Assembly (NCBI GenBank): GCA_030427505.1
Contig: JAUICH010000002.1
Location: 124,001-188,000 of the forward strand
DNA length: 64,000 nucleotides
Reading direction: 5' to 3'
DNA from: Verrucomicrobiia bacterium
GTDB taxonomy: Bacteria; Verrucomicrobiota; Verrucomicrobiia; Verrucomicrobiales; DEV007
Part shown: one piece after another, positions 1-64,000 of the stretch
How positions within the stretch are numbered: position 1 is the first letter of the stretch
How the letters are laid out: each line of letters starts with the position of its first letter
Notes under the pieces: model-generated
What the model was told of the DNA's origin: nothing
Database searches by the model: none
What the model saw: the letters and a program-made list of their open reading frames with translations, nothing else
Program-made: the position numbers and the translations under genes

Positions 1-1541
1 CCCGGGCCGCCGCCTTTCCGGATACCTATTTCGCGCCGCTGAATCCGGCCCTGAATGCTGCCTTGATCAAGATGGCGGGAGAAGACTATCCGGTTGGTTT
101 CAAACAGCGGATCTACTTTCTGGACCGTGTCATCGCCGCGGGCGCCATGCTGCTCCTTTTTGTCAGCGCCGGGCTAACGTATTTGCTGGGGACCCGGCTT
201 TTTGACGAAAAGATCGGCTTCGTTTCCACCCTGGTGGTGCTGCTGTGCGATCTGTTGTGGCGTTTCAGCCAGAGCGGCTTGTCCCAAATGCTTTTGCTGA
301 CGCTGTTCCTGGCGGGACTGCTCGCTTTGGAGGCCGCCATGCGGGGTTGGGAAGGGGGGAGGCTGCCCTGGCTGTCCCTTCTGGCGGCGGGCATTTGTTT
401 TGCCGCGTTACCGTTGACGCATCCCCTGGCGATTTGTCTGAGCCTGGGCGCTATTGCCGTGGTGGTGGTCTATTTCTGGAGGGCGTTCCTGATTCCGTCG
501 GTCTTCATTTTGATGGTGCTGACTCCCGTGACGGCTTGGCTGTTGAGAAACGCCCTGGTTTCCGGCCAGCCCTTTGGCACCTATGCCTGTCAGCTGTTTG
601 GAGGCGCGGACGAGACTGGCGCCAGTGCCCTGCTACGGCGCTTCGCCTCTACCTCCGAGGTGATGAAAGGACCCATCGACCCGCGCGCCGCGGTGAAAAG
701 CATTCTGGAGCAGTTTCAGTCTCTGTTTGGGCATTTGGGTTCCGTGGTGGTGGCGCCGTTGTTTTTCCTCTCCTTGTTGCATCCGTTTCGCCGGAGAGTT
801 ACGGCGCATTTCCGTTGGGGCATTCTCTTCATGTGGGGGGGCGCCGTGCTCGCCATGGGCCTGGTGGGGGTGGCGGGGAATCCGGACAGCGCGAACCAGT
901 TGCACGTGGTTTTCGTTCCAGTCATGTCCATCTACGGGTTGGCCTACCTGGCCGTGCAGTGGCACCGCCTGGGATTTGGCGGAAACCGCTTTTCTCCCTG
1001 GCGGCATGCCCATTTCGCGGGAGCGCTGCTGGTTTCGGCCATGCCCTTGCTCCTACCCCTGCCTTCCCGGGTCATTCACGGGCTGCAATTCCGGGGGCTG
1101 CTCATGCAATGGCCCCCGTACGACCCGGCGGCCATTCACCAGTTGGCCAAGTGGACCTCCCGGAGTGAGGTCATCTATACTGACATTCCCTGGGCCGTGG
1201 CCTGGTACGCGGACCGGCGCAGTGTCTGGCTGCCGGTTACGCCGGAAGAATTTCAAAAAGTGGCCGACCTCTGTGACGCCGAAGGCCTGTCCACCGCGGG
1301 CATCTACCTGACGCCGGAGAGCTTGGATTCCCGGCTCGCCACGGACATCATGGACGGGGAGTACAGCGCCTGGTCGAAGTTGATGCTGCGCGGCCAAGTG
1401 GGGCGTTTCGGGGTGGATCTGCTGGCCAAGGGCAGTCCCTTTCCGCACTGGGTCAGCCTGTCCCCCTCCAGCCGGCATCAGGCCTGGTTCATGAGCGACC
1501 GCCCCCGGTGGGAGGAAGCTTCTTCCGCTTCGGTCCCTTGA
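1..1541 (+). CDS. Membrane glycosyltransferase-like protein (GT39/PMT type), 5'-truncated
   Basis: The reading frame is open from base 3, before the first possible start (TTG at 63), so the true start lies upstream of the window; 512 residues are visible. It contains many hydrophobic segments separated by short loops, including a stretch beginning GTRLFDEKIGF followed by a long leucine-rich region. This layout is typical of the multi-spanning C-type glycosyltransferases of the GT39/ArnT type. The C-terminal ~150 residues are soluble, probably periplasmic. The catalytic Asp-containing first loop expected near the N-terminus is not in view. Such enzymes transfer sugars from polyprenyl-phosphate carriers to lipids or proteins in the cytoplasmic membrane. 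Family assignment is by fold pattern only; a generic integral membrane protein is the alternative. Confidence 0.6.
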   Translation, partial: RAAAFPDTYFAPLNPALNAALIKMAGEDYPVGFKQRIYFLDRVIAAGAMLLLFVSAGLTYLLGTRLFDEKIGFVSTLVVLLCDLLWRFSQSGLSQMLLLTLFLAGLLALEAAMRGWEGGRLPWLSLLAAGICFAALPLTHPLAICLSLGAIAVVVVYFWRAFLIPSVFILMVLTPVTAWLLRNALVSGQPFGTYACQLFGGADETGASALLRRFASTSEVMKGPIDPRAAVKSILEQFQSLFGHLGSVVVAPLFFLSLLHPFRRRVTAHFRWGILFMWGGAVLAMGLVGVAGNPDSANQLHVVFVPVMSIYGLAYLAVQWHRLGFGGNRFSPWRHAHFAGALLVSAMPLLLPLPSRVIHGLQFRGLLMQWPPYDPAAIHQLAKWTSRSEVIYTDIPWAVAWYADRRSVWLPVTPEEFQKVADLCDAEGLSTAGIYLTPESLDSRLATDIMDGEYSAWSKLMLRGQVGRFGVDLLAKGSPFPHWVSLSPSSRHQAWFMSDRPRWEEASSASVP

Positions 1542-1624
1542 ATCCCCTGGTAGGTCCCGAAATTGCTTGAATCCGGCCGCCTGCGGCTAGACTTGTTCCT
1601 TCGGGCTTTTAGAATCAGTGTTTA

Positions 1625-1930
1625 ATGGCTAAAAAGGCAGCAGCAACGGAATCCGAACCCACCTTTGAGGAAGCTCTGGAGAAGCTGGAGACCCTGGTGC
1701 GGGCCATGGAGACCGAAAAAATGCCGCTGGACGAAGCCATTTCAAGCTACGAAGAGAGCACGCGCCTATACCAACTTTGCCAAAAGAGGCTGGAAGAGGC
1801 GCAGGGCCGTATCGAACTTATAAGGAAGAAAGCCAGCGGAGAAACCGAAACCGTGGCCTTCGAGGCGGATTCCCCCCAAACTGGAAACGACAAGGATCAA
1901 TCAGCGAGAAGTGATGGAGAGCTCTTCTAA
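1625..1930 (+). CDS. xseB: Exodeoxyribonuclease VII small subunit
   Basis: A 101-residue protein with the XseB helical hairpin: FEEALEKLETLV near residue 14, then MPLDEAISSYEES and a Lys/Arg/Glu-rich second helix. XseB binds in several copies to the XseA large subunit, and the complex degrades single-stranded DNA from both ends in the cytoplasm. The ~30 C-terminal residues are charged and low in complexity. No XseA gene is in the window. The 3' end overlaps the dxs start by about 20 nt; xseB-dxs (and xseB-ispA) linkage is common in bacteria, which supports both calls. No strong ribosome binding site precedes the ATG. Confidence 0.9.
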   Translation: MAKKAAATESEPTFEEALEKLETLVRAMETEKMPLDEAISSYEESTRLYQLCQKRLEEAQGRIELIRKKASGETETVAFEADSPQTGNDKDQSARSDGELF

Positions 1931-3836
1931 CAGCGAGGCGATGGATTTGCCTAAAATTCATGGCCCGGCCGACCTCAAGGCTCTGCCTGAAAGCCAGTTG
2001 CCCAAGCTGGCGGAAAAAATTCGCGAGACACTGATCGAAAGCCTTTCAAAGACGGGCGGTCACTTGGGTCCGAACCTCGGGGTGGTGGAACTGTGCATCG
2101 CCATGCACCGCGTTTTCAACACGCCGAAGGACAAGTTTGTCTTCGATGTCAGCCACCAGGGCTACGTGCACAAGATGCTGACGGGCCGGTGGGATCAGAT
2201 CCACACCATCCGGCAATACGAAGGTCTAAATGGCTTTCTGCTCCGCTCCGAGAGCGAGCACGACTGTTACGGAGCCGGACACGCCGGCACGGCCTTGTCC
2301 GCCGCTCTCGGCATGGCGGCGGCGCGGGATATCCAGGGCGGTGACGAGCATGTGGTTGCCGTGGCGGGAGACGCCGCCTTTACCTGCGGACCCTCCTTCG
2401 AAGCCCTGAACAACATTTCCGAGACCACGAAACGCTTCATTGTGGTTCTCAATGACAACGAGTGGTCCATCGACCGGAACGTCGGAGCCATCGCCAAGTA
2501 TTTCAATTCTCTCCAAACTAGTCCTACCTATTCTCACCTCCACGAAACGGCGGCGTCCTTCGTGGAAAAGGTCATGGGCCAGACTATCCGCCGGTTCGCG
2601 GGGAAAGTGGAGGAGTCCGCGAAGAGCCTCCTGCTGCCCAGTGTGATGTTCGAAGAGTTTGGGCTGCGCTACTACGGCCCCATTGATGGTCATGACATCG
2701 GGGTGCTGATCCGCACCTTCGAGCACCTGAAGAAGGAAGACCAGCCCGTCATTCTCCACATCATCACGGAAAAAGGCCGCGGCTATCAGCCTGCCTTGGG
2801 GAACCCCATGAAGTTTCACGGCCTGGGTCCCTACAAGACGGAAACGGGCGAGACTCCCGGAGGTGGCAAGCCGACTTACTCCGCCGTCTTCGCCGAAGCC
2901 GTCTCCACATTCGCCAAAGAGGACAAGCAGATTACCGCCATCACGGCCGCCATGCCCAGCGGCACGGGGCTGGTCCGCTTCCAACAGGAAGTGCCGGACC
3001 GGTATTTTGACGTCGGCATTGCCGAAGAACACGCCGCGCTGTTCGCTTGCGGTCAGGCGACTCAGGGGCTGAAGCCCTTTCTGGCGATCTATTCCACTTT
3101 CTTCCAGCGGGCCTACGACATGGCCATCCACGACATCGGCATCCAGAAACTGCCGGTGCGCCTCTGCATGGACCGGGCTGGTCTGAGCGGTGACGATGGT
3201 CCCACGCACCACGGCCTGTTCGACATCGGTTACATGCGGCATGTGCCGAACTGGGTCTTCATGCAGCCCAAGGACGAAGCGGAGTTTGTCGACATGCTGT
3301 GGACCATGGCCAACCACGAAGAAGGTCCGTCCGCGATCCGTTACCCCCGCGGCGCCGGGACCGGCGCGAAGCCCAAGGAGCAGCCCGAGCTACTGGAAAT
3401 CGGTAAGGCGGAAGTCGTGCGCGACGGTCAGGACGTGGCGCTGTTTGGGCTTGGTTCCATGTTTGAAATGGCGGAAGAAACGCGCGGGCGGCTCGAAGAG
3501 CTGGGCTATTCCGTGGCTCTCATCAATCCCCGCTGGATCAAGCCGCTGGATACGGCCGTGATCGAAAAGTTCGCTTCGCAGTGTTCCGTGATCTGCACCT
3601 TTGAAGACCACGTCCTTCACAACGGCTTTGGTTGCGCCGTGATCGAGCATCTCAACGATGCCGGGATTAAGACACCGGTGGAACGGATCGGCTGGCCGGA
3701 TGAATTCATCGAACACGGCAGCGTGCCGGTCCTCCGTGAGAAACACGGTCTGACCGTGGAAAACGCGATCCAGAAGGTGCGCCGCCACTTGGGAACGGGT
3801 TCCCTGAAGACGAACGAAGTGGCCGGCGCCGCCTGA
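1911..3836 (+). CDS. dxs: 1-deoxy-D-xylulose-5-phosphate synthase
   Basis: DXS condenses pyruvate and glyceraldehyde 3-phosphate with thiamine diphosphate, the first step of the MEP isoprenoid pathway. The 641 residues match the family length. Visible motifs are SHQGYVHKMLTGR near residue 80, GAGHAGTALSAALGMA near 120, the TPP/Mg motif region AGDAAFTCG near 155 followed by NDNEWSI, and the transketolase-like motif VGIAEEHAALFACG near 370 with its catalytic Glu, followed by DRAGLSGDDGPTHHG. The TPP motif reads GDAA rather than the usual GDGA, and AEEH replaces AEQH. I chose GTG 1911; the ATG at 1914 is equally possible. The gene overlaps xseB. It would feed the farnesyl diphosphate synthase encoded at 53280. 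Confidence 0.93.
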   Translation: MMESSSNSEAMDLPKIHGPADLKALPESQLPKLAEKIRETLIESLSKTGGHLGPNLGVVELCIAMHRVFNTPKDKFVFDVSHQGYVHKMLTGRWDQIHTIRQYEGLNGFLLRSESEHDCYGAGHAGTALSAALGMAAARDIQGGDEHVVAVAGDAAFTCGPSFEALNNISETTKRFIVVLNDNEWSIDRNVGAIAKYFNSLQTSPTYSHLHETAASFVEKVMGQTIRRFAGKVEESAKSLLLPSVMFEEFGLRYYGPIDGHDIGVLIRTFEHLKKEDQPVILHIITEKGRGYQPALGNPMKFHGLGPYKTETGETPGGGKPTYSAVFAEAVSTFAKEDKQITAITAAMPSGTGLVRFQQEVPDRYFDVGIAEEHAALFACGQATQGLKPFLAIYSTFFQRAYDMAIHDIGIQKLPVRLCMDRAGLSGDDGPTHHGLFDIGYMRHVPNWVFMQPKDEAEFVDMLWTMANHEEGPSAIRYPRGAGTGAKPKEQPELLEIGKAEVVRDGQDVALFGLGSMFEMAEETRGRLEELGYSVALINPRWIKPLDTAVIEKFASQCSVICTFEDHVLHNGFGCAVIEHLNDAGIKTPVERIGWPDEFIEHGSVPVLREKHGLTVENAIQKVRRHLGTGSLKTNEVAGAA

Positions 3837-3876
3837 GGGACCGAGGGAGCTAAACGCCTTTCGTTCTCAGCAGACA

Positions 3877-4812
3877 TCAGCTTTCCAGCAGAGCCTCAAT
3901 CGAGGGGATCAGTCGGGGATCCGCTCGCAAGGCGTCCGGGAAAGACTTGAACCGCGGGGCCCAGCCAGCGGCCCGGAGTTTTTCGTTGGAGACAGACTTG
4001 TGCGTCCAGGCTCGTTTCCGGTTCAGGTTGGGGGGCGCTTCCGGGGGCAATGGCTTGCCGAAGAATTCAGCCAGCTGTTCATAGCACGCGCGCTGCGTCA
4101 GTGGAGTGTCGTCCGCCACGTTGTAGATCTGGCCCTTGGTCTCACCGGATGGCAGACCCGCCAGGTGCGCGATGGCCGCCGCCGCGTCGTCACGGTGAAT
4201 CTGGTTCAGGTAGCGGCTTACCTGACCCGCTTCGATGGTGGCGGTTCCTTCCAGGAAACGTTGCAGGTGGACCGACCGTCCCGGTCCGTAAATGCCTGCC
4301 AGGCGCAGCACCGTACCGCCGCCCCCTAGCACCAGGTTTTCCGCTTCCCTTAGGATCTGTCCCGTTTCGCGGTCCGGTTCGGCCGGCGACTCCTCCGTGA
4401 CCACGGCGCCGTCCACCTGTCCGTACACGCTAGTGCTGCTGGTGAAAAAGAAACGGGCCTCGGGAAAGGTCTCCAGCAGATTCCGCGAACCTTCCAGGAA
4501 CACGGCCCGGTAGCTTTCCACGCCGCCCCGGCCGGACGAGGCGCAGTGTACCACGATGGCGGGACGCAAGCTCTCCAACCGTCGCACGGAAACCGCCTGG
4601 CTGAGATCGCAGGACAGCACGGGAAAGCGGTGCAGGCTCGAAACGGTCCGGCTCAGGCCGGTCACGGCGTGACCTTGAGAATAGAACCGCTCCGCGAGGG
4701 CTTCCCCCAGGTAACCACACCCCGCGACCAGCACGGAGGGCAGGGCAGACGTGATGGGGGACAGAGGGGTTTCCGTCAGGGGCAGGGAGGGTTCGGGACG
4801 AAGGTCAGGCAT
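3877..4812 (-). CDS. SDR-family NAD(P)-dependent epimerase/dehydratase-like protein
   Basis: A 311-residue Rossmann-fold protein. The nucleotide-binding glycine motif is VAGCGYLGEALAERF near residue 30. After it come FFTSSTSVYGQVDG (active-site Ser/Thr and the YGQ strand) and VLRLAGIYGPGR, typical of extended SDR proteins of the YeeZ/epimerase group. The usual YxxxK is not obvious: the SVYGQ tyrosine is followed by a divergent helix, so the catalytic activity may be atypical. Substrate unknown; family members act on nucleotide sugars or related compounds in the cytoplasm. The gene converges on dxs, and no terminator-like hairpin is seen in the 40-bp gap. It is followed downstream-in-window by the amidase gene on the same strand 39 bp away, so the two may be cotranscribed. 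Confidence 0.75.
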   Translation of the reverse strand: MPDLRPEPSLPLTETPLSPITSALPSVLVAGCGYLGEALAERFYSQGHAVTGLSRTVSSLHRFPVLSCDLSQAVSVRRLESLRPAIVVHCASSGRGGVESYRAVFLEGSRNLLETFPEARFFFTSSTSVYGQVDGAVVTEESPAEPDRETGQILREAENLVLGGGGTVLRLAGIYGPGRSVHLQRFLEGTATIEAGQVSRYLNQIHRDDAAAAIAHLAGLPSGETKGQIYNVADDTPLTQRACYEQLAEFFGKPLPPEAPPNLNRKRAWTHKSVSNEKLRAAGWAPRFKSFPDALRADPRLIPSIEALLES

Positions 4813-4851
4813 GGTTAGGGATGGGGAGAGAGCGCGTCGCGGTTTGGCCGC

Positions 4852-6420
4852 TCAGCGTGGAGATTGGTTGGAGCGGACTTCGCGAAAGTAGTCTTCCAGG
4901 CCTTTCGCCACACCAGTCGCGTACTCATCATAAATGTTGCGGCGGTAGGTGTAGCCGATCTTGCGCAGGCCGCGGTAGTCGCCCATTTGGACCCGCTGGT
5001 GAACTTCTTCGTTGTTCATTACATACGGTTCCAGAAAGACGACGGGACAGGTGTAGACACGGTTGGCCAGGAGGTTCCGTGCCCAAACATAGGGGTTGGG
5101 CCCGATCTTCTTCGCGTAGGTTCCCGTGTAAGTGTAGGGCTCCAGACCCGAAGCCCGGCTCAGCGAGTTCGCCACCGCTTCAGCCAGGGGTAACTCGTAG
5201 CCGTCGATCCGCTGCAGGAGACGCAGCAGCATTTCGAAACGCTCGTCGTCATTTTCCATCTCCGAGCGGCTGTAGCAGCCATTGATCAGGACGTGGAAAT
5301 GATTGCGCGGTACGAAGTCCGGTTTGGTGGGGTCGCCCCAGGCCTCCGCGTTGTAGTGAAGGCAGAGCACCAGGTCCGGCTGAAAACGCTGGTTGATCAG
5401 TTCGCCCCGGCTGCGGATCTCGCTGCTCACGCAAAAGAGCCGGTCCGCCGTGGATTCGATCATCGATCTCGGGAAGAAAGTCGAGCCCTTGGGCGATGAC
5501 GCCGTGAGGATGGCGCGCGCCTCGTCCCGCAGGTCCTTGGAGCGCAGCCGGGTGACCGGGGCATTCACGGACCGGACCAGCGTTACATCCGCGCCGAGTT
5601 GCTCTAAATGGGTACGCAGGTAGCGGGCGGTCAGGAGCGCCATTTCCCCCTCCATCACCGGCAGATTGTCCTTCCCAATCTGGTACCACCGGCCTTCCTG
5701 CTTGGCATAGGCGCCACCGATGTGGCCGGGATCGATGGAAATGGAAATACCGCTCAGTGGCCGTTCCGGGTCCGTCAGCGGAGGCAGGGCCCAAAATGGC
5801 CGCCAGTATCGCTTCGGGACCGCCGGCCGTTCGGGAAAGGGTTTGAACTCCAGTTCAAAGACATCGCTGGGCAGCTCCGTCCATCTCCGGATCTGGGCTC
5901 CGCCGTCCGTGATATCAATCAATCCCTCGATGGCTGCGTCGTCCGCCGCGTAAACTTCGCGGAGGGCCGTTTCGAATTCGCTCCGGGTGATGGTTCTCTG
6001 GTAGGTCTCCAGCCGCGACCAGTCCGGCAGGGTACCCAGATGCGCCAGCCGGACCGGCACTGGCAGCTCGAGCGGGGCTTTGATGCTCTCCAGAGCCACG
6101 GGCGTTTCCGGCGCCGCCTCCGGTTTCGGTTCGGAGGCTGGAACCAGCACGGGCAGGGGCAGGGGGAGGGGTAGAGGCAGCGGTAGGGACACGGGCGGCG
6201 CCTGCACGACGGTTGGCAGCTGTGGCGGAGACAACTCCGCAGCGGGAGTCTCAACCGCCGGAGGCGTGTCATCGGGCCCAAATTTCCAAAGGATGATGGA
6301 CAAAACGGCACCCAGTGCTAGTCCTACAATGGCTGCGGAGGCCAAGTCCGAAGTAGAGTATCGCCACGGACTCTTTCCCCTGGTTTTTTTTCGGGGTTTT
6401 CGGTGTGTGCGGCCTGGCAT
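4852..6420 (-). CDS. N-acetylmuramoyl-L-alanine amidase (Amidase_3 family)
   Basis: A 522-residue cell-wall hydrolase. The N-terminus is cationic (RTHRKPRKKTR), followed by a single hydrophobic segment near residues 28-50 and then a Pro/Leu/Val-rich linker, so it is probably membrane-anchored with the enzyme in the periplasm. The Amidase_3 zinc site is visible in order: SIDPGHIGG, GEMALLTARYL (Glu ligand), LCLHYNAEAW (His ligand) and VFLEPYVMNNEEV (catalytic Glu). These enzymes cleave the amide bond between muramic acid and L-alanine in peptidoglycan. The protein is longer than the minimal domain because of an N-terminal region of ~200 residues of unknown fold. It is divergent from the YmdB-like gene, and their 5' ends lie close together. 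Confidence 0.85.
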   Translation of the reverse strand: MPGRTHRKPRKKTRGKSPWRYSTSDLASAAIVGLALGAVLSIILWKFGPDDTPPAVETPAAELSPPQLPTVVQAPPVSLPLPLPLPLPLPVLVPASEPKPEAAPETPVALESIKAPLELPVPVRLAHLGTLPDWSRLETYQRTITRSEFETALREVYAADDAAIEGLIDITDGGAQIRRWTELPSDVFELEFKPFPERPAVPKRYWRPFWALPPLTDPERPLSGISISIDPGHIGGAYAKQEGRWYQIGKDNLPVMEGEMALLTARYLRTHLEQLGADVTLVRSVNAPVTRLRSKDLRDEARAILTASSPKGSTFFPRSMIESTADRLFCVSSEIRSRGELINQRFQPDLVLCLHYNAEAWGDPTKPDFVPRNHFHVLINGCYSRSEMENDDERFEMLLRLLQRIDGYELPLAEAVANSLSRASGLEPYTYTGTYAKKIGPNPYVWARNLLANRVYTCPVVFLEPYVMNNEEVHQRVQMGDYRGLRKIGYTYRRNIYDEYATGVAKGLEDYFREVRSNQSPR

Positions 6421-6462
6421 CAGGGAAAAGTGATCGTGGCGAATTGCCGAGGAGACTTACTC

Positions 6463-7254
6463 ATGCTGAGGATTCTTTTTCTAGGAGATATTGTGGGCGA
6501 ACCCGGCCGCAAGGCGGTCATCCAGCGCCTGCCCGTAATCAAAGAAGAGAAGTCCATCGATTTCATTATCGTAAATGGAGAGAACGCGGCGGGCGGGCGC
6601 GGTATTACGCCAAAAATCAGTATCGACCTGCTCCGGGCCGGAGCCGCCGTGATCACCACGGGCGACCATATCTGGGACCAGGCCGAAATTTTGGACTATA
6701 TCGACACCGAGCCACGCTTGCTGCGCCCGGTCAATTACCCGGAAGGGACGCCTGGAAACGGAGCCATCGTGCTGGAAACCGCCAAGGGAAAAGTGGCTGT
6801 CGTCAACGTGCAGGGCCGCACCTTCATGCAACCGCCCCTGGAGAACCCCTTCCTGGCTCTCGACAAGGTTCTGGACGAACTGGACCGCGACTGCCTGGTG
6901 CGCTTCGTGGATGTGCACGCGGAGACCACCAGCGAGAAGATCGCCACCGGCCGGGCTTTGGACGGCCGGGTGACCGCCGTGGTGGGCACCCACACCCATG
7001 TTCAGACGGCGGACGAGAGGGTCTTCCCCGGTGGTACCGCCTTCCTGTGCGACGCTGGAATGTGCGGGCCCCTGGAATCGATCCTGGGGCGGGAGATCGA
7101 ACCCATCGTGCGCCGTTTCCGAAATGGCCTGCCGGCCCGGTTCCCCGTGGCACGGGGAGTGGTGGGGCTACGCGGAGCCATCGTGGACGCGGATGAAACG
7201 ACCGGCCGGGCTTTGGCGATCGAGCGCTTTGCCGAGGATGTCGAACCCGGCTAG
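6463..7254 (+). CDS. TIGR00282-type metallophosphoesterase (YmdB family)
   Basis: A 263-residue protein. The ATG at 6463 is chosen because it directly follows a good ribosome site (GAGGAG at 6449-6454) and gives the family N-terminus MLRILFLGDIVGEPGR; an upstream in-frame start at 6403 would add 20 poorly conserved residues. Metal-binding motifs are GDIVG, NGENAAGGRG, TTGDHIWD and VDVHAETTSEK, then GTHTHVQTADE, a di-iron phosphoesterase arrangement. Family members (YmdB of Bacillus) hydrolyse 2',3'-cyclic nucleotides and affect RNA stability and biofilm choice; that role here is inferred. Its 5' end lies within ~45 bp of the divergent amidase gene. Confidence 0.9.
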   Translation: MLRILFLGDIVGEPGRKAVIQRLPVIKEEKSIDFIIVNGENAAGGRGITPKISIDLLRAGAAVITTGDHIWDQAEILDYIDTEPRLLRPVNYPEGTPGNGAIVLETAKGKVAVVNVQGRTFMQPPLENPFLALDKVLDELDRDCLVRFVDVHAETTSEKIATGRALDGRVTAVVGTHTHVQTADERVFPGGTAFLCDAGMCGPLESILGREIEPIVRRFRNGLPARFPVARGVVGLRGAIVDADETTGRALAIERFAEDVEPG

Positions 7255-7370
7255 GCGGGCTGTATAAAAAGAGAGCTAAGAATTTAAAACTTTTGGGCAC
7301 ATTTTTTTTGACAGAAAATGCCTTCGAGGTAGGTTCTGCGTCTCCCCGTCTCAATTTTCCTCTTGACTAG

Positions 7371-7405
7371 CCCCGCGTTACTCCTCTCTGGAGGCCGTAA
7401 CGGGG
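7371..7405 (+). promoter_or_regulatory. Hairpin in the leader of the tRNA-Thr/tuf unit
   Basis: The arms CCCCGCGTTAC (7371-7381) and GTAACGGGG (7397-7405) pair except for a CG bulge, around a loop of ~15 nt, and TATTTT follows shortly after. It lies between the end of the YmdB-like gene and tRNA-Thr. It could be a terminator or attenuator, or part of a processing site for the tRNA-tuf transcript. A TTGACA hexamer at 7308-7313 upstream may be a -35 element, but the -10 is weak. Confidence 0.4.
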
Positions 7406-7481
7406 GTATTTTAGTCTCTTTGGATTGCGAGCCGGGGGTAACTTTCTGGGCGTCAACGTAGTGTCGTACCGGGAGGAGTTT

Positions 7482-7556
<75 letters not shown>

Positions 7557-7643
7557 CTACTCTGAACGATCAGGAGTAGAAAGAAATCATCCACAGAATC
7601 AGGCAGCGAATTCCAATCAACCCAACCGTAACAACGCAAAGAA

Positions 7644-8828
7644 ATGGCTAAGGAAGCATTCCAGAGGAACAAACCCCACGTGAACGTCGGGACCATCGGT
7701 CACGTTGACCATGGCAAGACGACTCTGACGGCGGCGATCACGATGACCTTGTCGGAGAAGGGGTTTGCCCAGAAGAGAAATTACGATGAGATCGACGCTG
7801 CCCCGGAAGAAAAGGAACGCGGCATCACGATTTCCACCGCTCACGTCGAGTACGAAACCGAAAACCGCCACTATGCTCACGTGGACTGCCCCGGCCACGC
7901 GGACTACGTGAAGAACATGATCACGGGCGCCGCTCAGATGGATGGCGCCATTCTTGTGGTGAGCGCCGCTGACGGCCCGATGCCTCAGACTCGCGAGCAC
8001 ATCCTGCTGGCCCGTCAGGTCGGCGTGCCCGCCATCGTGGTGTTCCTGAACAAGGTGGACCAGGTGGATGACGAAGAACTCCTGGACCTTGTCGAAATGG
8101 AAGTTCGCGATCTGCTGAGCAGCTACGAATTCCCCGGCGACGACATTCCGATCGTGAAGGGCTCCGCCCTGAAGGCGCTGGAAGGCGACGAGACTCAGAA
8201 GGCGAACATCCTGAAGCTGATGGAAGCCGTCGACGAATACATCCCGATGCCCGACCGTCCGGTGGACAAAGACTTCCTGATGCCCGTGGAAGACGTGTTC
8301 TCCATTGAAGGCCGTGGCACCGTGGCCACCGGCCGTATCGAGACCGGTATCATCAAGAAGATGGAAGAAGTCGAGATCGTCGGCATCAAGGACACCGTGA
8401 AGACCACCGTGACCGACATCGAAATGTTCCGCAAACTGCTGAACGAAGGTCAGGCTGGCGACAACGTGGGTCTGCTGCTTCGCGGCATGAAGAAAGACGA
8501 CATCGAACGCGGCCAGGTCATCGCCAAGCCGGGTTCCATCAAGCCGCACAACAGCTTCAACGCCGAAGTGTACGTGCTGAGCAAAGATGAAGGTGGCCGT
8601 CACACGCCGTTCTTCAGCAACTATCGTCCGCAGTTCTACTTCCGTACCACGGACGTGACCGGTACCATCAAACTGCCCGACGGCGTGGAGATGGTGATGC
8701 CTGGTGACAACGTGAACATGGAAATCGAGCTGATTACGCCGATCGCCATGGACAAAGGGATTCGTTTCGCGATTCGCGAAGGCGGCCGCACCGTGGGCGC
8801 CGGCGTCGTGAACGAAATCATCAAGTAA
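7644..8828 (+). CDS. tuf: Translation elongation factor Tu
   Basis: A 394-residue GTPase that delivers aminoacyl-tRNA to the ribosome A site. G1 is [10 protein letters not shown] (residues ~18-27), the switch I region includes [14 protein letters not shown]3 is [12 protein letters not shown] and G4 is NKVD; domains 2 and 3 are complete to VNEIIK. Length is as expected. The ATG at 7644 gives the usual [20 protein letters not shown] start. No Shine-Dalgarno sequence is seen, only an A-rich leader. The gene is followed by several nested hairpins and a clear terminator, separating it from tRNA-Trp/secE. Confidence 0.98.
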
Positions 8829-8930
8829 CGGAAGAGCCGGATTTACCGGCTGGCCGGGAGGAGCAACGAAAATTCTCCTCCGGCCGGACCGGGTCCCGGC
8901 TCTCTCGCGGTGGATTGATTTGGATTTCAG

Positions 8931-8955
8931 GGAGCCCGGTTTCCGGGCTCCTTTT
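8931..8955 (+). terminator. Rho-independent terminator after tuf
   Basis: GGAGCCCGG (8931-8939) and CCGGGCTCC (8943-8951) form a perfect 9-bp stem with a TTT loop, followed by TTTT. Further GC-rich inverted repeats lie between the tuf stop and this site (for example AGCCGG/CCGGCT at 8834-8850). Confidence 0.8.
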
Positions 8956-9036
8956 ACCGCGGGAAAAGAAACTTTGGAAAAACGCGGAGGCGCGGATACG
9001 TTAGAGAACCTTCTGGCGGTTCCGGTCACCCGAAAA

Positions 9037-9112
9037 AGGGTAGTAGCTCAATTGGTAGAGTAGTGGTCTCCAAAACCATTGGTTGTGGGTTCGAGTCCCG
9101 CCTGCCCTGCCA
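9037..9112 (+). tRNA. tRNA-Trp (anticodon CCA)
   Basis: The acceptor AGGGTAG pairs with CTGCCCT (one G-T pair). The D arm GCTC/GAGT, the anticodon stem GTGGT/ACCAT around the loop CTCCAAA (anticodon CCA) and the T loop GGTTCGAGTCCC are all present. The discriminator is G, and CCA is encoded at 9110-9112. The order tuf, tRNA-Trp, secE, nusG is conserved in many bacteria. Confidence 0.95.
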
Positions 9113-9221
9113 CCAGAAGAGGAGGCGTTGGCTAAGTGTCTGAAGGAAAACCCGGCTCTTGGATCGGAGGTGTGGGCCTCGTCCAGTCGCCGGGATTGGC
9201 GTCAAAAAGGCAGAGGATCTT

Positions 9222-9440
9222 ATGATTGGTAAAGTAGGAAAGTTTTTTGGCGAAGTCCGCACCGAGTTGCAGAAAGCGACTTGGCCCTGGGATCCGAAAG
9301 AGCGTGGCTTTAAGAAGTTCAAGCAACTGACGGATTCGACGGTCGTGGTGTTGATCGCGACGGTGTTGCTGGGGGCCTATGTGGCGCTTAGCGATTTCTT
9401 TCTGTTGTATCTGATGAGAGCGCTGACGGTGGGGGTTTAA
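9222..9440 (+). CDS. secE: Preprotein translocase subunit SecE
   Basis: A 72-residue short-form SecE with one C-terminal transmembrane segment (VVVLIATVLLGAYVALSDFF) preceded by the amphipathic SecE motif ELQKATWPWDPKERGFKKF. It clamps SecY in the inner-membrane Sec channel. The ATG at 9222 is chosen because GAGGA lies just upstream (9213-9217) and the length fits; an in-frame TTG at 9159 lies close to the tRNA gene. It is followed by nusG, as in most bacteria. Confidence 0.93.
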   Translation: MIGKVGKFFGEVRTELQKATWPWDPKERGFKKFKQLTDSTVVVLIATVLLGAYVALSDFFLLYLMRALTVGV

Positions 9441-9499
9441 GGCCTTCGCTCTCCGGCACGAAAAGTAAAGACCTCACCCCTAAGAAAGTTTTAAGGAAA

Positions 9500-10069
9500 A
9501 TGGCCCTCGTCCCCGCGCCAGAAGATCAATGGTATGTCGTTCATGTCCTTTCCGGACAGGAATCGAAGGTACGTGACAACATCGAACGCCGCATAGGGGC
9601 CGAAGAGATGGGCGACCTGGTGTATGAGGTGCTGGTGCCGACCGAGCGCGTCTCGGAAGTGAAGCGCGGCAAGAAGATGGAGACCAACCGGAAGTTTTTC
9701 CCCGGTTACATCATCATCAATATGAACCTGCTGAACGAAAGCGGGAAGCTGGTGGACAGGACTTGGTATTTCATCCGGGAAACCCCGGGAGTAATCAATT
9801 TCGCGGGCACGAAAGACAAGCCTATCCCGATGCCCAAGCACGAAGTGGAGGGCATGCTCGCCCAGATTCGCGAGCGCGAGGAAAGTGTAACGCCGAAGAT
9901 CACCTTCGAGGTGGGCGAAACGGTCAAAGTGGCCGACGGGCCTTTCGAGGGTCAGAACGGCAAAGTGGAGGAGATCGATCCAGAGAAGGGCGAGCTGGTG
10001 GTCTCCGTGAATATTTTTGGACGGAACACCCCGGTGCCGTTGGAATACTGGCAGGTGGAGCGGGCCTGA
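9500..10069 (+). CDS. nusG: Transcription termination/antitermination protein NusG
   Basis: 189 residues. The NGN domain starts QWYVVHVLSGQESKVRDNI and includes the FFPGYIIINM strand; the C-terminal KOW domain has FEVGETVKVADGPFEGQNGKVEEID. NusG binds RNA polymerase and couples it to Rho and the ribosome. AAGGA a few bases before the ATG (9500) supports the start. It lies between secE and the L11 operon. Confidence 0.96.
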   Translation: MALVPAPEDQWYVVHVLSGQESKVRDNIERRIGAEEMGDLVYEVLVPTERVSEVKRGKKMETNRKFFPGYIIINMNLLNESGKLVDRTWYFIRETPGVINFAGTKDKPIPMPKHEVEGMLAQIREREESVTPKITFEVGETVKVADGPFEGQNGKVEEIDPEKGELVVSVNIFGRNTPVPLEYWQVERA

Positions 10070-10151
10070 GGGTTCGTGAATTCCGAAGGGTATCGAAAAT
10101 CCCGGCTCCGGGCCGGAAAACGAATTTTAAACAGAAGCAGCGAGACAGGAT

Positions 10152-10577
10152 ATGGCGAAAGAAGTCGTTAAAGTTATCAAGCTCCAGATTGCCGCGGGTT
10201 CGGCCAATCCGGCTCCTCCGGTGGGTCCGGCGCTCGGTCAGGCCGGCGTGAACATCATGGAGTTCTGCAAGGAGTTCAACGCGAAGACGCAGGACAAGGC
10301 GGGCAGCGTGCTGCCCACCGTTATCAGTGTCTACAAGGATAAGAGCTTTACCTTCATCACCAAGCAACCGCCGGCGGCGGTGCTCTTGAAGAAGGCCGCG
10401 AACATTGCGTCCGGTTCGGGAACCCCGAATAAGACCAAGGTAGCGAAGCTGACCCGCGACCAGCTTCGGGAAGTCATGAAGCTGAAGCTGGAAGACTTGA
10501 ACACGCACGACGAAGAAGCGGCCTGCCGCATCATGGAGGGCACGGCCCGCCAGATGGGTATCGAAATCGTCGACTGA
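10152..10577 (+). CDS. rplK: 50S ribosomal protein L11
   Basis: 141 residues, the standard length. The N-terminal domain has the proline-rich helix motif [24 protein letters not shown] (shown only by its key residues P-P-V-G-P-A-L-G-Q), and the C-terminal rRNA-binding domain ends [10 protein letters not shown]. It forms the base of the ribosomal stalk and the GTPase-associated centre. First gene of the rplKAJL cluster. Confidence 0.97.
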
Positions 10578-10719
10578 AAATCGCGCGCCGCGGAAGAGTT
10601 TCGGGTGCCCAAGGTTGGGTGCCCGGTTTGAAGGAAAACCAATACCGAAGCAGGAGAACGCCGCCCGTTTTCGATTACGAAGAAAAAGGAACCGCGTTCG
10701 CTGGTACTGCACTTACCCA

Positions 10720-11421
10720 ATGGCTAAGACACGAAGCAAAAGATACAACGAGGCCGTCAAGCTCGTGGAACAGAACAAGTTCTACGGTTTGGACGAAGCC
10801 GTGGCCCTGGTGAAGAAATTCCCCGGACCGAAATTCGATCAGACCGTCACAATCACCTTCCGCATGGGTGTGGACCCGCGCCAGTCGGACCAGATGGTTC
10901 GCGGGACCTGCCCGCTGCCCCATGGCTCCGGTAAGGAAGTGCGCGTGATCGTCGTGGCGCAAGGCGAAGCCGCGACGGCCGCCAAGAACGCCGGCGCGGA
11001 TGAGGTGGGCTTCGAGCCGCTGATCAAAAAGATTCAGGAAGGCTGGATGGACTTCGACGTGCTGGTCGCCACTCCGGATGCCATGTCTGAAGTCCGGAAG
11101 CTGGGCCGGCAACTGGGGCCCCGCGGGCTCATGCCGAACCCGAAGACTGGCACCGTGACGGACGACACCGCGGAAGCCGTGAAAGCCGTGAAAGCGGGCC
11201 GGGTGGACTTCAAGCTGGATAAGAACGCCAACATCTCTCTTCCCATTGGGAAGGCATCCTTCGAGGAGAACATGCTGGCGGACAATGCCAAGGCGGCGAT
11301 CGACGCGGTGAACGGCGCGAAGCCGCCCACGGCCAAGGGCAACTATCTGGAAGGCGCCGCCATTTCGGCGACGATGAGCCCGGGCGTCCGCGTGGATATC
11401 AATCCCTTTAAGGCCATTTAA
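10720..11421 (+). CDS. rplA: 50S ribosomal protein L1
   Basis: 233 residues from the ATG at 10720, giving MAKTRSKRYNEAVKLVEQN; the frame stays open to 10615, but the extra residues are not L1-like. Motifs RMGVDPRQSDQMVRGT and GPRGLMPNPKTGTVT are typical. L1 forms the mobile stalk that helps release E-site tRNA and in other bacteria represses its own operon by binding the mRNA. The 142-bp gap after rplK, longer than usual, could hold such a site, but I cannot identify it. Confidence 0.96.
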   Translation: MAKTRSKRYNEAVKLVEQNKFYGLDEAVALVKKFPGPKFDQTVTITFRMGVDPRQSDQMVRGTCPLPHGSGKEVRVIVVAQGEAATAAKNAGADEVGFEPLIKKIQEGWMDFDVLVATPDAMSEVRKLGRQLGPRGLMPNPKTGTVTDDTAEAVKAVKAGRVDFKLDKNANISLPIGKASFEENMLADNAKAAIDAVNGAKPPTAKGNYLEGAAISATMSPGVRVDINPFKAI

Positions 11422-11450
11422 GGACCACGACCAACGAGAGGAAAATTTTC

Positions 11451-11963
11451 ATGAAAGCTGAGAAACAGATCGTCATCGATTCTCTCCTGGAGCGGATCAA
11501 CAATTCGCCCTTCGTGTTCGTGGCGGATTACTCTGGCATGAAGGTGCCTGAGTTTGCGGAACTTCGGAACCGTCTGCGCAATGCGGGTTCGGAATTCCAC
11601 GTGGACAAGAACACCTTCGTGAAGCGCGCGGCGGAAGCCGCCGGTTTGCCGGAGGATTTTTCCGGCGTGCTCAACGGTCAGACCGCCATCGTGACGGGTG
11701 ACCACGACGTGTGCGCCGTGGCGAAGGTGATGAAGAACTTCGCCAAGGAATTCAACCGGCCGAGCATTCGCGCCGGCATTCTGGACGGCGCTCTGCTGAA
11801 TGCCGAGCAGGTCGAAGAGTTGGCGGCCCTGCCGCCGAAGGAAGAGCTCCAGGCAAAACTGCTGGGTCTGATGCAGCAGCCAGCTTCCATGCTGGTCCGC
11901 TTGATGAACGAGCCCGGCAGCGCGCTGGCGCGTGTCCTTCAGGCCAAGGCCGACCAGGGCTGA
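11451..11963 (+). CDS. rplJ: 50S ribosomal protein L10
   Basis: 170 residues. The RNA-binding N-terminal domain includes FVFVADYSGMKVPEFAELR and the C-terminal helix ends LARVLQAKADQG, which binds L7/L12 dimers. GAGAGGA precedes the ATG. It follows rplA after 29 bp, so it is cotranscribed. Confidence 0.96.
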   Translation: MKAEKQIVIDSLLERINNSPFVFVADYSGMKVPEFAELRNRLRNAGSEFHVDKNTFVKRAAEAAGLPEDFSGVLNGQTAIVTGDHDVCAVAKVMKNFAKEFNRPSIRAGILDGALLNAEQVEELAALPPKEELQAKLLGLMQQPASMLVRLMNEPGSALARVLQAKADQG

Positions 11964-12132
11964 GCCGAACGGAAAAAGAAACGAATAACGAATTTGATGT
12001 GAACGCCGTCACGGGTGTGGCGGTCCCAATCAAGACCAAAGAAAAGAACCAATACCGGGTTCCTTGTCGGGTGAGTGGCGGCTCGCCTCAAATGCTGGAA
12101 CGCTTTCCGGCGCGACGATACCCACCAAGAAC

Positions 12133-12519
12133 ATGGCTGATACCGAACAACTGGTAGAACAACTGAGCAACCTGACCGTGCTGGAAATCTCCGGCTTGGT
12201 GAAGGCACTGGAAGAAAAATGGGGCGTGAGTGCCGCTGCCGCCGCTCCGGTGGCGATGATGCCCTCTGGCGGTGATGGTGGTGGTGAAGCCGCCGCTGAA
12301 GAGAAAGACGAATTCGACGTGATTCTGAAGTCCTTCGGCAGCAACAAGATCGCCGTCATTAAGGAAGTGCGCGGAGCCGTTCCGGGCCTGGGCCTGGCAG
12401 ACGCCAAGAAACTGGTCGAAAGCGCTCCTTCCACCCTGAAAGAAGGCGCCAAGAAGGAAGAAGCGGAAGAGATTAAGACAAAATTGGAAGCCGCTGGCGC
12501 TGAAGTAGAGCTCAAGTAG
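12133..12519 (+). CDS. rplL: 50S ribosomal protein L7/L12
   Basis: 128 residues from the ATG at 12133 ([14 protein letters not shown]); the upstream open frame to 12064 is not conserved-looking. It has the dimerisation N-terminus, an Ala/Gly-rich hinge near residues 35-55, and the C-terminal domain [24 protein letters not shown]. It recruits translational GTPases. No Shine-Dalgarno sequence is visible before the start. Confidence 0.96.
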
Positions 12520-12548
12520 TTCTTCGCCACACCGAAATAACCTTACAT

Positions 12549-12590
12549 TTGGCGCGGCCGCGCCTCCCCGAAACGGGGCGCGGCCGCCAA
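12549..12590 (+). promoter_or_regulatory. Strong GC-rich hairpin between rplL and rpoB (attenuator-like)
   Basis: TTGGCGCGGCCGCGCC and the downstream CGCGGCCGCCAA pair over ~14 bp with a 2-nt bulge, extended by CCCCG/CGGGG around an AAA loop. No T-run follows, so it is not a textbook terminator. In E. coli a partial terminator between rplL and rpoB lowers polymerase gene expression; this hairpin sits at the same place in the operon. The rest of the 353-bp gap shows only the second hairpin at 12751. Confidence 0.5.
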
Positions 12591-12750
12591 GCCATTTCAA
12601 TCGGATCCCTTCGAAAAGAATCCGGAAAAAGAAGGGGGCCGTATGAAGCCCGAAATCTGAAAAGAAAACCGGAGCTAGCGCAGGAGAAAAAACGTATCGC
12701 CCGACAACTGAATTTCGCGACTGGATTTCGTCGTTAGTCAGACCTCAAAT

Positions 12751-12774
12751 CCTGGCCATTTAGAGATGGTCAGG
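12751..12774 (+). promoter_or_regulatory. Second hairpin in the rpoB leader
   Basis: CCTGGCCAT (12751-12759) pairs with ATGGTCAGG (12766-12774), 9 bp with one G-T, around a TTAGAG loop, followed by CTTTGT. It lies ~100 bp before the rpoB start and may act with the hairpin at 12549 in attenuation or RNase processing. Confidence 0.4.
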
Positions 12775-12872
12775 CTTTGTCGTCTCTACACGGCAGAACC
12801 TTCTTCGCCGCTTTGTGCCGTCCCGGTTAGCGGTTGAAGCCACCACCCAACGACCCTACAGCCCGACCCGAC

Positions 12873-15800
12873 ATGTCAGAAAGACGCTACTTTGGAGAGA
12901 TCAAGGAAGTCATCGAGACTCCAAACCTCATCGAGGTTCAACTCGAATCCTACAAGGAATTTCTGCAACAGGACGTGCCGCCGGACAAGCGAAAGCTGAC
13001 TGGTTTGCAGGCCGTTTTCAAGGAAGTTTTTCCGATTGAAAGCTATGACGAGAAGTTCGTTTTGGACTTCGCCCGCTATGACGTGGAAGAGCCGAAACTG
13101 ACGGCGCTCGAGTCCCTCCGGGACGGTGAGACCTTCAGCGCGCCTCTCTATGTGACCTTTTCTTTGAAGGACGAAAGCGGCACGAAAGAAGAGCGGGTTT
13201 ACATGGGCGAACTGCCGCTGATGACTCGCCGGGGTACCTTTGTGATCAACGGCGCGGAACGGGTGGTCGTCAGCCAGTTGCACCGGTCTCCCGGCGTTTG
13301 CTTTGAAACCAGCCTGCATCTGAACGGTAAGACACTGTTCGGTTTCCGGATCATTCCGGATCGCGGTTCCTGGATCGAAGTGCAGTTCGACACCAACGAC
13401 CTGCTCTACGTTTACCTGGATCGCCGCCGCCGCCGGCGGAAGTTCCTGGCCACGACCTTCCTGCGTGCCATTGGATTCCCGAAGGACGAAGACATCATCC
13501 GCGAATTCTGCGAGGTGGAGAACCTGGACCTGACCGCCACCATCGACGAAGCAGAGCTTAGCTCACGGGTTACGTTCAATGACATCCTGGATGGCGAAGT
13601 GATTGTCGCCCAGGCCTACGAGCCCCTGACCATGGGCGTGATCAACCAGCTCATCGCGCTGGGTCACAAGAACATCCAGGTGGTGGACACCGCGCAATAC
13701 GATCTGTTGGTGAAGTCCCTGAAGAAGGACCCCGCCGCGGACGAGGAAGAAGCCCTCAAGGACATCTACCGCAAGCTGCGCCCTGGCGATCCGCCCACGG
13801 TGGCCAACGCCCGTGCTTTGCTGAAGCGCCTCTTCTTCGATCCCAAAAAGTACGACCTGACTCGTGTCGGCCGTTACAAGATCAATCAGAAGCTTGGCCT
13901 GGAAGTCGACGACGACGCCCGCGTGCTCGTGGCGGAAGACTTCACCGCGTCCATGCGCTATCTGCTGAACCTGAAGAAAAAGGGTGAAGGGGTGCTGGAC
14001 GACATCGACCACTTGGGTTCCCGCCGGGTGCGCGCCGTGGGCGAGCTGCTGGCCAACCAGTGCCGCGTGGGCTTGGCCCGCACGGAGCGCCTGGTGAAAG
14101 AGCGCATGACCCTTTTCGACGTGAACCTGGACGGCATGACGCCGCAGAAGCTCATCAACCCGAAGGCGCTCAGCGCCGTGGTGCGGGACTTCTTTGGCCG
14201 GTCTCAGCTCTCCCAGTTCATGGACCAGACGAACCCGCTGTCCGAGCTGACGCACAAGCGCCGCTTGTCCGCTCTCGGACCTGGCGGCCTGAACCGCGAC
14301 CGCGCAGGTTTCGAGGTGCGTGACGTGCACACCTCTCACTACGGCCGTATCTGCCCGATTGAGACGCCGGAAGGACCTAACATCGGTCTTATTAACTCGA
14401 TGAGCTGCTATGCGCGGATCAACGAGTTCGGCTTCATCGAAACGCCCTACCGCTACATCAAGGACGGTGTGGTGACGCCGCAGATCGACTACCTGACCGC
14501 GGACCAGGAAGAACGTTACCTCATTGCCCAGGCGAACAACCCGGTCGATGACAAGGGCAACTTCCTGCACGAGCAGATCACGGTCCGGTTCCGGGGTGAC
14601 TTCCTGGAAGTGGACCCGAAGGAGGCCGCCTACATGGATGTGTCGCCGAAACAGCTCGTGTCTGTCGCGGCCAGCTTGATTCCCTTCCTGGAGCACGATG
14701 ACGCCAACCGCGCGCTCATGGGCTCGAACATGCAACGCCAGGGCGTCCCGCTTCTGGTATCCGATTCCCCGCTGGTGGGAACCGGCATGGAGGGTAAGGT
14801 CGCGCAGGACTCCCGCGCCGTGGTCGTTTCCGAAGGCCCCGGCATCGTGGCCGCCGCCACGGCGGAAATCATCATCGTGACCAAGGACGGAAAGCTGCCC
14901 GTTTCCGACGCCAGCTTCATGTCCGACCACTCCAAGCTGAAGAGCGACATCAAGAACGGCACCTACGTTTACCCGTTGCGGAAGTTCATGCGGTCGAACG
15001 CCGGCACCTGCATCAACCAGAAGCCGATCGTCAAGAGGGGAGAGAAGGTCAAACTGGGCTCCGTCCTCGCCGACGGCCCGAACACGGAAGACGGCGAACT
15101 GGCCCTGGGCCGGAACGTGCTCGTCGCGTTCATGCCGTGGAACGGCTACAACTTCGAGGATGCCATCACCATCTCCGAACGCGTGGTGCGGGATGACGTT
15201 TACACCTCCATCCACGTGGATGAGTTCGAAATTGGCGCCCGTGACACCAAGCTGGGCCCCGAAGAAATCACGCGGGACATCCCGAACGTGGGTGAGGAAG
15301 CCCTGAGTGACCTGGGTCCGGATGGTGTCATCCGCATCGGCGCCGAAGTGCGGCCGGGAGACATTCTGGTCGGCAAGATCACGCCGAAGAGCGAAACCGA
15401 ACTGGCGCCTGAAGAACGCCTGCTGCGCGCCATCTTCGGTGAGAAAGCCGCTGACGTGAAAGACACCTCCCTGCGCGTGCCCTCCGGCTGCACCGGCATC
15501 GTCATGGACGTGCGGGTGTCCTCCCGGAACACCGCGAATCGTGAGAAGATCGATCCCGCCGAGAAGCGCAAGCAGGAGAAGCAGATCGTCGAAGAACACA
15601 AGCGCAAGCGCGACGAACTGACCGAACAGCTGACGGACAAACTGTCCGACATCCTGCTGGGTGAAAAGATCCCGCTGGACGTGGTAAACGCCCAGACCGG
15701 CGAGATCATCATCCCGGCCAACCGGAAGATCACCAAGACGCTGCTGCGCAAGCTCGCCGCCGCGAACGAAGTGATCGAGATCGATCCCAGCCCGATCCGG

Positions 15801-16706
15801 AACAAGATCATCGACATCATCTCCGGCTTCGAACAGAAATTCGCCGATATCGACGAAGAACGGGAACGCCAGCTCGACCGCATCGAAAGCGGTGACGAGG
15901 TGGACCCCGGCATCATCAAGCAGGTGAAGGTCTACGTCGCCAAGAAGCGGAAACTCTCCGTCGGTGACAAGATGGCCGGCCGTCACGGAAACAAGGGGGT
16001 GGTCGCCAAGATCGTGCCCGAGGAAGACATGCCTTTCCTGAATGACGGAACGCCGGTGGATATCTGCCTGAACCCGCTCGGGGTGCCCAGCCGGATGAAC
16101 GTGGGTCAGGTCTTGGAAACGCACTTGGGCGTCGCCGCCCGGGCGCTTGGTTTCAAGGTTGCCACGCCGGTCTTCGACGGTATTCCGGAGAAGACGGTCA
16201 TGGAATACCTGCGCCAGGCCAAGGAAGTCGAAGGCTTCTCCTGGGTTGGCCTGAACGGTAAATCCACCCTGTATGACGGACGCACCGGGGAGGCCTTCTT
16301 CCAGGACGTCGTGGTGGGTTACATCTACATGCTGAAACTCGGCCACTTGGTGGAAGACAAGATCCACGCCCGGGCCGTCGGTCCTTACTCTCTGGTTACC
16401 CAGCAGCCACTGGGCGGGAAAGCCCAGTACGGCGGCCAGCGTTTCGGAGAGATGGAGGTGTGGGCGCTGGAAGCCTACGGCGCCGCCTACACCCTGCAGG
16501 AACTCCTGACCGTGAAGTCGGACGACGTGCAGGGCCGGACCCGCATCTACGAAGCCATTGTGAAGGGCGACAACACGCTGGAAGCCGGCACGCCGGAATC
16601 TTTCAACGTGTTGATCAAGGAAATGCAGAGCCTAGGTCTCGACGTGACCGTCGGGAACCAAGAGCCCTCGGCGGAAGACCTGCTTCCGGATGCCCTCACT
16701 GCCTGA
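12873..16706 (+). CDS. rpoB: DNA-directed RNA polymerase subunit beta
   Basis: 1277 residues from the ATG at 12873 ([12 protein letters not shown]); a TTG at 12834 would add 13 residues. All landmarks are present: the rifampicin-pocket segment [38 protein letters not shown], the lineage-variable inserts, and the C-terminal [15 protein letters not shown] and [20 protein letters not shown]. It forms one jaw of the catalytic cleft. In the rifampicin cluster the residue equivalent to E. coli Asn518 is Thr, while the residues equivalent to Ser512, Gln513, Asp516, His526, Arg529 and Ser531 are retained. It is followed by rpoC after 88 bp. Confidence 0.98.
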
Positions 16707-16794
16707 CCTTCGGGACAGGTTTGAAAACATTCTCTCCACCCGCCACAGCCATTGCCCCTGACCCTGAATTACTAGCGAAGTCCTGACAGATCCT

Positions 16795-19700
16795 ATGAGT
16801 ACGCCTTCTCATCTCGAAGAGATTTTCGGAGTCGAAAAGAAGCCTGAGTCTTTCGATTTCGTTCGCATCACCGTGGCCGCCCCGGACAACGTCCGGAGTT
16901 GGAGCCGCGGGGAGGTGAAAAATCCTGAAACCATCAATTACCGCACCTTCAAACCCGAGAAGGGTGGCCTGTTCTGCGAGCGCATCTTCGGTCCCACCAA
17001 GGACTGGGAGTGCGCCTGCGGTAAGTACAAGCGCATCAAGCACAAGGGTGTGGTGTGCGACCGTTGCGGGGTGGAAGTCACCCTGTCCCGCGTGCGCCGC
17101 GAGCGCATGGGCCACATTGAGCTGGCCGTGCCGGTCACCCACATCTGGTTCTACAAGTGCATGCCCTCCCGCATCGGCCTCATGCTGGACATGAGCGCCC
17201 GTCAGTTGGAGCGCGTTATCTATTACGAAGACTTCATCGTCATCGATCCCGGCAACACGCCGCTGACCCAGGGCCAGCTCCTGACGGAACTGGAATACCG
17301 CGAGGTCATAGACGAATACGGCGACAGCTTCACCGCCGGCATGGGCGCGGAAGCCATCAAGGACCTGCTCGCTTCTCTGAAGCTGGATGAGCTGGTCAAG
17401 GAACTGGAAGAAGCCATGGGCAAGACGCGCTCCAAGCAGGTGCGCAAAAAGCTGGCCAAGCGCCTGAAGCTGGCCCAGGGCTTTGCCCAGTCCCGGAGCC
17501 GTCCGGAGTGGATGGTGCTGGAAGTGCTGCCCGTCATTCCGCCGGACCTGCGCCCGCTGGTTCCGCTGGAAGGGGGCCGCTTCGCCACCTCTGACCTGAA
17601 CGACCTCTACCGCCGGGTCATCAACCGGAACAACCGCCTCAAGAACCTGCTGCAGCTCAAGACGCCGGACGTCATCATCCGGAACGAAAAGCGCATGCTG
17701 CAGGAAGCAGTGGACGCCCTGTTCGACAACGGCCGTCACGGCCGCGCCGTGACCGGGGCCGGCAACCGCGCGCTCAAGTCCCTCAGCGACATGCTGAAGG
17801 GCAAGGGTGGCCGTTTCCGTCAAAACCTGCTCGGTAAACGCGTCGACTACTCCGGCCGTTCCGTCATCGTTATCGGTCCGGAGCTGAAACTGCACCAGTG
17901 CGGTCTGCCGAAGAAAATGGCGCTCGTCCTGTTCGAGCCCTTCATCATTCGCCGCCTCAAGGAGCTTGGCTACGTGCATACCGTGCGCAGCGCCAAGAAG
18001 ATGATCGAGCGCAAGACGCCGGAAGTGTGGGACATCCTGGAAGAAGTGACCAAGGGCCACCCGGTCATGCTGAACCGCGCGCCTACCCTGCACCGCCTGT
18101 CCATCCAGGCTTTCGAGCCGGTGCTCATCGAGGGTTCCGCTATCCGCGTGCACCCCATGGTGTGTACGGCGTATAACGCGGACTTCGACGGCGACCAGAT
18201 GGCCGTGCACGTGCCGCTGTCCGTGGAAGCGCAGATGGAAGCCCGCATGCTCATGCTGGCGCCGAACAACATCTTCTCGCCCTCCAGCGGAAAGCCCATC
18301 ACCACGCCGTCTCAGGACGTCACGCTGGGTTGTTACTTCCTGACCTTTACCCGTCAGATTCCGATCCGGGAAAAGGACAAAGAGAAGTCCCTGCCGCTCT
18401 TCGCGGACACCAGCGAGGTGGAGTTCGCCATCGCGAGCCGCCGCGTCAAGATGCACGACGCCATCCGCATGCGGAATCCCGACTATGAGAAAGAGACCAA
18501 GACGGTCTTTGGCGATCACGACAACAAGATCATCGTCACCACGCCTGGCCGGGTGCGGTTCAATGAAATCTGGCCGGAAGGCCTCGGTTTCATTAACGAA
18601 ACCTGCGCCAAAAAGCAGCTCTCCAACATCATCTGGCGCTGCTACCAGGTATCCGGACAGGAGCGCACCGTGCAGGCGCTGGACGACCTGAAGTCCCTGG
18701 GCTTCAAGGAAGCCACCCGTTCCGGTTGTTCCATCGGGATTACCGACATGACCATCCCTGACGAGAAGAAGGCGGAGCTGAAAACCGCCTTCGACGAAGT
18801 CGAAAAAGCCAACAAGCAGTACAAGGCGGGGATCATCACCAACAAGGAACGTTACAACAAGGTCATCGACATCTGGACCCACGCCGGGGACCAGATCCAG
18901 AACGCCTTGTTCCGCGCCATCGAGTTCAACGACGGCAAGGAAATGCCGAACCCCTTGTTCATGATGGTGCACTCCGGTGCCCGTGGTAACCGCCAGCAGA
19001 TCAAGCAGCTTTCGGGTATGCGCGGTCTGATGGCCAAGCCGTCCGGGGAGATCATCGAACGTCCCATCGTTTCGAACTTCCGCGAAGGTCTGTCCGTGCT
19101 GGAATACTTCATCTCCACTCACGGCGCCCGTAAAGGTCTGGCGGATACCGCTCTGAAAACGGCGGACTCCGGTTACATGACCCGGAAGCTCGTGGACGTG
19201 GCCCAGGATGTCATCATTACCGAGCCAGACTGCGGCACGGTCAACGGCATCATGGTAAAGTCCATCTACGAAGGGGACGAAGAAGTCGTCGACCTGAAGA
19301 CCCGTATCTACGGCCGTGTCAGTAACGAGAAGGTCGTCGTGGGTGAAGATACCCTGGTGCAAGTGGGCGACCTGATCGACGAGAAAATCGCCGACCGCCT
19401 GACCGACCTGGGGGTCGAACAGCTCAAGATCCGTTCCGTGCTCACTTGCGAAAGCCGCCGCGGCTGCTGCAGCAAGTGCTACGGCATGAACCTGGCCACC
19501 AACGTGGCGGGCAAGATCGGTGAAGCCGTCGGCATCATCGCGGCCCAGTCCATTGGGGAGCCGGGCACGCAGTTGACCATGCGTACCTTCCACGTGGGTG
19601 GTATTGCAACTGGCGCGTTCAAACAGCCCATCATCAAGGCCAAGGAAAAAGGCGTCCTGCACTTCAATAACCTGCGCACGGTGGAATCCGTGGACGGCAC

Positions 19701-20949
19701 TTGGGTCGTACTGAACAAGAACGGCACCATCAGCGTTCATGACGATGCCGGCCGCGAACTGGAATCCTACAACGTGGTCATCGGTTCCATCATCACCAAG
19801 CCGGACAACGGCGCGGTGAAGAAGGGCGAAACCCTGGCGACGTGGGATCCCTACAACGTGCCGATCATTACGGAGAAGGCCGGTGTGGTGGAATTCCGCG
19901 ACATGATTCAGGGCATCACCGTGGAGACCGAGGTGGACAAGGAAACCAACACCAAGGGCCAGGTGATCATCGAGCACAAAGAAGACCTGCACCCGCAGAT
20001 CGTCATTGCCGATCCTCAGACCGGCGACGTGCTGGCCAGCTACTCCGTGCCCACGGGCGCTCACCTTTCGGTGAAAGAGAAGCAGAAGATCAAGGCCGGT
20101 GAGCAACTTGCCAAGTCTCCGCGGAAGGTGGCCAAGACCAAGGACATCACCGGGGGTCTGCCGCGTGTGGCGGAACTCTTCGAAGCCCGGAAACCGAAAG
20201 AATCCGCCGAGATCGCGAAGATCGACGGGATTGTGGAAATCGGTGGCACGGTGCGTTCCAAGCGGAAACTCATCCTCACCGATGAAGAGACCGGGGAACA
20301 GGAAGAACACCTCATCCCGCTGGGTAAACACTACCTGGTGCAGAATGGCGACCGCGTGAAGAAGGGCGACCAGCTCACGGAGGGCGCCGTCCCGCCGCAT
20401 GAGATCCTGGACATCCTCGGCTCGCATGCCCTCATGGAGCACCTCGTGAACGAAGTGCAGGAGGTCTATCGCCTCCAGGGGGTGGAGATCAACGACAAGC
20501 ACATCGAGATCATCGTCCGCCAGATGCTGCGCAAGGTGAAGATCACCGATCCGGGTGACACCACCTTCCTCTGGGGCGACCAGGTGGAGAAGATTGCCTT
20601 CGAAGAAGCCAACCGCGAAATCGAAGAGCAGGGGGGCAAACCCGCCGAGGGCGAACCCGTGCTTCTCGGCATCACCAAGGCCTCTCTGGAGACCGATTCC
20701 TTCATCTCCGCGGCGTCCTTCCAGGACACCACCCGGGTGCTTACCGAAGCAGCTACTCTCGGTAAGATCGATGGCCTGCGCGGCTTCAAGGAAAACGTCA
20801 TCATGGGTCACCTCATCCCCGCCGGCTCCGGCTTCCACACCGCCCGCGAGGTGGACTTCGTGGAAACCGAAGACGCCATGGCGATGGAACCCGAGGAACC
20901 CGCCGGCATCGAGCTGGAAGAACTGGCCGAAGTATCCGAAGGAGCCTGA
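16795..20949 (+). CDS. rpoC: DNA-directed RNA polymerase subunit beta'
   Basis: 1384 residues. The N-terminal zinc site is [20 protein letters not shown], the catalytic loop is [14 protein letters not shown] (the three Mg-binding Asp), the bridge/trigger helices include [16 protein letters not shown], and the second zinc site is [13 protein letters not shown]. No Shine-Dalgarno sequence precedes the ATG at 16795. It ends with an acidic tail and is followed by a terminator. Confidence 0.98.
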
Positions 20950-21004
20950 GGCCCTTCCGGACAGGCCGGGTATCCGGTTTGATTAACCGATTAACGATTC
21001 ACAG

Positions 21005-21041
21005 CAGGGCGCCTTCCTTCGGGGAGGCGTCCTGTTTGTTT
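21005..21041 (+). terminator. Terminator after rpoC
   Basis: CAGGGCGCCTTCC (21005-21017) pairs with GGGGAGGCGTCCTG (21021-21034), ~12 bp with G-T pairs and a TTC loop, followed by TTTGTTT. It closes the rplKAJL-rpoBC transcription block. Confidence 0.75.
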
Positions 21042-21069
21042 GGGCCGCCACGTCACGTAGTGACAGGGG

Positions 21070-21426
21070 TCAATCTTCTGGGAGGTCTTGGAGGTGTCTT
21101 TCGAAGTCCATCCCATCATGAAGGATTCGGACGACTTCGATCACGTCATCATCGAGGATCTTGAAAAAGATCTGATGGCGAGGCTTCTTCACCATTCCCC
21201 AAGGTGTTTGGGCGTCTTCGCGACAATGATTGAGATGGTAGCGGAAGATACCCGAGCCGAGCGTTCGGACTCCGTGATTCGCGGGGTCTTCCTGCAACTT
21301 AAGGAAGGCTCCTTCGATCAGATGGAAATAGCGCTCCCAAGCGGCATCGCCGAGATTGTCGAGAGTGTAGGCCGTGATTGAAAGAATGTCCTCCTTCGCT
21401 TGATCGGATAGCCGGTAGTCGCGCAT
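21070..21426 (-). CDS. ParE/RelE-family toxin
   Basis: 118 residues with the ParE pattern: an N-terminal strand and helix pair (YRLSDQAKEDILSITAYTLDNLGDAAWERYF, key residues L-S-x-x-A-x-x-D-I), the central GSGIFRYHLNH strand, and the C-terminal IFFKILDDDVIEVVRILHDGMD. RelE/ParE toxins inhibit the ribosome or gyrase. The gene follows the antitoxin with a 1-nt overlap (TAATG), so the pair is translationally coupled. It lies on the opposite strand to rpoC and rpsB, an accessory insertion in a housekeeping region. Confidence 0.85.
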   Translation of the reverse strand: MRDYRLSDQAKEDILSITAYTLDNLGDAAWERYFHLIEGAFLKLQEDPANHGVRTLGSGIFRYHLNHCREDAQTPWGMVKKPRHQIFFKILDDDVIEVVRILHDGMDFERHLQDLPED

Positions 21427-21716
21427 TATTTTCGTTTGGCGCGCTGGATGGACTTTTCTCTAAGCTCCTTAAATAGAGCCCGGTGTTCTTCTTCCGTGGT
21501 GACTGAGGTATACCGTCCGGCGTCCAGATCATCGATACCTTTCTGGATCTCTTCCCGCAGCCGTTGCAGCCTGAGTTCTCTTTCCTCTTCTTCGCGGGCC
21601 ATCGCCGCGAGAGCGGCACGGTGCACCTCGCTGGCGTTGTTGAAATATCCCGACGCCACCTGAGACTTTACGAATGAATCCAGCTCAGGAGTCAGGTTTA
21701 CGTTTTGCGTGGGCAT
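21426..21716 (-). CDS. ParD-like antitoxin
   Basis: 96 residues from the ATG at 21716 (MPTQNVNLTPELDSFVKSQV); an earlier in-frame ATG at 21755 adds 13 residues. The N-terminal strand-helix-helix (NVNLTPELDSFVKSQVASG, then NASEVHRAALAAM) is a ribbon-helix-helix DNA-binding domain, and the rest is a charged helix that would wrap the toxin. Such antitoxins repress their own promoter. It is directly upstream of the ParE-like gene. Confidence 0.85.
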   Translation of the reverse strand: MPTQNVNLTPELDSFVKSQVASGYFNNASEVHRAALAAMAREEEERELRLQRLREEIQKGIDDLDAGRYTSVTTEEEHRALFKELREKSIQRAKRK

Positions 21717-21941
21717 AGGCAGTGAAGTGGGGTCAAAAGTACCACGGATTGGCAATCTTTGTCAAAATGCCATTCCCCCTTGATTTTCGGGAAAAGGTGC
21801 CGTTTACTACGCGCCTCCCAGCCGTCAGGAAGTTTAGAGGACCAGCAGGAGCGGCCCCCGCTCATGGGAGAATGAAGACGGCCCGGTCCTCGTCAGTGAA
21901 AACACCTGCCTTCTTGATTTAAAGGAGGCGCCCTTAGCAAA

Positions 21942-22643
21942 ATGTCTCAAGAACTATTGACCGAGCTCGTGGAAGCGGGCGTGCATTACGGCCACCAGAG
22001 CCGCAAGTGGAATCCGAAAATGAAGCCCTTCCTTCTGGGGCAGAAAAATTCGGTCCACATCATCAACCTCCAGGAAACCGTCGGCCAGATCGACAAAGCC
22101 GGACATTTCCTGTCCAAGCTGGTGGGGAATGGCAAAAAGGTCCTGTTTGTCGGCTGCAAACGCCAGGCACAGGACGCCGTGAAAGAAGCGGCACAGGCCG
22201 TGGGCCAGTTTTACGTGAATCACCGCTGGCTGGGTGGCACCTTGACCAACCTGGAAACCATCCGGAAAAGCGTCGGCCGACTGGATTACCTGGAAGGCAT
22301 CGAGAAGTCTCCCGACTACAAGAAGATGAGTAAGAAGGAGCTGGCCGCCCTGGCCCGCGAGCGTGCGAAACTACTTCGCAACCTGGCCGGCATTCGCCAG
22401 ATGGAGAAATTCCCCGATGCGTTGGTCATCGTGGACTCCGCCCGGGAATCCATCGCCGTGGCGGAAGCCCGCCGCTTGAATATCCCGATCGTGGCCCTGG
22501 TGGACTCCAATGCCGACCCGGACGTCATCGACTATCCCATCGCGGCCAACGACGACGCCATCCGTTCCATCCGCGTGATCCTGCAGAAGCTGATCGAGCC
22601 CGTGCTGGGCGCGGCCAAGGACACGGGTGTAGCGAATATTTAA
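21942..22643 (+). CDS. rpsB: 30S ribosomal protein S2
   Basis: 233 residues. The N-terminus has ELVEAGVHYGHQSRKWNPKM, then NHRWLGGTLTN, and the C-terminus has PIVALVDSNADPDVIDYPIAANDDA. S2 binds the 30S platform-head junction. An unusually strong AAAGGAGG (21921-21928) lies 13 nt before the ATG. The 225-bp region between the antitoxin start and rpsB must hold its promoter, but I see no convincing -35/-10 pair. Confidence 0.97.
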   Translation: MSQELLTELVEAGVHYGHQSRKWNPKMKPFLLGQKNSVHIINLQETVGQIDKAGHFLSKLVGNGKKVLFVGCKRQAQDAVKEAAQAVGQFYVNHRWLGGTLTNLETIRKSVGRLDYLEGIEKSPDYKKMSKKELAALARERAKLLRNLAGIRQMEKFPDALVIVDSARESIAVAEARRLNIPIVALVDSNADPDVIDYPIAANDDAIRSIRVILQKLIEPVLGAAKDTGVANI

Positions 22644-22682
22644 CGCCTATCCATTTGACCGGCTCCCTGGCGGAGCCTAACG

Positions 22683-22717
22683 GAGGCGGGGCGTCATCGG
22701 CGAACCGCCTCTTTGTT
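22683..22717 (+). terminator. Terminator-like hairpin between rpsB and tsf (probable attenuator)
   Basis: GAGGCGG (22683-22689) pairs with CCGCCTC (22705-22711), followed by TTTGTT. A second hairpin GGCTCC/GGAGCC (22661-22677) precedes it. A partial terminator between rpsB and tsf is known in E. coli; the same function is inferred here. Confidence 0.6.
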
Positions 22718-22739
22718 AATCACTTATAATCACAGACTC

Positions 22740-23639
22740 ATGGCTGAAGTAACTCTGGAATTGATCAAGACTCTGCGCGAAAAGACCAACGCGGGAATGA
22801 TGGACTGCAAGGCAGCCCTGACCGAAGCGGCGGGCAGCCTGGAAGAGGCCGAAACCATCCTCCGGAAAAAAGGCATCGCCTCCGCCGATAAGAAAGCTTC
22901 CCGCGCCACCTCCGAAGGGGTCGTCGCCTCCCTGATTAACGAAGACGCCAAGACGGGTGTCCTCATCGAAGTGAATTGCGAAACCGACTTCGTCGCGAAG
23001 AACGAGAACTTCCGCGCCTTTGTCGACGCGCTATTGGAGCACATTGCCGTGTCCGAAAAGGCGGACTCCGTGGAAGCTTTGCTGGAGCAGCCTTTCGTGG
23101 GGGATAAGTCCACCACCGTGGGCGACTTCGTGAAGGGTAAGATTGGCCAGCTCGGCGAAAATATGGCCGTGCCGCGTTTCGCCCGCTATCAGCTCGGCGA
23201 GGAAGGCGGCGAAGCCGGCGTCATTGCCTCCTACATTCACCTCCAGGGTAAAGTGGGTGTGCTGATCGAAGCCAATTGCGCTTCCGATAAAGTGGCTCAG
23301 GACGAAATCTTCCGCGAGTTGGTCAAAGACATCACCCTCCACATCGCGGCGGCTCAGCCGCTCTGCATCAGCCGGGATGAAGTGCCGGAAGAAAAGGTGG
23401 AGAAGGAAAAGGAAATCTACCGCGAGCAGATGAAGGACAAGCCAGCCAACATCGTCGAAAAAATCATCGGCGGAAAGCTGGACAAGTTCTACGGCACCGT
23501 GGCGCTGCTGGAGCAGGGCTTCATCAAGGACCCCGACCAGACCATCGGCGATCTCCTCAAAGCCAAGGGCAAAGAACTCGGCGACGAAATCACCGTGCGC
23601 CGCTTCGAGCGCTTCGCCGTCGGCGAAACCACCGCTTGA
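22740..23639 (+). CDS. tsf: Translation elongation factor Ts
   Basis: 299 residues from the ATG at 22740 (MAEVTLELIKTLREKTNAGM). The nucleotide-exchange motif CETDFVAKN is near residue 82, and two further core subdomains end RFAVGETTA. It releases GDP from EF-Tu. No Shine-Dalgarno sequence precedes the start. It pairs with rpsB as in nearly all bacteria and is followed by a terminator. Confidence 0.97.
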   Translation: MAEVTLELIKTLREKTNAGMMDCKAALTEAAGSLEEAETILRKKGIASADKKASRATSEGVVASLINEDAKTGVLIEVNCETDFVAKNENFRAFVDALLEHIAVSEKADSVEALLEQPFVGDKSTTVGDFVKGKIGQLGENMAVPRFARYQLGEEGGEAGVIASYIHLQGKVGVLIEANCASDKVAQDEIFRELVKDITLHIAAAQPLCISRDEVPEEKVEKEKEIYREQMKDKPANIVEKIIGGKLDKFYGTVALLEQGFIKDPDQTIGDLLKAKGKELGDEITVRRFERFAVGETTA

Positions 23640-23692
23640 ACCGTCCCGCCTGACGCCGCTCAGGCCAAGGTTTCAAGTTCACGAATCTGAAG

Positions 23693-23726
23693 AAGCCCGC
23701 TTCCGGAAGGAGGCGGGCTTTTTTGC
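23693..23726 (+). terminator. Rho-independent terminator after tsf
   Basis: AAGCCCGC (23693-23700) pairs with GCGGGCTT (23713-23720) around an inner TTCC/GGAA stem, followed by a run of six T. Confidence 0.9.
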
Positions 23727-23787
23727 GTCCGCGGAAACCGGGCGCCAGGGGCCGTCTCGGTTCCGAAAAGAAAAATCATCCAAGCGA

Positions 23788-23818
23788 TTGACAGGTGTAT
23801 ATAAAGATTATATACACC
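23788..23818 (+). promoter_or_regulatory. Promoter with perfect 25-bp palindrome, probable GntR/YtrA operator
   Basis: A TTGACA (-35, 23788-23793) and a TATACA (-10, 23811-23816) are spaced by 17 bp. Between them, and covering the -10, lies a perfect inverted repeat at 23794-23818: GGTGTATATAA, AGA, TTATATACACC. YtrA-type GntR repressors bind GTGTA...TACAC operators and repress their own ABC-exporter operon. A protein bound here would block polymerase, so autorepression of the following operon is likely. The leader to the ATG at 23931 is ~110 nt. Confidence 0.85.
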
Positions 23819-23930
23819 ATTTACATAGCGGTTCGGTTGCCGCTCTTTTCGAGGTGAAACTTCGCATCCCGCTCCTTTCTCACGGCGCTAATCGCGCCGG
23901 AGAAATCGATTTTCCCAAGAGGGTCTCCTG

Positions 23931-24347
23931 ATGCCGGAAGAAAAGTCCACCGCGCTCTTGATCGGTCCCGTGTCGCCCGCGGCGCCGGGCCCGCTCTATC
24001 AGCAAATCGTGGATGGCTTCCGGCGGGCCATCAGCGAAGGGCGGCTCGAACCGGGCCTGGCGCTGCCTTCTTTCCGGGCGCTGGCGGAGGAACTGATGGT
24101 CAGCTTGATCACCGTCAAGCGCGCCTACGAGGAACTGGAGCGCGAGGGCATCGTCTACCGCCGCCAGGGCATCGGCACTTTTGTGGCCGAGCAGGGAGAC
24201 GCCGCCAGCCGGGACGCCAAGCTGAAGACCGCCACCGAACTTTTTGCCAAAGCGGCCCGCGAAGCCGCCGAGGCCGGACTGAATACCAGTGAAATACAGG
24301 AACTCGCTTCCGAAACCATTCGCAAAACCCTGTCTGACCAAACATGA
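23931..24347 (+). CDS. GntR-family transcriptional regulator (YtrA subfamily)
   Basis: 138 residues. The winged HTH spans ~residues 17-85: GPLYQQIVDGFRRAISEGRL, PSFRALAEELMVSLITVKRAYEELE, then the wing YRRQGIGTFVAE. Only a short helical tail follows, as in the YtrA subfamily, which lacks a large effector domain. Its likely operator is the palindrome just upstream. The stop overlaps the ABC ATPase start by 4 nt (ATGA), so the regulator and the transporter form one operon. The signal sensed is unknown; YtrA relatives often respond to cell-wall-active compounds. Confidence 0.9.
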   Translation: MPEEKSTALLIGPVSPAAPGPLYQQIVDGFRRAISEGRLEPGLALPSFRALAEELMVSLITVKRAYEELEREGIVYRRQGIGTFVAEQGDAASRDAKLKTATELFAKAAREAAEAGLNTSEIQELASETIRKTLSDQT

Positions 24348-25258
24348 ACACCGAAACATTGATTGAAAACGCCATCGAGATCCGGGGGCTGCGCCGGCAC
24401 TTTCCCGGCTTCGATCTCGGCCCGCTGGACATGACCATTCCCCGGGGATCCATCTACGGGTTCGTTGGACCGAATGGCGCGGGAAAGACCACCACCCTGG
24501 ATCTCATCTTTGGCATGGGCGAGCCGGAGGCGGGGACGATTACCGTCAGCGGACTGGACCACGCGGCGGACGAGGTGGCCGTGAAGCGCCGCGCCGCCTA
24601 CGTGGGACCCGAAGTGGAATACGCCCAGTGGGGCCGCGTAGCCAACGCGGCCCGCTTTGTCCGCGGTTTCTACCCGGAGACTTGGGACGACGCCCTTTTC
24701 GCCGCGTTGCTCCGCCAGTTTCAGCTGGATGCCAATGCGAAAATTGCGAGTCTCTCCTTCGGGTCGAAGACCAAGCTGGCGCTCGTCCTCGCCCTGGCGC
24801 ACCGGCCGGAGGTACTGGTGCTGGACGAACCCACCACGGGTCTGGACGCCATTGCAAAGCAGGAACTCTTTGCCCAGTTGCTGGCCCTGGTGGGCGATTC
24901 CGAACGGACGGTGCTGATCTCGTCCCATAGCCTGGCGGACGTGGAGCGCTTCGCGGATCACCTCGGCATCATTCGGGATGGCGTCATGCTTCACGAGGGC
25001 CCCATGAATGAAATCGTGGAGCGTTACTGTCTGGTCGATCTCACGGTGGAGGAGGAAAGCTTTGTCTTTCCTGGTGGAGAAGGCCTGACCGTTATCCGGC
25101 GGGAGAAGGGGCGCGTGCGCGTGCTGGTGGACCGCCGGTCCGGCGCGCTGGAGTCACTGAAAACCAGGGGTGGGCGAGACCTCCGCGAGTCGCCCGTGAC
25201 CTTGGAGGACCTGTTCGTGTCGCTTTTGAAGAAACCTCGCCAAGAACCCATTTCCTGA
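24344..25258 (+). CDS. ABC transporter ATP-binding protein
   Basis: 304 residues. Walker A is GPNGAGKTTT near residue 48, the signature region is LSFGSKTKLALVLALA, Walker B is VLVLDEPTTGLD, and the switch His is in ISSHSLADVERF. The LSFGSK signature is typical of YtrB-like/ABC-2 exporter ATPases. A C-terminal ~80-residue domain follows. It energises the membrane protein encoded next, 4 bp downstream. Confidence 0.92.
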   Translation: MNTETLIENAIEIRGLRRHFPGFDLGPLDMTIPRGSIYGFVGPNGAGKTTTLDLIFGMGEPEAGTITVSGLDHAADEVAVKRRAAYVGPEVEYAQWGRVANAARFVRGFYPETWDDALFAALLRQFQLDANAKIASLSFGSKTKLALVLALAHRPEVLVLDEPTTGLDAIAKQELFAQLLALVGDSERTVLISSHSLADVERFADHLGIIRDGVMLHEGPMNEIVERYCLVDLTVEEESFVFPGGEGLTVIRREKGRVRVLVDRRSGALESLKTRGGRDLRESPVTLEDLFVSLLKKPRQEPIS

Positions 25259-25262
25259 CCCC

Positions 25263-26609
25263 ATGAACGCCATCATTCGCGACTACTTGCAGCGTAACTG
25301 GTGGGTCTACGGGCTCGCCTTTCTCTTATACTTCGTCACCCTGCTTGCCTTCGGCGCGGAGTCCTTCGGGATCTATCCCGCAACCGTGATTGGGGGCAGC
25401 GCCATGGTTCTCAGCTTCGATCTCAACCGGCGGGGGGGCACGCTGACCCGAACCTTGTTGGTCCTTCCGTTGAAGATCGGGGACGTGGCCCGTGCCTGGC
25501 GTTTCGTGGGGCTGGTGTTTCCAGTCTTAGTATTTTTGGGTATTTTGGCGTTCGGGACTTTCGGCCTCCTTACGGCCCCTGAATCGGGGCGGGCCGTCCT
25601 TGAACGGGTCTTCATCGGGGCCACGACCCAGACCCTGTTGCTGGGTACGATTTTCTTTGCATTGACCGGCGTGCGAACCCGGAGTGCGGAAAACCGTTCC
25701 GTCGCCTTTCAGGTGCGTGCCACGATTTTCGGGATGATCTGGGGTCTTTCCCTTCCGGGCGCTGTTTTGATTACAGTGCAGCTGCCCGCCCGTTTTTCTG
25801 AAATGAGTTCCGTCTACTGGGTGATCTGGGTGGCCATGGCCCTCGCGACCGTGGCTGGTTGGTTTCGGGCGGAGACCTTGGTGCGCCTGAATCTCGAACG
25901 CTCCGCCGATTTCGGCGGCGGCTCGCGTGTTCCGCGGCGGAAGGTCCTGAAAGAGGTTTGCCGCTTCGGGGGGCTCCGCTACCAGATGGTGTATTTTGGG
26001 GGCCGCTTTGGAGGTTTCGGACTGTTGTTCCTCGGCTGTACCGCAGGCTTCCTTTTTCTTCAATCCGGCTTTTCGGGGCGGGGTTGGAAAGGCATCGACG
26101 GCGTTTTCTTCACGGCCGTGCCGTTTCTCGTTATTACGTTGGCGATCACTTTGGCCAGTCAGTTCCGTCTGCTGCGCACGCTTCCCATTAGCCGCCGGAC
26201 CTTGTCCGTTTACGTGATTTTGTGGCCGTTGGCGTTTTCCCTTTCCTTCGTCCTGGTGGCCGTGGTCGCTGCCCGGGCTCTATCATCCGAGTTCATTGCT
26301 TGGCCGGATCTGTTCGCGGGGTTGGTCTGTGCGCTGGTGGCTTTCGGCTCCGTTCCGTTGCTCCTGAGATTCGGGTTCGGGATTCCCTTTTTCCTTACGA
26401 TTGTGATGCTGACCGGATTGTCCGGCGGGCTCTTTGGGGCCGGTGATGATTTCCATTTTTCCCAGGGGTGGACGAAAGGAGCCTTCGTTGGCATCGCTTT
26501 TCTAGGCGGGTTTTGCCTCTCCTGGTGGCTCACCTACTACCTCATCGGGTCGCGGTATCCCTGGCGGGCCGGCGCTCTGCGTCTGCCGAGCCGATTTTTG
26601 AGCCGATAG
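25263..26609 (+). CDS. ABC-2-type transporter permease, YtrC/D-like
   Basis: 448 residues with about 11-12 hydrophobic segments (for example GLAFLLYFVTLLAFG near the start and FVGIAFLGGFCLSWWLTYYLIG at the end) and no catalytic motif. The gene order GntR-ATPase-permease with tight spacing indicates the membrane half of the exporter. It may be a fusion of two half-permeases, as a central soluble loop (RVPRRKVLKEVC) separates two sets of segments. Substrate unknown. It converges on lpxK with a 19-bp gap. Confidence 0.8.
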   Translation: MNAIIRDYLQRNWWVYGLAFLLYFVTLLAFGAESFGIYPATVIGGSAMVLSFDLNRRGGTLTRTLLVLPLKIGDVARAWRFVGLVFPVLVFLGILAFGTFGLLTAPESGRAVLERVFIGATTQTLLLGTIFFALTGVRTRSAENRSVAFQVRATIFGMIWGLSLPGAVLITVQLPARFSEMSSVYWVIWVAMALATVAGWFRAETLVRLNLERSADFGGGSRVPRRKVLKEVCRFGGLRYQMVYFGGRFGGFGLLFLGCTAGFLFLQSGFSGRGWKGIDGVFFTAVPFLVITLAITLASQFRLLRTLPISRRTLSVYVILWPLAFSLSFVLVAVVAARALSSEFIAWPDLFAGLVCALVAFGSVPLLLRFGFGIPFFLTIVMLTGLSGGLFGAGDDFHFSQGWTKGAFVGIAFLGGFCLSWWLTYYLIGSRYPWRAGALRLPSRFLSR

Positions 26610-26628
26610 CCTATCGGAAGAAACTGGC

Positions 26629-27819
26629 CTAAAAGAACCGCCGCGCTGGAACGATCGGCCGGGGCTGGCAGATGCGGTTGACGCATTCGGCGAAGCTTTC
26701 TTCGCCACTGAGGATGCCGATTTCCACGCGGAGGAAAAAGACGGGGACGTCCAGGCGCTGGAGGCGGGGGAAACGGACGGAGTCTTTTTCCGTGGTCACG
26801 ATCAGATCCACATTCTCGGAGGCGCACTCGTTGATGAAGTCCAGAATCTCTCGCTCCTGGTAGCGGTGGTGGTCCGCGTAGCGCCGGGTCACGGAAATCT
26901 CCGCGCCCAGCCGAGTGACGCCGTGCTCGAAACTCTCTGGCACCGCAATGCCGCTGACGGTACCCACGCGCAGTCCGTTCAGGGAGGAAAGGGCGCGCTT
27001 CTCGCGGGTTTCGATGTGCTGGAGATACATCGGCCGGTGCTCGGTTTCGATGATCTCGGCGGTCACGTTGTAGCGGCGGATGCGTTTGATGAGGTCGTCG
27101 TTCGGCTCGCCGTTGCACTTGGTGATGAAAATATAGCTGGCCCGTTTCAGGTTTTTGGGTGGCTCGCGGAGGGTGCCGCGGGGCAGCAGCTTTTCGTTGC
27201 CGAAAGGGGAGTAGCGGTCCACCAGCACGATGTCCAGGCGGTGACGCAGCTTCAGGTACTGCAGCCCATCGTCCAGGAGCAGGGTGTCCACGTTGTATTC
27301 CGTGATGGCGTGCTTGCCGCTTTTCACCCGGTCTTTGTCCGTGATGACCACCACGTCTTTGAGGTTGGCCGCCAGCATGTAGGGCTCGTCCCCGGCGGTG
27401 CGGGAATCCAGAAGCAGGGACCGGCCATCGGACACGATACGGGGTGGGTTGATGGAAGGCTGGCCTTTGAAACGATCCGAAAGACGTTTCACCAGCGGGT
27501 CCTTCACACTCTTATACCCCCGGCTCAGGATGGCGACCCGCCGCCCGCCGTCCTGGAGCGCCCGGGCGAACTTTTCCACCACGGGCGTTTTCCCCGTGCC
27601 GCCCACCGTCAGGTTTCCGATGCTGACCACCAGGCAGCCCAGGTTCCGCTCGCGCAGGATGCGGTTCCGATAGAGAAAGAGGCGCAGGTCCACGACCCCG
27701 CCGTAGAGCTTGGACATCATGGCCAGGAAGGCCCGCAGCGTCGCGGCTTTGGCCCCCGAGCGCCGTTCCAGGATGACGTCGATGGCGAATTGCTCGAGTC
27801 TTTCCAGCCAGGCCTTCAT
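26629..27819 (-). CDS. lpxK: Tetraacyldisaccharide 4'-kinase
   Basis: 396 residues. LpxK phosphorylates the lipid A precursor at the 4' position at the inner membrane. The Walker A motif [14 protein letters not shown] lies near residue 70, followed by the FARAL helix and SRGYKS, and the [12 protein letters not shown] segment holds the conserved Asp pair. The N-terminal helix is hydrophobic, fitting a bitopic protein. The start overlaps the thrB stop by 4 nt (ATGA), so the two are cotranscribed. Its presence shows an outer membrane with lipid A. The C-terminal ~60 residues are longer than in E. coli LpxK. Confidence 0.92.
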
Positions 27820-28727
27820 TCCTCCACCGATGCCACCAGTTCCGAGACGCGAATGCCAGCATTATCCGCCCGCAGGACGGCTGTCTTGGGGGGCGCTTCA
27901 TCCGGACAGGCCTGGGTCATGGCTGCCGCGATGTCCGCCGTGTCCGCCTTTAAAGACAGGCAGCAGACCGTGGAGCCGGATCCGCTCAGGAACCCGCCGA
28001 GGGCTCCGGCAGCTTCTCCCGCTTGGATGATCTCGCTCAGTCCGGGATTCAGGGTTTCCCGCCAGGGTTGGTGGAGGTGATCGACAAAGGTTCCGCGCAG
28101 GGCGGCATAGTTCCGGGCGGCGAAGGCGGCGGCCACGGCGGCCGCGTTGCCCACATTGATCACCGCGCTGGGAAACAGGAGAGAGGGCGGCAGCACGCGG
28201 CGCGCCTTCTCGGTCAGCACCTCCAGTTCCCGGATCAGGAGAACAAACTTCAGGTCCGGATCCACCTCATAGCGCTGATAAGCGCCGTCCGGATGGCCGA
28301 CAAAAAACCCGCCGAAAGCCGCCGGGCCCGCGTTATCTGGGTGACCCTCCAGCTTCGTGCAAAGGTGGAATAGCGTTTCCCGGGAGAAGGGCTCGCCCGC
28401 CAGCGCGTTCAGCCCCGCTAGCAGGCCCAGGCGCAGGGTGACACTGCTGCCCAGACCCCGGGAAATCGGCACGTCACCGGCGATCTCCCAACAAAAAGGG
28501 AACCGGTCCACGCCCTGGTTCAGGGCTTCCTGAAAGAAAAGGGCCGCCGTTTCCTCCGCCATGGGGTGGGCGGGCTCCACGGTTTCACGATCGCCGCTGG
28601 GCGCGGCTTCCGTTTTGCGGACAGTAACGGCGTTATGAGCGTTTAACGCCACGCCAAGGCAGTCATAACCTGGCCCCAGGTTAGACGTGCTTGCAGGGAC
28701 TTCTGCTCTGACCGGTGGGCTGTGCAA
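27816..28727 (-). CDS. thrB: Homoserine kinase (GHMP family)
   Basis: 303 residues from a TTG at 28727, which gives the HSK start HSPPVRAEVPASTSNLGPGYD; the frame continues to an ATG at 28865, but those 46 residues are Arg-rich and unlike the family, so the shorter form is preferred. GHMP motifs are PASTSNLGPGYDCLG, the ATP loop VPISRGLGSSV and C-terminal GGFLSGSGSTVCC. It phosphorylates L-homoserine in threonine synthesis; asd in the same pathway is at 52230. Operon with lpxK downstream. Confidence 0.87.
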   Translation of the reverse strand: MHSPPVRAEVPASTSNLGPGYDCLGVALNAHNAVTVRKTEAAPSGDRETVEPAHPMAEETAALFFQEALNQGVDRFPFCWEIAGDVPISRGLGSSVTLRLGLLAGLNALAGEPFSRETLFHLCTKLEGHPDNAGPAAFGGFFVGHPDGAYQRYEVDPDLKFVLLIRELEVLTEKARRVLPPSLLFPSAVINVGNAAAVAAAFAARNYAALRGTFVDHLHQPWRETLNPGLSEIIQAGEAAGALGGFLSGSGSTVCCLSLKADTADIAAAMTQACPDEAPPKTAVLRADNAGIRVSELVASVEE

Positions 28728-28882
28728 CGCGGGGCGATGGCGGCTGTTCTGAAAGTCTTCACCCGGCGTGCGGACGCGGCGGCGCCGCTCGCGGAAAAGG
28801 CCACTATGGTCGCGGTTTTTTTCGTTCTCGCAACCGCTAAAGTGTTGCGCCCGCCCGGCATTCATGGAATCAGGGAGGCCAT

Positions 28883-29611
28883 ATGGAACGCATAGACGGA
28901 CGCGCCTTGGACCAGTTGCGGGAAATCAAGTTTCAGCCCGGCATCGCGCCGCACGCCCTGGGATCGGTGCTGGTTTCCTTTGGAAACACGCAGGTCATTT
29001 GCGGCGTCACCATTGAAGAAAGCGTGCCCCGCTGGATGCAGTTTGGCGACTCGAAGAGCGGCTGGCTGACCGCGGAGTATAACATGCTGCCCTACTCAAC
29101 CCTGGACCGGAAGGCGCGGGACATCAGCAAGGGCAAGTTGGACGGCCGTTCCACCGAAATCCAGCGGCTCATCGGACGCGCCCTGAGGGCGGTGGTGGAC
29201 CTGGAAGTCCTGGGCCAGCGCACCGTTTGGGTGGATTGTGACGTTCTCCAAGCCGACGGAGGTACCCGCACGGCCTCCATTACAGGCGCCACCGTGGCCC
29301 TGGAAATGGCGTTTCAGTCCCTGATTCAGCAGGGAAAATTGGAAAAAAGTCCGTTGAAACAGTTCATGGCAGCCGTCAGCGCCGGTGTTTTTGAAGGCGA
29401 GTGCTGCTTGGATTTGAACTACCACGAAGACAAAGATGCCTCCGTGGATTTCAATTACGTCATGACCGAGAGTCTGGAATTCGTTGAAATTCAAGGGACG
29501 GGAGAGGAAGCCACCTTCACGGAGGCGCAAATGCTGCGGCTCCTGGAACTCTCCAAGAAAGGCATTCGCGAATTGGTTGAAATGCAGAAGCAGGCCTTGA
29601 GTCAGGGGTGA
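28883..29611 (+). CDS. rph: Ribonuclease PH
   Basis: 242 residues. A 3'-5' phosphorolytic exoribonuclease that trims tRNA 3' ends. Visible motifs: GRSTEIQRLIGRALRAVVDL near residue 87, DCDVLQADGGTRTASITGA near 118 and CCLDLNYHEDKDASVDFNYV. AGGGAGG before the ATG at 28883 supports the start. It is divergent from thrB. Confidence 0.96.
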   Translation: MERIDGRALDQLREIKFQPGIAPHALGSVLVSFGNTQVICGVTIEESVPRWMQFGDSKSGWLTAEYNMLPYSTLDRKARDISKGKLDGRSTEIQRLIGRALRAVVDLEVLGQRTVWVDCDVLQADGGTRTASITGATVALEMAFQSLIQQGKLEKSPLKQFMAAVSAGVFEGECCLDLNYHEDKDASVDFNYVMTESLEFVEIQGTGEEATFTEAQMLRLLELSKKGIRELVEMQKQALSQG

Positions 29612-29740
29612 CGGCCCGAATGAGGCTCCCGGACGTCCCCCAGTGAAATCACTTGACCAAAGGGATTTTAGACACACAGTAAACGCCCCCTTTGGCGGAT
29701 ACCGCCGGAAGGGCGCAACTTTTTCGAGGAACTAAAGGAA

Positions 29741-30004
29741 ATGTCCAGGGTTTGCAGCATCAGAGGTTCGCGCGTTACGACGGGCCGGAAAATTCACCGT
29801 AGCGGTCTTGCCAAGAAAAAAGGCGGGATTGGCCGTCACGTCACGAAGACCGTCAAGCGGACGATTCAGCCGAATTTGCGGGTTAAGCGCATTTGGGTTC
29901 CGGAATTGAACCGTTTCGTCAAAGTAAAATTGACGGCCCGCGCGCTGAAGACAGTCGCCAAAAATGGCGCCTATGTGACGCTGAAAAAGGCCGGTTTGGT
30001 CTGA
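29741..30004 (+). CDS. rpmB: 50S ribosomal protein L28
   Basis: 87 residues. The N-terminus SRVCSIRGSRVTTGRKIHRSG and the basic middle TIQPNLRVKRIWV are L28-like, and the C-terminus has LTARALKTVAKNG. Only one Cys remains, so it is the zinc-free form. AAAGGAAATG marks the start. L28 stabilises the E-site region of the 50S subunit. Confidence 0.93.
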   Translation: MSRVCSIRGSRVTTGRKIHRSGLAKKKGGIGRHVTKTVKRTIQPNLRVKRIWVPELNRFVKVKLTARALKTVAKNGAYVTLKKAGLV

Positions 30005-30211
30005 TTTCCGGGGGAAAATACTTACTCCCCCTCGCCCCTCAAAGCTTGCAATCCGCGGCTGGGTGGCGCTCTTTTGTATAAATGACGAAAACGTTGCGTC
30101 ACACCCCCGGCGGGTTCGTATCGTTTTCGGCACGCGGAATTCCCCATCGGGAATTTGTCCGGCATACCCTAACTAATCGAGAACCGATTCCACCACCACC
30201 TAACAACAACC

Positions 30212-30412
30212 ATGGCTTACAGCGTAAAGAGCAATAAATCCGGTAAAGAGTACTACCTTCACTTGCGTGAACAAAAACGCAAAGACGGAGGCATCACCAA
30301 ACTCTACTACTTCGCCGGTGAAGTTCGTGACGACGCAGTCGATGCCCTTCCGGAGGGCTACAAAGTTGTCGAAAACGAGCGCACTGGCCTTCCGTTCCTG
30401 AAGCGGGCTTAA
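30212..30412 (+). CDS. Small conserved-looking protein of unknown function
   Basis: 66 residues: starts MAYSVKSNKSGKEYYLH, has the central KLYYFAGEVRDDAVDALPEGY and ends LPFLKRA. The pattern YYFAGEV...ALP.GY..VEN..TGLP recurs, as I recall, in short unannotated proteins of several phyla; no function is known to me. It is Lys/Tyr-rich, cytoplasmic (no signal, no membrane segment). No Shine-Dalgarno sequence: the leader is CA/AC-rich. It lies alone, 207 bp after rpmB and before a clear terminator, which argues that it is a real, separately expressed gene. Confidence 0.75.
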   Translation: MAYSVKSNKSGKEYYLHLREQKRKDGGITKLYYFAGEVRDDAVDALPEGYKVVENERTGLPFLKRA

Positions 30413-30476
30413 CCCGTTTCCCGGTTTCGGAAAGCGTTTTGAAAATTCCGGGGCGGTATTTTGCGCCGCCCGTCAG

Positions 30477-30511
30477 GCCCGTCCCTTTTGCAGAGGGGGT
30501 GGGCTTTTTTG
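30477..30511 (+). terminator. Terminator after the small gene
   Basis: GCCC (30477-30480) plus the following GTCCC pair with GGGGGTGGGC (30495-30504), followed by six T (30505-30510). Confidence 0.8.
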
Positions 30512-30535
30512 TTGGGCCGGAAAGCTGGGCTCCGC

Positions 30536-31882
30536 TCAGTAGCCCGTCTCCGAAAACCGGCACGGCACCAGGATTGCGTCACGCATGCCGTGGAGGATCT
30601 TCTTGTCCGCCGGACAAATGGTGGCCAGGACACCTCCCAGCCGGGGTTTGGCCGAAGCGCTACTGGCTTCAGTTCCGGGAACAAAGTAGTAGGGACACAG
30701 CCGGACCCGCCCGCGCATGGTCTGAACGGAGCCGGAGGCTTCATCCCAATAGGGATGCTCCACCAGTTTCCCCTGTTTGAAAGGCTGCAGGACGTAAGGA
30801 TGGTGCTCGAAAGACCGGATGGCGTGGTGCACCGCCGCCGCCCAGTCTTCCTGGGAAAGGTCCTGCCCGATCTTCACGCTCCGGCTGCCCCAGCCAAGCT
30901 CTGAAAAGCCGCTGATCTTCAACACCAATTCCCGTTCGGTTTGGCTGAACTCGGCGACTTCCTCGAACGACTGCACTTCCAGGCCTGGCAGAACGGCATG
31001 GTGCGGTAGAGGAGTGGGATCCACGATCCAGGTATAGGGGATGACCTCCTGGAGATGCCGCCAGTGGGAGTCGCGTAACTCCCGCCGCCAGATCTTCCAC
31101 AGCGGCCGCATCCAGAAGAGACCCATCCAGGATTTTTCTTCCAGGTAGGGCTTGAAGGGAGCCGTTACGTCCAGGTTTCCCGCCTCCGCGGCGTCCGCCA
31201 GCGCCTTCCAGGCGGGCAGATTTCCCAAGTCGAAAAGTTCGAAGAACCGGTACACATCCCGCCCGTCCGGCTGGTAAGACTCCGCCGGCCGAACCGACCA
31301 GGATTTTTCCGGTCCGTCCAAACGGCTGGCCAGCCAGTTCATTTCAGGCCGGTAGTCGCCCGATTCTTCCGAGATCACGATATCCGCTCCTTTCCCGAAG
31401 ACCGACCCGAAGTGGTCCAGAAAACCGCTGGCGCCCCCGACCACGCCGTTGTTTCCCACCTGGGCGTAGGTTTCGTTCAGCCAAGCGGTCAGGCCCAGGC
31501 CGCCGGGCACGCTGTCCAGCTCCGTCAGGGAAAAGCCCTCGTCCGTCAGGATCAGGTCCGGGCGGATGACCCGCGGCAGATCGAAGCGAAAGTCCCGGCT
31601 GCGGCCCAGTTTGACGAGTCCTCCGGGTTTTCCCCGGTCCAGATAGTCATGAATCCACGCCGGAAGGGATCCTTTGACACTCCGGTGATAGATTTCGTTG
31701 GAGGCCCGTTGAAAGCGTAACAGGCTGGTTCCCAGGTCTTCCAGTCTTTGAACGGTCTTCGGAGAAAGCGGAAATGCCTCCGGAGACAGCAGCCACTCCT
31801 TCTCCGCGAAGAGCCCTTCAGCGGGGAAGCGGCTCCGGATGAGATCGATTTTGGCTTCTGCGGTGTCCGGAGAGGGGCTCAT
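30536..31882 (-). CDS. Possible ATP-grasp-like enzyme, function unknown
   Basis: 448 residues, no signal peptide. I do not recognise a named family. Segments such as RPDLILTDEGFSLTELDSV, the glutathionylspermidine-synthase-like FELFDLGN, KPYLEEKSWMGLFWM and VLKISGFSELGWGSRSV (a Lys-containing strand with a small-residue loop) resemble circularly permuted ATP-grasp proteins, which ligate carboxylates to amines using ATP. That is an inference from local patterns only. Several Trp/Pro-rich stretches are unusual. It converges on the small gene at 30212 and is followed upstream by ruvA on the same strand, 25 bp apart. Confidence 0.55.
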   Translation of the reverse strand: MSPSPDTAEAKIDLIRSRFPAEGLFAEKEWLLSPEAFPLSPKTVQRLEDLGTSLLRFQRASNEIYHRSVKGSLPAWIHDYLDRGKPGGLVKLGRSRDFRFDLPRVIRPDLILTDEGFSLTELDSVPGGLGLTAWLNETYAQVGNNGVVGGASGFLDHFGSVFGKGADIVISEESGDYRPEMNWLASRLDGPEKSWSVRPAESYQPDGRDVYRFFELFDLGNLPAWKALADAAEAGNLDVTAPFKPYLEEKSWMGLFWMRPLWKIWRRELRDSHWRHLQEVIPYTWIVDPTPLPHHAVLPGLEVQSFEEVAEFSQTERELVLKISGFSELGWGSRSVKIGQDLSQEDWAAAVHHAIRSFEHHPYVLQPFKQGKLVEHPYWDEASGSVQTMRGRVRLCPYYFVPGTEASSASAKPRLGGVLATICPADKKILHGMRDAILVPCRFSETGY

Positions 31883-31906
31883 TAGGAAGCGGGAAAAGAG
31901 ACTGAG

Positions 31907-32506
31907 CTACTGCAGGAGACGAAGCGTGGCCCGAATAATTTCATCCGTGTTTCGCGGGCTGTCCGGAGCCTGACAGACTTTCTGGACGCTGCGGGCGGCT
32001 TCCGCCTGCTTGTAGCCCAGAGAGATGAGGGCCAGCACGGCGTCGTTTTGCTGCGCGGTTTCCGGCGAAACGGCGGTCCCTTCCGAAGCGACCTTCCAGG
32101 CCTCGGTCACGCCGATTTTGTCCTTCAGTTCCAGAACAATGCGTTCGGCGGTTTTTTTTCCCAAGCCTTTGATGGACGCCAGTGCCGTCAGGTCGCCGGC
32201 CACCACGGCTCCCTTGAAATCATTGGGCGACATGGCGCTCAGGATCGCCATCGCCACCTTGGGGCCCACGCCAGACACCCGGTCGATGAGCAGGCGGAAG
32301 AGGTCCCGCTCGTCTTTAGACTGAAATCCAAAAAGGGTGTGTTCCTGTTCCCGAATGTGGAGATGGGTCAATATTTGGATCGACTCCCCCTCCTTGCCAA
32401 AGTCGGCCGACATTGGGACCGTCATTTCGTAACCCACCCCATTCACGTCAATCGTGAGCCGGTTGGGCAAGCTCTCCGCCAAAATTCCGCGCAAAAAGGT
32501 TATCAT
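31907..32506 (-). CDS. ruvA: Holliday junction branch migration protein RuvA
   Basis: 199 residues from the ATG at 32506 (MITFLRGILAESLPNRLTIDV); the frame is open far upstream but only because the opposite-strand gene is GC-rich. Domain I has the GVGYEMTVPMS strand, the HhH pair is LLIDRVSGVGPKVAMAIL and LASIKGLGKKTAERIVLEL, and domain III ends with ALISLGYKQAEA. RuvA tetramers hold Holliday junctions for the RuvB motor. It is divergent from the secreted protein gene at 32579. Confidence 0.95.
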   Translation of the reverse strand: MITFLRGILAESLPNRLTIDVNGVGYEMTVPMSADFGKEGESIQILTHLHIREQEHTLFGFQSKDERDLFRLLIDRVSGVGPKVAMAILSAMSPNDFKGAVVAGDLTALASIKGLGKKTAERIVLELKDKIGVTEAWKVASEGTAVSPETAQQNDAVLALISLGYKQAEAARSVQKVCQAPDSPRNTDEIIRATLRLLQ

Positions 32507-32578
32507 GGAAAAGTAAGAAGTAAGGAATAGACTTCTATCGTGGTCCGGAGCGGTCAATTTCAATTTAGACAAGTCTCC

Positions 32579-33250
32579 ATGCAAAGCGGAGAGCGAATTT
32601 TCAGGAAACTCATTCTGTCCCTGGGGTGTTGGGCGGCGCTGGTGCTGCCGGCGGTGGCGGAAGAAGCGCCTGGGGATACCGCGGACCCGCCGGAAGCGGC
32701 CGCGGAAAAAGAACCGGAACCGGTCTATCGCGAGGGATTGCTTCTGGCCTCCCTGACGTCGAATCCCAAAGTTTACACTCAGATTGAGGGAGCGAAGAAG
32801 ACGGTCCTCGCCTGTGCCCGGGAATGGGAATATGGCCTGCGGCTCTATACCGTGCAGGAGTGGAAGGAAAAGAACCAGTCCTGGGGCGACTACTATGCGC
32901 AGGCAATGAAACATGCCGATGACCTGGCCGCCAAAGTGAAGCTGGAATTCGTCCGGGACTATCGGGAAGTCATCCAATACGCCATCGTGGAGAACGAGGA
33001 CGACTTTCTTTCCAGCGTTTTGCTGTCGGAAGCTTTTGTTGGCCGTTTTGAAAAAGAATTGGGTTCTCCGGCATTCGCCATCGTTCCGGACCGGCACACG
33101 ATTTACCTGTTTCCGGCGGTTGGAGGACAGTTGCGGAATTTTGGCGAGTCGTTGGCGGAGAAGTACCAAGACGCCAAAGAACAGGTAAGTTTGGAGATTT
33201 TCGAGGTCTCCAAAAAAGGCCTGAGAGTCATTGGGCAGGTCCAATCCTGA
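32579..33250 (+). CDS. Secreted protein of unknown function
   Basis: 223 residues from the ATG at 32579; a GTG at 32540 would add 13. A typical signal peptide (RKLILSLGCWAALVLPAVA) is followed by an acidic Pro/Glu-rich linker and a soluble domain. The domain has mixed alpha/beta content (VKLEFVRDYREVIQYAIVENED, FAIVPDRHTIYLFPAVGG). I do not recognise the family. The central part resembles no enzyme motif. It is probably periplasmic. Confidence 0.7.
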   Translation: MQSGERIFRKLILSLGCWAALVLPAVAEEAPGDTADPPEAAAEKEPEPVYREGLLLASLTSNPKVYTQIEGAKKTVLACAREWEYGLRLYTVQEWKEKNQSWGDYYAQAMKHADDLAAKVKLEFVRDYREVIQYAIVENEDDFLSSVLLSEAFVGRFEKELGSPAFAIVPDRHTIYLFPAVGGQLRNFGESLAEKYQDAKEQVSLEIFEVSKKGLRVIGQVQS

Positions 33251-33364
33251 AATTGGATTTTTTTGTCATTTTTACGTCACGCCCTTAAAAAGGGGGCAAA
33301 ATTGACAATCGAAAACGAAAAGAGATGGCTAATTCGGGAGGGGCATGGTAGGTTCACTTTCGTT

Positions 33365-33664
33365 ATGTCGACTACAAGAAGAACTCGATTCTCCAGGCGT
33401 GTTCCAGACCATGTGACCGATGAATTAGTGTCGGTTCTATCCAAGCAACAAACCTTCGGCTTCAATGAGCTTTTTGAAGTCGTTTATGAAAACCTGAAAG
33501 CTCGAAATGCCGTGAGCGGCGGTGAAGAGATGCTTCGCCTGCGTGCTTACGAAAAGCTCCAGAATCTGGTGGCGAGAGGTCTTGTGGAAAAAAACGGTAA
33601 GGTTTACCGCGGACTCGAAAAGATTGGTGAAGCGGCCAACCCCGATGTGGCAAAAGCGGGTTGA
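33365..33664 (+). CDS. Small winged-helix-like DNA-binding protein, unknown
   Basis: 99 residues from the ATG at 33365; the frame reaches a TTG at 33263, but the extra residues look unstructured. The sequence runs as a basic N-terminus (TTRRTRFSRRV), helices around DELVSVLSKQ and NELFEVVYENLKAR, then the pair RLRAYEKLQNLVARGLVEKNGKVYRG, which reads like a recognition helix and wing. The wing ends KVYRGLEKI. Function not known. It is followed by a strong terminator and is transcribed alone or with the gene at 32579. Confidence 0.65.
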   Translation: MSTTRRTRFSRRVPDHVTDELVSVLSKQQTFGFNELFEVVYENLKARNAVSGGEEMLRLRAYEKLQNLVARGLVEKNGKVYRGLEKIGEAANPDVAKAG

Positions 33665-33717
33665 GTCAGAGTCCCTCGACTACAGACTAGACGATACCGG
33701 ATTTTGATCTAACTTCT

Positions 33718-33755
33718 GGGGCGCCCGATCTAACAGTCCGGCGCCCCTTTTTTTT
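33718..33755 (+). terminator. Rho-independent terminator
   Basis: GGGGCGCC (33718-33725) and GGCGCCCC (33740-33747) form a perfect 8-bp stem around a 14-nt loop, followed by eight T. Confidence 0.92.
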
Positions 33756-33797
33756 GTCCTCGCGACTGGCCCAAAAATCGCATCATCCGACTCTATC

Positions 33798-34199
33798 ATG
33801 CTTCAGGAATACATCCCAGTGTTGCTGCAGATTCTCATTGCGGGAGGCTTTGCCGCCGCCGCGCTGATTCTCAGTGTGATTTTTGGCAAGAGCGCCGCGC
33901 GCAACCCCACAAAGGACAGCGCTTACGAATGCGGCATGTTGCCGGTGGGCCCCGGTCAGGCGCGTTTCAGCGTGAAATTTTACCTGGTGGCGATGCTTTT
34001 CGTCATTTTCGACATTGAAGTCGTTTTTCTTTATCCCTGGGCGGTCACGTTTAACGAACTCGCCGCGGGTGCGGTGGAGAAAGGCCAGAACTTCTTCAGT
34101 GAGTCCTATGCCTTTTTCTGGGGAATGACGGGATTTTTGGGAATTCTGTTTATTGCCTACCTTTACGCCTTGAAGAAGGGCGCGTTGCGCTGGAACTGA
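33798..34199 (+). CDS. nuoA: NADH-quinone oxidoreductase subunit A
   Basis: 133 residues with three membrane segments: near residues 8-28, then after AYECGMLPVG (the conserved E-C-G loop) at ~65-85 (FYLVAMLFVIFDIEVVFLYPW), and ~105-125. The FDIEVVFLYPW motif is diagnostic of NuoA/NdhC. It is a core membrane subunit of complex I at the quinone entrance. The neighbouring genes are not complex I genes (nuoB does not follow), so this nuoA stands alone after a terminator. Confidence 0.93.
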   Translation: MLQEYIPVLLQILIAGGFAAAALILSVIFGKSAARNPTKDSAYECGMLPVGPGQARFSVKFYLVAMLFVIFDIEVVFLYPWAVTFNELAAGAVEKGQNFFSESYAFFWGMTGFLGILFIAYLYALKKGALRWN

Positions 34200-34266
34200 T
34201 TTCCAGTTTCCAGGCCAGATCCCCTGAACTTACCCAAGCCTTCCGTTTCCCGATCGTCTCGCCCCC

Positions 34267-34584
34267 ATGGTCCACTACATTGCTCTCTTCAAGCTGAACC
34301 CCGGCGTGACGAATGAGAAAGTGGAGGAGATGATCCGTTCCTGCCGCACGCAGTTGCTCCGGATTTCTGAGGCACACAGTGTGCGTTCCGGAAAGCGGAT
34401 CGATCCAGAGAACGAGTGGCCATTCTTCCTGTCCATCGAGTTCGAAAACCTGGACAAGATGAAGATTTTTCAGGACGACCCCATTCGCATCAAATTTGAG
34501 CAGGAAGTCCTGAAACCGAATACGCGGGACCGGCAGGAGTACCTTTTCGAGCTGGAGCCGGGCAAGGACGTGAAATATTCCTGA
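34267..34584 (+). CDS. Dabb (stress-responsive A/B barrel) domain protein
   Basis: 105 residues. A single alpha+beta barrel: the N-terminal strand HYIALFKLNPGVT, the helix NEKVEEMIRSC, then FFLSIEFENLDKMKIFQDDP and a C-terminal RQEYLFELEPG. Dabb proteins form dimers and have varied, poorly known roles (some cyclise polyketides, others are stress-induced). The gene lies 67 bp after nuoA on the same strand; no link in function is evident. A near-palindrome (GGAAATTTCC) follows it in the 223-bp gap, with nothing else recognised. Confidence 0.85.
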   Translation: MVHYIALFKLNPGVTNEKVEEMIRSCRTQLLRISEAHSVRSGKRIDPENEWPFFLSIEFENLDKMKIFQDDPIRIKFEQEVLKPNTRDRQEYLFELEPGKDVKYS

Positions 34585-34807
34585 GGGCTGGCTGGAAATT
34601 TCCGGCCAGAAATCGAAAAGGGCGGAAAGCATTTACAGCCCTGGAGGATTTTGGTAGCTTGGATGCTACGACTTCCGGATTGTTTTCGCAAGCTGGCGCC
34701 GCGTTCCCAACCGCGTGGTTTCGATCATCTGAAGGGAGCGCAATTGGCCGGCGGCGTTTTTCCGGTGTGACATCAAACCTCATCCGAGATCCGAGAGGAA
34801 TACTGAC

Positions 34808-35770
34808 ATGAGAATTCAGCAAATCCCTGTGCTGCTGCTAACGGCTTTCCTGGCCTGTTTCGCCGCGGTGGGCGTAGCGCGCGCCGAAACGCTCAAAGAA
34901 GTCATGGCCAAGGCGGATGCCTACTATGCGGCCGGAAACTATGAGGAAGCTCTGAAGGCCTATCACTTGGTTTACCAGAACAGCCGCTCGCCGCGGGCCA
35001 TGGCCAAGCTCAAGAAGTGCGAGGAACAGATTCGGATGAACCAGCACAAGACGGTCGATCTTGGCGCGGAATTGTCCCGCATCCTCATTCCCGAGGTCAG
35101 TTTCAAGAATGCCGATCTAGGCACCGTATTGGAATACCTTCGGGTCAAGACGGAGGAATTGTCGGGAGGAAAGGTGAAGGCCAATTTTGTTTACAATGGG
35201 CCTCGTGAGGACTTGAAGGACAAAACGGTCAATTTTTCCCTGCGCTCCACTCCGGTGACGCAGATCCTCTCCTACATTGGAAGCCAAACGGGCATCCGGT
35301 TCACCTTCGAACCTTACGCCGTGGTGGGAGCGCCGGCTTCGGAGGGGAGCGGTTCGAATCAACCCGCGACGCCGACCTCTGGTCTCGGTAGAACGCTTTC
35401 GGAGATCAAGATCGCCGAGGTGACTCTGAAAGAGGCCGATCTCGATACGGCTTTGGAATTTCTGCGGCAAAAAACTGCGGAAGCCATGAATGGCAGCCAG
35501 TCGTTCAACATCATCTATAGTGGCCCCCCGGAGGATTTGAAATCCAAGATCGTCAATTTTCCGTTTAAGCTTTCCAACATTCCCGCGGCGGTTCTACTGG
35601 ACTACGTCGGGCGCCAAACCGATGTCATTTTCCGCTACGAAAGCTTTGCCGTGGTGGGCCGTCCGATGGAGAAGGAAATGCTTACCAGCGAGCCTGGCGC
35701 GGACAATCCGGGGGAAGAGAAAGCAGACTCTTCGTTTCCCATTCCGCCCCCGTTCAAATTCGACCAGTAG
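34808..35770 (+). CDS. Secreted protein with two STN-like repeats
   Basis: 320 residues. A signal peptide (PVLLLTAFLACFAAVGVARA) leads into a TPR-like helix pair (AKADAYYAAGNYEEALKAY). Two tandem ~90-residue repeats follow: repeat 1 from IPEVSFKNADLGTVLEYLR to FEPYAVVG and repeat 2 from IAEVTLKEADLDTALEFLR to YESFAVVG. Each contains YNGPREDLK or YSGPPEDLK and resembles the secretin/TonB short N-terminal (STN) fold, in which VSFKNADL..VL is the first strand-helix. The C-terminus is Pro/Glu-rich. It could be a secretin-associated periplasmic protein, but no secretin gene is nearby, so this is inference. Confidence 0.7.
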   Translation: MRIQQIPVLLLTAFLACFAAVGVARAETLKEVMAKADAYYAAGNYEEALKAYHLVYQNSRSPRAMAKLKKCEEQIRMNQHKTVDLGAELSRILIPEVSFKNADLGTVLEYLRVKTEELSGGKVKANFVYNGPREDLKDKTVNFSLRSTPVTQILSYIGSQTGIRFTFEPYAVVGAPASEGSGSNQPATPTSGLGRTLSEIKIAEVTLKEADLDTALEFLRQKTAEAMNGSQSFNIIYSGPPEDLKSKIVNFPFKLSNIPAAVLLDYVGRQTDVIFRYESFAVVGRPMEKEMLTSEPGADNPGEEKADSSFPIPPPFKFDQ

Positions 35771-35831
35771 TAAGCGCTTTTTCCCGGGTTGACGGGTTGT
35801 CAGCCAGCCGGGACGCGCTGAGGGTGGCGGC

Positions 35832-36485
35832 GTGAAAACAGCCGTCATTACCGGGGGCGAAGGAGACTTGGCCCGGGTGCTTCGGGCAGCGTTGGAAGGG
35901 GCGGGTTTCCATGTCTTGGCGCCTTCCCGGCAGGAGATGGATGTGAGGTCCGCCTCCGCCGTGGCCGCCTTTTTTCAGGGCGTGGAGACGGTGGATTTGC
36001 TCGTCAACAATGCTGGTAACGTGGTGGATCGTCCGTTTCTCCGCATGACGGAAGAGGAATGGGACGCCGTGGTGGACACTCATCTGAAGGGCGCCTTTCT
36101 CTGTGCCCGCGCCGTGTTGCCCGGCATGTTGAAACGGCGTGCCGGACATCTGTTACAAATTGGCTCCTATGCGGCCCGCCGGCCTGGGGTGGGGCAGGCT
36201 AGCTACGCGGCCGCGAAAGCCGGGCTGATCGGGCTGACACAGTCGCTCGCCGCGGAAGTGGGTTCGCGGGGTATCCGGGTGAATTGCGTGCTGCCCGGCT
36301 TTCTGGAAACAAAGATGACGGAAGACTTGCCGGGGGATGTCAAGGAAGCCGCCAGGGGCCGCCATGCCCTGAGCCGGTTCAACACCCCTGAGGAGGTCGC
36401 GCGGGCGATCCTGGCGCTCGAAGCCAGCCCCCATACTTCCGGCCAAGTCATTCAGTTGGACAGCCGGATCGTTCGCTGGACGTGA
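35832..36485 (+). CDS. Short-chain dehydrogenase/reductase
   Basis: 217 residues, shorter than the usual ~245. The Rossmann start is AVITGGEGDLARVL, where GGEGDLA replaces the classical GxxxGIG pattern. NNAGN is present, with catalytic Ser in LLQIGSYAARR and the YxxxK motif in SYAAAKAGLIGL; the C-terminal VLPGFLETKM and SGQVIQLDSRI close the fold. It most resembles FabG-type 3-oxoacyl reductases. The substrate cannot be told. Both neighbours are unrelated. Confidence 0.85.
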   Translation: MKTAVITGGEGDLARVLRAALEGAGFHVLAPSRQEMDVRSASAVAAFFQGVETVDLLVNNAGNVVDRPFLRMTEEEWDAVVDTHLKGAFLCARAVLPGMLKRRAGHLLQIGSYAARRPGVGQASYAAAKAGLIGLTQSLAAEVGSRGIRVNCVLPGFLETKMTEDLPGDVKEAARGRHALSRFNTPEEVARAILALEASPHTSGQVIQLDSRIVRWT

Positions 36486-36493
36486 GCGGGTCT

Positions 36494-37183
36494 TCAGTCG
36501 CCCGCGAACAGGCTGGGCAGGCTCTCCAGGGAAACCTCACCCAGTGAGGCAACGGCCCGGTGCGCTTTCGAGAAGGTCTCGATGGGGTGAGTGGTCGCCA
36601 CCGCTATGGTGCGCATTCCAGCGGCCAAGCCAGCCTCGATGCCGACGTGGGCGTCTTCGAAGACCACGCAGTTCGCGGGTTCCCGGCTGACTTTCCGGGC
36701 TGCGATCTGGAACACTTCCGGATCGGGCTTTCCCCGGGACACGTCTTCGGCCGCGGTAATGGCGGCGAAGTATTCCGCTAACCCGGTGATTTCGAGGCCG
36801 GTCTCGATATTCTTGGTGGGGGTGGAAGACCCGATGGAGCAGGGAACGCCAGCTTCCTGAAGTCCCCGCAGGAGCTGCTTCACCCCCGGCAGGGGGTCCA
36901 GGCCGTCAGCTTTCAGTAGCTCGCGGTAGAGTTCTTCTTTCCGGTTGCCCAGGGCTTTCACCGCCTCCGGGTCCTCGGGATCCGCCCATTTGAAGAGGTG
37001 TGGGATGATGTGCTCGTTGCGCATCCCAAAGCTCTCCTTGAACTGCTCGTGGGTCAGCGAACGGCCAATCTCCTCGGCCAGCACAAACCAGCTTTTCTGG
37101 TGCTGGTCGTGTGAATCGATCACCACGCCGTCCCAGTCAAAGACAGCGCCCAGTTCTTTCCAAAAGCCTTCCCCGGATTGCAT
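36494..37183 (-). CDS. HAD-superfamily hydrolase (beta-phosphoglucomutase-like)
   Basis: 229 residues. HAD motif I is AVFDWDGVVIDS (nucleophile Asp16 and Asp18), motif II is CSIGSSTP, motif III Lys is in RGKPDPEVF and motif IV is CVVFEDAHVGIEAG. A helical cap lies between motifs I and II, as in the PGMB/phosphatase group. It probably dephosphorylates a small sugar phosphate or transfers phosphate on one. Confidence 0.9.
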   Translation of the reverse strand: MQSGEGFWKELGAVFDWDGVVIDSHDQHQKSWFVLAEEIGRSLTHEQFKESFGMRNEHIIPHLFKWADPEDPEAVKALGNRKEELYRELLKADGLDPLPGVKQLLRGLQEAGVPCSIGSSTPTKNIETGLEITGLAEYFAAITAAEDVSRGKPDPEVFQIAARKVSREPANCVVFEDAHVGIEAGLAAGMRTIAVATTHPIETFSKAHRAVASLGEVSLESLPSLFAGD

Positions 37184-37215
37184 GGGGACTTATAGGCCGG
37201 ACCGGGGATTAGGCA

Positions 37216-37460
37216 ATGGGGACAAATTGGAGAACGGCCCGGAAATGAAGAAAAGGAAAAAGAACTCAGCGCCACGGAGCGGCGAATACCTAGAGATGCG
37301 GCCCATTTGATCCCGCCTTTGGCGGGCTCTGCGGAAACCTTTCGCTTCGCTCCAGGTGGTTTGCGAGCCGCTTCGCGGCCCAAGCAGGTCTGCCTGGCTT
37401 CGCTCCCGCTCACTCTATTGGGGGTAGGCCCAATGCCGCCAGCGGCTCTTTGTTCAGACC
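37216..37460. repeat. Dispersed repeat element, copy 1 (degenerate)
   Basis: The 308-bp gap 37184-37491 has no gene. From the ATGGGGACAAATT at 37216 to about 37460 it is related to the element at 59710-59922. Shared blocks in order are GGACAAATT, CCCGGA, the CAGCGCC...GCGGCGAAT hairpin, GCGGCCCAT, GCCTGGCT, and CTCACTCTATTGGG followed by a CCCAA-containing arm. Internal hairpins include CCCGCC-TTT-GGCGGG and GCCGC-TTC-GCGGC. The right terminal repeat is degraded. Two copies in one window suggest a family of small non-autonomous elements or structured RNAs spread through the genome. Confidence 0.65.
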
Positions 37461-37491
37461 AAGCGCTCATCATTTTAAGGCGGTCAGTGCA

Positions 37492-39072
37492 CTAGTCCAG
37501 ACGATCCAACTGATTGATGCCGTATTGAATCAGCTGCTGATTCACCAGCCCGGACAGGCGGGCATCCACGAAGATCTTCTTGGGGTATTCGTCGAACTCG
37601 ATGACGTGAATGCCTTGGGCGTTGGGATTCTGAAAGGCTACCGCGAGGTCGCGGATGTCGTTGATTTTCTTTCCATTCACCTTGGTGACGATGATGTGGC
37701 CCAGGTTCTCGTAGCCGAGAGTGCTGGGCGCGCGGAGCACCTGGCTCAGGAAAACCAGCTTCCGGCGGCCTTCTTTTTCGTATAGCCCTTGGTTCGCATG
37801 GGCGTAGACCATTTTGAACGGCGCGCGGCTGGCCCATTGGCTGCCCCAGGCCTGGAGGTAGGGAACGGTCAGTTCCTGGAAAATCAGCCCGCCGACGATC
37901 TTGTATTTCGGACCGCGGTCGAACATATAGGGGTCCACCAGGAATTCCGTGGGCTCCTTCCGCATCAGTTCCACGGGCAGCTCCATTTCTTCGCCGTCGC
38001 GAACGACTGTCAGGTTCACGGTGTCGCCCACCTTGGCGCCACCGCGGACCAGGTGGCTGAAGTTGATCTTGCCCCATTGGGGATGCTCGTAGTTGCCCCG
38101 GGAATCGATGGCGTGTCCCTCGATGGAAAGGATCACGTCGCCCTGTTTCAAACCGGCTTTGCCCGCGGAACTGTCCTCCGTTACTTCGTCAATGAAGATA
38201 CCGCCTTCGCGGTCGCCCAGGCCGGTGAAGCGGCGCAGCTGTTCGTCCAGCGTCTGGGAGTAGCCGATGCCCAGGTTCGGGAAGCCCTGGTAGTCGCCGT
38301 CTTCCAGGTCGGCCAGGAAGTGTTCGATGATGGGCGCCGGAAGAATGTAGCTGGTCTGCTCTTTGGAACTGTAGCTGAGCAGCATGCCAACCAGCTTGTT
38401 GTCTTTCACGATCGGCAGAGTGAAGCTGTTGGCCCGGCTCTGGAGAGAGCCTTTCAACTGGTAAACCAGAAAGACCGAGCCTTCGACGAAGTAGTTTCCC
38501 ACGGAGACGCGGAGCACTTCCGTTTCCGTGCTGACGCCATCCCCATTGTCTTCCACCTGCCAGACTTCCACGGTTTCGCGGGGCAGCGCGGTGTGGTCGA
38601 TTTCGATGGGTTTCTTGTTCTTCAGGAAGTCTTCGTTGCCTGGCGCCGGGGCCAGCAAGGCGAGGTTCGCTTCATAGTCCCGTCCCACAATGACGGCGGG
38701 CGCTTTTTCGCCGGATTCGGGAAGTTCAAGTTCCAGGTAGGTGGCGTTTACCACCGACTCCGCCGTAACCAGGATGCGGTCTCCCTTCAACAATACACCC
38801 AGGCCGCGCCGTGGAGTGGGGGCGCCTTTTTCCCAGGGGCGGATGAAGTTGTAGGCCTGGAGGGTTGCGTTCACCCGCACCAGGGAATCGGTCTGGGAGG
38901 GTTTCTCGATGGCGTTGCTGACGACGACCACTTCCTCTTCCGCATTGGGATCTCCCTGCGGGTCCTGCTGCTGCGCGGACCATCCAGGAGTGGCGAAGAA
39001 AGTGGGTAGCGTGGCCAGGAGACCCGCCAGGAAAGTGCGCCGGGCCGTGGGGGAAAGGGAGCGAAGCATCAT
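37492..39072 (-). CDS. HtrA-like PDZ protein without a catalytic triad (pseudo-protease)
   Basis: 526 residues with a Tat/Sec-like signal (RRTFLAGLLATLPTFFATPGWS). It has the trypsin-like barrel and PDZ layout of the neighbouring protease but the triad is gone. The His site reads LVTAESVVNA (no His), the Asp site reads YEANLALLA (Asn), and the GNSGGP loop is replaced by ANSFTLPIV. The PDZ region GIFIDEVTEDSSAGKAGLKQGDVILSIEGHAID is intact. A second PDZ-like segment lies at the C-terminus. It may be a regulatory or substrate-binding partner of the active protease encoded just upstream, 55 bp away on the same strand. Confidence 0.8.
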   Translation of the reverse strand: MMLRSLSPTARRTFLAGLLATLPTFFATPGWSAQQQDPQGDPNAEEEVVVVSNAIEKPSQTDSLVRVNATLQAYNFIRPWEKGAPTPRRGLGVLLKGDRILVTAESVVNATYLELELPESGEKAPAVIVGRDYEANLALLAPAPGNEDFLKNKKPIEIDHTALPRETVEVWQVEDNGDGVSTETEVLRVSVGNYFVEGSVFLVYQLKGSLQSRANSFTLPIVKDNKLVGMLLSYSSKEQTSYILPAPIIEHFLADLEDGDYQGFPNLGIGYSQTLDEQLRRFTGLGDREGGIFIDEVTEDSSAGKAGLKQGDVILSIEGHAIDSRGNYEHPQWGKINFSHLVRGGAKVGDTVNLTVVRDGEEMELPVELMRKEPTEFLVDPYMFDRGPKYKIVGGLIFQELTVPYLQAWGSQWASRAPFKMVYAHANQGLYEKEGRRKLVFLSQVLRAPSTLGYENLGHIIVTKVNGKKINDIRDLAVAFQNPNAQGIHVIEFDEYPKKIFVDARLSGLVNQQLIQYGINQLDRLD

Positions 39073-39127
39073 CGGATTGAGTGACAGGGAGAGTGGTCGA
39101 AGAACGAAGTGAGTCAGAACCTCCGGA

Positions 39128-40825
39128 CTAGCGGGCGCTGGCTTCCAGAGCGCCGTCGGCCTTGGGCTTGGAGGAACCGGGACTCTCGTTCTTCGAGCCT
39201 TCGGCTTTCTCCTTTTTGGCGGGTTCCGTTTCGAGAGGCGGAAGTTTCACCACACCGGCTTTTAGAATCAGTGGCTCCTCGATGTAGTGATCGAAGCTAA
39301 CGTTATACTTGTCCATGATCCGCTCGTGTGCTTCCTCGGCTTTGGAGCGTTCCAAGACCAGCGGGCGGCCTTCGCCCACGCAACGGATGACGTGGAAGTC
39401 TTCCTTCCCTTCTTCGTGGTGGTTTCCGTAAAGGGCGTCGTAAACATCCTGAAGCGTGCGGACTTTCACGCCGTTCACTTCGTCGATGACTTGGTGGGGG
39501 TAGTCCTGGAGGTGAGTATTCGCTTCGTCAGGCAGCACCGCGGTCAGCACCACGATCTGCGGGCGTTCTTTGTAAAGTTCGTCGCTGCCAAAGAAGGCGT
39601 AGGCATACCGGGCCTGGAGGTCGTTGATGCCGTGGGCCTCCATCATGTTCCGGTCGATGGGCTGAAACTGGAGCCCCGCGAACAGAACGAACTGCGGCTT
39701 CTGGTCATACTGGTTAGACTGGATCAGGTAGGGAATGAATCGCTTTAGCTCGATATCCATTTCGCGAAGCTGCCCGTCCCGCTGGACAGCGAGCTTCACG
39801 GTATCGCCGACGAACTTCCGCTCCACGATTTCGTTCAGGTTCATCTGCTCGTCCTCGATGGTGACGTAGCCGTCGCTGGCGATGTCGTAGCCATCGATGG
39901 AGAGCAGCACGTCCCCGGTCTCCAGGATGCCGCCGGCCGAGCCGGAACTGTCCGCGATGGAAACCATGACGCCGCGTCCGTCATTGGGGAGGCTCAGAGC
40001 CGTGCGCTGGGCGGGGTTCAGGAGGTTCATGTGCTGGACCGCCAGGTCCACGTAGTAGTCGTAGTGGCCGTCTTCCACGTCTTTCAAAAAGCGCTCGATG
40101 ACCGGCACCGGAATCATGTAGCCGGTATTCTGTGCCACGGCGCCGGAGTAGCCTTGGAAAGCAACGCCCACCACCTTACCGTTCTGCAGCACGGGACCGC
40201 CGCTGTTACCGGGGTTGATCGCCGCGTCCACCTGCACCGCCAGGTGAAAGTCCACGCTGCTGTGGCTGTAGGCGCGGAAGTCGATCCGGGAGACCACGCC
40301 ACGCGTTACCGAAATGCGCTCGCCGCCGATGGGATATCCCACCGCAATGACCGTGGTGTTCAGCTTGGGAATGTCGCCAATCTTAACCGGCTTCACATCC
40401 AGGAAAGGAGTGGGGTCTTCCACCTCCAACAACGCCAAGTCGCAGTCGTGAGCGATGTGCAGCACGCGGGCCTTGTGGGGATTTGGGTCGCTGTTCTTCT
40501 TGATGTAAATCTCCCGGGCATTGCTGACCACGTGGGCATTTGTCAGGAACTGGTTTTCGCCCACGAGGAATCCGGTGCCGTTACCGCTGCTGGTGCTTCC
40601 GATGTTCCAGGGTACCCGGTAGTTTGGAGACAGGACATCCACATCCACCCTGACAATCGCCTCAAACTCGATATTCGAGACATCCGTCTGGACGGATTCC
40701 GGCAGAGGAACTTCGATGGCTTTTTCCGGATCTTTGACGCCTTCGGCGAATAACCAGGGGGAGAAAGACAGGACCTGAAAGGTAAGGAGCAGACCGGTAA
40801 ACGTTAGGCGTCGGGATGCTATCAT
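39128..40825 (-). CDS. HtrA/Deg-like serine protease with PDZ domains
   Basis: 565 residues with a signal peptide (LTFTGLLLTFQVLSFSPWLFA). The triad is visible: LTNAHVVSNA (His), HDCDLALLEV (Asp) and NPGNSGGPVLQ (Ser). The PDZ domain includes GVMVSIADSSGSAGGILETGDVLLSIDGYDI. A second C-terminal PDZ-like region has VIDEVNGVKVRTLQDVYDAL, and the tail is Lys/Pro/Glu-rich. The two-PDZ arrangement recalls the plant Deg9-type group. It would degrade or refold misfolded proteins in the periplasm. The pseudo-protease gene follows. Confidence 0.9.
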   Translation of the reverse strand: MIASRRLTFTGLLLTFQVLSFSPWLFAEGVKDPEKAIEVPLPESVQTDVSNIEFEAIVRVDVDVLSPNYRVPWNIGSTSSGNGTGFLVGENQFLTNAHVVSNAREIYIKKNSDPNPHKARVLHIAHDCDLALLEVEDPTPFLDVKPVKIGDIPKLNTTVIAVGYPIGGERISVTRGVVSRIDFRAYSHSSVDFHLAVQVDAAINPGNSGGPVLQNGKVVGVAFQGYSGAVAQNTGYMIPVPVIERFLKDVEDGHYDYYVDLAVQHMNLLNPAQRTALSLPNDGRGVMVSIADSSGSAGGILETGDVLLSIDGYDIASDGYVTIEDEQMNLNEIVERKFVGDTVKLAVQRDGQLREMDIELKRFIPYLIQSNQYDQKPQFVLFAGLQFQPIDRNMMEAHGINDLQARYAYAFFGSDELYKERPQIVVLTAVLPDEANTHLQDYPHQVIDEVNGVKVRTLQDVYDALYGNHHEEGKEDFHVIRCVGEGRPLVLERSKAEEAHERIMDKYNVSFDHYIEEPLILKAGVVKLPPLETEPAKKEKAEGSKNESPGSSKPKADGALEASAR

Positions 40826-40947
40826 GAAGAGTCCTCTGAAAAAGAAACGGGGAGCTTTTGAATGGTCCGGACTTACCGGCCAGCAAAAGACCTAAACTGT
40901 ATGGCCGGCATGGGGAAAGTCAATTCTCCCCCCGGAAGGCCGGATCC

Positions 40948-42063
40948 TTACACGTTGAAGCGAAACTCAACGACGTCTCCGTCTTTTACTTCGTACTCTT
41001 TTCCTTCAATCCGCAATTTTCCGGCTTCACGGGCCTTGGCGGTGGAACCGAGTTCGGCCAGCGTTTCGAAGGCGACGATCTCCGCGGCGATGAAACCGCG
41101 CTCGAAATCCGTGTGAATGACGCCGGCGGCCTGGGGCGCTTTGGCTCCCGCTGGAATGGTCCAGGCGCGGGTTTCCTTCTCGCCCGTGGTCAGGTAGGTG
41201 CGCAGTCCCAGGAGGTGATAGACGGCTCGGATAAGGGCGGACACACCGCTGTCCTTTACCCCCATGTCGGCGAGAAACTCGGCGGCTTCCTCGGGCGTCA
41301 GGTCGATCATCTCTTCCTCGATACGGGCGGAGATCACTACGGCTTCCGCGCCGTGCGCTTCAGCGGCGTAGGCGCGCACCTTGGCCACTTCGGCGTGAGA
41401 GTCCGGATTCTCCAGGGCGTCCGCCAGTTCGTCTTCCGCCACGTTGCAGGCAAAGATGGTGGGCTTGGAGGTCAGCAAGAAAAATTCCTTCAACAGTTTC
41501 CGTTCTTCTTCCGAAAGGCTCAGCGTCAGCGCGGGCAGGCCGGAGTCCAGGTGGGGGAGCAGCTTGTCGATCAGCGCGACTTCCCGTTGCGATTCCTTGT
41601 CACCCGTCTTCGCCTTTTTCTCGCGGGAGCTTTTCCGTTTTTCCAGGGAGGCGAGGTCCGCGAGGATCAGTTCGGAATTGATGATTTCGATGTCCCGTAG
41701 CGGGTCCACCGAACCGAGTTCGTGAATGATGTCGTCGTTTTCGAAACAGCGAACCACCTGCACGATGGCGTCCACTTCGCGGATGTTGGCGAGGAACTTA
41801 TTTCCCAGGCCGGCCCCTTCGCTGGCGCCTTTCACCAGGCCGGCGATGTCCACGAATTCGATGGCGGTGGGCACGATCTTGGCCGATCCGGAAATTTTCG
41901 AGAGCACGTTCAGCCGCTCGTCCGGCACGGTCACGACACCCACATTGGGATCGATGGTGCAGAAGGGATAGTTCGCCGCCTCCGCCTTGCGGGTGCGGGT
42001 GACAGCGTTGAAAAGGGTGGATTTTCCGACGTTGGGAAGTCCGACAATACCGGCCTGGAGCAT
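40948..42063 (-). CDS. ychF: Ribosome-binding ATPase YchF
   Basis: 371 residues. The Obg-like P-loop [15 protein letters not shown] (G1), then DIAGLVKG (G3). The G4 motif in this family gives ATP specificity. A central coiled-coil with [15 protein letters not shown] and the C-terminal TGS domain ending [12 protein letters not shown] are complete. YchF binds ribosomes and the 26S/50S surface and affects stress responses. Confidence 0.95.
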
Positions 42064-42210
42064 AGTGGCCGGACATTAGAGGGTGCCTGCCGCCCGCGCA
42101 CGTAAAAAAGTGGCGGGCAAGAGGTGGAAAAGATTCAAGAACCGCGGCTCAGGTAGGAGGTTCGGCGGAAGCTTGACACCCTTTTCGCCTAGGACCTATG
42201 CTCGTCGCCG

Positions 42211-43296
42211 ATGGTCAGGGAACCCTCATCCCCCGGCGCCTTCGCCGCAGTCTGGCTCCTGGGGTTATTGTCTTTCCTCGGGTCTGCCCTGGCCGTCTTT
42301 TCTCAAGAAGCGCCGGAGGATCCGGAATTGGCGAACCTTCAGGCGAGTTTTGAGGCGGCGTATGCCCGGATCCATGAGCCGATCGCGAATCTGAACGCGG
42401 CCTATGCGCGGGCTCTCGATGGGATGTTCAAGTCCGAGTCCGCGGCCGGGCACTTGGACGAAGCTCTCCAGGTGAAGGCGGAGATCGACGGGTTTGGGGA
42501 CGGGAGCGAGTTCGACGTGGAGAGGTTTGGCGAGCGCGCCACGGAGAACCGGGAACTCTCCGCGATGAGGCGAAAATACCTGGCGGAAAGAGAGCGGCTC
42601 CGCAATTTGTCCCGGGGCAGCCGGGAAAAACTACTGAAGGACTACCAAACCGCATTGAACAGCATCCAGCAGGCCCGGACCCGGGATGGGGCCGTGGAGG
42701 TGGCCCTGGCGGCCCGCAATATCCGGGAGGCCCTGGACAAAGACCCGCGATTTGTAGAGGGACCGGAGGTGCCGTCCGGCAATCGCTCCTTTGAGGGCCG
42801 GGTTCATTTCGTGGCCAAGGGAGACGTGGAAATGCAGTGGAACGGCTCCCGCCTGAGCTTCCGGAATGTGTCCGATGACCGGGACAAGTACATCGACGGC
42901 ACCAGCGTTCCCCAGATGATGCGCGCCGGGGATGTGCTGACCTTCCGTATGCGGGCCACGGCAGTCTTCCGGAGTTTCATCTTAGCCATCGAGAGCGAGG
43001 ACGACAAAATTGCCGTCCCGATTGTGCTGGATGACTACCGCTACCTGGGGGTCGATCTGGACGAACGCGACCTGAACCTGGATCCGGAGGCAATTCTGCA
43101 GGTCATCGATAAGCCCGAACCCGGCGAGCCGGACAACAACATGGCGGAGATGTGGAACGAGAAGTCCGTTTCGGAGATCTCCCATCGGCGCAGTGAGTGG
43201 GCGAAATCCGGGCCGTCCGCGGACTGGCACACCTATGTGGTGGTGATCCGGCAGGACATGTTCACGCCGATTGGGAATGAGGAGGCTTCGCCGTAG
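42211..43296 (+). CDS. Secreted protein of unknown function with coiled-coil
   Basis: 361 residues. An N-terminal signal (AAVWLLGLLSFLGSALA) precedes a helical region (~40-170) rich in Glu/Arg (LAERERLRNLSRGSREKLLKDY) that may form a coiled coil. A beta-rich C-terminal region (VHFVAKGDVEMQWNGSRLSFRN) ends the protein. Such proteins with a helical N-terminus and a beta C-terminus are common and unnamed in Verrucomicrobia and Planctomycetes. No motif allows a function to be named. Confidence 0.65.
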   Translation: MVREPSSPGAFAAVWLLGLLSFLGSALAVFSQEAPEDPELANLQASFEAAYARIHEPIANLNAAYARALDGMFKSESAAGHLDEALQVKAEIDGFGDGSEFDVERFGERATENRELSAMRRKYLAERERLRNLSRGSREKLLKDYQTALNSIQQARTRDGAVEVALAARNIREALDKDPRFVEGPEVPSGNRSFEGRVHFVAKGDVEMQWNGSRLSFRNVSDDRDKYIDGTSVPQMMRAGDVLTFRMRATAVFRSFILAIESEDDKIAVPIVLDDYRYLGVDLDERDLNLDPEAILQVIDKPEPGEPDNNMAEMWNEKSVSEISHRRSEWAKSGPSADWHTYVVVIRQDMFTPIGNEEASP

Positions 43297-43364
43297 GCAA
43301 AGCTTTCGTGATTGCGTTTCGGGGGGATTGACCCCGCCGCCGCTTGGGCGGACGATGGGAGCTT

Positions 43365-44132
43365 ATGAGCCAGGATTCGACCTCACTCAGCCGCTACATT
43401 GACGAGCTTCTTGAGATTTCCACGATTCCGGACTATCCGGGCGCTCTGAATGGGCTGCAGCTGGCCAATGGAGGCCGGGAGGTGAAAAAGATCGTCGCCG
43501 CGGTGGATGCCTGTCTGCCGGTGGTGAAGGAGGCGGTGTCGCGGGGCGGCGACCTGCTGCTGGTGCATCACGGGTTGTTCTGGCAGGGGGCGCAGCGGAT
43601 TGAGGGCAGTCTGTATGAGAAATACCGTCTGGCCTTCGAGGCGGGATTGGCCATTTACAGCGCGCACATCCCGCTGGATGTGCATGGCGATTTGGGAAAC
43701 AACGCCTGCCTGGGCGCGGCGCTGGAACTGGGTGAGGCGGAGCCGTTTTTTCCGTGGAAGGGCCTGCTCCTGGGGCTGCGTTATCAGCCGATTGGGGGGC
43801 TGGCGCGAGAAACTCTGGTGGAAAAGGTTGCCGCGGAGGTGGGAGCGCCGGTCCATCTCTGCGCGGGAGGACCGGAGACGGTGAAAGACATCGGCCTCAT
43901 CACCGGCGGGGCGGGCAGTGAAATTCACGCCATGGCGGAGACCGGTGTGGACACCTTCATTACCGGGGAGGGGCCGCACTGGAGCTATACCTCGGCGGAG
44001 GAACTGGGCGTGAACCTGATCTATGGCGGTCACTATGCCACGGAAACCTTCGGGGTGAAGGCCCTGGCGGAACACCTGGCCGGCCGGTTCGGCCTGGAAT
44101 GGGAGTTTGTGGACCATCCCACCGGTTTGTGA
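43365..44132 (+). CDS. Nif3-like dinuclear metal-centre hexameric protein
   Basis: 255 residues from the ATG at 43365 (MSQDSTSLSRYIDELL), preceded by GGGAGC; a TTG 21 nt upstream is less likely. Metal ligands are in LLVHHGLFWQG near residue 67 and in the C-terminal GGHYATETFGVKALAEHL. The family forms a toroidal hexamer of unknown activity and has been linked to GTP cyclohydrolase-like chemistry. The stop overlaps the start of the glycosylase gene (TGATG). Confidence 0.9.
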   Translation: MSQDSTSLSRYIDELLEISTIPDYPGALNGLQLANGGREVKKIVAAVDACLPVVKEAVSRGGDLLLVHHGLFWQGAQRIEGSLYEKYRLAFEAGLAIYSAHIPLDVHGDLGNNACLGAALELGEAEPFFPWKGLLLGLRYQPIGGLARETLVEKVAAEVGAPVHLCAGGPETVKDIGLITGGAGSEIHAMAETGVDTFITGEGPHWSYTSAEELGVNLIYGGHYATETFGVKALAEHLAGRFGLEWEFVDHPTGL

Positions 44133-44722
44133 TGACGCCGCTTTCCCGCGAATTTTTCGAGCGCGATCCCGTGACCTGTGCCCGGGAACTGGTCGGCGCG
44201 GTTTTTCAATGGGATGGCTGCGCTGGAGTGGTGGTGGAGACCGAGGCCTATTCCGAGGAGGGGGACGAGGCCTGCCACACCTTTTTCCGGCCCAGCGCCC
44301 GGAAATTCGTGGAAACCCATCCGGCGGGCACCGCCTACGTCTACCTGAACTATGGGATGTACTGGCTGACGAATGTTCTCGTAAAAAACGGGTCCGAGAA
44401 CGGCTTCGTGCTCCTCCGGGCCTTGCGGCCCCTGCATGGCCTGGACGAGATGAAACGCCGCCGGAGGCGCGAAAAGCCGGAGGATCTCTGCTCCGGGCCT
44501 GGAAAGTTGAGCATGGCACTGGGCATTACCGGGGAGGATCATGGACAGCCCCTGGTCGCATCCCGGCGGCGGGGGTTTCAGTCTGTGGAAGATTCCCTCC
44601 CAGTGGAAGTCGTTGCCTGTCCCCGCATCGGCATTTCGCGGGCCAAGGAGTTGCCGTGGCGCTTTCTGGAGAGCGCCTGCCCACACGTCTCGGTGAAGGC
44701 CTCCACCAAAAGCGAGGTGTGA
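44132..44722 (+). CDS. 3-methyladenine DNA glycosylase (Mpg/AAG type)
   Basis: 196 residues from the ATG at 44132, which overlaps the previous stop by 1 nt. The core motif VVVETEAYSEEGDEACH holds the general-base Glu, and AYVYLNYGMYWLTNV is the AAG substrate strand. LCSGPGKLSMALGI is the other conserved block. The enzyme removes alkylated purines and hypoxanthine to start base-excision repair. The usual TPRTxxMF segment is replaced by SARKFVETH, a divergent form. Confidence 0.88.
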   Translation: MTPLSREFFERDPVTCARELVGAVFQWDGCAGVVVETEAYSEEGDEACHTFFRPSARKFVETHPAGTAYVYLNYGMYWLTNVLVKNGSENGFVLLRALRPLHGLDEMKRRRRREKPEDLCSGPGKLSMALGITGEDHGQPLVASRRRGFQSVEDSLPVEVVACPRIGISRAKELPWRFLESACPHVSVKASTKSEV

Positions 44723-44767
44723 CCGGTCGCCAATTTGTGCACACGCCCCAGGGGAGGTGAACGCGCT

Positions 44768-44808
44768 TTGAAATTTTTTGTTAACTTGTTTTATATCAAA
44801 CAGTTAAC
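44768..44808 (+). promoter_or_regulatory. Putative promoter with GTTAAC inverted repeat upstream of the giant exoprotein gene
   Basis: TTGAAA (44768-44773) and TATATC (44792-44797) are spaced by 18 bp. An inverted repeat GTTAACTTGTTT...AAACAGTTAAC spans 44780-44808 and covers the -10, so it could be an operator. The AT-rich patch contrasts with the GC-rich surroundings. Transcription from here would give a leader of ~375 nt before the gene at 45182. Confidence 0.45.
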
Positions 44809-45007
44809 CCTGGTTTCGGCCGCCGTTCAGAGGTCCGGGAAATGAAATCTTCGTCACACCTCAACGGACGGAAACAATACCGGGTAACTAGAACGCCAAT
44901 GATTCGGCTGCGCACCATTGTTTGGTCGATCACTGGCAGGAAAAAGATTTGGGGATCAAAAATTTGTTTTGACCAGATTATACAGTTCTGAGATAACCGC
45001 AGAGTTC

Positions 45008-45043
45008 GGCCCGATGCCTATTAGCAAAACTAATAGGCGGGCC
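45008..45043 (+). promoter_or_regulatory. Leader hairpin upstream of the giant exoprotein gene
   Basis: GCCTATTAG (45016-45024) and CTAATAGGC (45030-45038) form a perfect 9-bp stem with a CAAAA loop, and GGCCC/GGGCC (45008-45012, 45039-45043) extend it across a 3-nt bulge. It is ~140 nt before the start codon in an otherwise open leader. It could be a regulatory RNA fold, but it matches no riboswitch class I know. The remaining part of the 459-bp gap shows no gene. Confidence 0.5.
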
Positions 45044-45181
45044 GGGTGGAATCTCGCTGGGGCGGATTCCGGGCAGTTTGATGAAGGCTGTCCGGGACGC
45101 CTCTCCCCCACGGAGGAATTCGCCAGTTGAGCGAACGCCCCAGCAAGCCCCCCCAAAAACCTAAACCACACAGGAGGACAG

Positions 45182-48100
45182 ATGAAATCGTTAATGAAAT
45201 CCCTTAGGGGAGGTGTTGTCGCGCGTATCAGTGCTTTGGCCGTTCTAATGCCGAGCCTGGTGACGCTTTCCCCAGCGGTGCGTGCCAACCCGACCGATGG
45301 CGTGGTGGTGAATGGTGTAGCCGAGTTTAACGCGGAAATTCCAGGGCATCTGCAGATTCTGCAGCACACCGACAAGGCAATCATTAATTGGGGGGATTTC
45401 TCCATTGCCGACGGAGAGATCACTCAGTTCTTTCAGCCTTCGGCGACTTCAGCGGCTTTGAACCGGGTCGTGGGGGTGAATCCCTCTGTCCTGAACGGCT
45501 TGCTCACCGGTAACGGCAAGATCCTCCTCATCAACCAGAACGGCATCATGGTCGGGCCCAACGGGGTCATTGATGTGTTTGGGGGCTTCATCGGATCGAC
45601 GCTGGATATCGACGACGCGGACTTCCTGAATGGCGGCGACGACCGTTTTTATGGCGGCTCCACCGCCGGAGTGACCAACTACGGGCGCATTTCATCGGCG
45701 CAGGGGGATATTTTCCTGATCGGTCACCATGTGGACAACCAAGGTATTATTGGCTCCGTGGACGGCACGGTCGGTCTTGCGGCTGGTGGGGACGTGCTTA
45801 TCAAGTCCCAAGGTGACGAACGCGTTTTCGTGAACGCGGGTGCTGGAACGGGCACGGGCACGGGAGTGAACAACGCCGGTTCCATCACGGGCGCCACCGT
45901 GGAACTGAAAGCGCACGGCAATGTCTATGCTTTGGCGATCAATAACAGTGGCGTTATTCGCGCCACGGGCGCGGTGAACAAGGATGGCCGCGTCATGCTG
46001 ACGGCGAGTCCCGCCGGCGGCAACATCACGAACACCGGCACCATCACGGCGAACAACCTCGATGGCAGTGGCGGACAGGTTTTCATTGATGGCGGTCCGG
46101 GCAGCGTGGTGGACATCGCCGCGGGCGAAGTCAGCGCGAACGGCACGGGCGGACTGCCCGGCGGCACGGTGACCGTGTTGGGCGATACGATTACGATTGG
46201 CAATGCCACGGTTTCGGCGGACGGCGGAGACGGCGGCCGGGTTTTGATCGGCTCCGCGGGAGCGGACGGCTCCACACCGGCGACTTCGGTTTCGGTGGGT
46301 GGCGGTGCGCGAGTCAGCGCCAGTGGTTCCGCCGGAGATGGCGGTACCGTGATTATCGCGGGAGATCCCAGCAGCACCATCGTGGTGGCTGGCCAAGTGG
46401 CCGCGGACGGAGCGGTGAATGGCGGCTTCATTCAAATGGTGGGCGGTCAGATTGACGTGCTGACGGGTTCCGTGGTTAGCGCGGACGGCGAGCAAAACGG
46501 AGGAACGGTCACGCTGGCTGGAGATCAGTCCAACGGAACGGTCCGCGTGGCGGGCACGCTTTCCGCCAAGGGCGCCACGGGAGATGGTGGTACGGTGAAT
46601 GTTTCGGGCTCGGACGTCGTGCTCGCCGAAGGCGGCATCGTGGACGCGTCCGGCGGCGCCGATGGCGGCACGGTCGTCTTCTACGGCGAAAACAGTGTCA
46701 CCACGGAGTTGAACTCTCTCGTCATTGTGGATGGCGGCGAAAACGGCGGCACGATCAATGTCGACTCCGCCGGCGAAACCTTCATCGGCGGCACTCTTTC
46801 CGCGGTCGGCCAGAACGGCGTGGGTGGGAACATCGACGTCACCGGTGAAGAAGTCATCATCGGCACGACGGCATCGGTGGACGCGTCCGGCGCTGCGGGT
46901 GGCGGCATCATCCAGATCGGCGGCGCTTTCCAGGGCGGCGACTCGAACGTCCGGAACTCCGAAAGCACCGTCATCGGCCGGACTTCCACCATCAAGGCGG
47001 ACTCCTATGTCTCCGGGAACGGCGGCCGCGTCATCGTTTGGTCCAATGGCGACACCATTTTCAATGGCGATATCAGCGCCGCCGCTCTCGGCGCCACTGG
47101 TAACGGCGGCTTCATTGAAGTTTCCGGCTATGGCGGCCTGAAATTCTTCGGCACCGCCACCGCCAACAGTGTCGGCGGCGATCCCGGCTCCATCCTGGCC
47201 GACCCGCCGGACGTCTCCATCGGCGACGACCTCTCCATCGACAATATCCTCATCTCCACCATCCGCGCGGCCCTGCAAAGCGGCAGCAATTTCTGGGTTG
47301 GCGCCACGGGTGGAGGCGCCGGCAGCGGGAACATCACGCTCCGCAACGTCGGCCTGGACGACGACTTTGACGAAGCCATTCAGTGGAACACTTCCGCTGA
47401 CTTCGGCCTCTTCGCGGAGGGGGACATCACCCTCCTCACCCACGTCCGCAACGCGGGCAGCGGCTCCATCAACCTGGCGGCTGGCTGGGACGGCACCACC
47501 GGATTCACCGAACTCAGCTCGAACGATCCCGAAGGCGCCATGGCCGCCATCTTCGCCGATCCCACCGCTTACGGGAATGGCACCAATGGCTCCGTGTTCA
47601 TTAACGACCTCGGCAATGGCCGCCATGTGGAAGTCGGCAGCCGCTATGGCGACACCAACCTGGCTGCGCGCAACCTCCTGCTGGTCGGCTCCTCCGGCGG
47701 CACCCGCCGTCATGCCCAGTTGGGCTTCCGCGACGCAGGCTGGGTCTATGTCGCTTCCGGCCAAATTGACTATGGCGGCGGCGGCAGCAATGAAACGGTG
47801 CTGGGCCTCCAGGTCGGCGAAATCTTCGGCGAAGGCTATACCTCGGCGGCCTTTGACATCGTCGCTCAGGCTGGCTCCGGCACCGCGGGCGTGGGCTTCA
47901 CCAACCTCGTGGCCGGCTCGGTCGCCGTCACGGTCGATCCCAACGGCACCCCCATCGTCTACCTGGATGACGGTTCGGGTAACCTTCAGGACGGCAGCCT
48001 CAACAACGTGGGCACCATCAACTACGCCACGGGTGAAATCACCTTCACCTCCTCCATCGACGCCGGTGGCCTGGGCGTGGAGGTCGCCTTCACCAAGGAC

Positions 48101-51100
48101 GCCGAACCCAACAATGGCGAAACCTACACCGCCATCGTGACCGACCGCCTCGTTTCCAAGCTGGATGACGACGGCGAACTCCACTACGGCACCACGGCTT
48201 CCAGTTCCGTGGACGGCGAACTCTACTACGATCCCGACGGCATCCCTGACAATGGCGACGAGGTTTACACCTTCGTCCCCTTCAACGACCACAAGATGGA
48301 CGCCGTCACCGGTAACTGGTGGTGGCGGGAACTCACCGACGGCACCGACGGCGAAGGCAACAAGCTGCCAGAAAACGGCGCCACCGGGAACATCACCGTT
48401 TACACGAAAGGCGCGGTGCTTCTCCAGAGCGGCACGTCGGGCGTCGCCTACACCCAGATCGGGCACGGCGGTCAGGATGTGGAAAATGACAACATCTCCT
48501 ACGATGGCCGCACGAACGTGACGGACGCGGACCGGGCTAATAACGCCCCGCGTTCCGTCAACTGGTCCACGGCGGGCCGCCAGGGCACCGCCATCGCCCG
48601 CTTGGCTCCGGTGGAGTCTGACATCATTGTCCGGGCTGGAATCGATCCCGCCACCGGGGAAACCACGCAGGCTTCCGGCTTGGTCCAGCTGATTGCCGGC
48701 CAGACGGGTAGCACCAACGCCTACTCTCAAATCGGTCACCTGGGTAACGGCCAGTTTGGCGAGGTAGATGGCAACATCACCGTGGACGCCGGTGGGGACA
48801 TCGACCTGCGCGGCGGTCAGGGCTGGGGCCACTACGCCGTCATCGGGCACAGCTCGGTCGCTCCGGGTAATGAAGCTTCCAGGCTTGGCGACTCCCAGAT
48901 TCGTTTCTTCAACAGCGCCGGGGTGGCGAACAACGTGGGGGCGACGGACTTTAACAATGCCACACTGAGAAACGCGGGCCAAGGGGCGGCGATCCGCAAC
49001 GACCTTTCCGGTAACATCGACGTGACCGGCCGCGGCACGGGAGGCATTGACCTGATTGGTGGAACTTACGGTACGCTCACCAACACCGAGCGCGGCCGGG
49101 CCTATGCCCAGATCGGTCACGGTGGGATGACCAACACAATGCAGCTCTATAACCTGAGTGGCGACATTAACGTGGACGCGCAGAAGGGTGGTATCCGCAT
49201 GATTGCCGGCCAGCTCCAGGGTGCTTACACCCAGATTGGGCATGGCGGCTACAATGGTGGTAACGCGAATTCCGATTTCATTGCGGGAGACATCACGGTG
49301 AACTCCTTCGGCTCGCTTATCATGAGAGCCGGAGAGGACGCGGACATCATTCGGAACACGAACGGGGCACGTTTCTCCCATTCGATGATCGGCCATGGCG
49401 GTTATAACGCCCGTCAGCAGCATAAGTCGGGGGACATCACCGTTACGGTGGGCAACGGCGGAGACCTCATCATGACGGGTGGACCCACCCGCGGTCACTT
49501 CGTGCAGATCGGGCACGGCGGCGACACCTCCCGCGGTCAGGTGGGCGGCACCTATGCCCGCCCGACGGGTGGACCTACCTACAACGGTTCCGCGAACATT
49601 ACCGTCAATGTGGATGGCAGCATTACCATGAACCACATGGAGTCAGGGAACGTGGTCACGTCCGCGTGGACGGCCACCAATACTCTGGACCGCCGCTTTG
49701 CCTTCGTGCAGATCGGTCATGGCGGTTGGGAATCCGACCGGGAGAACACCACTAACGCCACCGGTAGCGATAAGATCGGTGACATCTCGGTGATCGCCGG
49801 AGATTCCATTACCATGGAAAATGGTGACGGGCGCGGCTACTCCACCGGCATCGGTCACTTGGGTGGCGTGAATGATGACAACTTCAATGCCGAAGGTAGC
49901 ATCTATGTGGAGTCCACCAACGGCGACATCATCCTGAATGCGGATGCCGCGGAGGAAGCGAACAATGACCTCTCCACCACCACCTCCACTGGCCAGCCCG
50001 CCTACGAGAATGGAGTGAAGATCGGTCACGGTGGTTTCCGGGACAATGACAACGTGAATTCCGACGGGTCCATCACAGTCGTCGCCGGAAACGACGTCAC
50101 ACTGCGCGCCGGCAAAGGCTACTTGGGCTCCATGGCTCAGATCGGTCACGGAACCTTCGGAACAGGGGACGATGACGGGGTGAACACCGGCGACATCTAC
50201 GTGTCGGCGGTGAACGACATCAACCTCATCGGCACCCAGAATGGCTGGGTTCAGGAGCCGACCGATATCGGCATCATTCTTCAGGTGGAAGGCGCCCAGG
50301 CCATGATCGGTCACGGCGGTTACCGCCAGGACGGCGCCGGCAGCAGCGGTAACATCTTGGTGTTCGCCGGAAACGACCTGAATATGGAAGGCCCGACCTT
50401 TACGGATGTGGCCAAGCAAGACGGTGGGTCCCAATACGTGGGCACCTTTGGCGCACTGGTCCGTATCGGGCACGGCAGCTTCATCGAACCCGGCAACTTC
50501 ACGGGGGATATCACAATCGTTGTCGGAAACGATCTGAACATGACCGGCGCTCAGACGGCGGACCCGGCGACCATGCCGCATACTGGTTCGGTGGTGCAGA
50601 TTGGTAATGGCGGTCCCCGCGTTTCTGGTAATCACAACGGAGACATCAACATCCGGGTGGGCAACAACCTGACGATTGAGGACAGCGACGATACCAGCAT
50701 CAACGACAATGGCGTGCAGATCGGCAATGGCGACTGGATGCGGGACACCCCCGCCGACTCTGGCGCCGGCCTGCGCGAGGGGGATATCACCATTTCCGTG
50801 GGCGGCAGCGCGTCCTTCGATCACTCCCTCGTCGGCCATGTGGATCCCTACACCACGGACAACGGCAGCTCGGCCATCTACCTGAGCGGCAATACCTACG
50901 TGGGCGCCAGCCGGAACAATCCCTTCTACGGAGCCACGGACACGCTGACGGCCACTAATGGAGCCGTCTTCACCAGCGGCCTCTTTGGCGGTGGTTCGGA
51001 ACTGAGGTTTTATGTTCCGCAACGTTCCTTGAACCTCATCGACACCACGGTGCGGCTCAATGAAGCTTCAATCACCTACATCGGCACCGATGCGGACTTC

Positions 51101-51775
51101 GCCATGCCTTCCTCTGACGTGCTGGGCGTGCAGGCCGCCTTCCAGCGGGCAGACGAAATCTACCTCCAGCCGGATCTCTGGTGGGATAACAATGAGGACT
51201 CACCGATTGCTGGTTCGTCCGCCTTTGCCGTGGGTTCCGTGGCCCAGGTGGATGATCCGGGTGGATTCTCGAATCTGACGGGCTTTGCGGCCGGAGACCT
51301 GGGTTCGGGAACGGCGGACTACAACGGTTCCAACTCCGTGAGTGGCACCGGGCAGTACACCTTCTACTACGATGCCATTGAAGACGTCACGGGTCTGTCC
51401 ACGGGTGGGGCGATTGGAGGCAGCAGTGGAGGCAGCGGCTCCACGGAGATCCCCGAGACGGCCATCGTCGTCATTCCGGAAGTCGCGGGCGAAGTGCTGG
51501 AAGCCATTGTGTTGCCCTTCAACTACCTGCCTTACCTGGATCCCAGCGTGTATGACAGCTTCATCCGCACGCAGGACAGCTACCTGCTTGCCGAACTCGG
51601 AGACGACGCATTGGACGACGAAGAGGATGACGAGGAGAAAGACGAAGGCAACGGCCGTCAGAGCGGGAAATACGCGACCTACATGATCTACGATCTGTCG
51701 GTCGGTCAGTACAACAGCCTGCGGATCTTCGGTCAGCCCGGCTTCATCCTGCCGGTGCCGCGAGACACCCAGTAA
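45182..51775 (+). CDS. Giant filamentous-haemagglutinin-like secreted protein
   Basis: 2197 residues. The start is fixed by AGGAGG (45172-45177) just before the ATG. An extended signal peptide (VARISALAVLMPSLVTLSPAVRA) is followed by a TPS/haemagglutination-activity domain: INWGDFSIADGEITQFFQ, NRVVGVNPSVLNGLLTGNGK and LLINQNGIMVGPNGVIDV. Residues ~280-700 carry Gly/Asp/Val-rich short repeats of the beta-helix kind (for example GGTVTVLGD, GDGGTVIIAGD, NGGTVTLAGD). Residues ~1090-1885 hold about 15 spaced IGHGG repeats. The C-terminus is a Glu/Asp-rich stretch, then KYATYMIYDLSVGQYNSLRIFG, with no beta-barrel. No TpsB partner gene is in the window. Probably a surface adhesin or matrix protein. 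Confidence 0.85.
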   Translation: MKSLMKSLRGGVVARISALAVLMPSLVTLSPAVRANPTDGVVVNGVAEFNAEIPGHLQILQHTDKAIINWGDFSIADGEITQFFQPSATSAALNRVVGVNPSVLNGLLTGNGKILLINQNGIMVGPNGVIDVFGGFIGSTLDIDDADFLNGGDDRFYGGSTAGVTNYGRISSAQGDIFLIGHHVDNQGIIGSVDGTVGLAAGGDVLIKSQGDERVFVNAGAGTGTGTGVNNAGSITGATVELKAHGNVYALAINNSGVIRATGAVNKDGRVMLTASPAGGNITNTGTITANNLDGSGGQVFIDGGPGSVVDIAAGEVSANGTGGLPGGTVTVLGDTITIGNATVSADGGDGGRVLIGSAGADGSTPATSVSVGGGARVSASGSAGDGGTVIIAGDPSSTIVVAGQVAADGAVNGGFIQMVGGQIDVLTGSVVSADGEQNGGTVTLAGDQSNGTVRVAGTLSAKGATGDGGTVNVSGSDVVLAEGGIVDASGGADGGTVVFYGENSVTTELNSLVIVDGGENGGTINVDSAGETFIGGTLSAVGQNGVGGNIDVTGEEVIIGTTASVDASGAAGGGIIQIGGAFQGGDSNVRNSESTVIGRTSTIKADSYVSGNGGRVIVWSNGDTIFNGDISAAALGATGNGGFIEVSGYGGLKFFGTATANSVGGDPGSILADPPDVSIGDDLSIDNILISTIRAALQSGSNFWVGATGGGAGSGNITLRNVGLDDDFDEAIQWNTSADFGLFAEGDITLLTHVRNAGSGSINLAAGWDGTTGFTELSSNDPEGAMAAIFADPTAYGNGTNGSVFINDLGNGRHVEVGSRYGDTNLAARNLLLVGSSGGTRRHAQLGFRDAGWVYVASGQIDYGGGGSNETVLGLQVGEIFGEGYTSAAFDIVAQAGSGTAGVGFTNLVAGSVAVTVDPNGTPIVYLDDGSGNLQDGSLNNVGTINYATGEITFTSSIDAGGLGVEVAFTKDAEPNNGETYTAIVTDRLVSKLDDDGELHYGTTASSSVDGELYYDPDGIPDNGDEVYTFVPFNDHKMDAVTGNWWWRELTDGTDGEGNKLPENGATGNITVYTKGAVLLQSGTSGVAYTQIGHGGQDVENDNISYDGRTNVTDADRANNAPRSVNWSTAGRQGTAIARLAPVESDIIVRAGIDPATGETTQASGLVQLIAGQTGSTNAYSQIGHLGNGQFGEVDGNITVDAGGDIDLRGGQGWGHYAVIGHSSVAPGNEASRLGDSQIRFFNSAGVANNVGATDFNNATLRNAGQGAAIRNDLSGNIDVTGRGTGGIDLIGGTYGTLTNTERGRAYAQIGHGGMTNTMQLYNLSGDINVDAQKGGIRMIAGQLQGAYTQIGHGGYNGGNANSDFIAGDITVNSFGSLIMRAGEDADIIRNTNGARFSHSMIGHGGYNARQQHKSGDITVTVGNGGDLIMTGGPTRGHFVQIGHGGDTSRGQVGGTYARPTGGPTYNGSANITVNVDGSITMNHMESGNVVTSAWTATNTLDRRFAFVQIGHGGWESDRENTTNATGSDKIGDISVIAGDSITMENGDGRGYSTGIGHLGGVNDDNFNAEGSIYVESTNGDIILNADAAEEANNDLSTTTSTGQPAYENGVKIGHGGFRDNDNVNSDGSITVVAGNDVTLRAGKGYLGSMAQIGHGTFGTGDDDGVNTGDIYVSAVNDINLIGTQNGWVQEPTDIGIILQVEGAQAMIGHGGYRQDGAGSSGNILVFAGNDLNMEGPTFTDVAKQDGGSQYVGTFGALVRIGHGSFIEPGNFTGDITIVVGNDLNMTGAQTADPATMPHTGSVVQIGNGGPRVSGNHNGDINIRVGNNLTIEDSDDTSINDNGVQIGNGDWMRDTPADSGAGLREGDITISVGGSASFDHSLVGHVDPYTTDNGSSAIYLSGNTYVGASRNNPFYGATDTLTATNGAVFTSGLFGGGSELRFYVPQRSLNLIDTTVRLNEASITYIGTDADFAMPSSDVLGVQAAFQRADEIYLQPDLWWDNNEDSPIAGSSAFAVGSVAQVDDPGGFSNLTGFAAGDLGSGTADYNGSNSVSGTGQYTFYYDAIEDVTGLSTGGAIGGSSGGSGSTEIPETAIVVIPEVAGEVLEAIVLPFNYLPYLDPSVYDSFIRTQDSYLLAELGDDALDDEEDDEEKDEGNGRQSGKYATYMIYDLSVGQYNSLRIFGQPGFILPVPRDTQ
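48455..50840 (+). repeat. IGHGG repeat array within the exoprotein gene
   Basis: About 15 copies of a short motif (QIGHGG, with variants IGHLG, IGHSS, IGNGG, IGHGT, VGHVD) are spaced ~30-90 residues apart in the protein. The stretches between them follow a pattern of [GS]DI.V.. ..I.L or M.[AG]G, for example SGDITVTVGNGGDLIMTGG and TGDITIVVGNDLNMTGAQ. Together they look like coils of a long beta-helix with a His-containing turn at a regular place. Confidence 0.8.
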
Positions 51776-51819
51776 GAGCCGGCGCGGAAGCGCCGCCGGT
51801 ATTTAAGCATTCAAAAACA

Positions 51820-51855
51820 AAAACGGCCGCCCGGGAAAACCCGGGCGGCCGTTTT
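51820..51855. terminator. Bidirectional terminator between the exoprotein gene and the lipoprotein gene
   Basis: A perfect 16-bp stem: AAAACGGCCGCCCGGG (51820-51835) and CCCGGGCGGCCGTTTT (51840-51855) around an AAAA loop, so both strands have a T-run next to the stem. It serves both converging genes. Confidence 0.92.
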
Positions 51856-51915
51856 GTTAGATTGCAATAGCGTCAGGTCCGTTGCCGGGCCCGCCGCGTT
51901 GACGGGGCAGTCAAC

Positions 51916-52044
51916 TTACTTGCCGGATTCGACGTAGCCCGGAGTTGCCGGCGGAACGTAAGTTTCCTTTTTGGATTTGCAGGAGCTCAGGGCAAAAGCT
52001 CCGGCCATGACAGCCATCAGCGCAAGGAGTGTAACGGTTTTCAT
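51916..52044 (-). CDS. Small lipoprotein
   Basis: 42 residues from the ATG at 52044: MKTVTLLALMAVMAGAFALS, then the lipobox LSSC and a short mature tail KSKKETYVPPATPGYVESGK. The mature lipopeptide would be only ~23 residues, anchored in a membrane. Upstream in-frame starts add 20 residues that would spoil the signal. Too short to assign a role. It converges on the exoprotein gene. Confidence 0.75.
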   Translation of the reverse strand: MKTVTLLALMAVMAGAFALSSCKSKKETYVPPATPGYVESGK

Positions 52045-52229
52045 CAATAACGGATTGGGTATAGGTTGTGTTGTCAAATCTGACAGGCCCCAGCTAACCA
52101 GCATCGATACGGATTCGCAACGCTTTTGTATGGGTGCCGCGCAGTGAATACGCGATCCCGCCTAAGGGTGGTTGCAAACGCAAGTTTCCCCGGTAAGGTG
52201 GCGTCCCTTTCAGCCAGAGAACATTACAG

Positions 52230-53231
52230 ATGAGCGCGGAGCGGACAGTAGCCATTGCGGGCGCCACGGGCGCGGTAGGCCAGGAGATGTTGAAGTGTCT
52301 TTTGGAACGAAAATTTCCCGTCGCCAATCTGAAACTTCTGGCTTCCGCCCGCTCCGCTGGCAAGACGCTGCCCTTTGGCGAGCAAGACTTGGTGGTGGAA
52401 GAACTGACGCCCGCGTCGTTCGAAGGCGTGGACATTGCGCTTTTCAGCGCCGGTTCCGGCATTTCCAGGGAGTTCGCGCCCCATGCCGTGAAGGCTGGCG
52501 CCGTGGTCATCGACAATTCCTCGGCCTTCCGCATGGACGAAGGGGTGCCGCTCGTGGTCCCGGAGATCAACCCTGAGGATGCGGAGGCGCACCAGGGCAT
52601 CATCGCGAACCCTAACTGCACGACCATTGTGACGTTGATGGGGCTGAACCCCATGCACAAGGCCTTCGGAGGGGTGCGGAACATCATTGCCTCCAGCTAC
52701 CAGGCGGTTTCCGGCAGCGGCGCCCAGGGTATTATTGAGCTGGAACAGCAGGTCGCCGCTCTGGTCAAGGGCGAGCCCGTGGAGCCCCGGGTCTATCCCC
52801 GCCAGATCGCTTTCAATGTGCTGCCGCATGTGGATGTCTTCCTGGACAATGGTTACACCAAGGAAGAGATGAAGATGCTGAACGAAGGCCGGAAGATCCT
52901 GCACCAGCCCGGGCTGAAGGCTTCCGTCACCTGTGTGCGCGTGCCGGTGTACCGGTCCCACGCCGTGTCCGTGGTGGCTCAGTTTGAAGAAGAACCGGAT
53001 CTGGACCGGGCCCGCCAGGCCATTGAGGAAGCGCCGGGAGTTCAACTGAAGGACGATCCGGAGGCGGCGGTGTATCCCACGCCGCTGGACACCACCAATG
53101 GAGACGACTGTCTGGTGGGCCGCTTGAGAAAGGACTTGGTCCTGGATAAAGCGCTCTCCTTCTGGGTAGTGGGCGACCAAGTCAGGAAGGGCGCTGCCCT
53201 GAACGCGGTGCAGATCGCGGAGCTTCTTTAA
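52230..53231 (+). CDS. asd: Aspartate-semialdehyde dehydrogenase
   Basis: 333 residues. NADP-binding AIAGATGAVGQEML near residue 6, the catalytic Cys in NPNCTTI near residue 130, and the substrate-binding YQAVSGSGAQG. The C-terminal His-containing VRVPVYRSHAVSV is in place. The enzyme reduces aspartyl phosphate to aspartate semialdehyde, the branch point to lysine/diaminopimelate and to homoserine/threonine; thrB is at 27816. It precedes ispA by 48 bp. Confidence 0.95.
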   Translation: MSAERTVAIAGATGAVGQEMLKCLLERKFPVANLKLLASARSAGKTLPFGEQDLVVEELTPASFEGVDIALFSAGSGISREFAPHAVKAGAVVIDNSSAFRMDEGVPLVVPEINPEDAEAHQGIIANPNCTTIVTLMGLNPMHKAFGGVRNIIASSYQAVSGSGAQGIIELEQQVAALVKGEPVEPRVYPRQIAFNVLPHVDVFLDNGYTKEEMKMLNEGRKILHQPGLKASVTCVRVPVYRSHAVSVVAQFEEEPDLDRARQAIEEAPGVQLKDDPEAAVYPTPLDTTNGDDCLVGRLRKDLVLDKALSFWVVGDQVRKGAALNAVQIAELL

Positions 53232-53279
53232 TCAGATAGTCCGGCTTTTCTCTTCTGGTAATCTTCGAAACTGGGCGGC

Positions 53280-54176
53280 ATGGCAGAAGTGGCGACGGAT
53301 CTCAAAAAGTATCTCAAGCTCCGGGGCCGGGAGGTGGATGCCGCCATGCGGAAGCTCGTGCCTACCGTGAAGACCCGGCCCGCCACCATTCACGAAGCCA
53401 TGCGCTACAGTCTGTTCGCGGGCGGGAAGCGGTTGCGGCCCATTCTCTGCCTGGCGGCCGCCGAGGCCTGTGGAGGCGAGATAGAGAAAGCCCTGCCGCT
53501 GGCCGTGGCAGTGGAGTGCATCCATACCTACTCCCTGATCCACGACGATCTGCCGTGCATGGATGACGACGATTTCCGCCGGGGCAATCCCACTTGTCAT
53601 AAGGTGTACGGCGAGGGTATTGCGGTGCTGGCGGGAGACGCGTTGTTGACTTTGGCCTTCGAGATCGTTGCGAATTCCGAGCCCACCCGGCGCTATTCCA
53701 TCGCGGAGCGCGTTCGGGAACTGGCGGACACCTCAGGCAGCCGGAAACTCATCGCCGGTCAGGTCATGGATCTGGAGGGGGAGGGGAAACCCGTGACGGC
53801 AGCCCAGCTCAAATTCATTCACGAAAGCAAGACCTCCGCTTTGTTGACCACGTCGGTCAGGTTTGGAGGTATGAGCGCCAACGCCACTCCTAAGCAGATG
53901 GAGGCGCTGACCACCTTTGGCCTGTCACTCGGTCTGGCGTTCCAGGTCATCGACGACATTCTGGATGTCACCCAGACCAGCGAAAAACTGGGCAAGAGCG
54001 CGGGTAAGGATGAGGCTTCGCAGAAGGCCACCTACCCGGCTCTGTTTGGTCTTGAGAAGTCCCGCAAGGAAGCCGCCAGTCTGACCGCGCAGGCTCATGA
54101 CGCCGTGAAGCCCTTTGGGAAAAAGGGAGAGCGGCTGGAGCAGATCGCCAGCTATCTGCTGGACCGGGAATATTGA
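53280..54176 (+). CDS. ispA: Polyprenyl synthetase (farnesyl/geranylgeranyl diphosphate synthase)
   Basis: 298 residues. Motifs in order: GGKRLRPILCLAAAEACGG near residue 44, the first Asp-rich motif DDLPCMDDDD near 91, KTSALL, and the second Asp-rich motif QVIDDILDVT near 222. It condenses isopentenyl diphosphate with allylic diphosphates to C15 or C20 products, using the MEP pathway that dxs starts. The two residues before the first Asp-rich motif (Ile and His) are short-side-chain, which fits farnesyl or geranylgeranyl products. The 168-bp gap to the next gene shows no clear promoter. Confidence 0.9.
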   Translation: MAEVATDLKKYLKLRGREVDAAMRKLVPTVKTRPATIHEAMRYSLFAGGKRLRPILCLAAAEACGGEIEKALPLAVAVECIHTYSLIHDDLPCMDDDDFRRGNPTCHKVYGEGIAVLAGDALLTLAFEIVANSEPTRRYSIAERVRELADTSGSRKLIAGQVMDLEGEGKPVTAAQLKFIHESKTSALLTTSVRFGGMSANATPKQMEALTTFGLSLGLAFQVIDDILDVTQTSEKLGKSAGKDEASQKATYPALFGLEKSRKEAASLTAQAHDAVKPFGKKGERLEQIASYLLDREY

Positions 54177-54344
54177 TTTGTCAGGCAGCGAAAGGGAAGC
54201 CGGGTCCGGGGTCTTAGCCAGGCATAGAGAGGGCAAAGCCGCCGCCACGCATGGTTTGGGGACCGGGAATTTGCGGAATTCCGGCTTTTTCCTTGTCATC
54301 CTGTTAGTTTCTTATTCTGCTTTGATGCCTTCCCCCAGTGATCC

Positions 54345-57300
54345 ATGCGGCTGATTCGTCAAACTAAGCTCCACTTCCGAGAAGGAAACTCGGACAAGGT
54401 CTACGAGGTGGACCTCTGTGAAGCCGGGGCGGGCGAATTTCTCGTGAATTTTCGCTACGGTCGGCGCGGCCAGAGCCTGCGGGAGGGCACGAAAACCGCG
54501 TTTCCGGAGACCAGGGAAAAGGCCGAACAGATCTTCGACCGCCTGGTGCAGAGCAAGTTGAACAAGGGCTACCGGGAAGGCGCCTCCGCTGGACCGGTGG
54601 CAGGGGAAACCGAAACGGAAACGGAAACCGCGGCCCAGGCGACGCCGGGAGCGCCAGGTCTGTGCGGGACGCCCAAGCAGCGAGCCCGGCTTTCTCAGTA
54701 TCTTTCGGTCGCGGCCAAAGGGGGAAAGGTGCCTGGAGACTGGAAGCTTTCCCGCGTCCTCTGGCGAGCGGGGGAGATGGGCGATCCGGCCAATGTGGCC
54801 TCCCTACTGGAGATCAAACCGAAGAAAAGCCTGCAAGCGTATTCCCTGGCCTGGGCGCTGGGGAAAAGTGGAGATAAGGCGGCGGTTCCGAAGTTGCGGG
54901 AACTGGCGGATTTTTCCGATGAGAAAGTGCGCCGCATCGCCACCGAAGCGCTGCTGCGGAGCCTGCCGGAGGAGGAAGCAAAAGCACTGGCCGGGGAATT
55001 GCGGGCCAAGATTCCTAAAGCGCTAAGCGAAATTCTCGAGTCCGGGGGACCTGACCCGTCTGCTTTGACGGAAGCCCTGATGACTTTGCTTCATGGGAGC
55101 CCTCCGCCTCACGACTATTTTTACCTTCTCTACACGCAGGCCCGAGTGTATCCCGTGGCCAGGGAGGCGGTGTATGCCGCGTTGCGAAGCCTCACGTTCA
55201 AGGCACCGTGGTTCCGGGCCGTCCGTCACATCTTTAAAGCGGCGGAGTTTCGCCAGGATGCGGAAGTTTTTGGTCTGATTGCGCGGCGGTTTGAAAAGTC
55301 GAGCGCGGACTTCAACAATGGTTGGGGATATGTATACGACCCCGAGATCCGGAAATCTCAGAAGGTTTCCGAGGTTTGCAGCAAGCCGGACAGTAAGTTT
55401 GGGTATTCCCAAAGCACCCGGGCCTATCTGCGCCGCCGGGTTTGCCGGACGCTGAAGAGATATGGGGAACTGCAGGACACCGCTTCGTTCGTCACCCTGG
55501 CCACGGGTGTTCTCATGGCGTATGACGACGAGCAGGACCTGAAGCCCATCACGAACGCGAATGAATACGTCTGGAATTCCGCGACCCGGAGGCTGGACAC
55601 GATCGAACGCCATCTGGGATTCTATGCCGGGTATCTTCCGCTGAATTATTTGCTCTACCAGAATAGCGACCGCTATTTCTTTCAGTCCAACAAGAGGTGG
55701 GTCACTAAGGACGGTTACAATCCTTTTACGGCGGGGGCACCGGGCGAGACTTTGCCAGCGAAGCGGGAAGAGGCCTTCCCTTCCCTCTGGAATCAAGCAC
55801 CGGACGCCATCCGGCATCTCCTGGCCCATAGCAGCTGTGGAGCGGTGCATGAGTTTGCCGTCCGGGTATGGCAGGACAATTCCGCTTTCGGCCAGGAGGC
55901 AGATACGGACTTCGTGCTCGCTACCTTGGCGCGGCCCTACCGGGTTACGCAGGAGTTGGGACTCAATTTGGCGAGGGAGCGCTTCGATCCCAGCCAACCG
56001 GACCGGGCGCTTTTGGTGGCATTGCTAGGGTGTGAACTGCCGGCGGCCCGGGAATTGGCGGTGGGGTGGTTGAAAGACTGCCGCCAGGCGTTTGCGGGAG
56101 ACGCGGACTTCATCGCTCAGGCGATTCTCATCCCCCATGACGATGTCCACGCCGCCTTGCGCTCCTGGCTCGGTACCGCGCGGCCGGAACCGGCTTTGCT
56201 GGATCTCATCGTTCCCCGCGTTGTGGCGACCTTGCTAAGCCTGACCGCGGGGGATGCCGAGGGTGGCGCGAAGCTGGCCCGCAATGCCCGGGAAACGCTC
56301 CTGCTTCTGGGGGGCGATCATTTGGGCGGGGTGTCTCTAACCGTGATCCAGGATCTGCTGCGCCATCCGCTGGACGAAGTGCGGCTGCTGGGGGCCCAAA
56401 TGGTCTCGCTCGGTCCGGAACCGCCGAACACCTTGCCGGATGCCATTTGGGAGTTGCTCCTCCTCAATGAATGCCTGGAAGTTCGCGAGGTGGGAATGCG
56501 GCTGTTCGCCCGAATGGAAGACGCGCACTTGCTGGAACGCGCGGAGATCCTGGCCAGCTTTTGCCTTTCCGCGCGGGAAGACGTGCGCCAGGCGGCGCGG
56601 CCCATCGTGGAGCGGCTGGCGGCCTACAGTCCCGGCTTTGGGCAGGACATGGTCCTGCAGTTCTATCCGCTGACCCTCCGGCAGGAAAGTATCGAGGGCT
56701 TGCAGGATGACGTGTATGCTCTCCTCTCCGGTCCGCTGAGCGAGCATCTTCACGCCATTCCGCCGGAGTCTTGTTTCCGGATGATGGAGTCCCGCTATCC
56801 CGCCGGTCAGAAACTCGGTTTCCTCATCCTCCAGCGCTCCATCGATGTGGAGAGCCTCTCCATAAAGCAGTGGGTGCGAATCGCGGAGCAGGATCACCTG
56901 GAAGGGCGGCGGTTTGTTTGGGACTATTTCACCGCGCATGTGGAGCGGGTGCGCCGGGAAGCGGAGGACGCTTTGCGCCTGGTAGACTCCCGCTGGGACG
57001 ACACGCGGGACTTTGCTTTTTCTTTTTTTCGCGAACAGTTCACCGACGCGGACTGGACGCCGGACCTGCTGGTCAGTCTCTGCGACAGCACGAGGGCGCC
57101 GGTGCAGGCTTTTGGGAAAGAGATGATCACCCGGTTTTTCCAGGAGGCGGACGGTCAAACCTATCTCTTGAAGCTCAGCCAGCATCCCAGCAGCGATCTG
57201 CAGACCTTTGCGACTAACTACCTGGCGCGTTTCGCGGCGGGCCGGGCGGACTTAATCGAGTCGCTGTCTCTTTACTTTACCACGGTGCTCAGCCAGGTGA

Positions 57301-57533
57301 ACCGTGCCCGGGTGGCGAAGGAAAGGGTGCTCGCCTTTTTGAGAGAAGAAGCCCTGCGGGACCCGGCCACGGCCGCCGTCGTGGTGCCGATCCTTGAGAG
57401 GGTTTCCGCCACCATCGCCATGGGGGACAAGGCCGCCTGCCTCCTGACCCTGCGGGACATCGCAGCGGCCTGGCCCGAGTTGGCGACTCCCGTCAAAGCC
57501 GTGGAGATACCGACCTGTTCCGTTGGCTTCTGA
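54345..57533 (+). CDS. WGR-domain protein with HEAT/ARM repeats (retron-associated)
   Basis: 1062 residues. The N-terminal ~75 residues form a WGR domain: LIRQTKLHFREGNSDKVYEV, FLVNFRYGRRGQSL (Tyr in place of Trp in the name-giving motif) and a GTKT...GY ending. A short acidic linker follows, then ~950 residues of alpha-helical repeats with periodic short helix pairs (for example LLEIKPKKSLQAYSLAWALG, AVPKLRELADFSDEKVRRIA), typical of HEAT/ARM arrays. WGR domains bind nucleic acids or regulate PARP-like and replication proteins. The next gene starts 12 bp downstream, so they form one operon leading to a reverse transcriptase. As I recall, an ARM-repeat protein and a WHSWIM protein are the accessory genes of type XIII retrons. 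Confidence 0.82.
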   Translation: MRLIRQTKLHFREGNSDKVYEVDLCEAGAGEFLVNFRYGRRGQSLREGTKTAFPETREKAEQIFDRLVQSKLNKGYREGASAGPVAGETETETETAAQATPGAPGLCGTPKQRARLSQYLSVAAKGGKVPGDWKLSRVLWRAGEMGDPANVASLLEIKPKKSLQAYSLAWALGKSGDKAAVPKLRELADFSDEKVRRIATEALLRSLPEEEAKALAGELRAKIPKALSEILESGGPDPSALTEALMTLLHGSPPPHDYFYLLYTQARVYPVAREAVYAALRSLTFKAPWFRAVRHIFKAAEFRQDAEVFGLIARRFEKSSADFNNGWGYVYDPEIRKSQKVSEVCSKPDSKFGYSQSTRAYLRRRVCRTLKRYGELQDTASFVTLATGVLMAYDDEQDLKPITNANEYVWNSATRRLDTIERHLGFYAGYLPLNYLLYQNSDRYFFQSNKRWVTKDGYNPFTAGAPGETLPAKREEAFPSLWNQAPDAIRHLLAHSSCGAVHEFAVRVWQDNSAFGQEADTDFVLATLARPYRVTQELGLNLARERFDPSQPDRALLVALLGCELPAARELAVGWLKDCRQAFAGDADFIAQAILIPHDDVHAALRSWLGTARPEPALLDLIVPRVVATLLSLTAGDAEGGAKLARNARETLLLLGGDHLGGVSLTVIQDLLRHPLDEVRLLGAQMVSLGPEPPNTLPDAIWELLLLNECLEVREVGMRLFARMEDAHLLERAEILASFCLSAREDVRQAARPIVERLAAYSPGFGQDMVLQFYPLTLRQESIEGLQDDVYALLSGPLSEHLHAIPPESCFRMMESRYPAGQKLGFLILQRSIDVESLSIKQWVRIAEQDHLEGRRFVWDYFTAHVERVRREAEDALRLVDSRWDDTRDFAFSFFREQFTDADWTPDLLVSLCDSTRAPVQAFGKEMITRFFQEADGQTYLLKLSQHPSSDLQTFATNYLARFAAGRADLIESLSLYFTTVLSQVNRARVAKERVLAFLREEALRDPATAAVVVPILERVSATIAMGDKAACLLTLRDIAAAWPELATPVKAVEIPTCSVGF

Positions 57534-57545
57534 TTTTTTTTAGCC

Positions 57546-59183
57546 ATGCTTTTTAACTATCGCTATAGCGGCTCTTCCCGCGTTTCCAGCACGGCTCACC
57601 GGACCGGGCTGAGTTTCGTGCCGGATACTCTGCGGCAGCCCACGTTTTTCTCAGGCTCGCTGAACCGGAAGGTGCCCTTCCGCGAAGCTATTTCCGCCCT
57701 GCACGATGTCGTCATTTCCGACCATCGTTTCAAACCGAGGGATCTGACCGAATACAAGGCCTGGGCCAAAGAGCAGGAGGATCAATGGGTGGCCGAAATC
57801 CTGGCGGAAGCGCCGCAAGTAGGCGCTCAGTTGAAGGAGAAGCAGGCTCTGTTGCGCGAAATGGACGCGAATCGGCAGCGCGTCATGGCGCCCTATTACG
57901 AGGCTCAGCAGCGTTACTTTCGCTGGCTCTTTCTAAGAGACCGGGACATGTGGTTCGTTCTCGATCCCGTCATCACCGTGCATCCGGACGAGTTGTTCTT
58001 TGAATGCTTCAGCGAGGACGAGTCCTCCTACGGGCGGCTGGGGTGCAATTACGAGGTCTTCGATCAGATGGGCGAAAAGGCCTGTGGCACGACGAATATT
58101 GACTATTCAGACGGGCTCTATCAGGAATTTCAGAAGATCCGGGACTACAAGCAGACGGATTTCCAGGTGGACCCCGGCGGCTTTGAAGTTTCGACCACGA
58201 ATGAAGAGACCTACCGGGAGGTGAAGATCGACCTGCCTGATAGCTGGGTGCGGGGTTTCCTGCAGGTCAGCTCCGCCATGACGCTGCCGGGGTATCAGTT
58301 CGACCTTCACCCCATGGACGTGCATAACTTCTGTTTTGTGCTGCGCCGGGCGAAGGAAAAGCGCGGACCGCGCTCCATTCGTTTCGTCCTGAAACCGGGC
58401 GAGCCAGTCCGGGCTATCTTTGAGCCCTGGAACCGGGAGGTGGTGTGTCCGCGCTCCGTATACCACGGCCCGGAGGAGGCGGAGATCCGCATCTGGGGGC
58501 GCCGCCGGCTGCTCGTGCTGGAGCGGCTCATTCCCGTGGCACGCCGTTTCCGGGTGACTTTGTTAGGCACCGGCATGCCCTCCTTTTACGTGGCCGACCT
58601 GGGGGACATGAACTTTACTCTCGGACTCTCCGGATGGACAGCCAATGACTGGTCGCGTGCCGGGAACTTCGATCTCATGGCGCCCCGGGAGGAGTTGGAA
58701 GATCACCTGAAGATGCGGATCTTTGAAGCCCTCCAGGAGAACTGGGTGGAGTCTCCGGACTCCCTGGCCCGGCGATTGCACCTTCCCGCCGGTCAGGTGC
58801 ACAGCGCCCTGGCGGCGTGGACCCAGGCGGGCCGGGCCATTTACGATCTGAACAAGGGTGTCTATCGCGTGCGCGAACTCAGCCGGGAGCCGCTGCCGAT
58901 GGACCGGCTCCGGTTTTCCAACGAACGGGAAGAACGCGCCAACGAGCTGGCCTCCTCGCTGGACCGGGCCAGGGTCGTTGCCCAGAAGGAAGAGGGCCGG
59001 CTCCGGCTGGGTGGAGAGATTCCAGATGGCGGGACGACTCACAAGACCGCGCTGTTCATCGACGAAGATCAGCGCCTCATCGCGGCTGACTGCACCTGTT
59101 CGTTCTTCATTCAGAACAAGCTCTACAAAGGGCCCTGCGAACACATCCTGGCCACGCGAATCCTTCACCAACGCCGCGGATGA
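57546..59183 (+). CDS. Winged-helix and SWIM zinc-finger protein (retron-associated)
   Basis: 545 residues. The C-terminus has a SWIM zinc motif, CxC-x12-CxH: Cys516, Cys518, Cys531 and His533 (CTCSFF...GPCEH). A winged-helix region lies at ~410-450 (SLARRLHLPAGQVHSALAAWTQAGRAIYDL). The first ~400 residues are a large, mostly beta/alpha domain without a known motif (for example MWFVLDPVITVHPDELFF). SWIM domains bind DNA or proteins. The gene is followed directly by the 754-bp non-coding region and the reverse transcriptase. Its partner is probably the WGR/HEAT protein. Confidence 0.85.
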   Translation: MLFNYRYSGSSRVSSTAHRTGLSFVPDTLRQPTFFSGSLNRKVPFREAISALHDVVISDHRFKPRDLTEYKAWAKEQEDQWVAEILAEAPQVGAQLKEKQALLREMDANRQRVMAPYYEAQQRYFRWLFLRDRDMWFVLDPVITVHPDELFFECFSEDESSYGRLGCNYEVFDQMGEKACGTTNIDYSDGLYQEFQKIRDYKQTDFQVDPGGFEVSTTNEETYREVKIDLPDSWVRGFLQVSSAMTLPGYQFDLHPMDVHNFCFVLRRAKEKRGPRSIRFVLKPGEPVRAIFEPWNREVVCPRSVYHGPEEAEIRIWGRRRLLVLERLIPVARRFRVTLLGTGMPSFYVADLGDMNFTLGLSGWTANDWSRAGNFDLMAPREELEDHLKMRIFEALQENWVESPDSLARRLHLPAGQVHSALAAWTQAGRAIYDLNKGVYRVRELSREPLPMDRLRFSNEREERANELASSLDRARVVAQKEEGRLRLGGEIPDGGTTHKTALFIDEDQRLIAADCTCSFFIQNKLYKGPCEHILATRILHQRRG

Positions 59184-59195
59184 GTCACCATTTTA

Positions 59196-59447
59196 GCACA
59201 GCAACGGGGGGCCTCGCCCACCGCACCTTGCCACCGGGCGGCGCATCGCCGTCCTTGCCCACAGACAAGCAACGCACCACTGGTGCGCTCTCGACTGTGC
59301 GGGGCGTACACTACTGGCCGCCATTTCCGGAGCGAATCCGGAGGATTGAAATAGCGGCCAGTAGTGGCCCCGCTGGAGTTGAGCCCCCCAGTCCGGGGAT
59401 GAGAACGAAGCGCGGCGGGCATCCCATGGGTGCCTCCGTTGCTGTGC
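59196..59447 (+). ncRNA. Structured RNA unit A, candidate msr-msd of the retron
   Basis: A 252-nt unit closed by a terminal stem: 59196-59207 pairs perfectly with 59436-59447 (GCACAGCAACGG), extended by three pairs, and an inner continuation joins 59216-59224 to 59412-59420 with one mismatch. Inside are a hairpin 59236-59243/59247-59254 (loop CAT), another at 59273-59278/59282-59287 (loop ACT), and a long hairpin: 59299-59305/59367-59373, then 59310-59321/59354-59365 (ACTACTGGCCGC, 12 perfect pairs), then 59323-59327/59348-59352, with an apical stem at 59335-59339/59343-59347. In retrons, terminal repeats a1/a2 enclose msr and a long msd hairpin upstream of the RT gene. Unit B has the same fold with different stem sequences. 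A run of seven T follows at 59450. Confidence 0.75.
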
Positions 59448-59456
59448 AATTTTTTT

Positions 59457-59705
59457 CAGTAACAGGAGCCGGTGGAGACACCGCTCGAACCTTGCATTGG
59501 AGCGGCGTTTCGCCGTTCAAGCTAAAAGACACGCAACGCCTCACCGGCCGCATCTCGACTGTGCGGGCCATGACACCGGTAGGTCGTTCCCGGATCGAAA
59601 CCGGAGGTTTGGAACAACCTACCGGTGTCGGCCCGCTGGAGTTGATACGTCCAGTGCCGGGATATGAGCGAAGATCCCGGGCGGTGTTTCCCCGGCCTGT
59701 TGCTG
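59457..59705 (+). ncRNA. Structured RNA unit B, second candidate msr-msd of the retron
   Basis: A 249-nt unit homologous to unit A, starting 9 nt after it. Terminal stem: 59457-59466 with 59696-59705 (one wobble), 59469-59472 with 59692-59695, and 59478-59484 with 59681-59687. Hairpin 1: 59500-59507/59511-59518 with a TTT loop, as is common in retron msr. Long hairpin: 59563-59569/59630-59636, then 59572-59584/59617-59629 (GACACCGGTAGGT, 13 perfect pairs), a C-A mismatch at the same place as in unit A, 59586-59590/59611-59615, and an apical stem AAACC/GGTTT. The linkers CTCGACTGTGCGGG and TGGAGTTGA are the same in A and B. Confidence 0.75.
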
Positions 59706-59709
59706 ACCA

Positions 59710-59922
59710 GGGTGTATGGACAAATTCCCGAACCGCCCGGATTGAATGAAAGAAGGAGATCGAATCAGCGCCGCAAGCGGCGAATTTTTCATAAGCGCGG
59801 CCCATTTTGCGCCTGGCTGCGTTCCGCCTCACTCTATTGGGTTCACCCAACGGCATTCGGCGCGCCTTGCCAGCCGAAAAATGGTCTCGTGCCGGGCGGA
59901 CCGCCAATTTGTCCATACACCC
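59710..59922. repeat. Inverted-repeat element between the ncRNA units and the RT gene (repeat copy 2)
   Basis: 213 bp bounded by inverted repeats: GGGTGTATGGACAAATT (59710-59726) and its exact complement at 59906-59922, with a partly matching 14-bp extension that includes CCGCCCGG. Internal hairpins are CGCCG-CAAG-CGGCG and TTGGG-TTCA-CCCAA. It is related to the element at 37216-37460, which has no RT nearby, so it is more likely a dispersed MITE-like or structured repeat than the retron's own RNA. No ORF of interest lies in it. It ends 15 bp before the RT start codon. Confidence 0.75.
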
Positions 59923-59937
59923 TAGCTTTCCCAGCTT

Positions 59938-61446
59938 ATGAGTAACCGACGCCAGGAACTCTACGACCGGATTCGCGCCTCATCCAAGGGGGAAGTCATC
60001 CGGGAAGAAATGGTGCGCCTGGGTTTCTGGAAGCCGAAGGACGGCACGCCCGAGGCCATGACCAATGAGTGGCTGGAGAAACGGGCCGAACTCACGAAAG
60101 AGATCAACGCGCTGGCTCAGAAGCAGCGGAAGTATGAGAACCGCGAAGCGATGCTCCGGGAAATGCGCCAGCGGCGCATGGCCGACGCGCGCCGCCGCCG
60201 GGAAGAGACCAAGGAGCGCCACGAAGCGGAACGGAAAGCCCGGGCTGAGGCGTGGGAGGAGAGAAAGCAGAACGACATTCTCTACCTGGGCGAAGGGGTC
60301 TCCGCTGGGCTCCATGGGGAGGGTGCTGAGGCTTCACCGGCGGATCCCACGCGCTTTGGGTTGCCCGCTATCCGCACTGTGAAGGAATTGTCCGAAGTGC
60401 TGGGTGTGGGGCTGGGGGAACTCCGCTTTCTTTCCTTCCACCGCAAGGTGTCCCGCGTCTCTCATTACCGGCGCTTCTTCATGCCGAAGAAGTCAGGTGG
60501 CAAGCGGCTCATTTCCGCCCCCATGCCCAGGCTGAAAGCATTGCAGTACCGCGTGTTGGAAAAATTCCTGGAGCCGGTACCGGTGCATGATGCCGCACAT
60601 GGCTTCGTTCCGGGGCGTTCCATCCTGACCAATGCCAGCGCTCACACAGGCCGGGACCTGGTGGTGAACTTGGACCTGAAAGACTTCTTTCCCTCCGTCA
60701 GCTTTCGCCGGACCAAGGGGCTGTTCCGGGCTCTCGGGTATCCGGAAAAGATTGCCACCATCCTGGGCCTGATCTGCACGGAGGCGGACACGGACGAGGT
60801 GGAACTGGATGGCGAACGCTACTTTCTCCACCGCTCCGAACGGCGCCTGCCCCAAGGGGCGCCCACCAGCCCGGCCATTACCAATATTCTGTGCTACCGG
60901 CTCGACCGCCGGCTCCAGGGGGTTGCCCAGAGCCTGGGCTATACCTACACCCGCTACGCGGACGACTTGACGTTTTCCGTTTCCGGCGAGCCGGTGACGG
61001 ACCTGAAACGGCTCCTCTGGCGCATCCGTTCCGTCGTCCAGTCAGAAGGGTTCCAGCTTCACCCGGACAAAACCCGCATCATGCGCCGTGGCCGCCAGCA
61101 GGAAGTCACCGGCCTGACCGTGAACGACGGCGTATCCGTGCCCCGCCGGGATCTGCGGAACTTTCGCGCCCTCCTGCACCGCATCGAAAAAGACGGCCTC
61201 TCGGGAAGAAGCTGGCGAGGCTCCAGCGCCAACCTCCTCTCCGCCATCCGCGGCTATGCCTACTTCGTCCGCATGGTCCACCCGGAAAAGGGCGAGTCCT
61301 ATGTCACCCAAGTCCAGAACATCCTGGAAGCCAACCAATGGCAACACGTCATCCGGCATCCCCGGAAAGCGCCCGCCGCGTCTGACACAGCACTGCCGAA
61401 AAAGAAAAGCTTCCTCCAGAAGCTGCTTTTCTGGCGAAAGGGGTGA
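59938..61446 (+). CDS. Retron-type reverse transcriptase with N-terminal helical extension
   Basis: 502 residues. Residues 1-~135 are a highly charged, probably coiled-coil helix region (Arg/Glu/Lys-rich, e.g. RQRRMADARRRREETKERHE at ~77). The RT domain follows: HGFVPGRSI (221-229), the retron NAxxH motif NASAH (232-236), LDLKDFFPS (245-253; Asp246), LPQGAPTSP (304-312), YADD (340-343) and the retron VTG motif (390-392). NAxxH and VTG separate retron RTs from group II intron RTs; there is no maturase or endonuclease domain. It would convert the upstream RNA to msDNA. The tail KKKSFLQKLLFWRKG is basic and hydrophobic. No Shine-Dalgarno sequence is visible. Confidence 0.92.
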   Translation: MSNRRQELYDRIRASSKGEVIREEMVRLGFWKPKDGTPEAMTNEWLEKRAELTKEINALAQKQRKYENREAMLREMRQRRMADARRRREETKERHEAERKARAEAWEERKQNDILYLGEGVSAGLHGEGAEASPADPTRFGLPAIRTVKELSEVLGVGLGELRFLSFHRKVSRVSHYRRFFMPKKSGGKRLISAPMPRLKALQYRVLEKFLEPVPVHDAAHGFVPGRSILTNASAHTGRDLVVNLDLKDFFPSVSFRRTKGLFRALGYPEKIATILGLICTEADTDEVELDGERYFLHRSERRLPQGAPTSPAITNILCYRLDRRLQGVAQSLGYTYTRYADDLTFSVSGEPVTDLKRLLWRIRSVVQSEGFQLHPDKTRIMRRGRQQEVTGLTVNDGVSVPRRDLRNFRALLHRIEKDGLSGRSWRGSSANLLSAIRGYAYFVRMVHPEKGESYVTQVQNILEANQWQHVIRHPRKAPAASDTALPKKKSFLQKLLFWRKG

Positions 61447-61466
61447 AGAGTCGCAACTTGGGATGG

Positions 61467-62192
61467 CTACTGGTCGAAATGTTCTTTCACTACTCCTGCC
61501 AAGTCGACCAACATTTGCTTGGCTGACGAGCCGGAATAAGAAGACCCGTGCATGACGGCGAGGGCCTGAGGGTCCAGTTCGGCCAGGGACTTGAGCACGC
61601 CTTCCGTCTGGCGGGTATAGGGCAGGTATCCTGCCAGGGGGCCGCCCTGCATCATTTCCATGGCCTGGGCGGAGGGGCCCACCAAGTCGGAGTCCGTAAC
61701 GGCGGTCACGTTGCCGAAGTGGTGAAACAAGTCGGAGCAAAAGAGGGTGTTCCGTGTTTCTTCAAACAACAGCCCAGCGTCCCAGCCATGAGGGAGGTGC
61801 GGGGAACGGTGGACGCGGAAACGGTATTTTCCGGTTTCGAGAACGTCCTCGCTGGTCATGCCGCGCGCGGGCCGGATGGAGAAGTCATCCACGTTGACGA
61901 GTTTCCCCACCAGGGTGCAGACCGGCTCCGCCTCCGGAGCTAGCTCCAGCCAGTCGTTCAAGGCGCCGCACTCATCCGACTCGAAGTGCGACCACGCCAC
62001 ATACCGCAATGTGGCGGGATCGATCAATGAACCGACTGCTTCTTTCAGCGCCGGAAAAAAGCCCTTCAGGCCCGCATGAAAAAGGAGAGGTTCCTCGTCG
62101 CGAACCAGGAAGTGGTTGAACTGCATATCGAACTCCGGGACGTAGAGGGAAAGGCGATACAGGTCCGGCGCGATTTCGTCGATGGCGGTCAT
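61467..62192 (-). CDS. Metallo-beta-lactamase-fold protein (ODP/FprA-like)
   Basis: 241 residues. The di-iron ODP-type motif HFESDECGALNDW (H-x-E-x-D) near residue 70 and later HLPHGWDAGLLFEE, LFCSDLFHHFG (Asp ligand) and AVMHGSSY (His ligand) indicate an oxygen-sensing or reducing di-iron site. In flavodiiron proteins this fold is joined to a flavodoxin; here it stands alone, as in ODP sensory proteins. It converges on the RT gene with a 20-bp gap and marks the edge of the retron module. The partner is unknown. Confidence 0.8.
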   Translation of the reverse strand: MTAIDEIAPDLYRLSLYVPEFDMQFNHFLVRDEEPLLFHAGLKGFFPALKEAVGSLIDPATLRYVAWSHFESDECGALNDWLELAPEAEPVCTLVGKLVNVDDFSIRPARGMTSEDVLETGKYRFRVHRSPHLPHGWDAGLLFEETRNTLFCSDLFHHFGNVTAVTDSDLVGPSAQAMEMMQGGPLAGYLPYTRQTEGVLKSLAELDPQALAVMHGSSYSGSSAKQMLVDLAGVVKEHFDQ

Positions 62193-62238
62193 GGAACGAA
62201 GGAGGTGGTTGGGGTCGAAGTTGAGACGACTGGGGATG

Positions 62239-62268
62239 CTGACAGAACGCGAAATTTTCTGCTATAAG
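62239..62268 (+). promoter_or_regulatory. Putative promoter of the small putative lipoprotein gene
   Basis: CTGACA (62239-62244) and TATAAG (62263-62268) are spaced by 18 bp, and TGC precedes the -10 (extended -10). Transcription would begin about 30 bp before the gene at 62307. Confidence 0.45.
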
Positions 62269-62306
62269 ATTCGATCAAGACACGTAGAAATGGGTGAAGT
62301 GGGTCG

Positions 62307-62792
62307 ATGCTGATTAATGCGGCCAGTCGACAACCTTCCGCCACTGGCGTGAGAACACTCGCTATCCATATTATCTTAGGTGTTTCCTTGGGCATCGGGG
62401 CGTGCTCGAAACCGAGGAATCGATTCTTTTTTGCCAGCAACCTGATCGACGCGGATCAGGTTGAAGTCGTCAGCTATTGGAGTTCTGAATGTTGCCGGGG
62501 AGAGGTGAATCGAAGCTGGATACTCATGGACCGGACAGGCACCGGTATTTCCCTTTCGCAGGTCGCGTCTCTTAATGATGCGATGCCGAGCTATGGCCGG
62601 GAGACCTTGTTTGAATACGGCAAGAAAGAGCACGGAAAAGCGATGAACCCTTTATCAAACGAACTCTCAGAGCTCTGGGAAAAGTTCATTCCAGAGCACA
62701 TTACAGGAAGTCACCGCATGGTGATGATTAGAGTTGTTAAACTCAATACAGAACGGGTTTCTGCCTACTATGTAAAACTGGAGTCCACATGA
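62307..62792 (+). CDS. Putative lipoprotein of unknown function
   Basis: 161 residues. The N-terminal region has a hydrophobic segment (TLAIHIILGVSLGIGAC) ending in a possible lipobox IGAC, with a preceding ~17-residue extension. The rest is a small mixed domain (VEVVSYWSSECCRGEVNRSWILMD, VMIRVVKLNTERVSAYYVKLEST) without known motifs. The base composition is lower in GC than its neighbours, so it may be acquired. No family recognised. Confidence 0.55.
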   Translation: MLINAASRQPSATGVRTLAIHIILGVSLGIGACSKPRNRFFFASNLIDADQVEVVSYWSSECCRGEVNRSWILMDRTGTGISLSQVASLNDAMPSYGRETLFEYGKKEHGKAMNPLSNELSELWEKFIPEHITGSHRMVMIRVVKLNTERVSAYYVKLEST

Positions 62793-62891
62793 TGGTTCGC
62801 TCGGATCTCCCTATAGGCGGAACGCAGATTGGTTGGAGAGATTCTGGAGAAGTAACAAAGATTCAGCTCTGATGCAGTTGTTAGGAAACAA

Positions 62892-63944
62892 TCAGTCCGC
62901 CAACCTTAGATTCGGATTCACATCCTCGTCCAGCGAACTGGGCTCCACTCCGTGCAGGGCTTTCGCCGCGGCGACGTAGGCGATCATGGCGGCGTTATCG
63001 GTGCACCAGGCGGGGGCGGCGATTTTGAGTTCGATGCCGTTCTTTTCGCAGGCGGCGGACATTTTTTCGCGGAGGCGGTGGTTGCAACTGACGCCGCCGC
63101 TGAGGGTGAGGAGGGTTTCGCCGGTCTGGCGGATGGCGGTGAGGGCTTTGGCGACGAGGACATCGACGACGGCTTCCTGGAAGGAGGCGCAGAGGTCGGC
63201 GAGGCAGGTTGGGGAGAGGGGCTGATCCAGCTTGGGTAGCTGGTAGAACATGGCGGTCTTCAGGCCGCTGAAGCTGAAGCCGAGGTCGCCGCTGTCGATC
63301 ATGCTCCGGGGGAAGTCGAAGGCGGCGGGGTCGCCGGCGCGGGCCTGGCGATCAATCTCCGGGCCGCCGGGGTAGGGTAGGCCTAACATTTTCGCCACTT
63401 TGTCGAAGGCTTCACCGGCGGCATCGTCGCGGGTGGTGCCGAGCAGTTGGTAGTCGCCCAGGCCGCGCAGGTGAATCAGGAGGGTGTGGCCGCCGCTGAC
63501 GACGAGGGCCGCGCAGGGGCGAATGCCTTCGGGATCGCCCATGAAAGGAGACAGGAGGTGTCCCTCCATGTGGTTGATGGAGTAGAAGGGTTTCCCTCCG
63601 GCGGCGAGGGCCAGGGCTTTGGCGGTGGTGTTGCCGATGAGGAGGGAGCTAGCCAGGCCGGGCCCGGCGGTGGCGGCGAAGACATCAATGACTTCGATGG
63701 AAACACCGGCTTTCTCCAGTGCCAGATCGATGAGGGGCCGGAGGTTCAGGTTGTGGTTGCGTGAGGCTAGCTCCGGCACCACGCCGCCGTAGGGGCGGTG
63801 CAGTTCCACCTGGGAGGAAATCTCGCTGGCCAGGATGTGGTCCAAGCCATCGGCGATGGCTACCGCCGTCTCGTCACAGGAGCTTTCCAGGGCGAGGATG
63901 AGCGGACCGGCGTACGACGGGGGTGCCGTGGCCGAGCGGGTCAT
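62892..63944 (-). CDS. tsaD: tRNA N6-adenosine threonylcarbamoyltransferase
   Basis: 350 residues. The ASKHA fold starts ILALESSCDETAVAI; the metal-binding motif HMEGHLLSPF near residue 125 and the C-terminal TLSGGVSCNHRLRE and CTDNAAMIAY are diagnostic. It transfers threonylcarbamoyl from TsaC product to A37 of ANN-decoding tRNAs with TsaB and TsaE. The start ATG at 63944 overlaps the stop of the upstream gene (ATGA), so the two are coupled. Confidence 0.96.
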   Translation of the reverse strand: MTRSATAPPSYAGPLILALESSCDETAVAIADGLDHILASEISSQVELHRPYGGVVPELASRNHNLNLRPLIDLALEKAGVSIEVIDVFAATAGPGLASSLLIGNTTAKALALAAGGKPFYSINHMEGHLLSPFMGDPEGIRPCAALVVSGGHTLLIHLRGLGDYQLLGTTRDDAAGEAFDKVAKMLGLPYPGGPEIDRQARAGDPAAFDFPRSMIDSGDLGFSFSGLKTAMFYQLPKLDQPLSPTCLADLCASFQEAVVDVLVAKALTAIRQTGETLLTLSGGVSCNHRLREKMSAACEKNGIELKIAAPAWCTDNAAMIAYVAAAKALHGVEPSSLDEDVNPNLRLAD

Positions 63945-64000
63945 TCTTTCTTTTCGGGCGCTTCGTCAGCTTCTTTGGTGGAAGCCTCGTCTTTGTCTTC
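63941..64000 (-). CDS. C-terminal end of an unidentified gene overlapping tsaD
   Basis: Only 19 codons and the TGA stop are in the window; the visible tail is Glu/Lys/Asp/Ala-rich (EDKDEASTKEADEAPEKKE). It runs off the right edge on the minus strand. The stop overlaps the tsaD start by 4 nt (ATGA), so the genes are cotranscribed. Nothing can be said about its function. Confidence 0.7.
   Translation of the reverse strand, partial: EDKDEASTKEADEAPEKKE

Follow-up and report, generated by a model that had tools for sequence, protein, structure and literature searches.

The 64,000-nt stretch of DNA from a Verrucomicrobiia bacterium analysed here (the window) carries a type XIII retron whose msr-msd gene appears to have been duplicated in tandem with both copies retained, and these two units, A and B, are probably both active templates that would yield two msDNAs, probably serving as different phage sensors. 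Retrons are usually pictured with a single RNA, a single RT and a single effector. That a single RT would make two different msDNAs follows from the anatomy of the units, as each copy would be self-contained, with its own a1/a2 stem, putative priming guanosine within TTGC, first hairpin, long stem and CGAAG start (Table 1).

Table 1. Features of the retron locus and of the adjoining repeat, in window coordinates
Feature	Position	Strand	Remarks
WGR/HEAT-repeat accessory gene	54345..57533	+	1062 aa; PADLOC WGR_XIII 1114 bits, E 0; Pfam WGR
SWIM accessory gene	57546..59183	+	545 aa; PADLOC SWIM_XIII 774 bits, E 1.4e-233; Pfam SWIM
Unit A, complete msr-msd RNA with own a1/a2	59196..59447	+	R1 148.5 bits, core 59228-59410
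Unit A invariant TTGC, just inside a1	59228..59231	+	G59230, putative priming guanosine
Unit A hairpin 1, msr side	59236..59254	+	G-U tolerated
Unit A long msd hairpin	59299..59373	+	variable upper stem of 13 bp above a basal helix and left bulge, then an apical part
Unit A CGAAG adjoining a2	59406..59410	+	putative template start
Unit B, second complete msr-msd RNA with own a1/a2	59457..59705	+	R1 150.0 bits, core 59492-59673
Unit B invariant TTGC	59492..59495	+	G59494, putative priming guanosine
Unit B hairpin 1	59500..59518	+	
Unit B long msd hairpin	59563..59636	+	upper stem unlike that of unit A
Unit B CGAAG adjoining a2	59669..59673	+	putative template start
MITE-like repeat, 215 bp	59709..59923	.	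outside the retron proper; terminal inverted repeats of 32 nt (AGGGTGTATGGACAAATT...)
Type XIII retron RT	59938..61446	+	502 aa; PADLOC RT_XIII 605 bits, E 2.5e-182; RVT_1

Operon and Protein Components

The operon is ordered WGR/HEAT, SWIM, units A and B (59196-59705) and RT, all on the + strand, placing the family-specific ncRNA between SWIM and RT, and both units are msr-msd RNAs bounded by a1/a2 upstream of the RT. The type XIII models of PADLOC are the best match for the RT, SWIM and WGR proteins alike (3/3); judged by its RT_XIII, WGR/HEAT and SWIM genes, the locus is a type XIII retron, a class from a scheme reportedly due to Mestre et al. in 2020. The solved structures closest to the RT are retron RTs, with DRT2 chains far weaker; the closest by sequence is the RT of Eco1 (Ec86) at E 1e-39, in a match that covers residues 139-417 only. 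Eco1 has a single unit and a different effector from that of the window. The motifs NASAH (residues 232-236), YADD (340-343) and VTG (390-392) can be read in the RT sequence, and retron RTs are described as having NAXXH (region X), YADD and VTG (region Y) (PMC6868368).

Neither accessory protein (WGR/HEAT or SWIM) showed a nuclease domain in a Pfam search. The model of the WGR protein (pLDDT 86) has an N-terminal WGR domain followed by a long helical-repeat stretch, and the model of the SWIM protein (mean pLDDT 72) matches PCNA over residues 34-366 with a Z score of 16.2 and an rmsd of 2.8 over 217 residues. In the predicted layout of the SWIM_XIII protein, a PCNA-like sliding-clamp fold is followed by a winged-helix-like part and then by the SWIM zinc finger. 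A Pfam search of the SWIM protein matched no clamp family, and a search of the accessible literature found no retrons linked to a sliding clamp. An appealing guess, and no more than that, is that the clamp embraces the msDNA at its DNA stem.

A MITE-like repeat is inserted between unit B and the RT, 3 nt from the end of the former and 14 nt short of the start of the latter, and the genome holds about 40 further copies at 73-92% identity. As a terminator-like hairpin is located within it (59769-59782, + strand), the repeat could uncouple expression of the RNA from that of the RT.

Anatomy and Folding of the Two Units

Units A and B have one architecture, in which a1 is followed by TTGC, a GC-rich hairpin, a linker, a CACTGG-like strand and the long hairpin, and then on the 3' side by GGAGTTGA, a CCAGT-like strand, CGAAG and a2. 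The long hairpin of both is made up of a 7-bp base, a left bulge, a 13-bp upper stem and an apical part. The original prediction of two structured RNA units upstream of an RT, with their coordinates and sequences, proved correct: the arms were located as 19-nt inverted repeats that are 95% complementary with a spacing of 20 nt, at 59309-59327/59348-59366 in unit A and 59572-59590/59611-59629 in unit B, and that include perfect 12- and 13-bp arms. Folding gave -145.8 kcal/mol for unit A against -106.7 for shuffles (z -8.66) and -137.8 kcal/mol for unit B against -94.3 (z -8.31), with 0 shuffles as good in either case. Searching the whole window with Rfam at gathering thresholds returned two tRNAs only.

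The long-stem arms had been described as unrelated in sequence yet perfectly pairing within a shared order of linkers and hairpins, and this description holds, as the linkers are 73% identical while the upper-stem arms are at best register 41% identical, against a mean of 43% for unrelated units. Arm identities were computed at best register; comparison by pair index is distorted by bulges, and the 100% own pairing that it returns is by construction and carries no evidential weight. The short helix CACTGG/CCAGT, intact in nearly all relatives, is interrupted by a C-A mismatch in unit B, which given this one broken pair might be a weaker or decaying copy.

The terminal stems, with arms at 59196-59210/59433-59447 in unit A, were also said to differ and to pair. 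Pairing is evident, with own a1/a2 duplexes of -51.1 (A) and -54.1 (B) kcal/mol, but they differ in part only (CAGCAACGG vs CAGTAACAGG), and the swapped duplexes are weaker, at -39.9 and -34.7 kcal/mol, and still strong. Over the units of all arrays the mean a1/a2 energy is -32.8 kcal/mol for own partners and -16.6 for swapped ones; in 2/4 units of locus L030, however, the swapped partner pairs as well as or better than the own partner, so the rule that each unit pairs with its own a1/a2 is not absolute.

Recurrence of Arrays in Relatives

Relatives were gathered by an RT-alignment search with one genome per species, from which the best 80 type XIII loci were kept. In the sample based on these loci, the covariance model R1, built from 24 units, matched 91 units across 78 of the 84 sources; two of these sources, L010 and L019, are the same contig, leaving 77 distinct loci. 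The matched units are all on the RT strand and all have E < 3e-23 by a short calibration, and many of them lie outside the building set (L011, L048, L090, L054). With enough flanking sequence, most relatives have the order WGR-SWIM-RNA-RT. In some cyanobacterial loci, L079 and L215 among them, the unit comes directly after SWIM and is followed by 1-2 kb of other genes before the RT; one gene between the unit and the RT of L215 resembles an RNase III gene by eye.

Type XIII retrons share with the window all three proteins, the gene order and the msr-msd family, but 68 of the 77 distinct loci have one unit, whereas the window has two tandem units with different stems. A duplicated unit beside one RT had been called unusual, which it is without being unique, since two to four units are present at the other 9/77 loci of this sample. 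There are two units each in the window, L014, L048, L084, L020, L061 and L089, and four each in L030 and L081, where all four score as complete. The multi-unit loci span at least five bacterial phyla, with many of the loci being metagenome-assembled and the phylum label of L048 doubtful. Because the loci are the best 80 only, the array share of 12% is a rough figure. A scan of further genomes with R1 under strict filters brought two more Acidobacteriota with arrays (G405, G447) and one cyanobacterium with a spaced pair of units (G1158). The units of L061 and L089 are separated by other genes, which in L061 (2877-4148) include a pair of MqsR/MqsA-like toxin-antitoxin genes, recognised by eye in translation.

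A general scatter of units away from any RT, which would have spoken against the original prediction, was not found. Among 388 genomes of the host phylum, units occur only in the 3 with RT_XIII, and in nine genomes scanned whole (eight with arrays) they occur only at the known loci, except in Calothrix HK-06. This array-bearing cyanobacterium has one further complete-looking type XIII retron locus as well as an orphan-like unit (L221:1756-1931, 91.7 bits) that adjoins a fragment of a WGR gene, with neither RT nor SWIM in the 6 kb examined. A blastn search of the units against their own genome returned only MITE-like repeats and no units elsewhere. A close type XIII RT was found neither in viral contigs, where RT relatives have at most 42% identity, nor in phage records, and no E. 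coli genomes were found near the Phytobacter type XIII RT region.

A search of the accessible literature found no tandem msr-msd units, and an earlier mention in the main retron surveys is possible; the finding is sound and represents a variant of a known retron type that recurs here, with its novelty provisional. A long msd hairpin as in the window is also present in the myxobacterial retrons Mxa1 (Mx162) and Sau1 (Sa163). Both resemble the window retron further in having an N-terminally extended RT and an a1/a2-bounded msr-msd (PMC6868368), but one msr-msd is described for each and their priming motif is CAGC in place of TTGC, in a comparison of the RT, the msr-msd and the priming motif.

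Age of the Pair and Turnover of the Stems

On an RT tree of 83 rows built by a quick method, the state of single or multiple units changes at least 8 times. The window and L014 are sisters on this tree, with RTs that are 62% identical and two units each. The arm of A is closest to unit 1 of L014 (rank 1 of 90 other units), and for the arm of B unit 2 of L014 is rank 2 of 90; hairpin identity is 0.83 and 0.77 at matching positions compared to 0.69 and 0.67 when crossed. The two linkers within L014 are 90% identical. The simplest reading of these sequences is an inherited pair whose linkers would have been homogenised later, and the positional likeness to the L014 pair suggests that both window units are old and kept.

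These observations bear on the alternative that only one unit is used, the other being a slowly decaying duplicate, and that arrays are passive tandem duplications which come and go. Tandem duplicates arise easily, arrays are scattered across the RT tree, unit B lacks one conserved pair and the stems of L020 are 88% alike, as in a young duplicate. Nevertheless, A and B both retain all invariant blocks, a perfect msd stem and their own a1/a2, the likeness by position to L014 suggests long retention across RTs of 62% identity, and in both L030 and L081 4/4 units score as complete, making this alternative distinctly unlikely.

Within arrays the linkers are 73-97% identical, and the upper arms have a mean identity of 48% at best register compared to 40% when shuffled. 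At matched linker identity, arm identity is 0.48 within arrays and 0.62 between loci, though the array pairs are not independent and gene conversion of the linkers alone could give this contrast. Not every array has diversified, as the stems of L020 and L061 are similar (arm identity 88% and 71%). Among single-unit orthologues, stem divergence is usually not above that of four-fold sites of the RT gene, and nearly all changed stem pairs are altered on both sides. The Pseudanabaena loci L086 (6759-6941) and L090 (6693-6875) have RT proteins that are 97% identical and identical RNA linkers, with 5/14 upper-stem positions changed and 5/6 changed pairs two-sided.

The idea that stems evolve faster than neutrally is mostly unsupported, since the four-fold-site divergence of the RT gene is rarely exceeded. 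A search for a motif common to the stems gave weak enrichment of CTAG, GGTG and CCTA and positional information of at most 0.26 bits.

A further alternative is that the two msDNAs, though both produced, share one function and are kept for dose or because the complex needs several, while their stems, free in sequence provided that they pair, drift neutrally by compensated changes; it competes with the sensor part of the preferred explanation and not with the two-template part. Orthologue stem divergence mostly not above that of RT four-fold sites and the low positional information of the arms are what such drift would give. Against it, arms differ more within arrays than between loci, a contrast subject to the same reservations on linker conversion and non-independent pairs. 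Shared function is quite possible, though we lean against it.

Pairing of the msd Stem as DNA

G-U pairs are harmless in RNA but are mismatches in a DNA hairpin. Across the units, the G-U share of the long msd stem (first 21 pairs) is 2.1%, well below that of hairpin 1 (12.5%; Fisher, 1e-26) and of a1/a2 (8.7%; Fisher, 9e-23). One-sided changes are present in hairpin 1 in the 91-unit alignment and are zero in helices 2, 3 and 6. Covariation across the structure is strong: 92.8% of cells are paired compared to 69.7% when shuffled, and covariation is 0.655 compared to 0.219, in an alignment that is itself fitted to the model. The relatives in the covariance-model alignment thereby agree with the earlier claim that the fold is kept and the stem sequence is not.

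The near-absence of G-U pairs and of one-sided changes in the msd stem fits a stem selected as reverse-transcribed DNA. If this reading is right, the reverse-transcribed part would run backwards from CGAAG through the CACTGG strand or beyond, leaving hairpin 1 outside, and the predicted spans would be 59279-59410 in unit A and 59543-59673 in unit B, implying msDNAs of about 130-155 nt.

The putative priming position, with the presumed branch point, is occupied by TTGC in every aligned unit, a motif that differs from those listed in PMC6868368, where the priming G is in an AGC- or TAGC-like motif next to a1. This departure from TAGC would be in keeping with units that are not retron templates but act as structural or regulatory RNAs, or that serve a different type of RT defence (DRT-like) as templates. 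Such a reading is very improbable, however, as the RT has NAXXH, YADD and VTG and matches retron RTs best with DRT2 chains far weaker, a1/a2 bounds each unit, and the G-U depletion is confined to the msd part.

Proposed Function and Significance

With both units as retron templates, the single RT would be expected to use both RNAs, giving two msDNAs of the predicted length in which the recognition parts are all common and the hairpins differ in sequence. By analogy with other retrons, the hairpin would be the phage-sensing part, in complex with the RT, WGR/HEAT and SWIM proteins, and two to four hairpins would allow wider detection by one effector set. The msd stem as sensor, the most likely role, is taken from other retrons: for a type IX retron, the accessible part of PMC13405049 proposes the msd stem loop as trigger sensor, with the structure of the msdDNA probably determining the phage protein that is recognised. 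It is this sensing model that likens the window retron to the type IX retron Kva2, which differs in type and in its HEPN effector, and for which multiple units are unmentioned in that part of the source (PMC13405049).

A broader and tentative proposal, somewhat unlikely as it stands, is that of a sensor repertoire in some type XIII retrons, in which one RT and one clamp/HEAT protein pair would read two to four different DNA hairpins, and new specificities would arise by duplication and stem replacement while selection or gene conversion holds the scaffold constant.

For type XIII retrons, the predicted PCNA-like clamp in the SWIM protein offers a testable mechanism, and arrays whose units differ chiefly in the msd stem are a natural experiment on the role of that stem: should it set the trigger, each unit of an array would be expected to answer different phages. 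The arrangement may also be of use in genome engineering, as the variable stem is the part exchanged freely by nature while the scaffold stays fixed, and several ssDNAs could be produced simultaneously by an RT able to use several templates.
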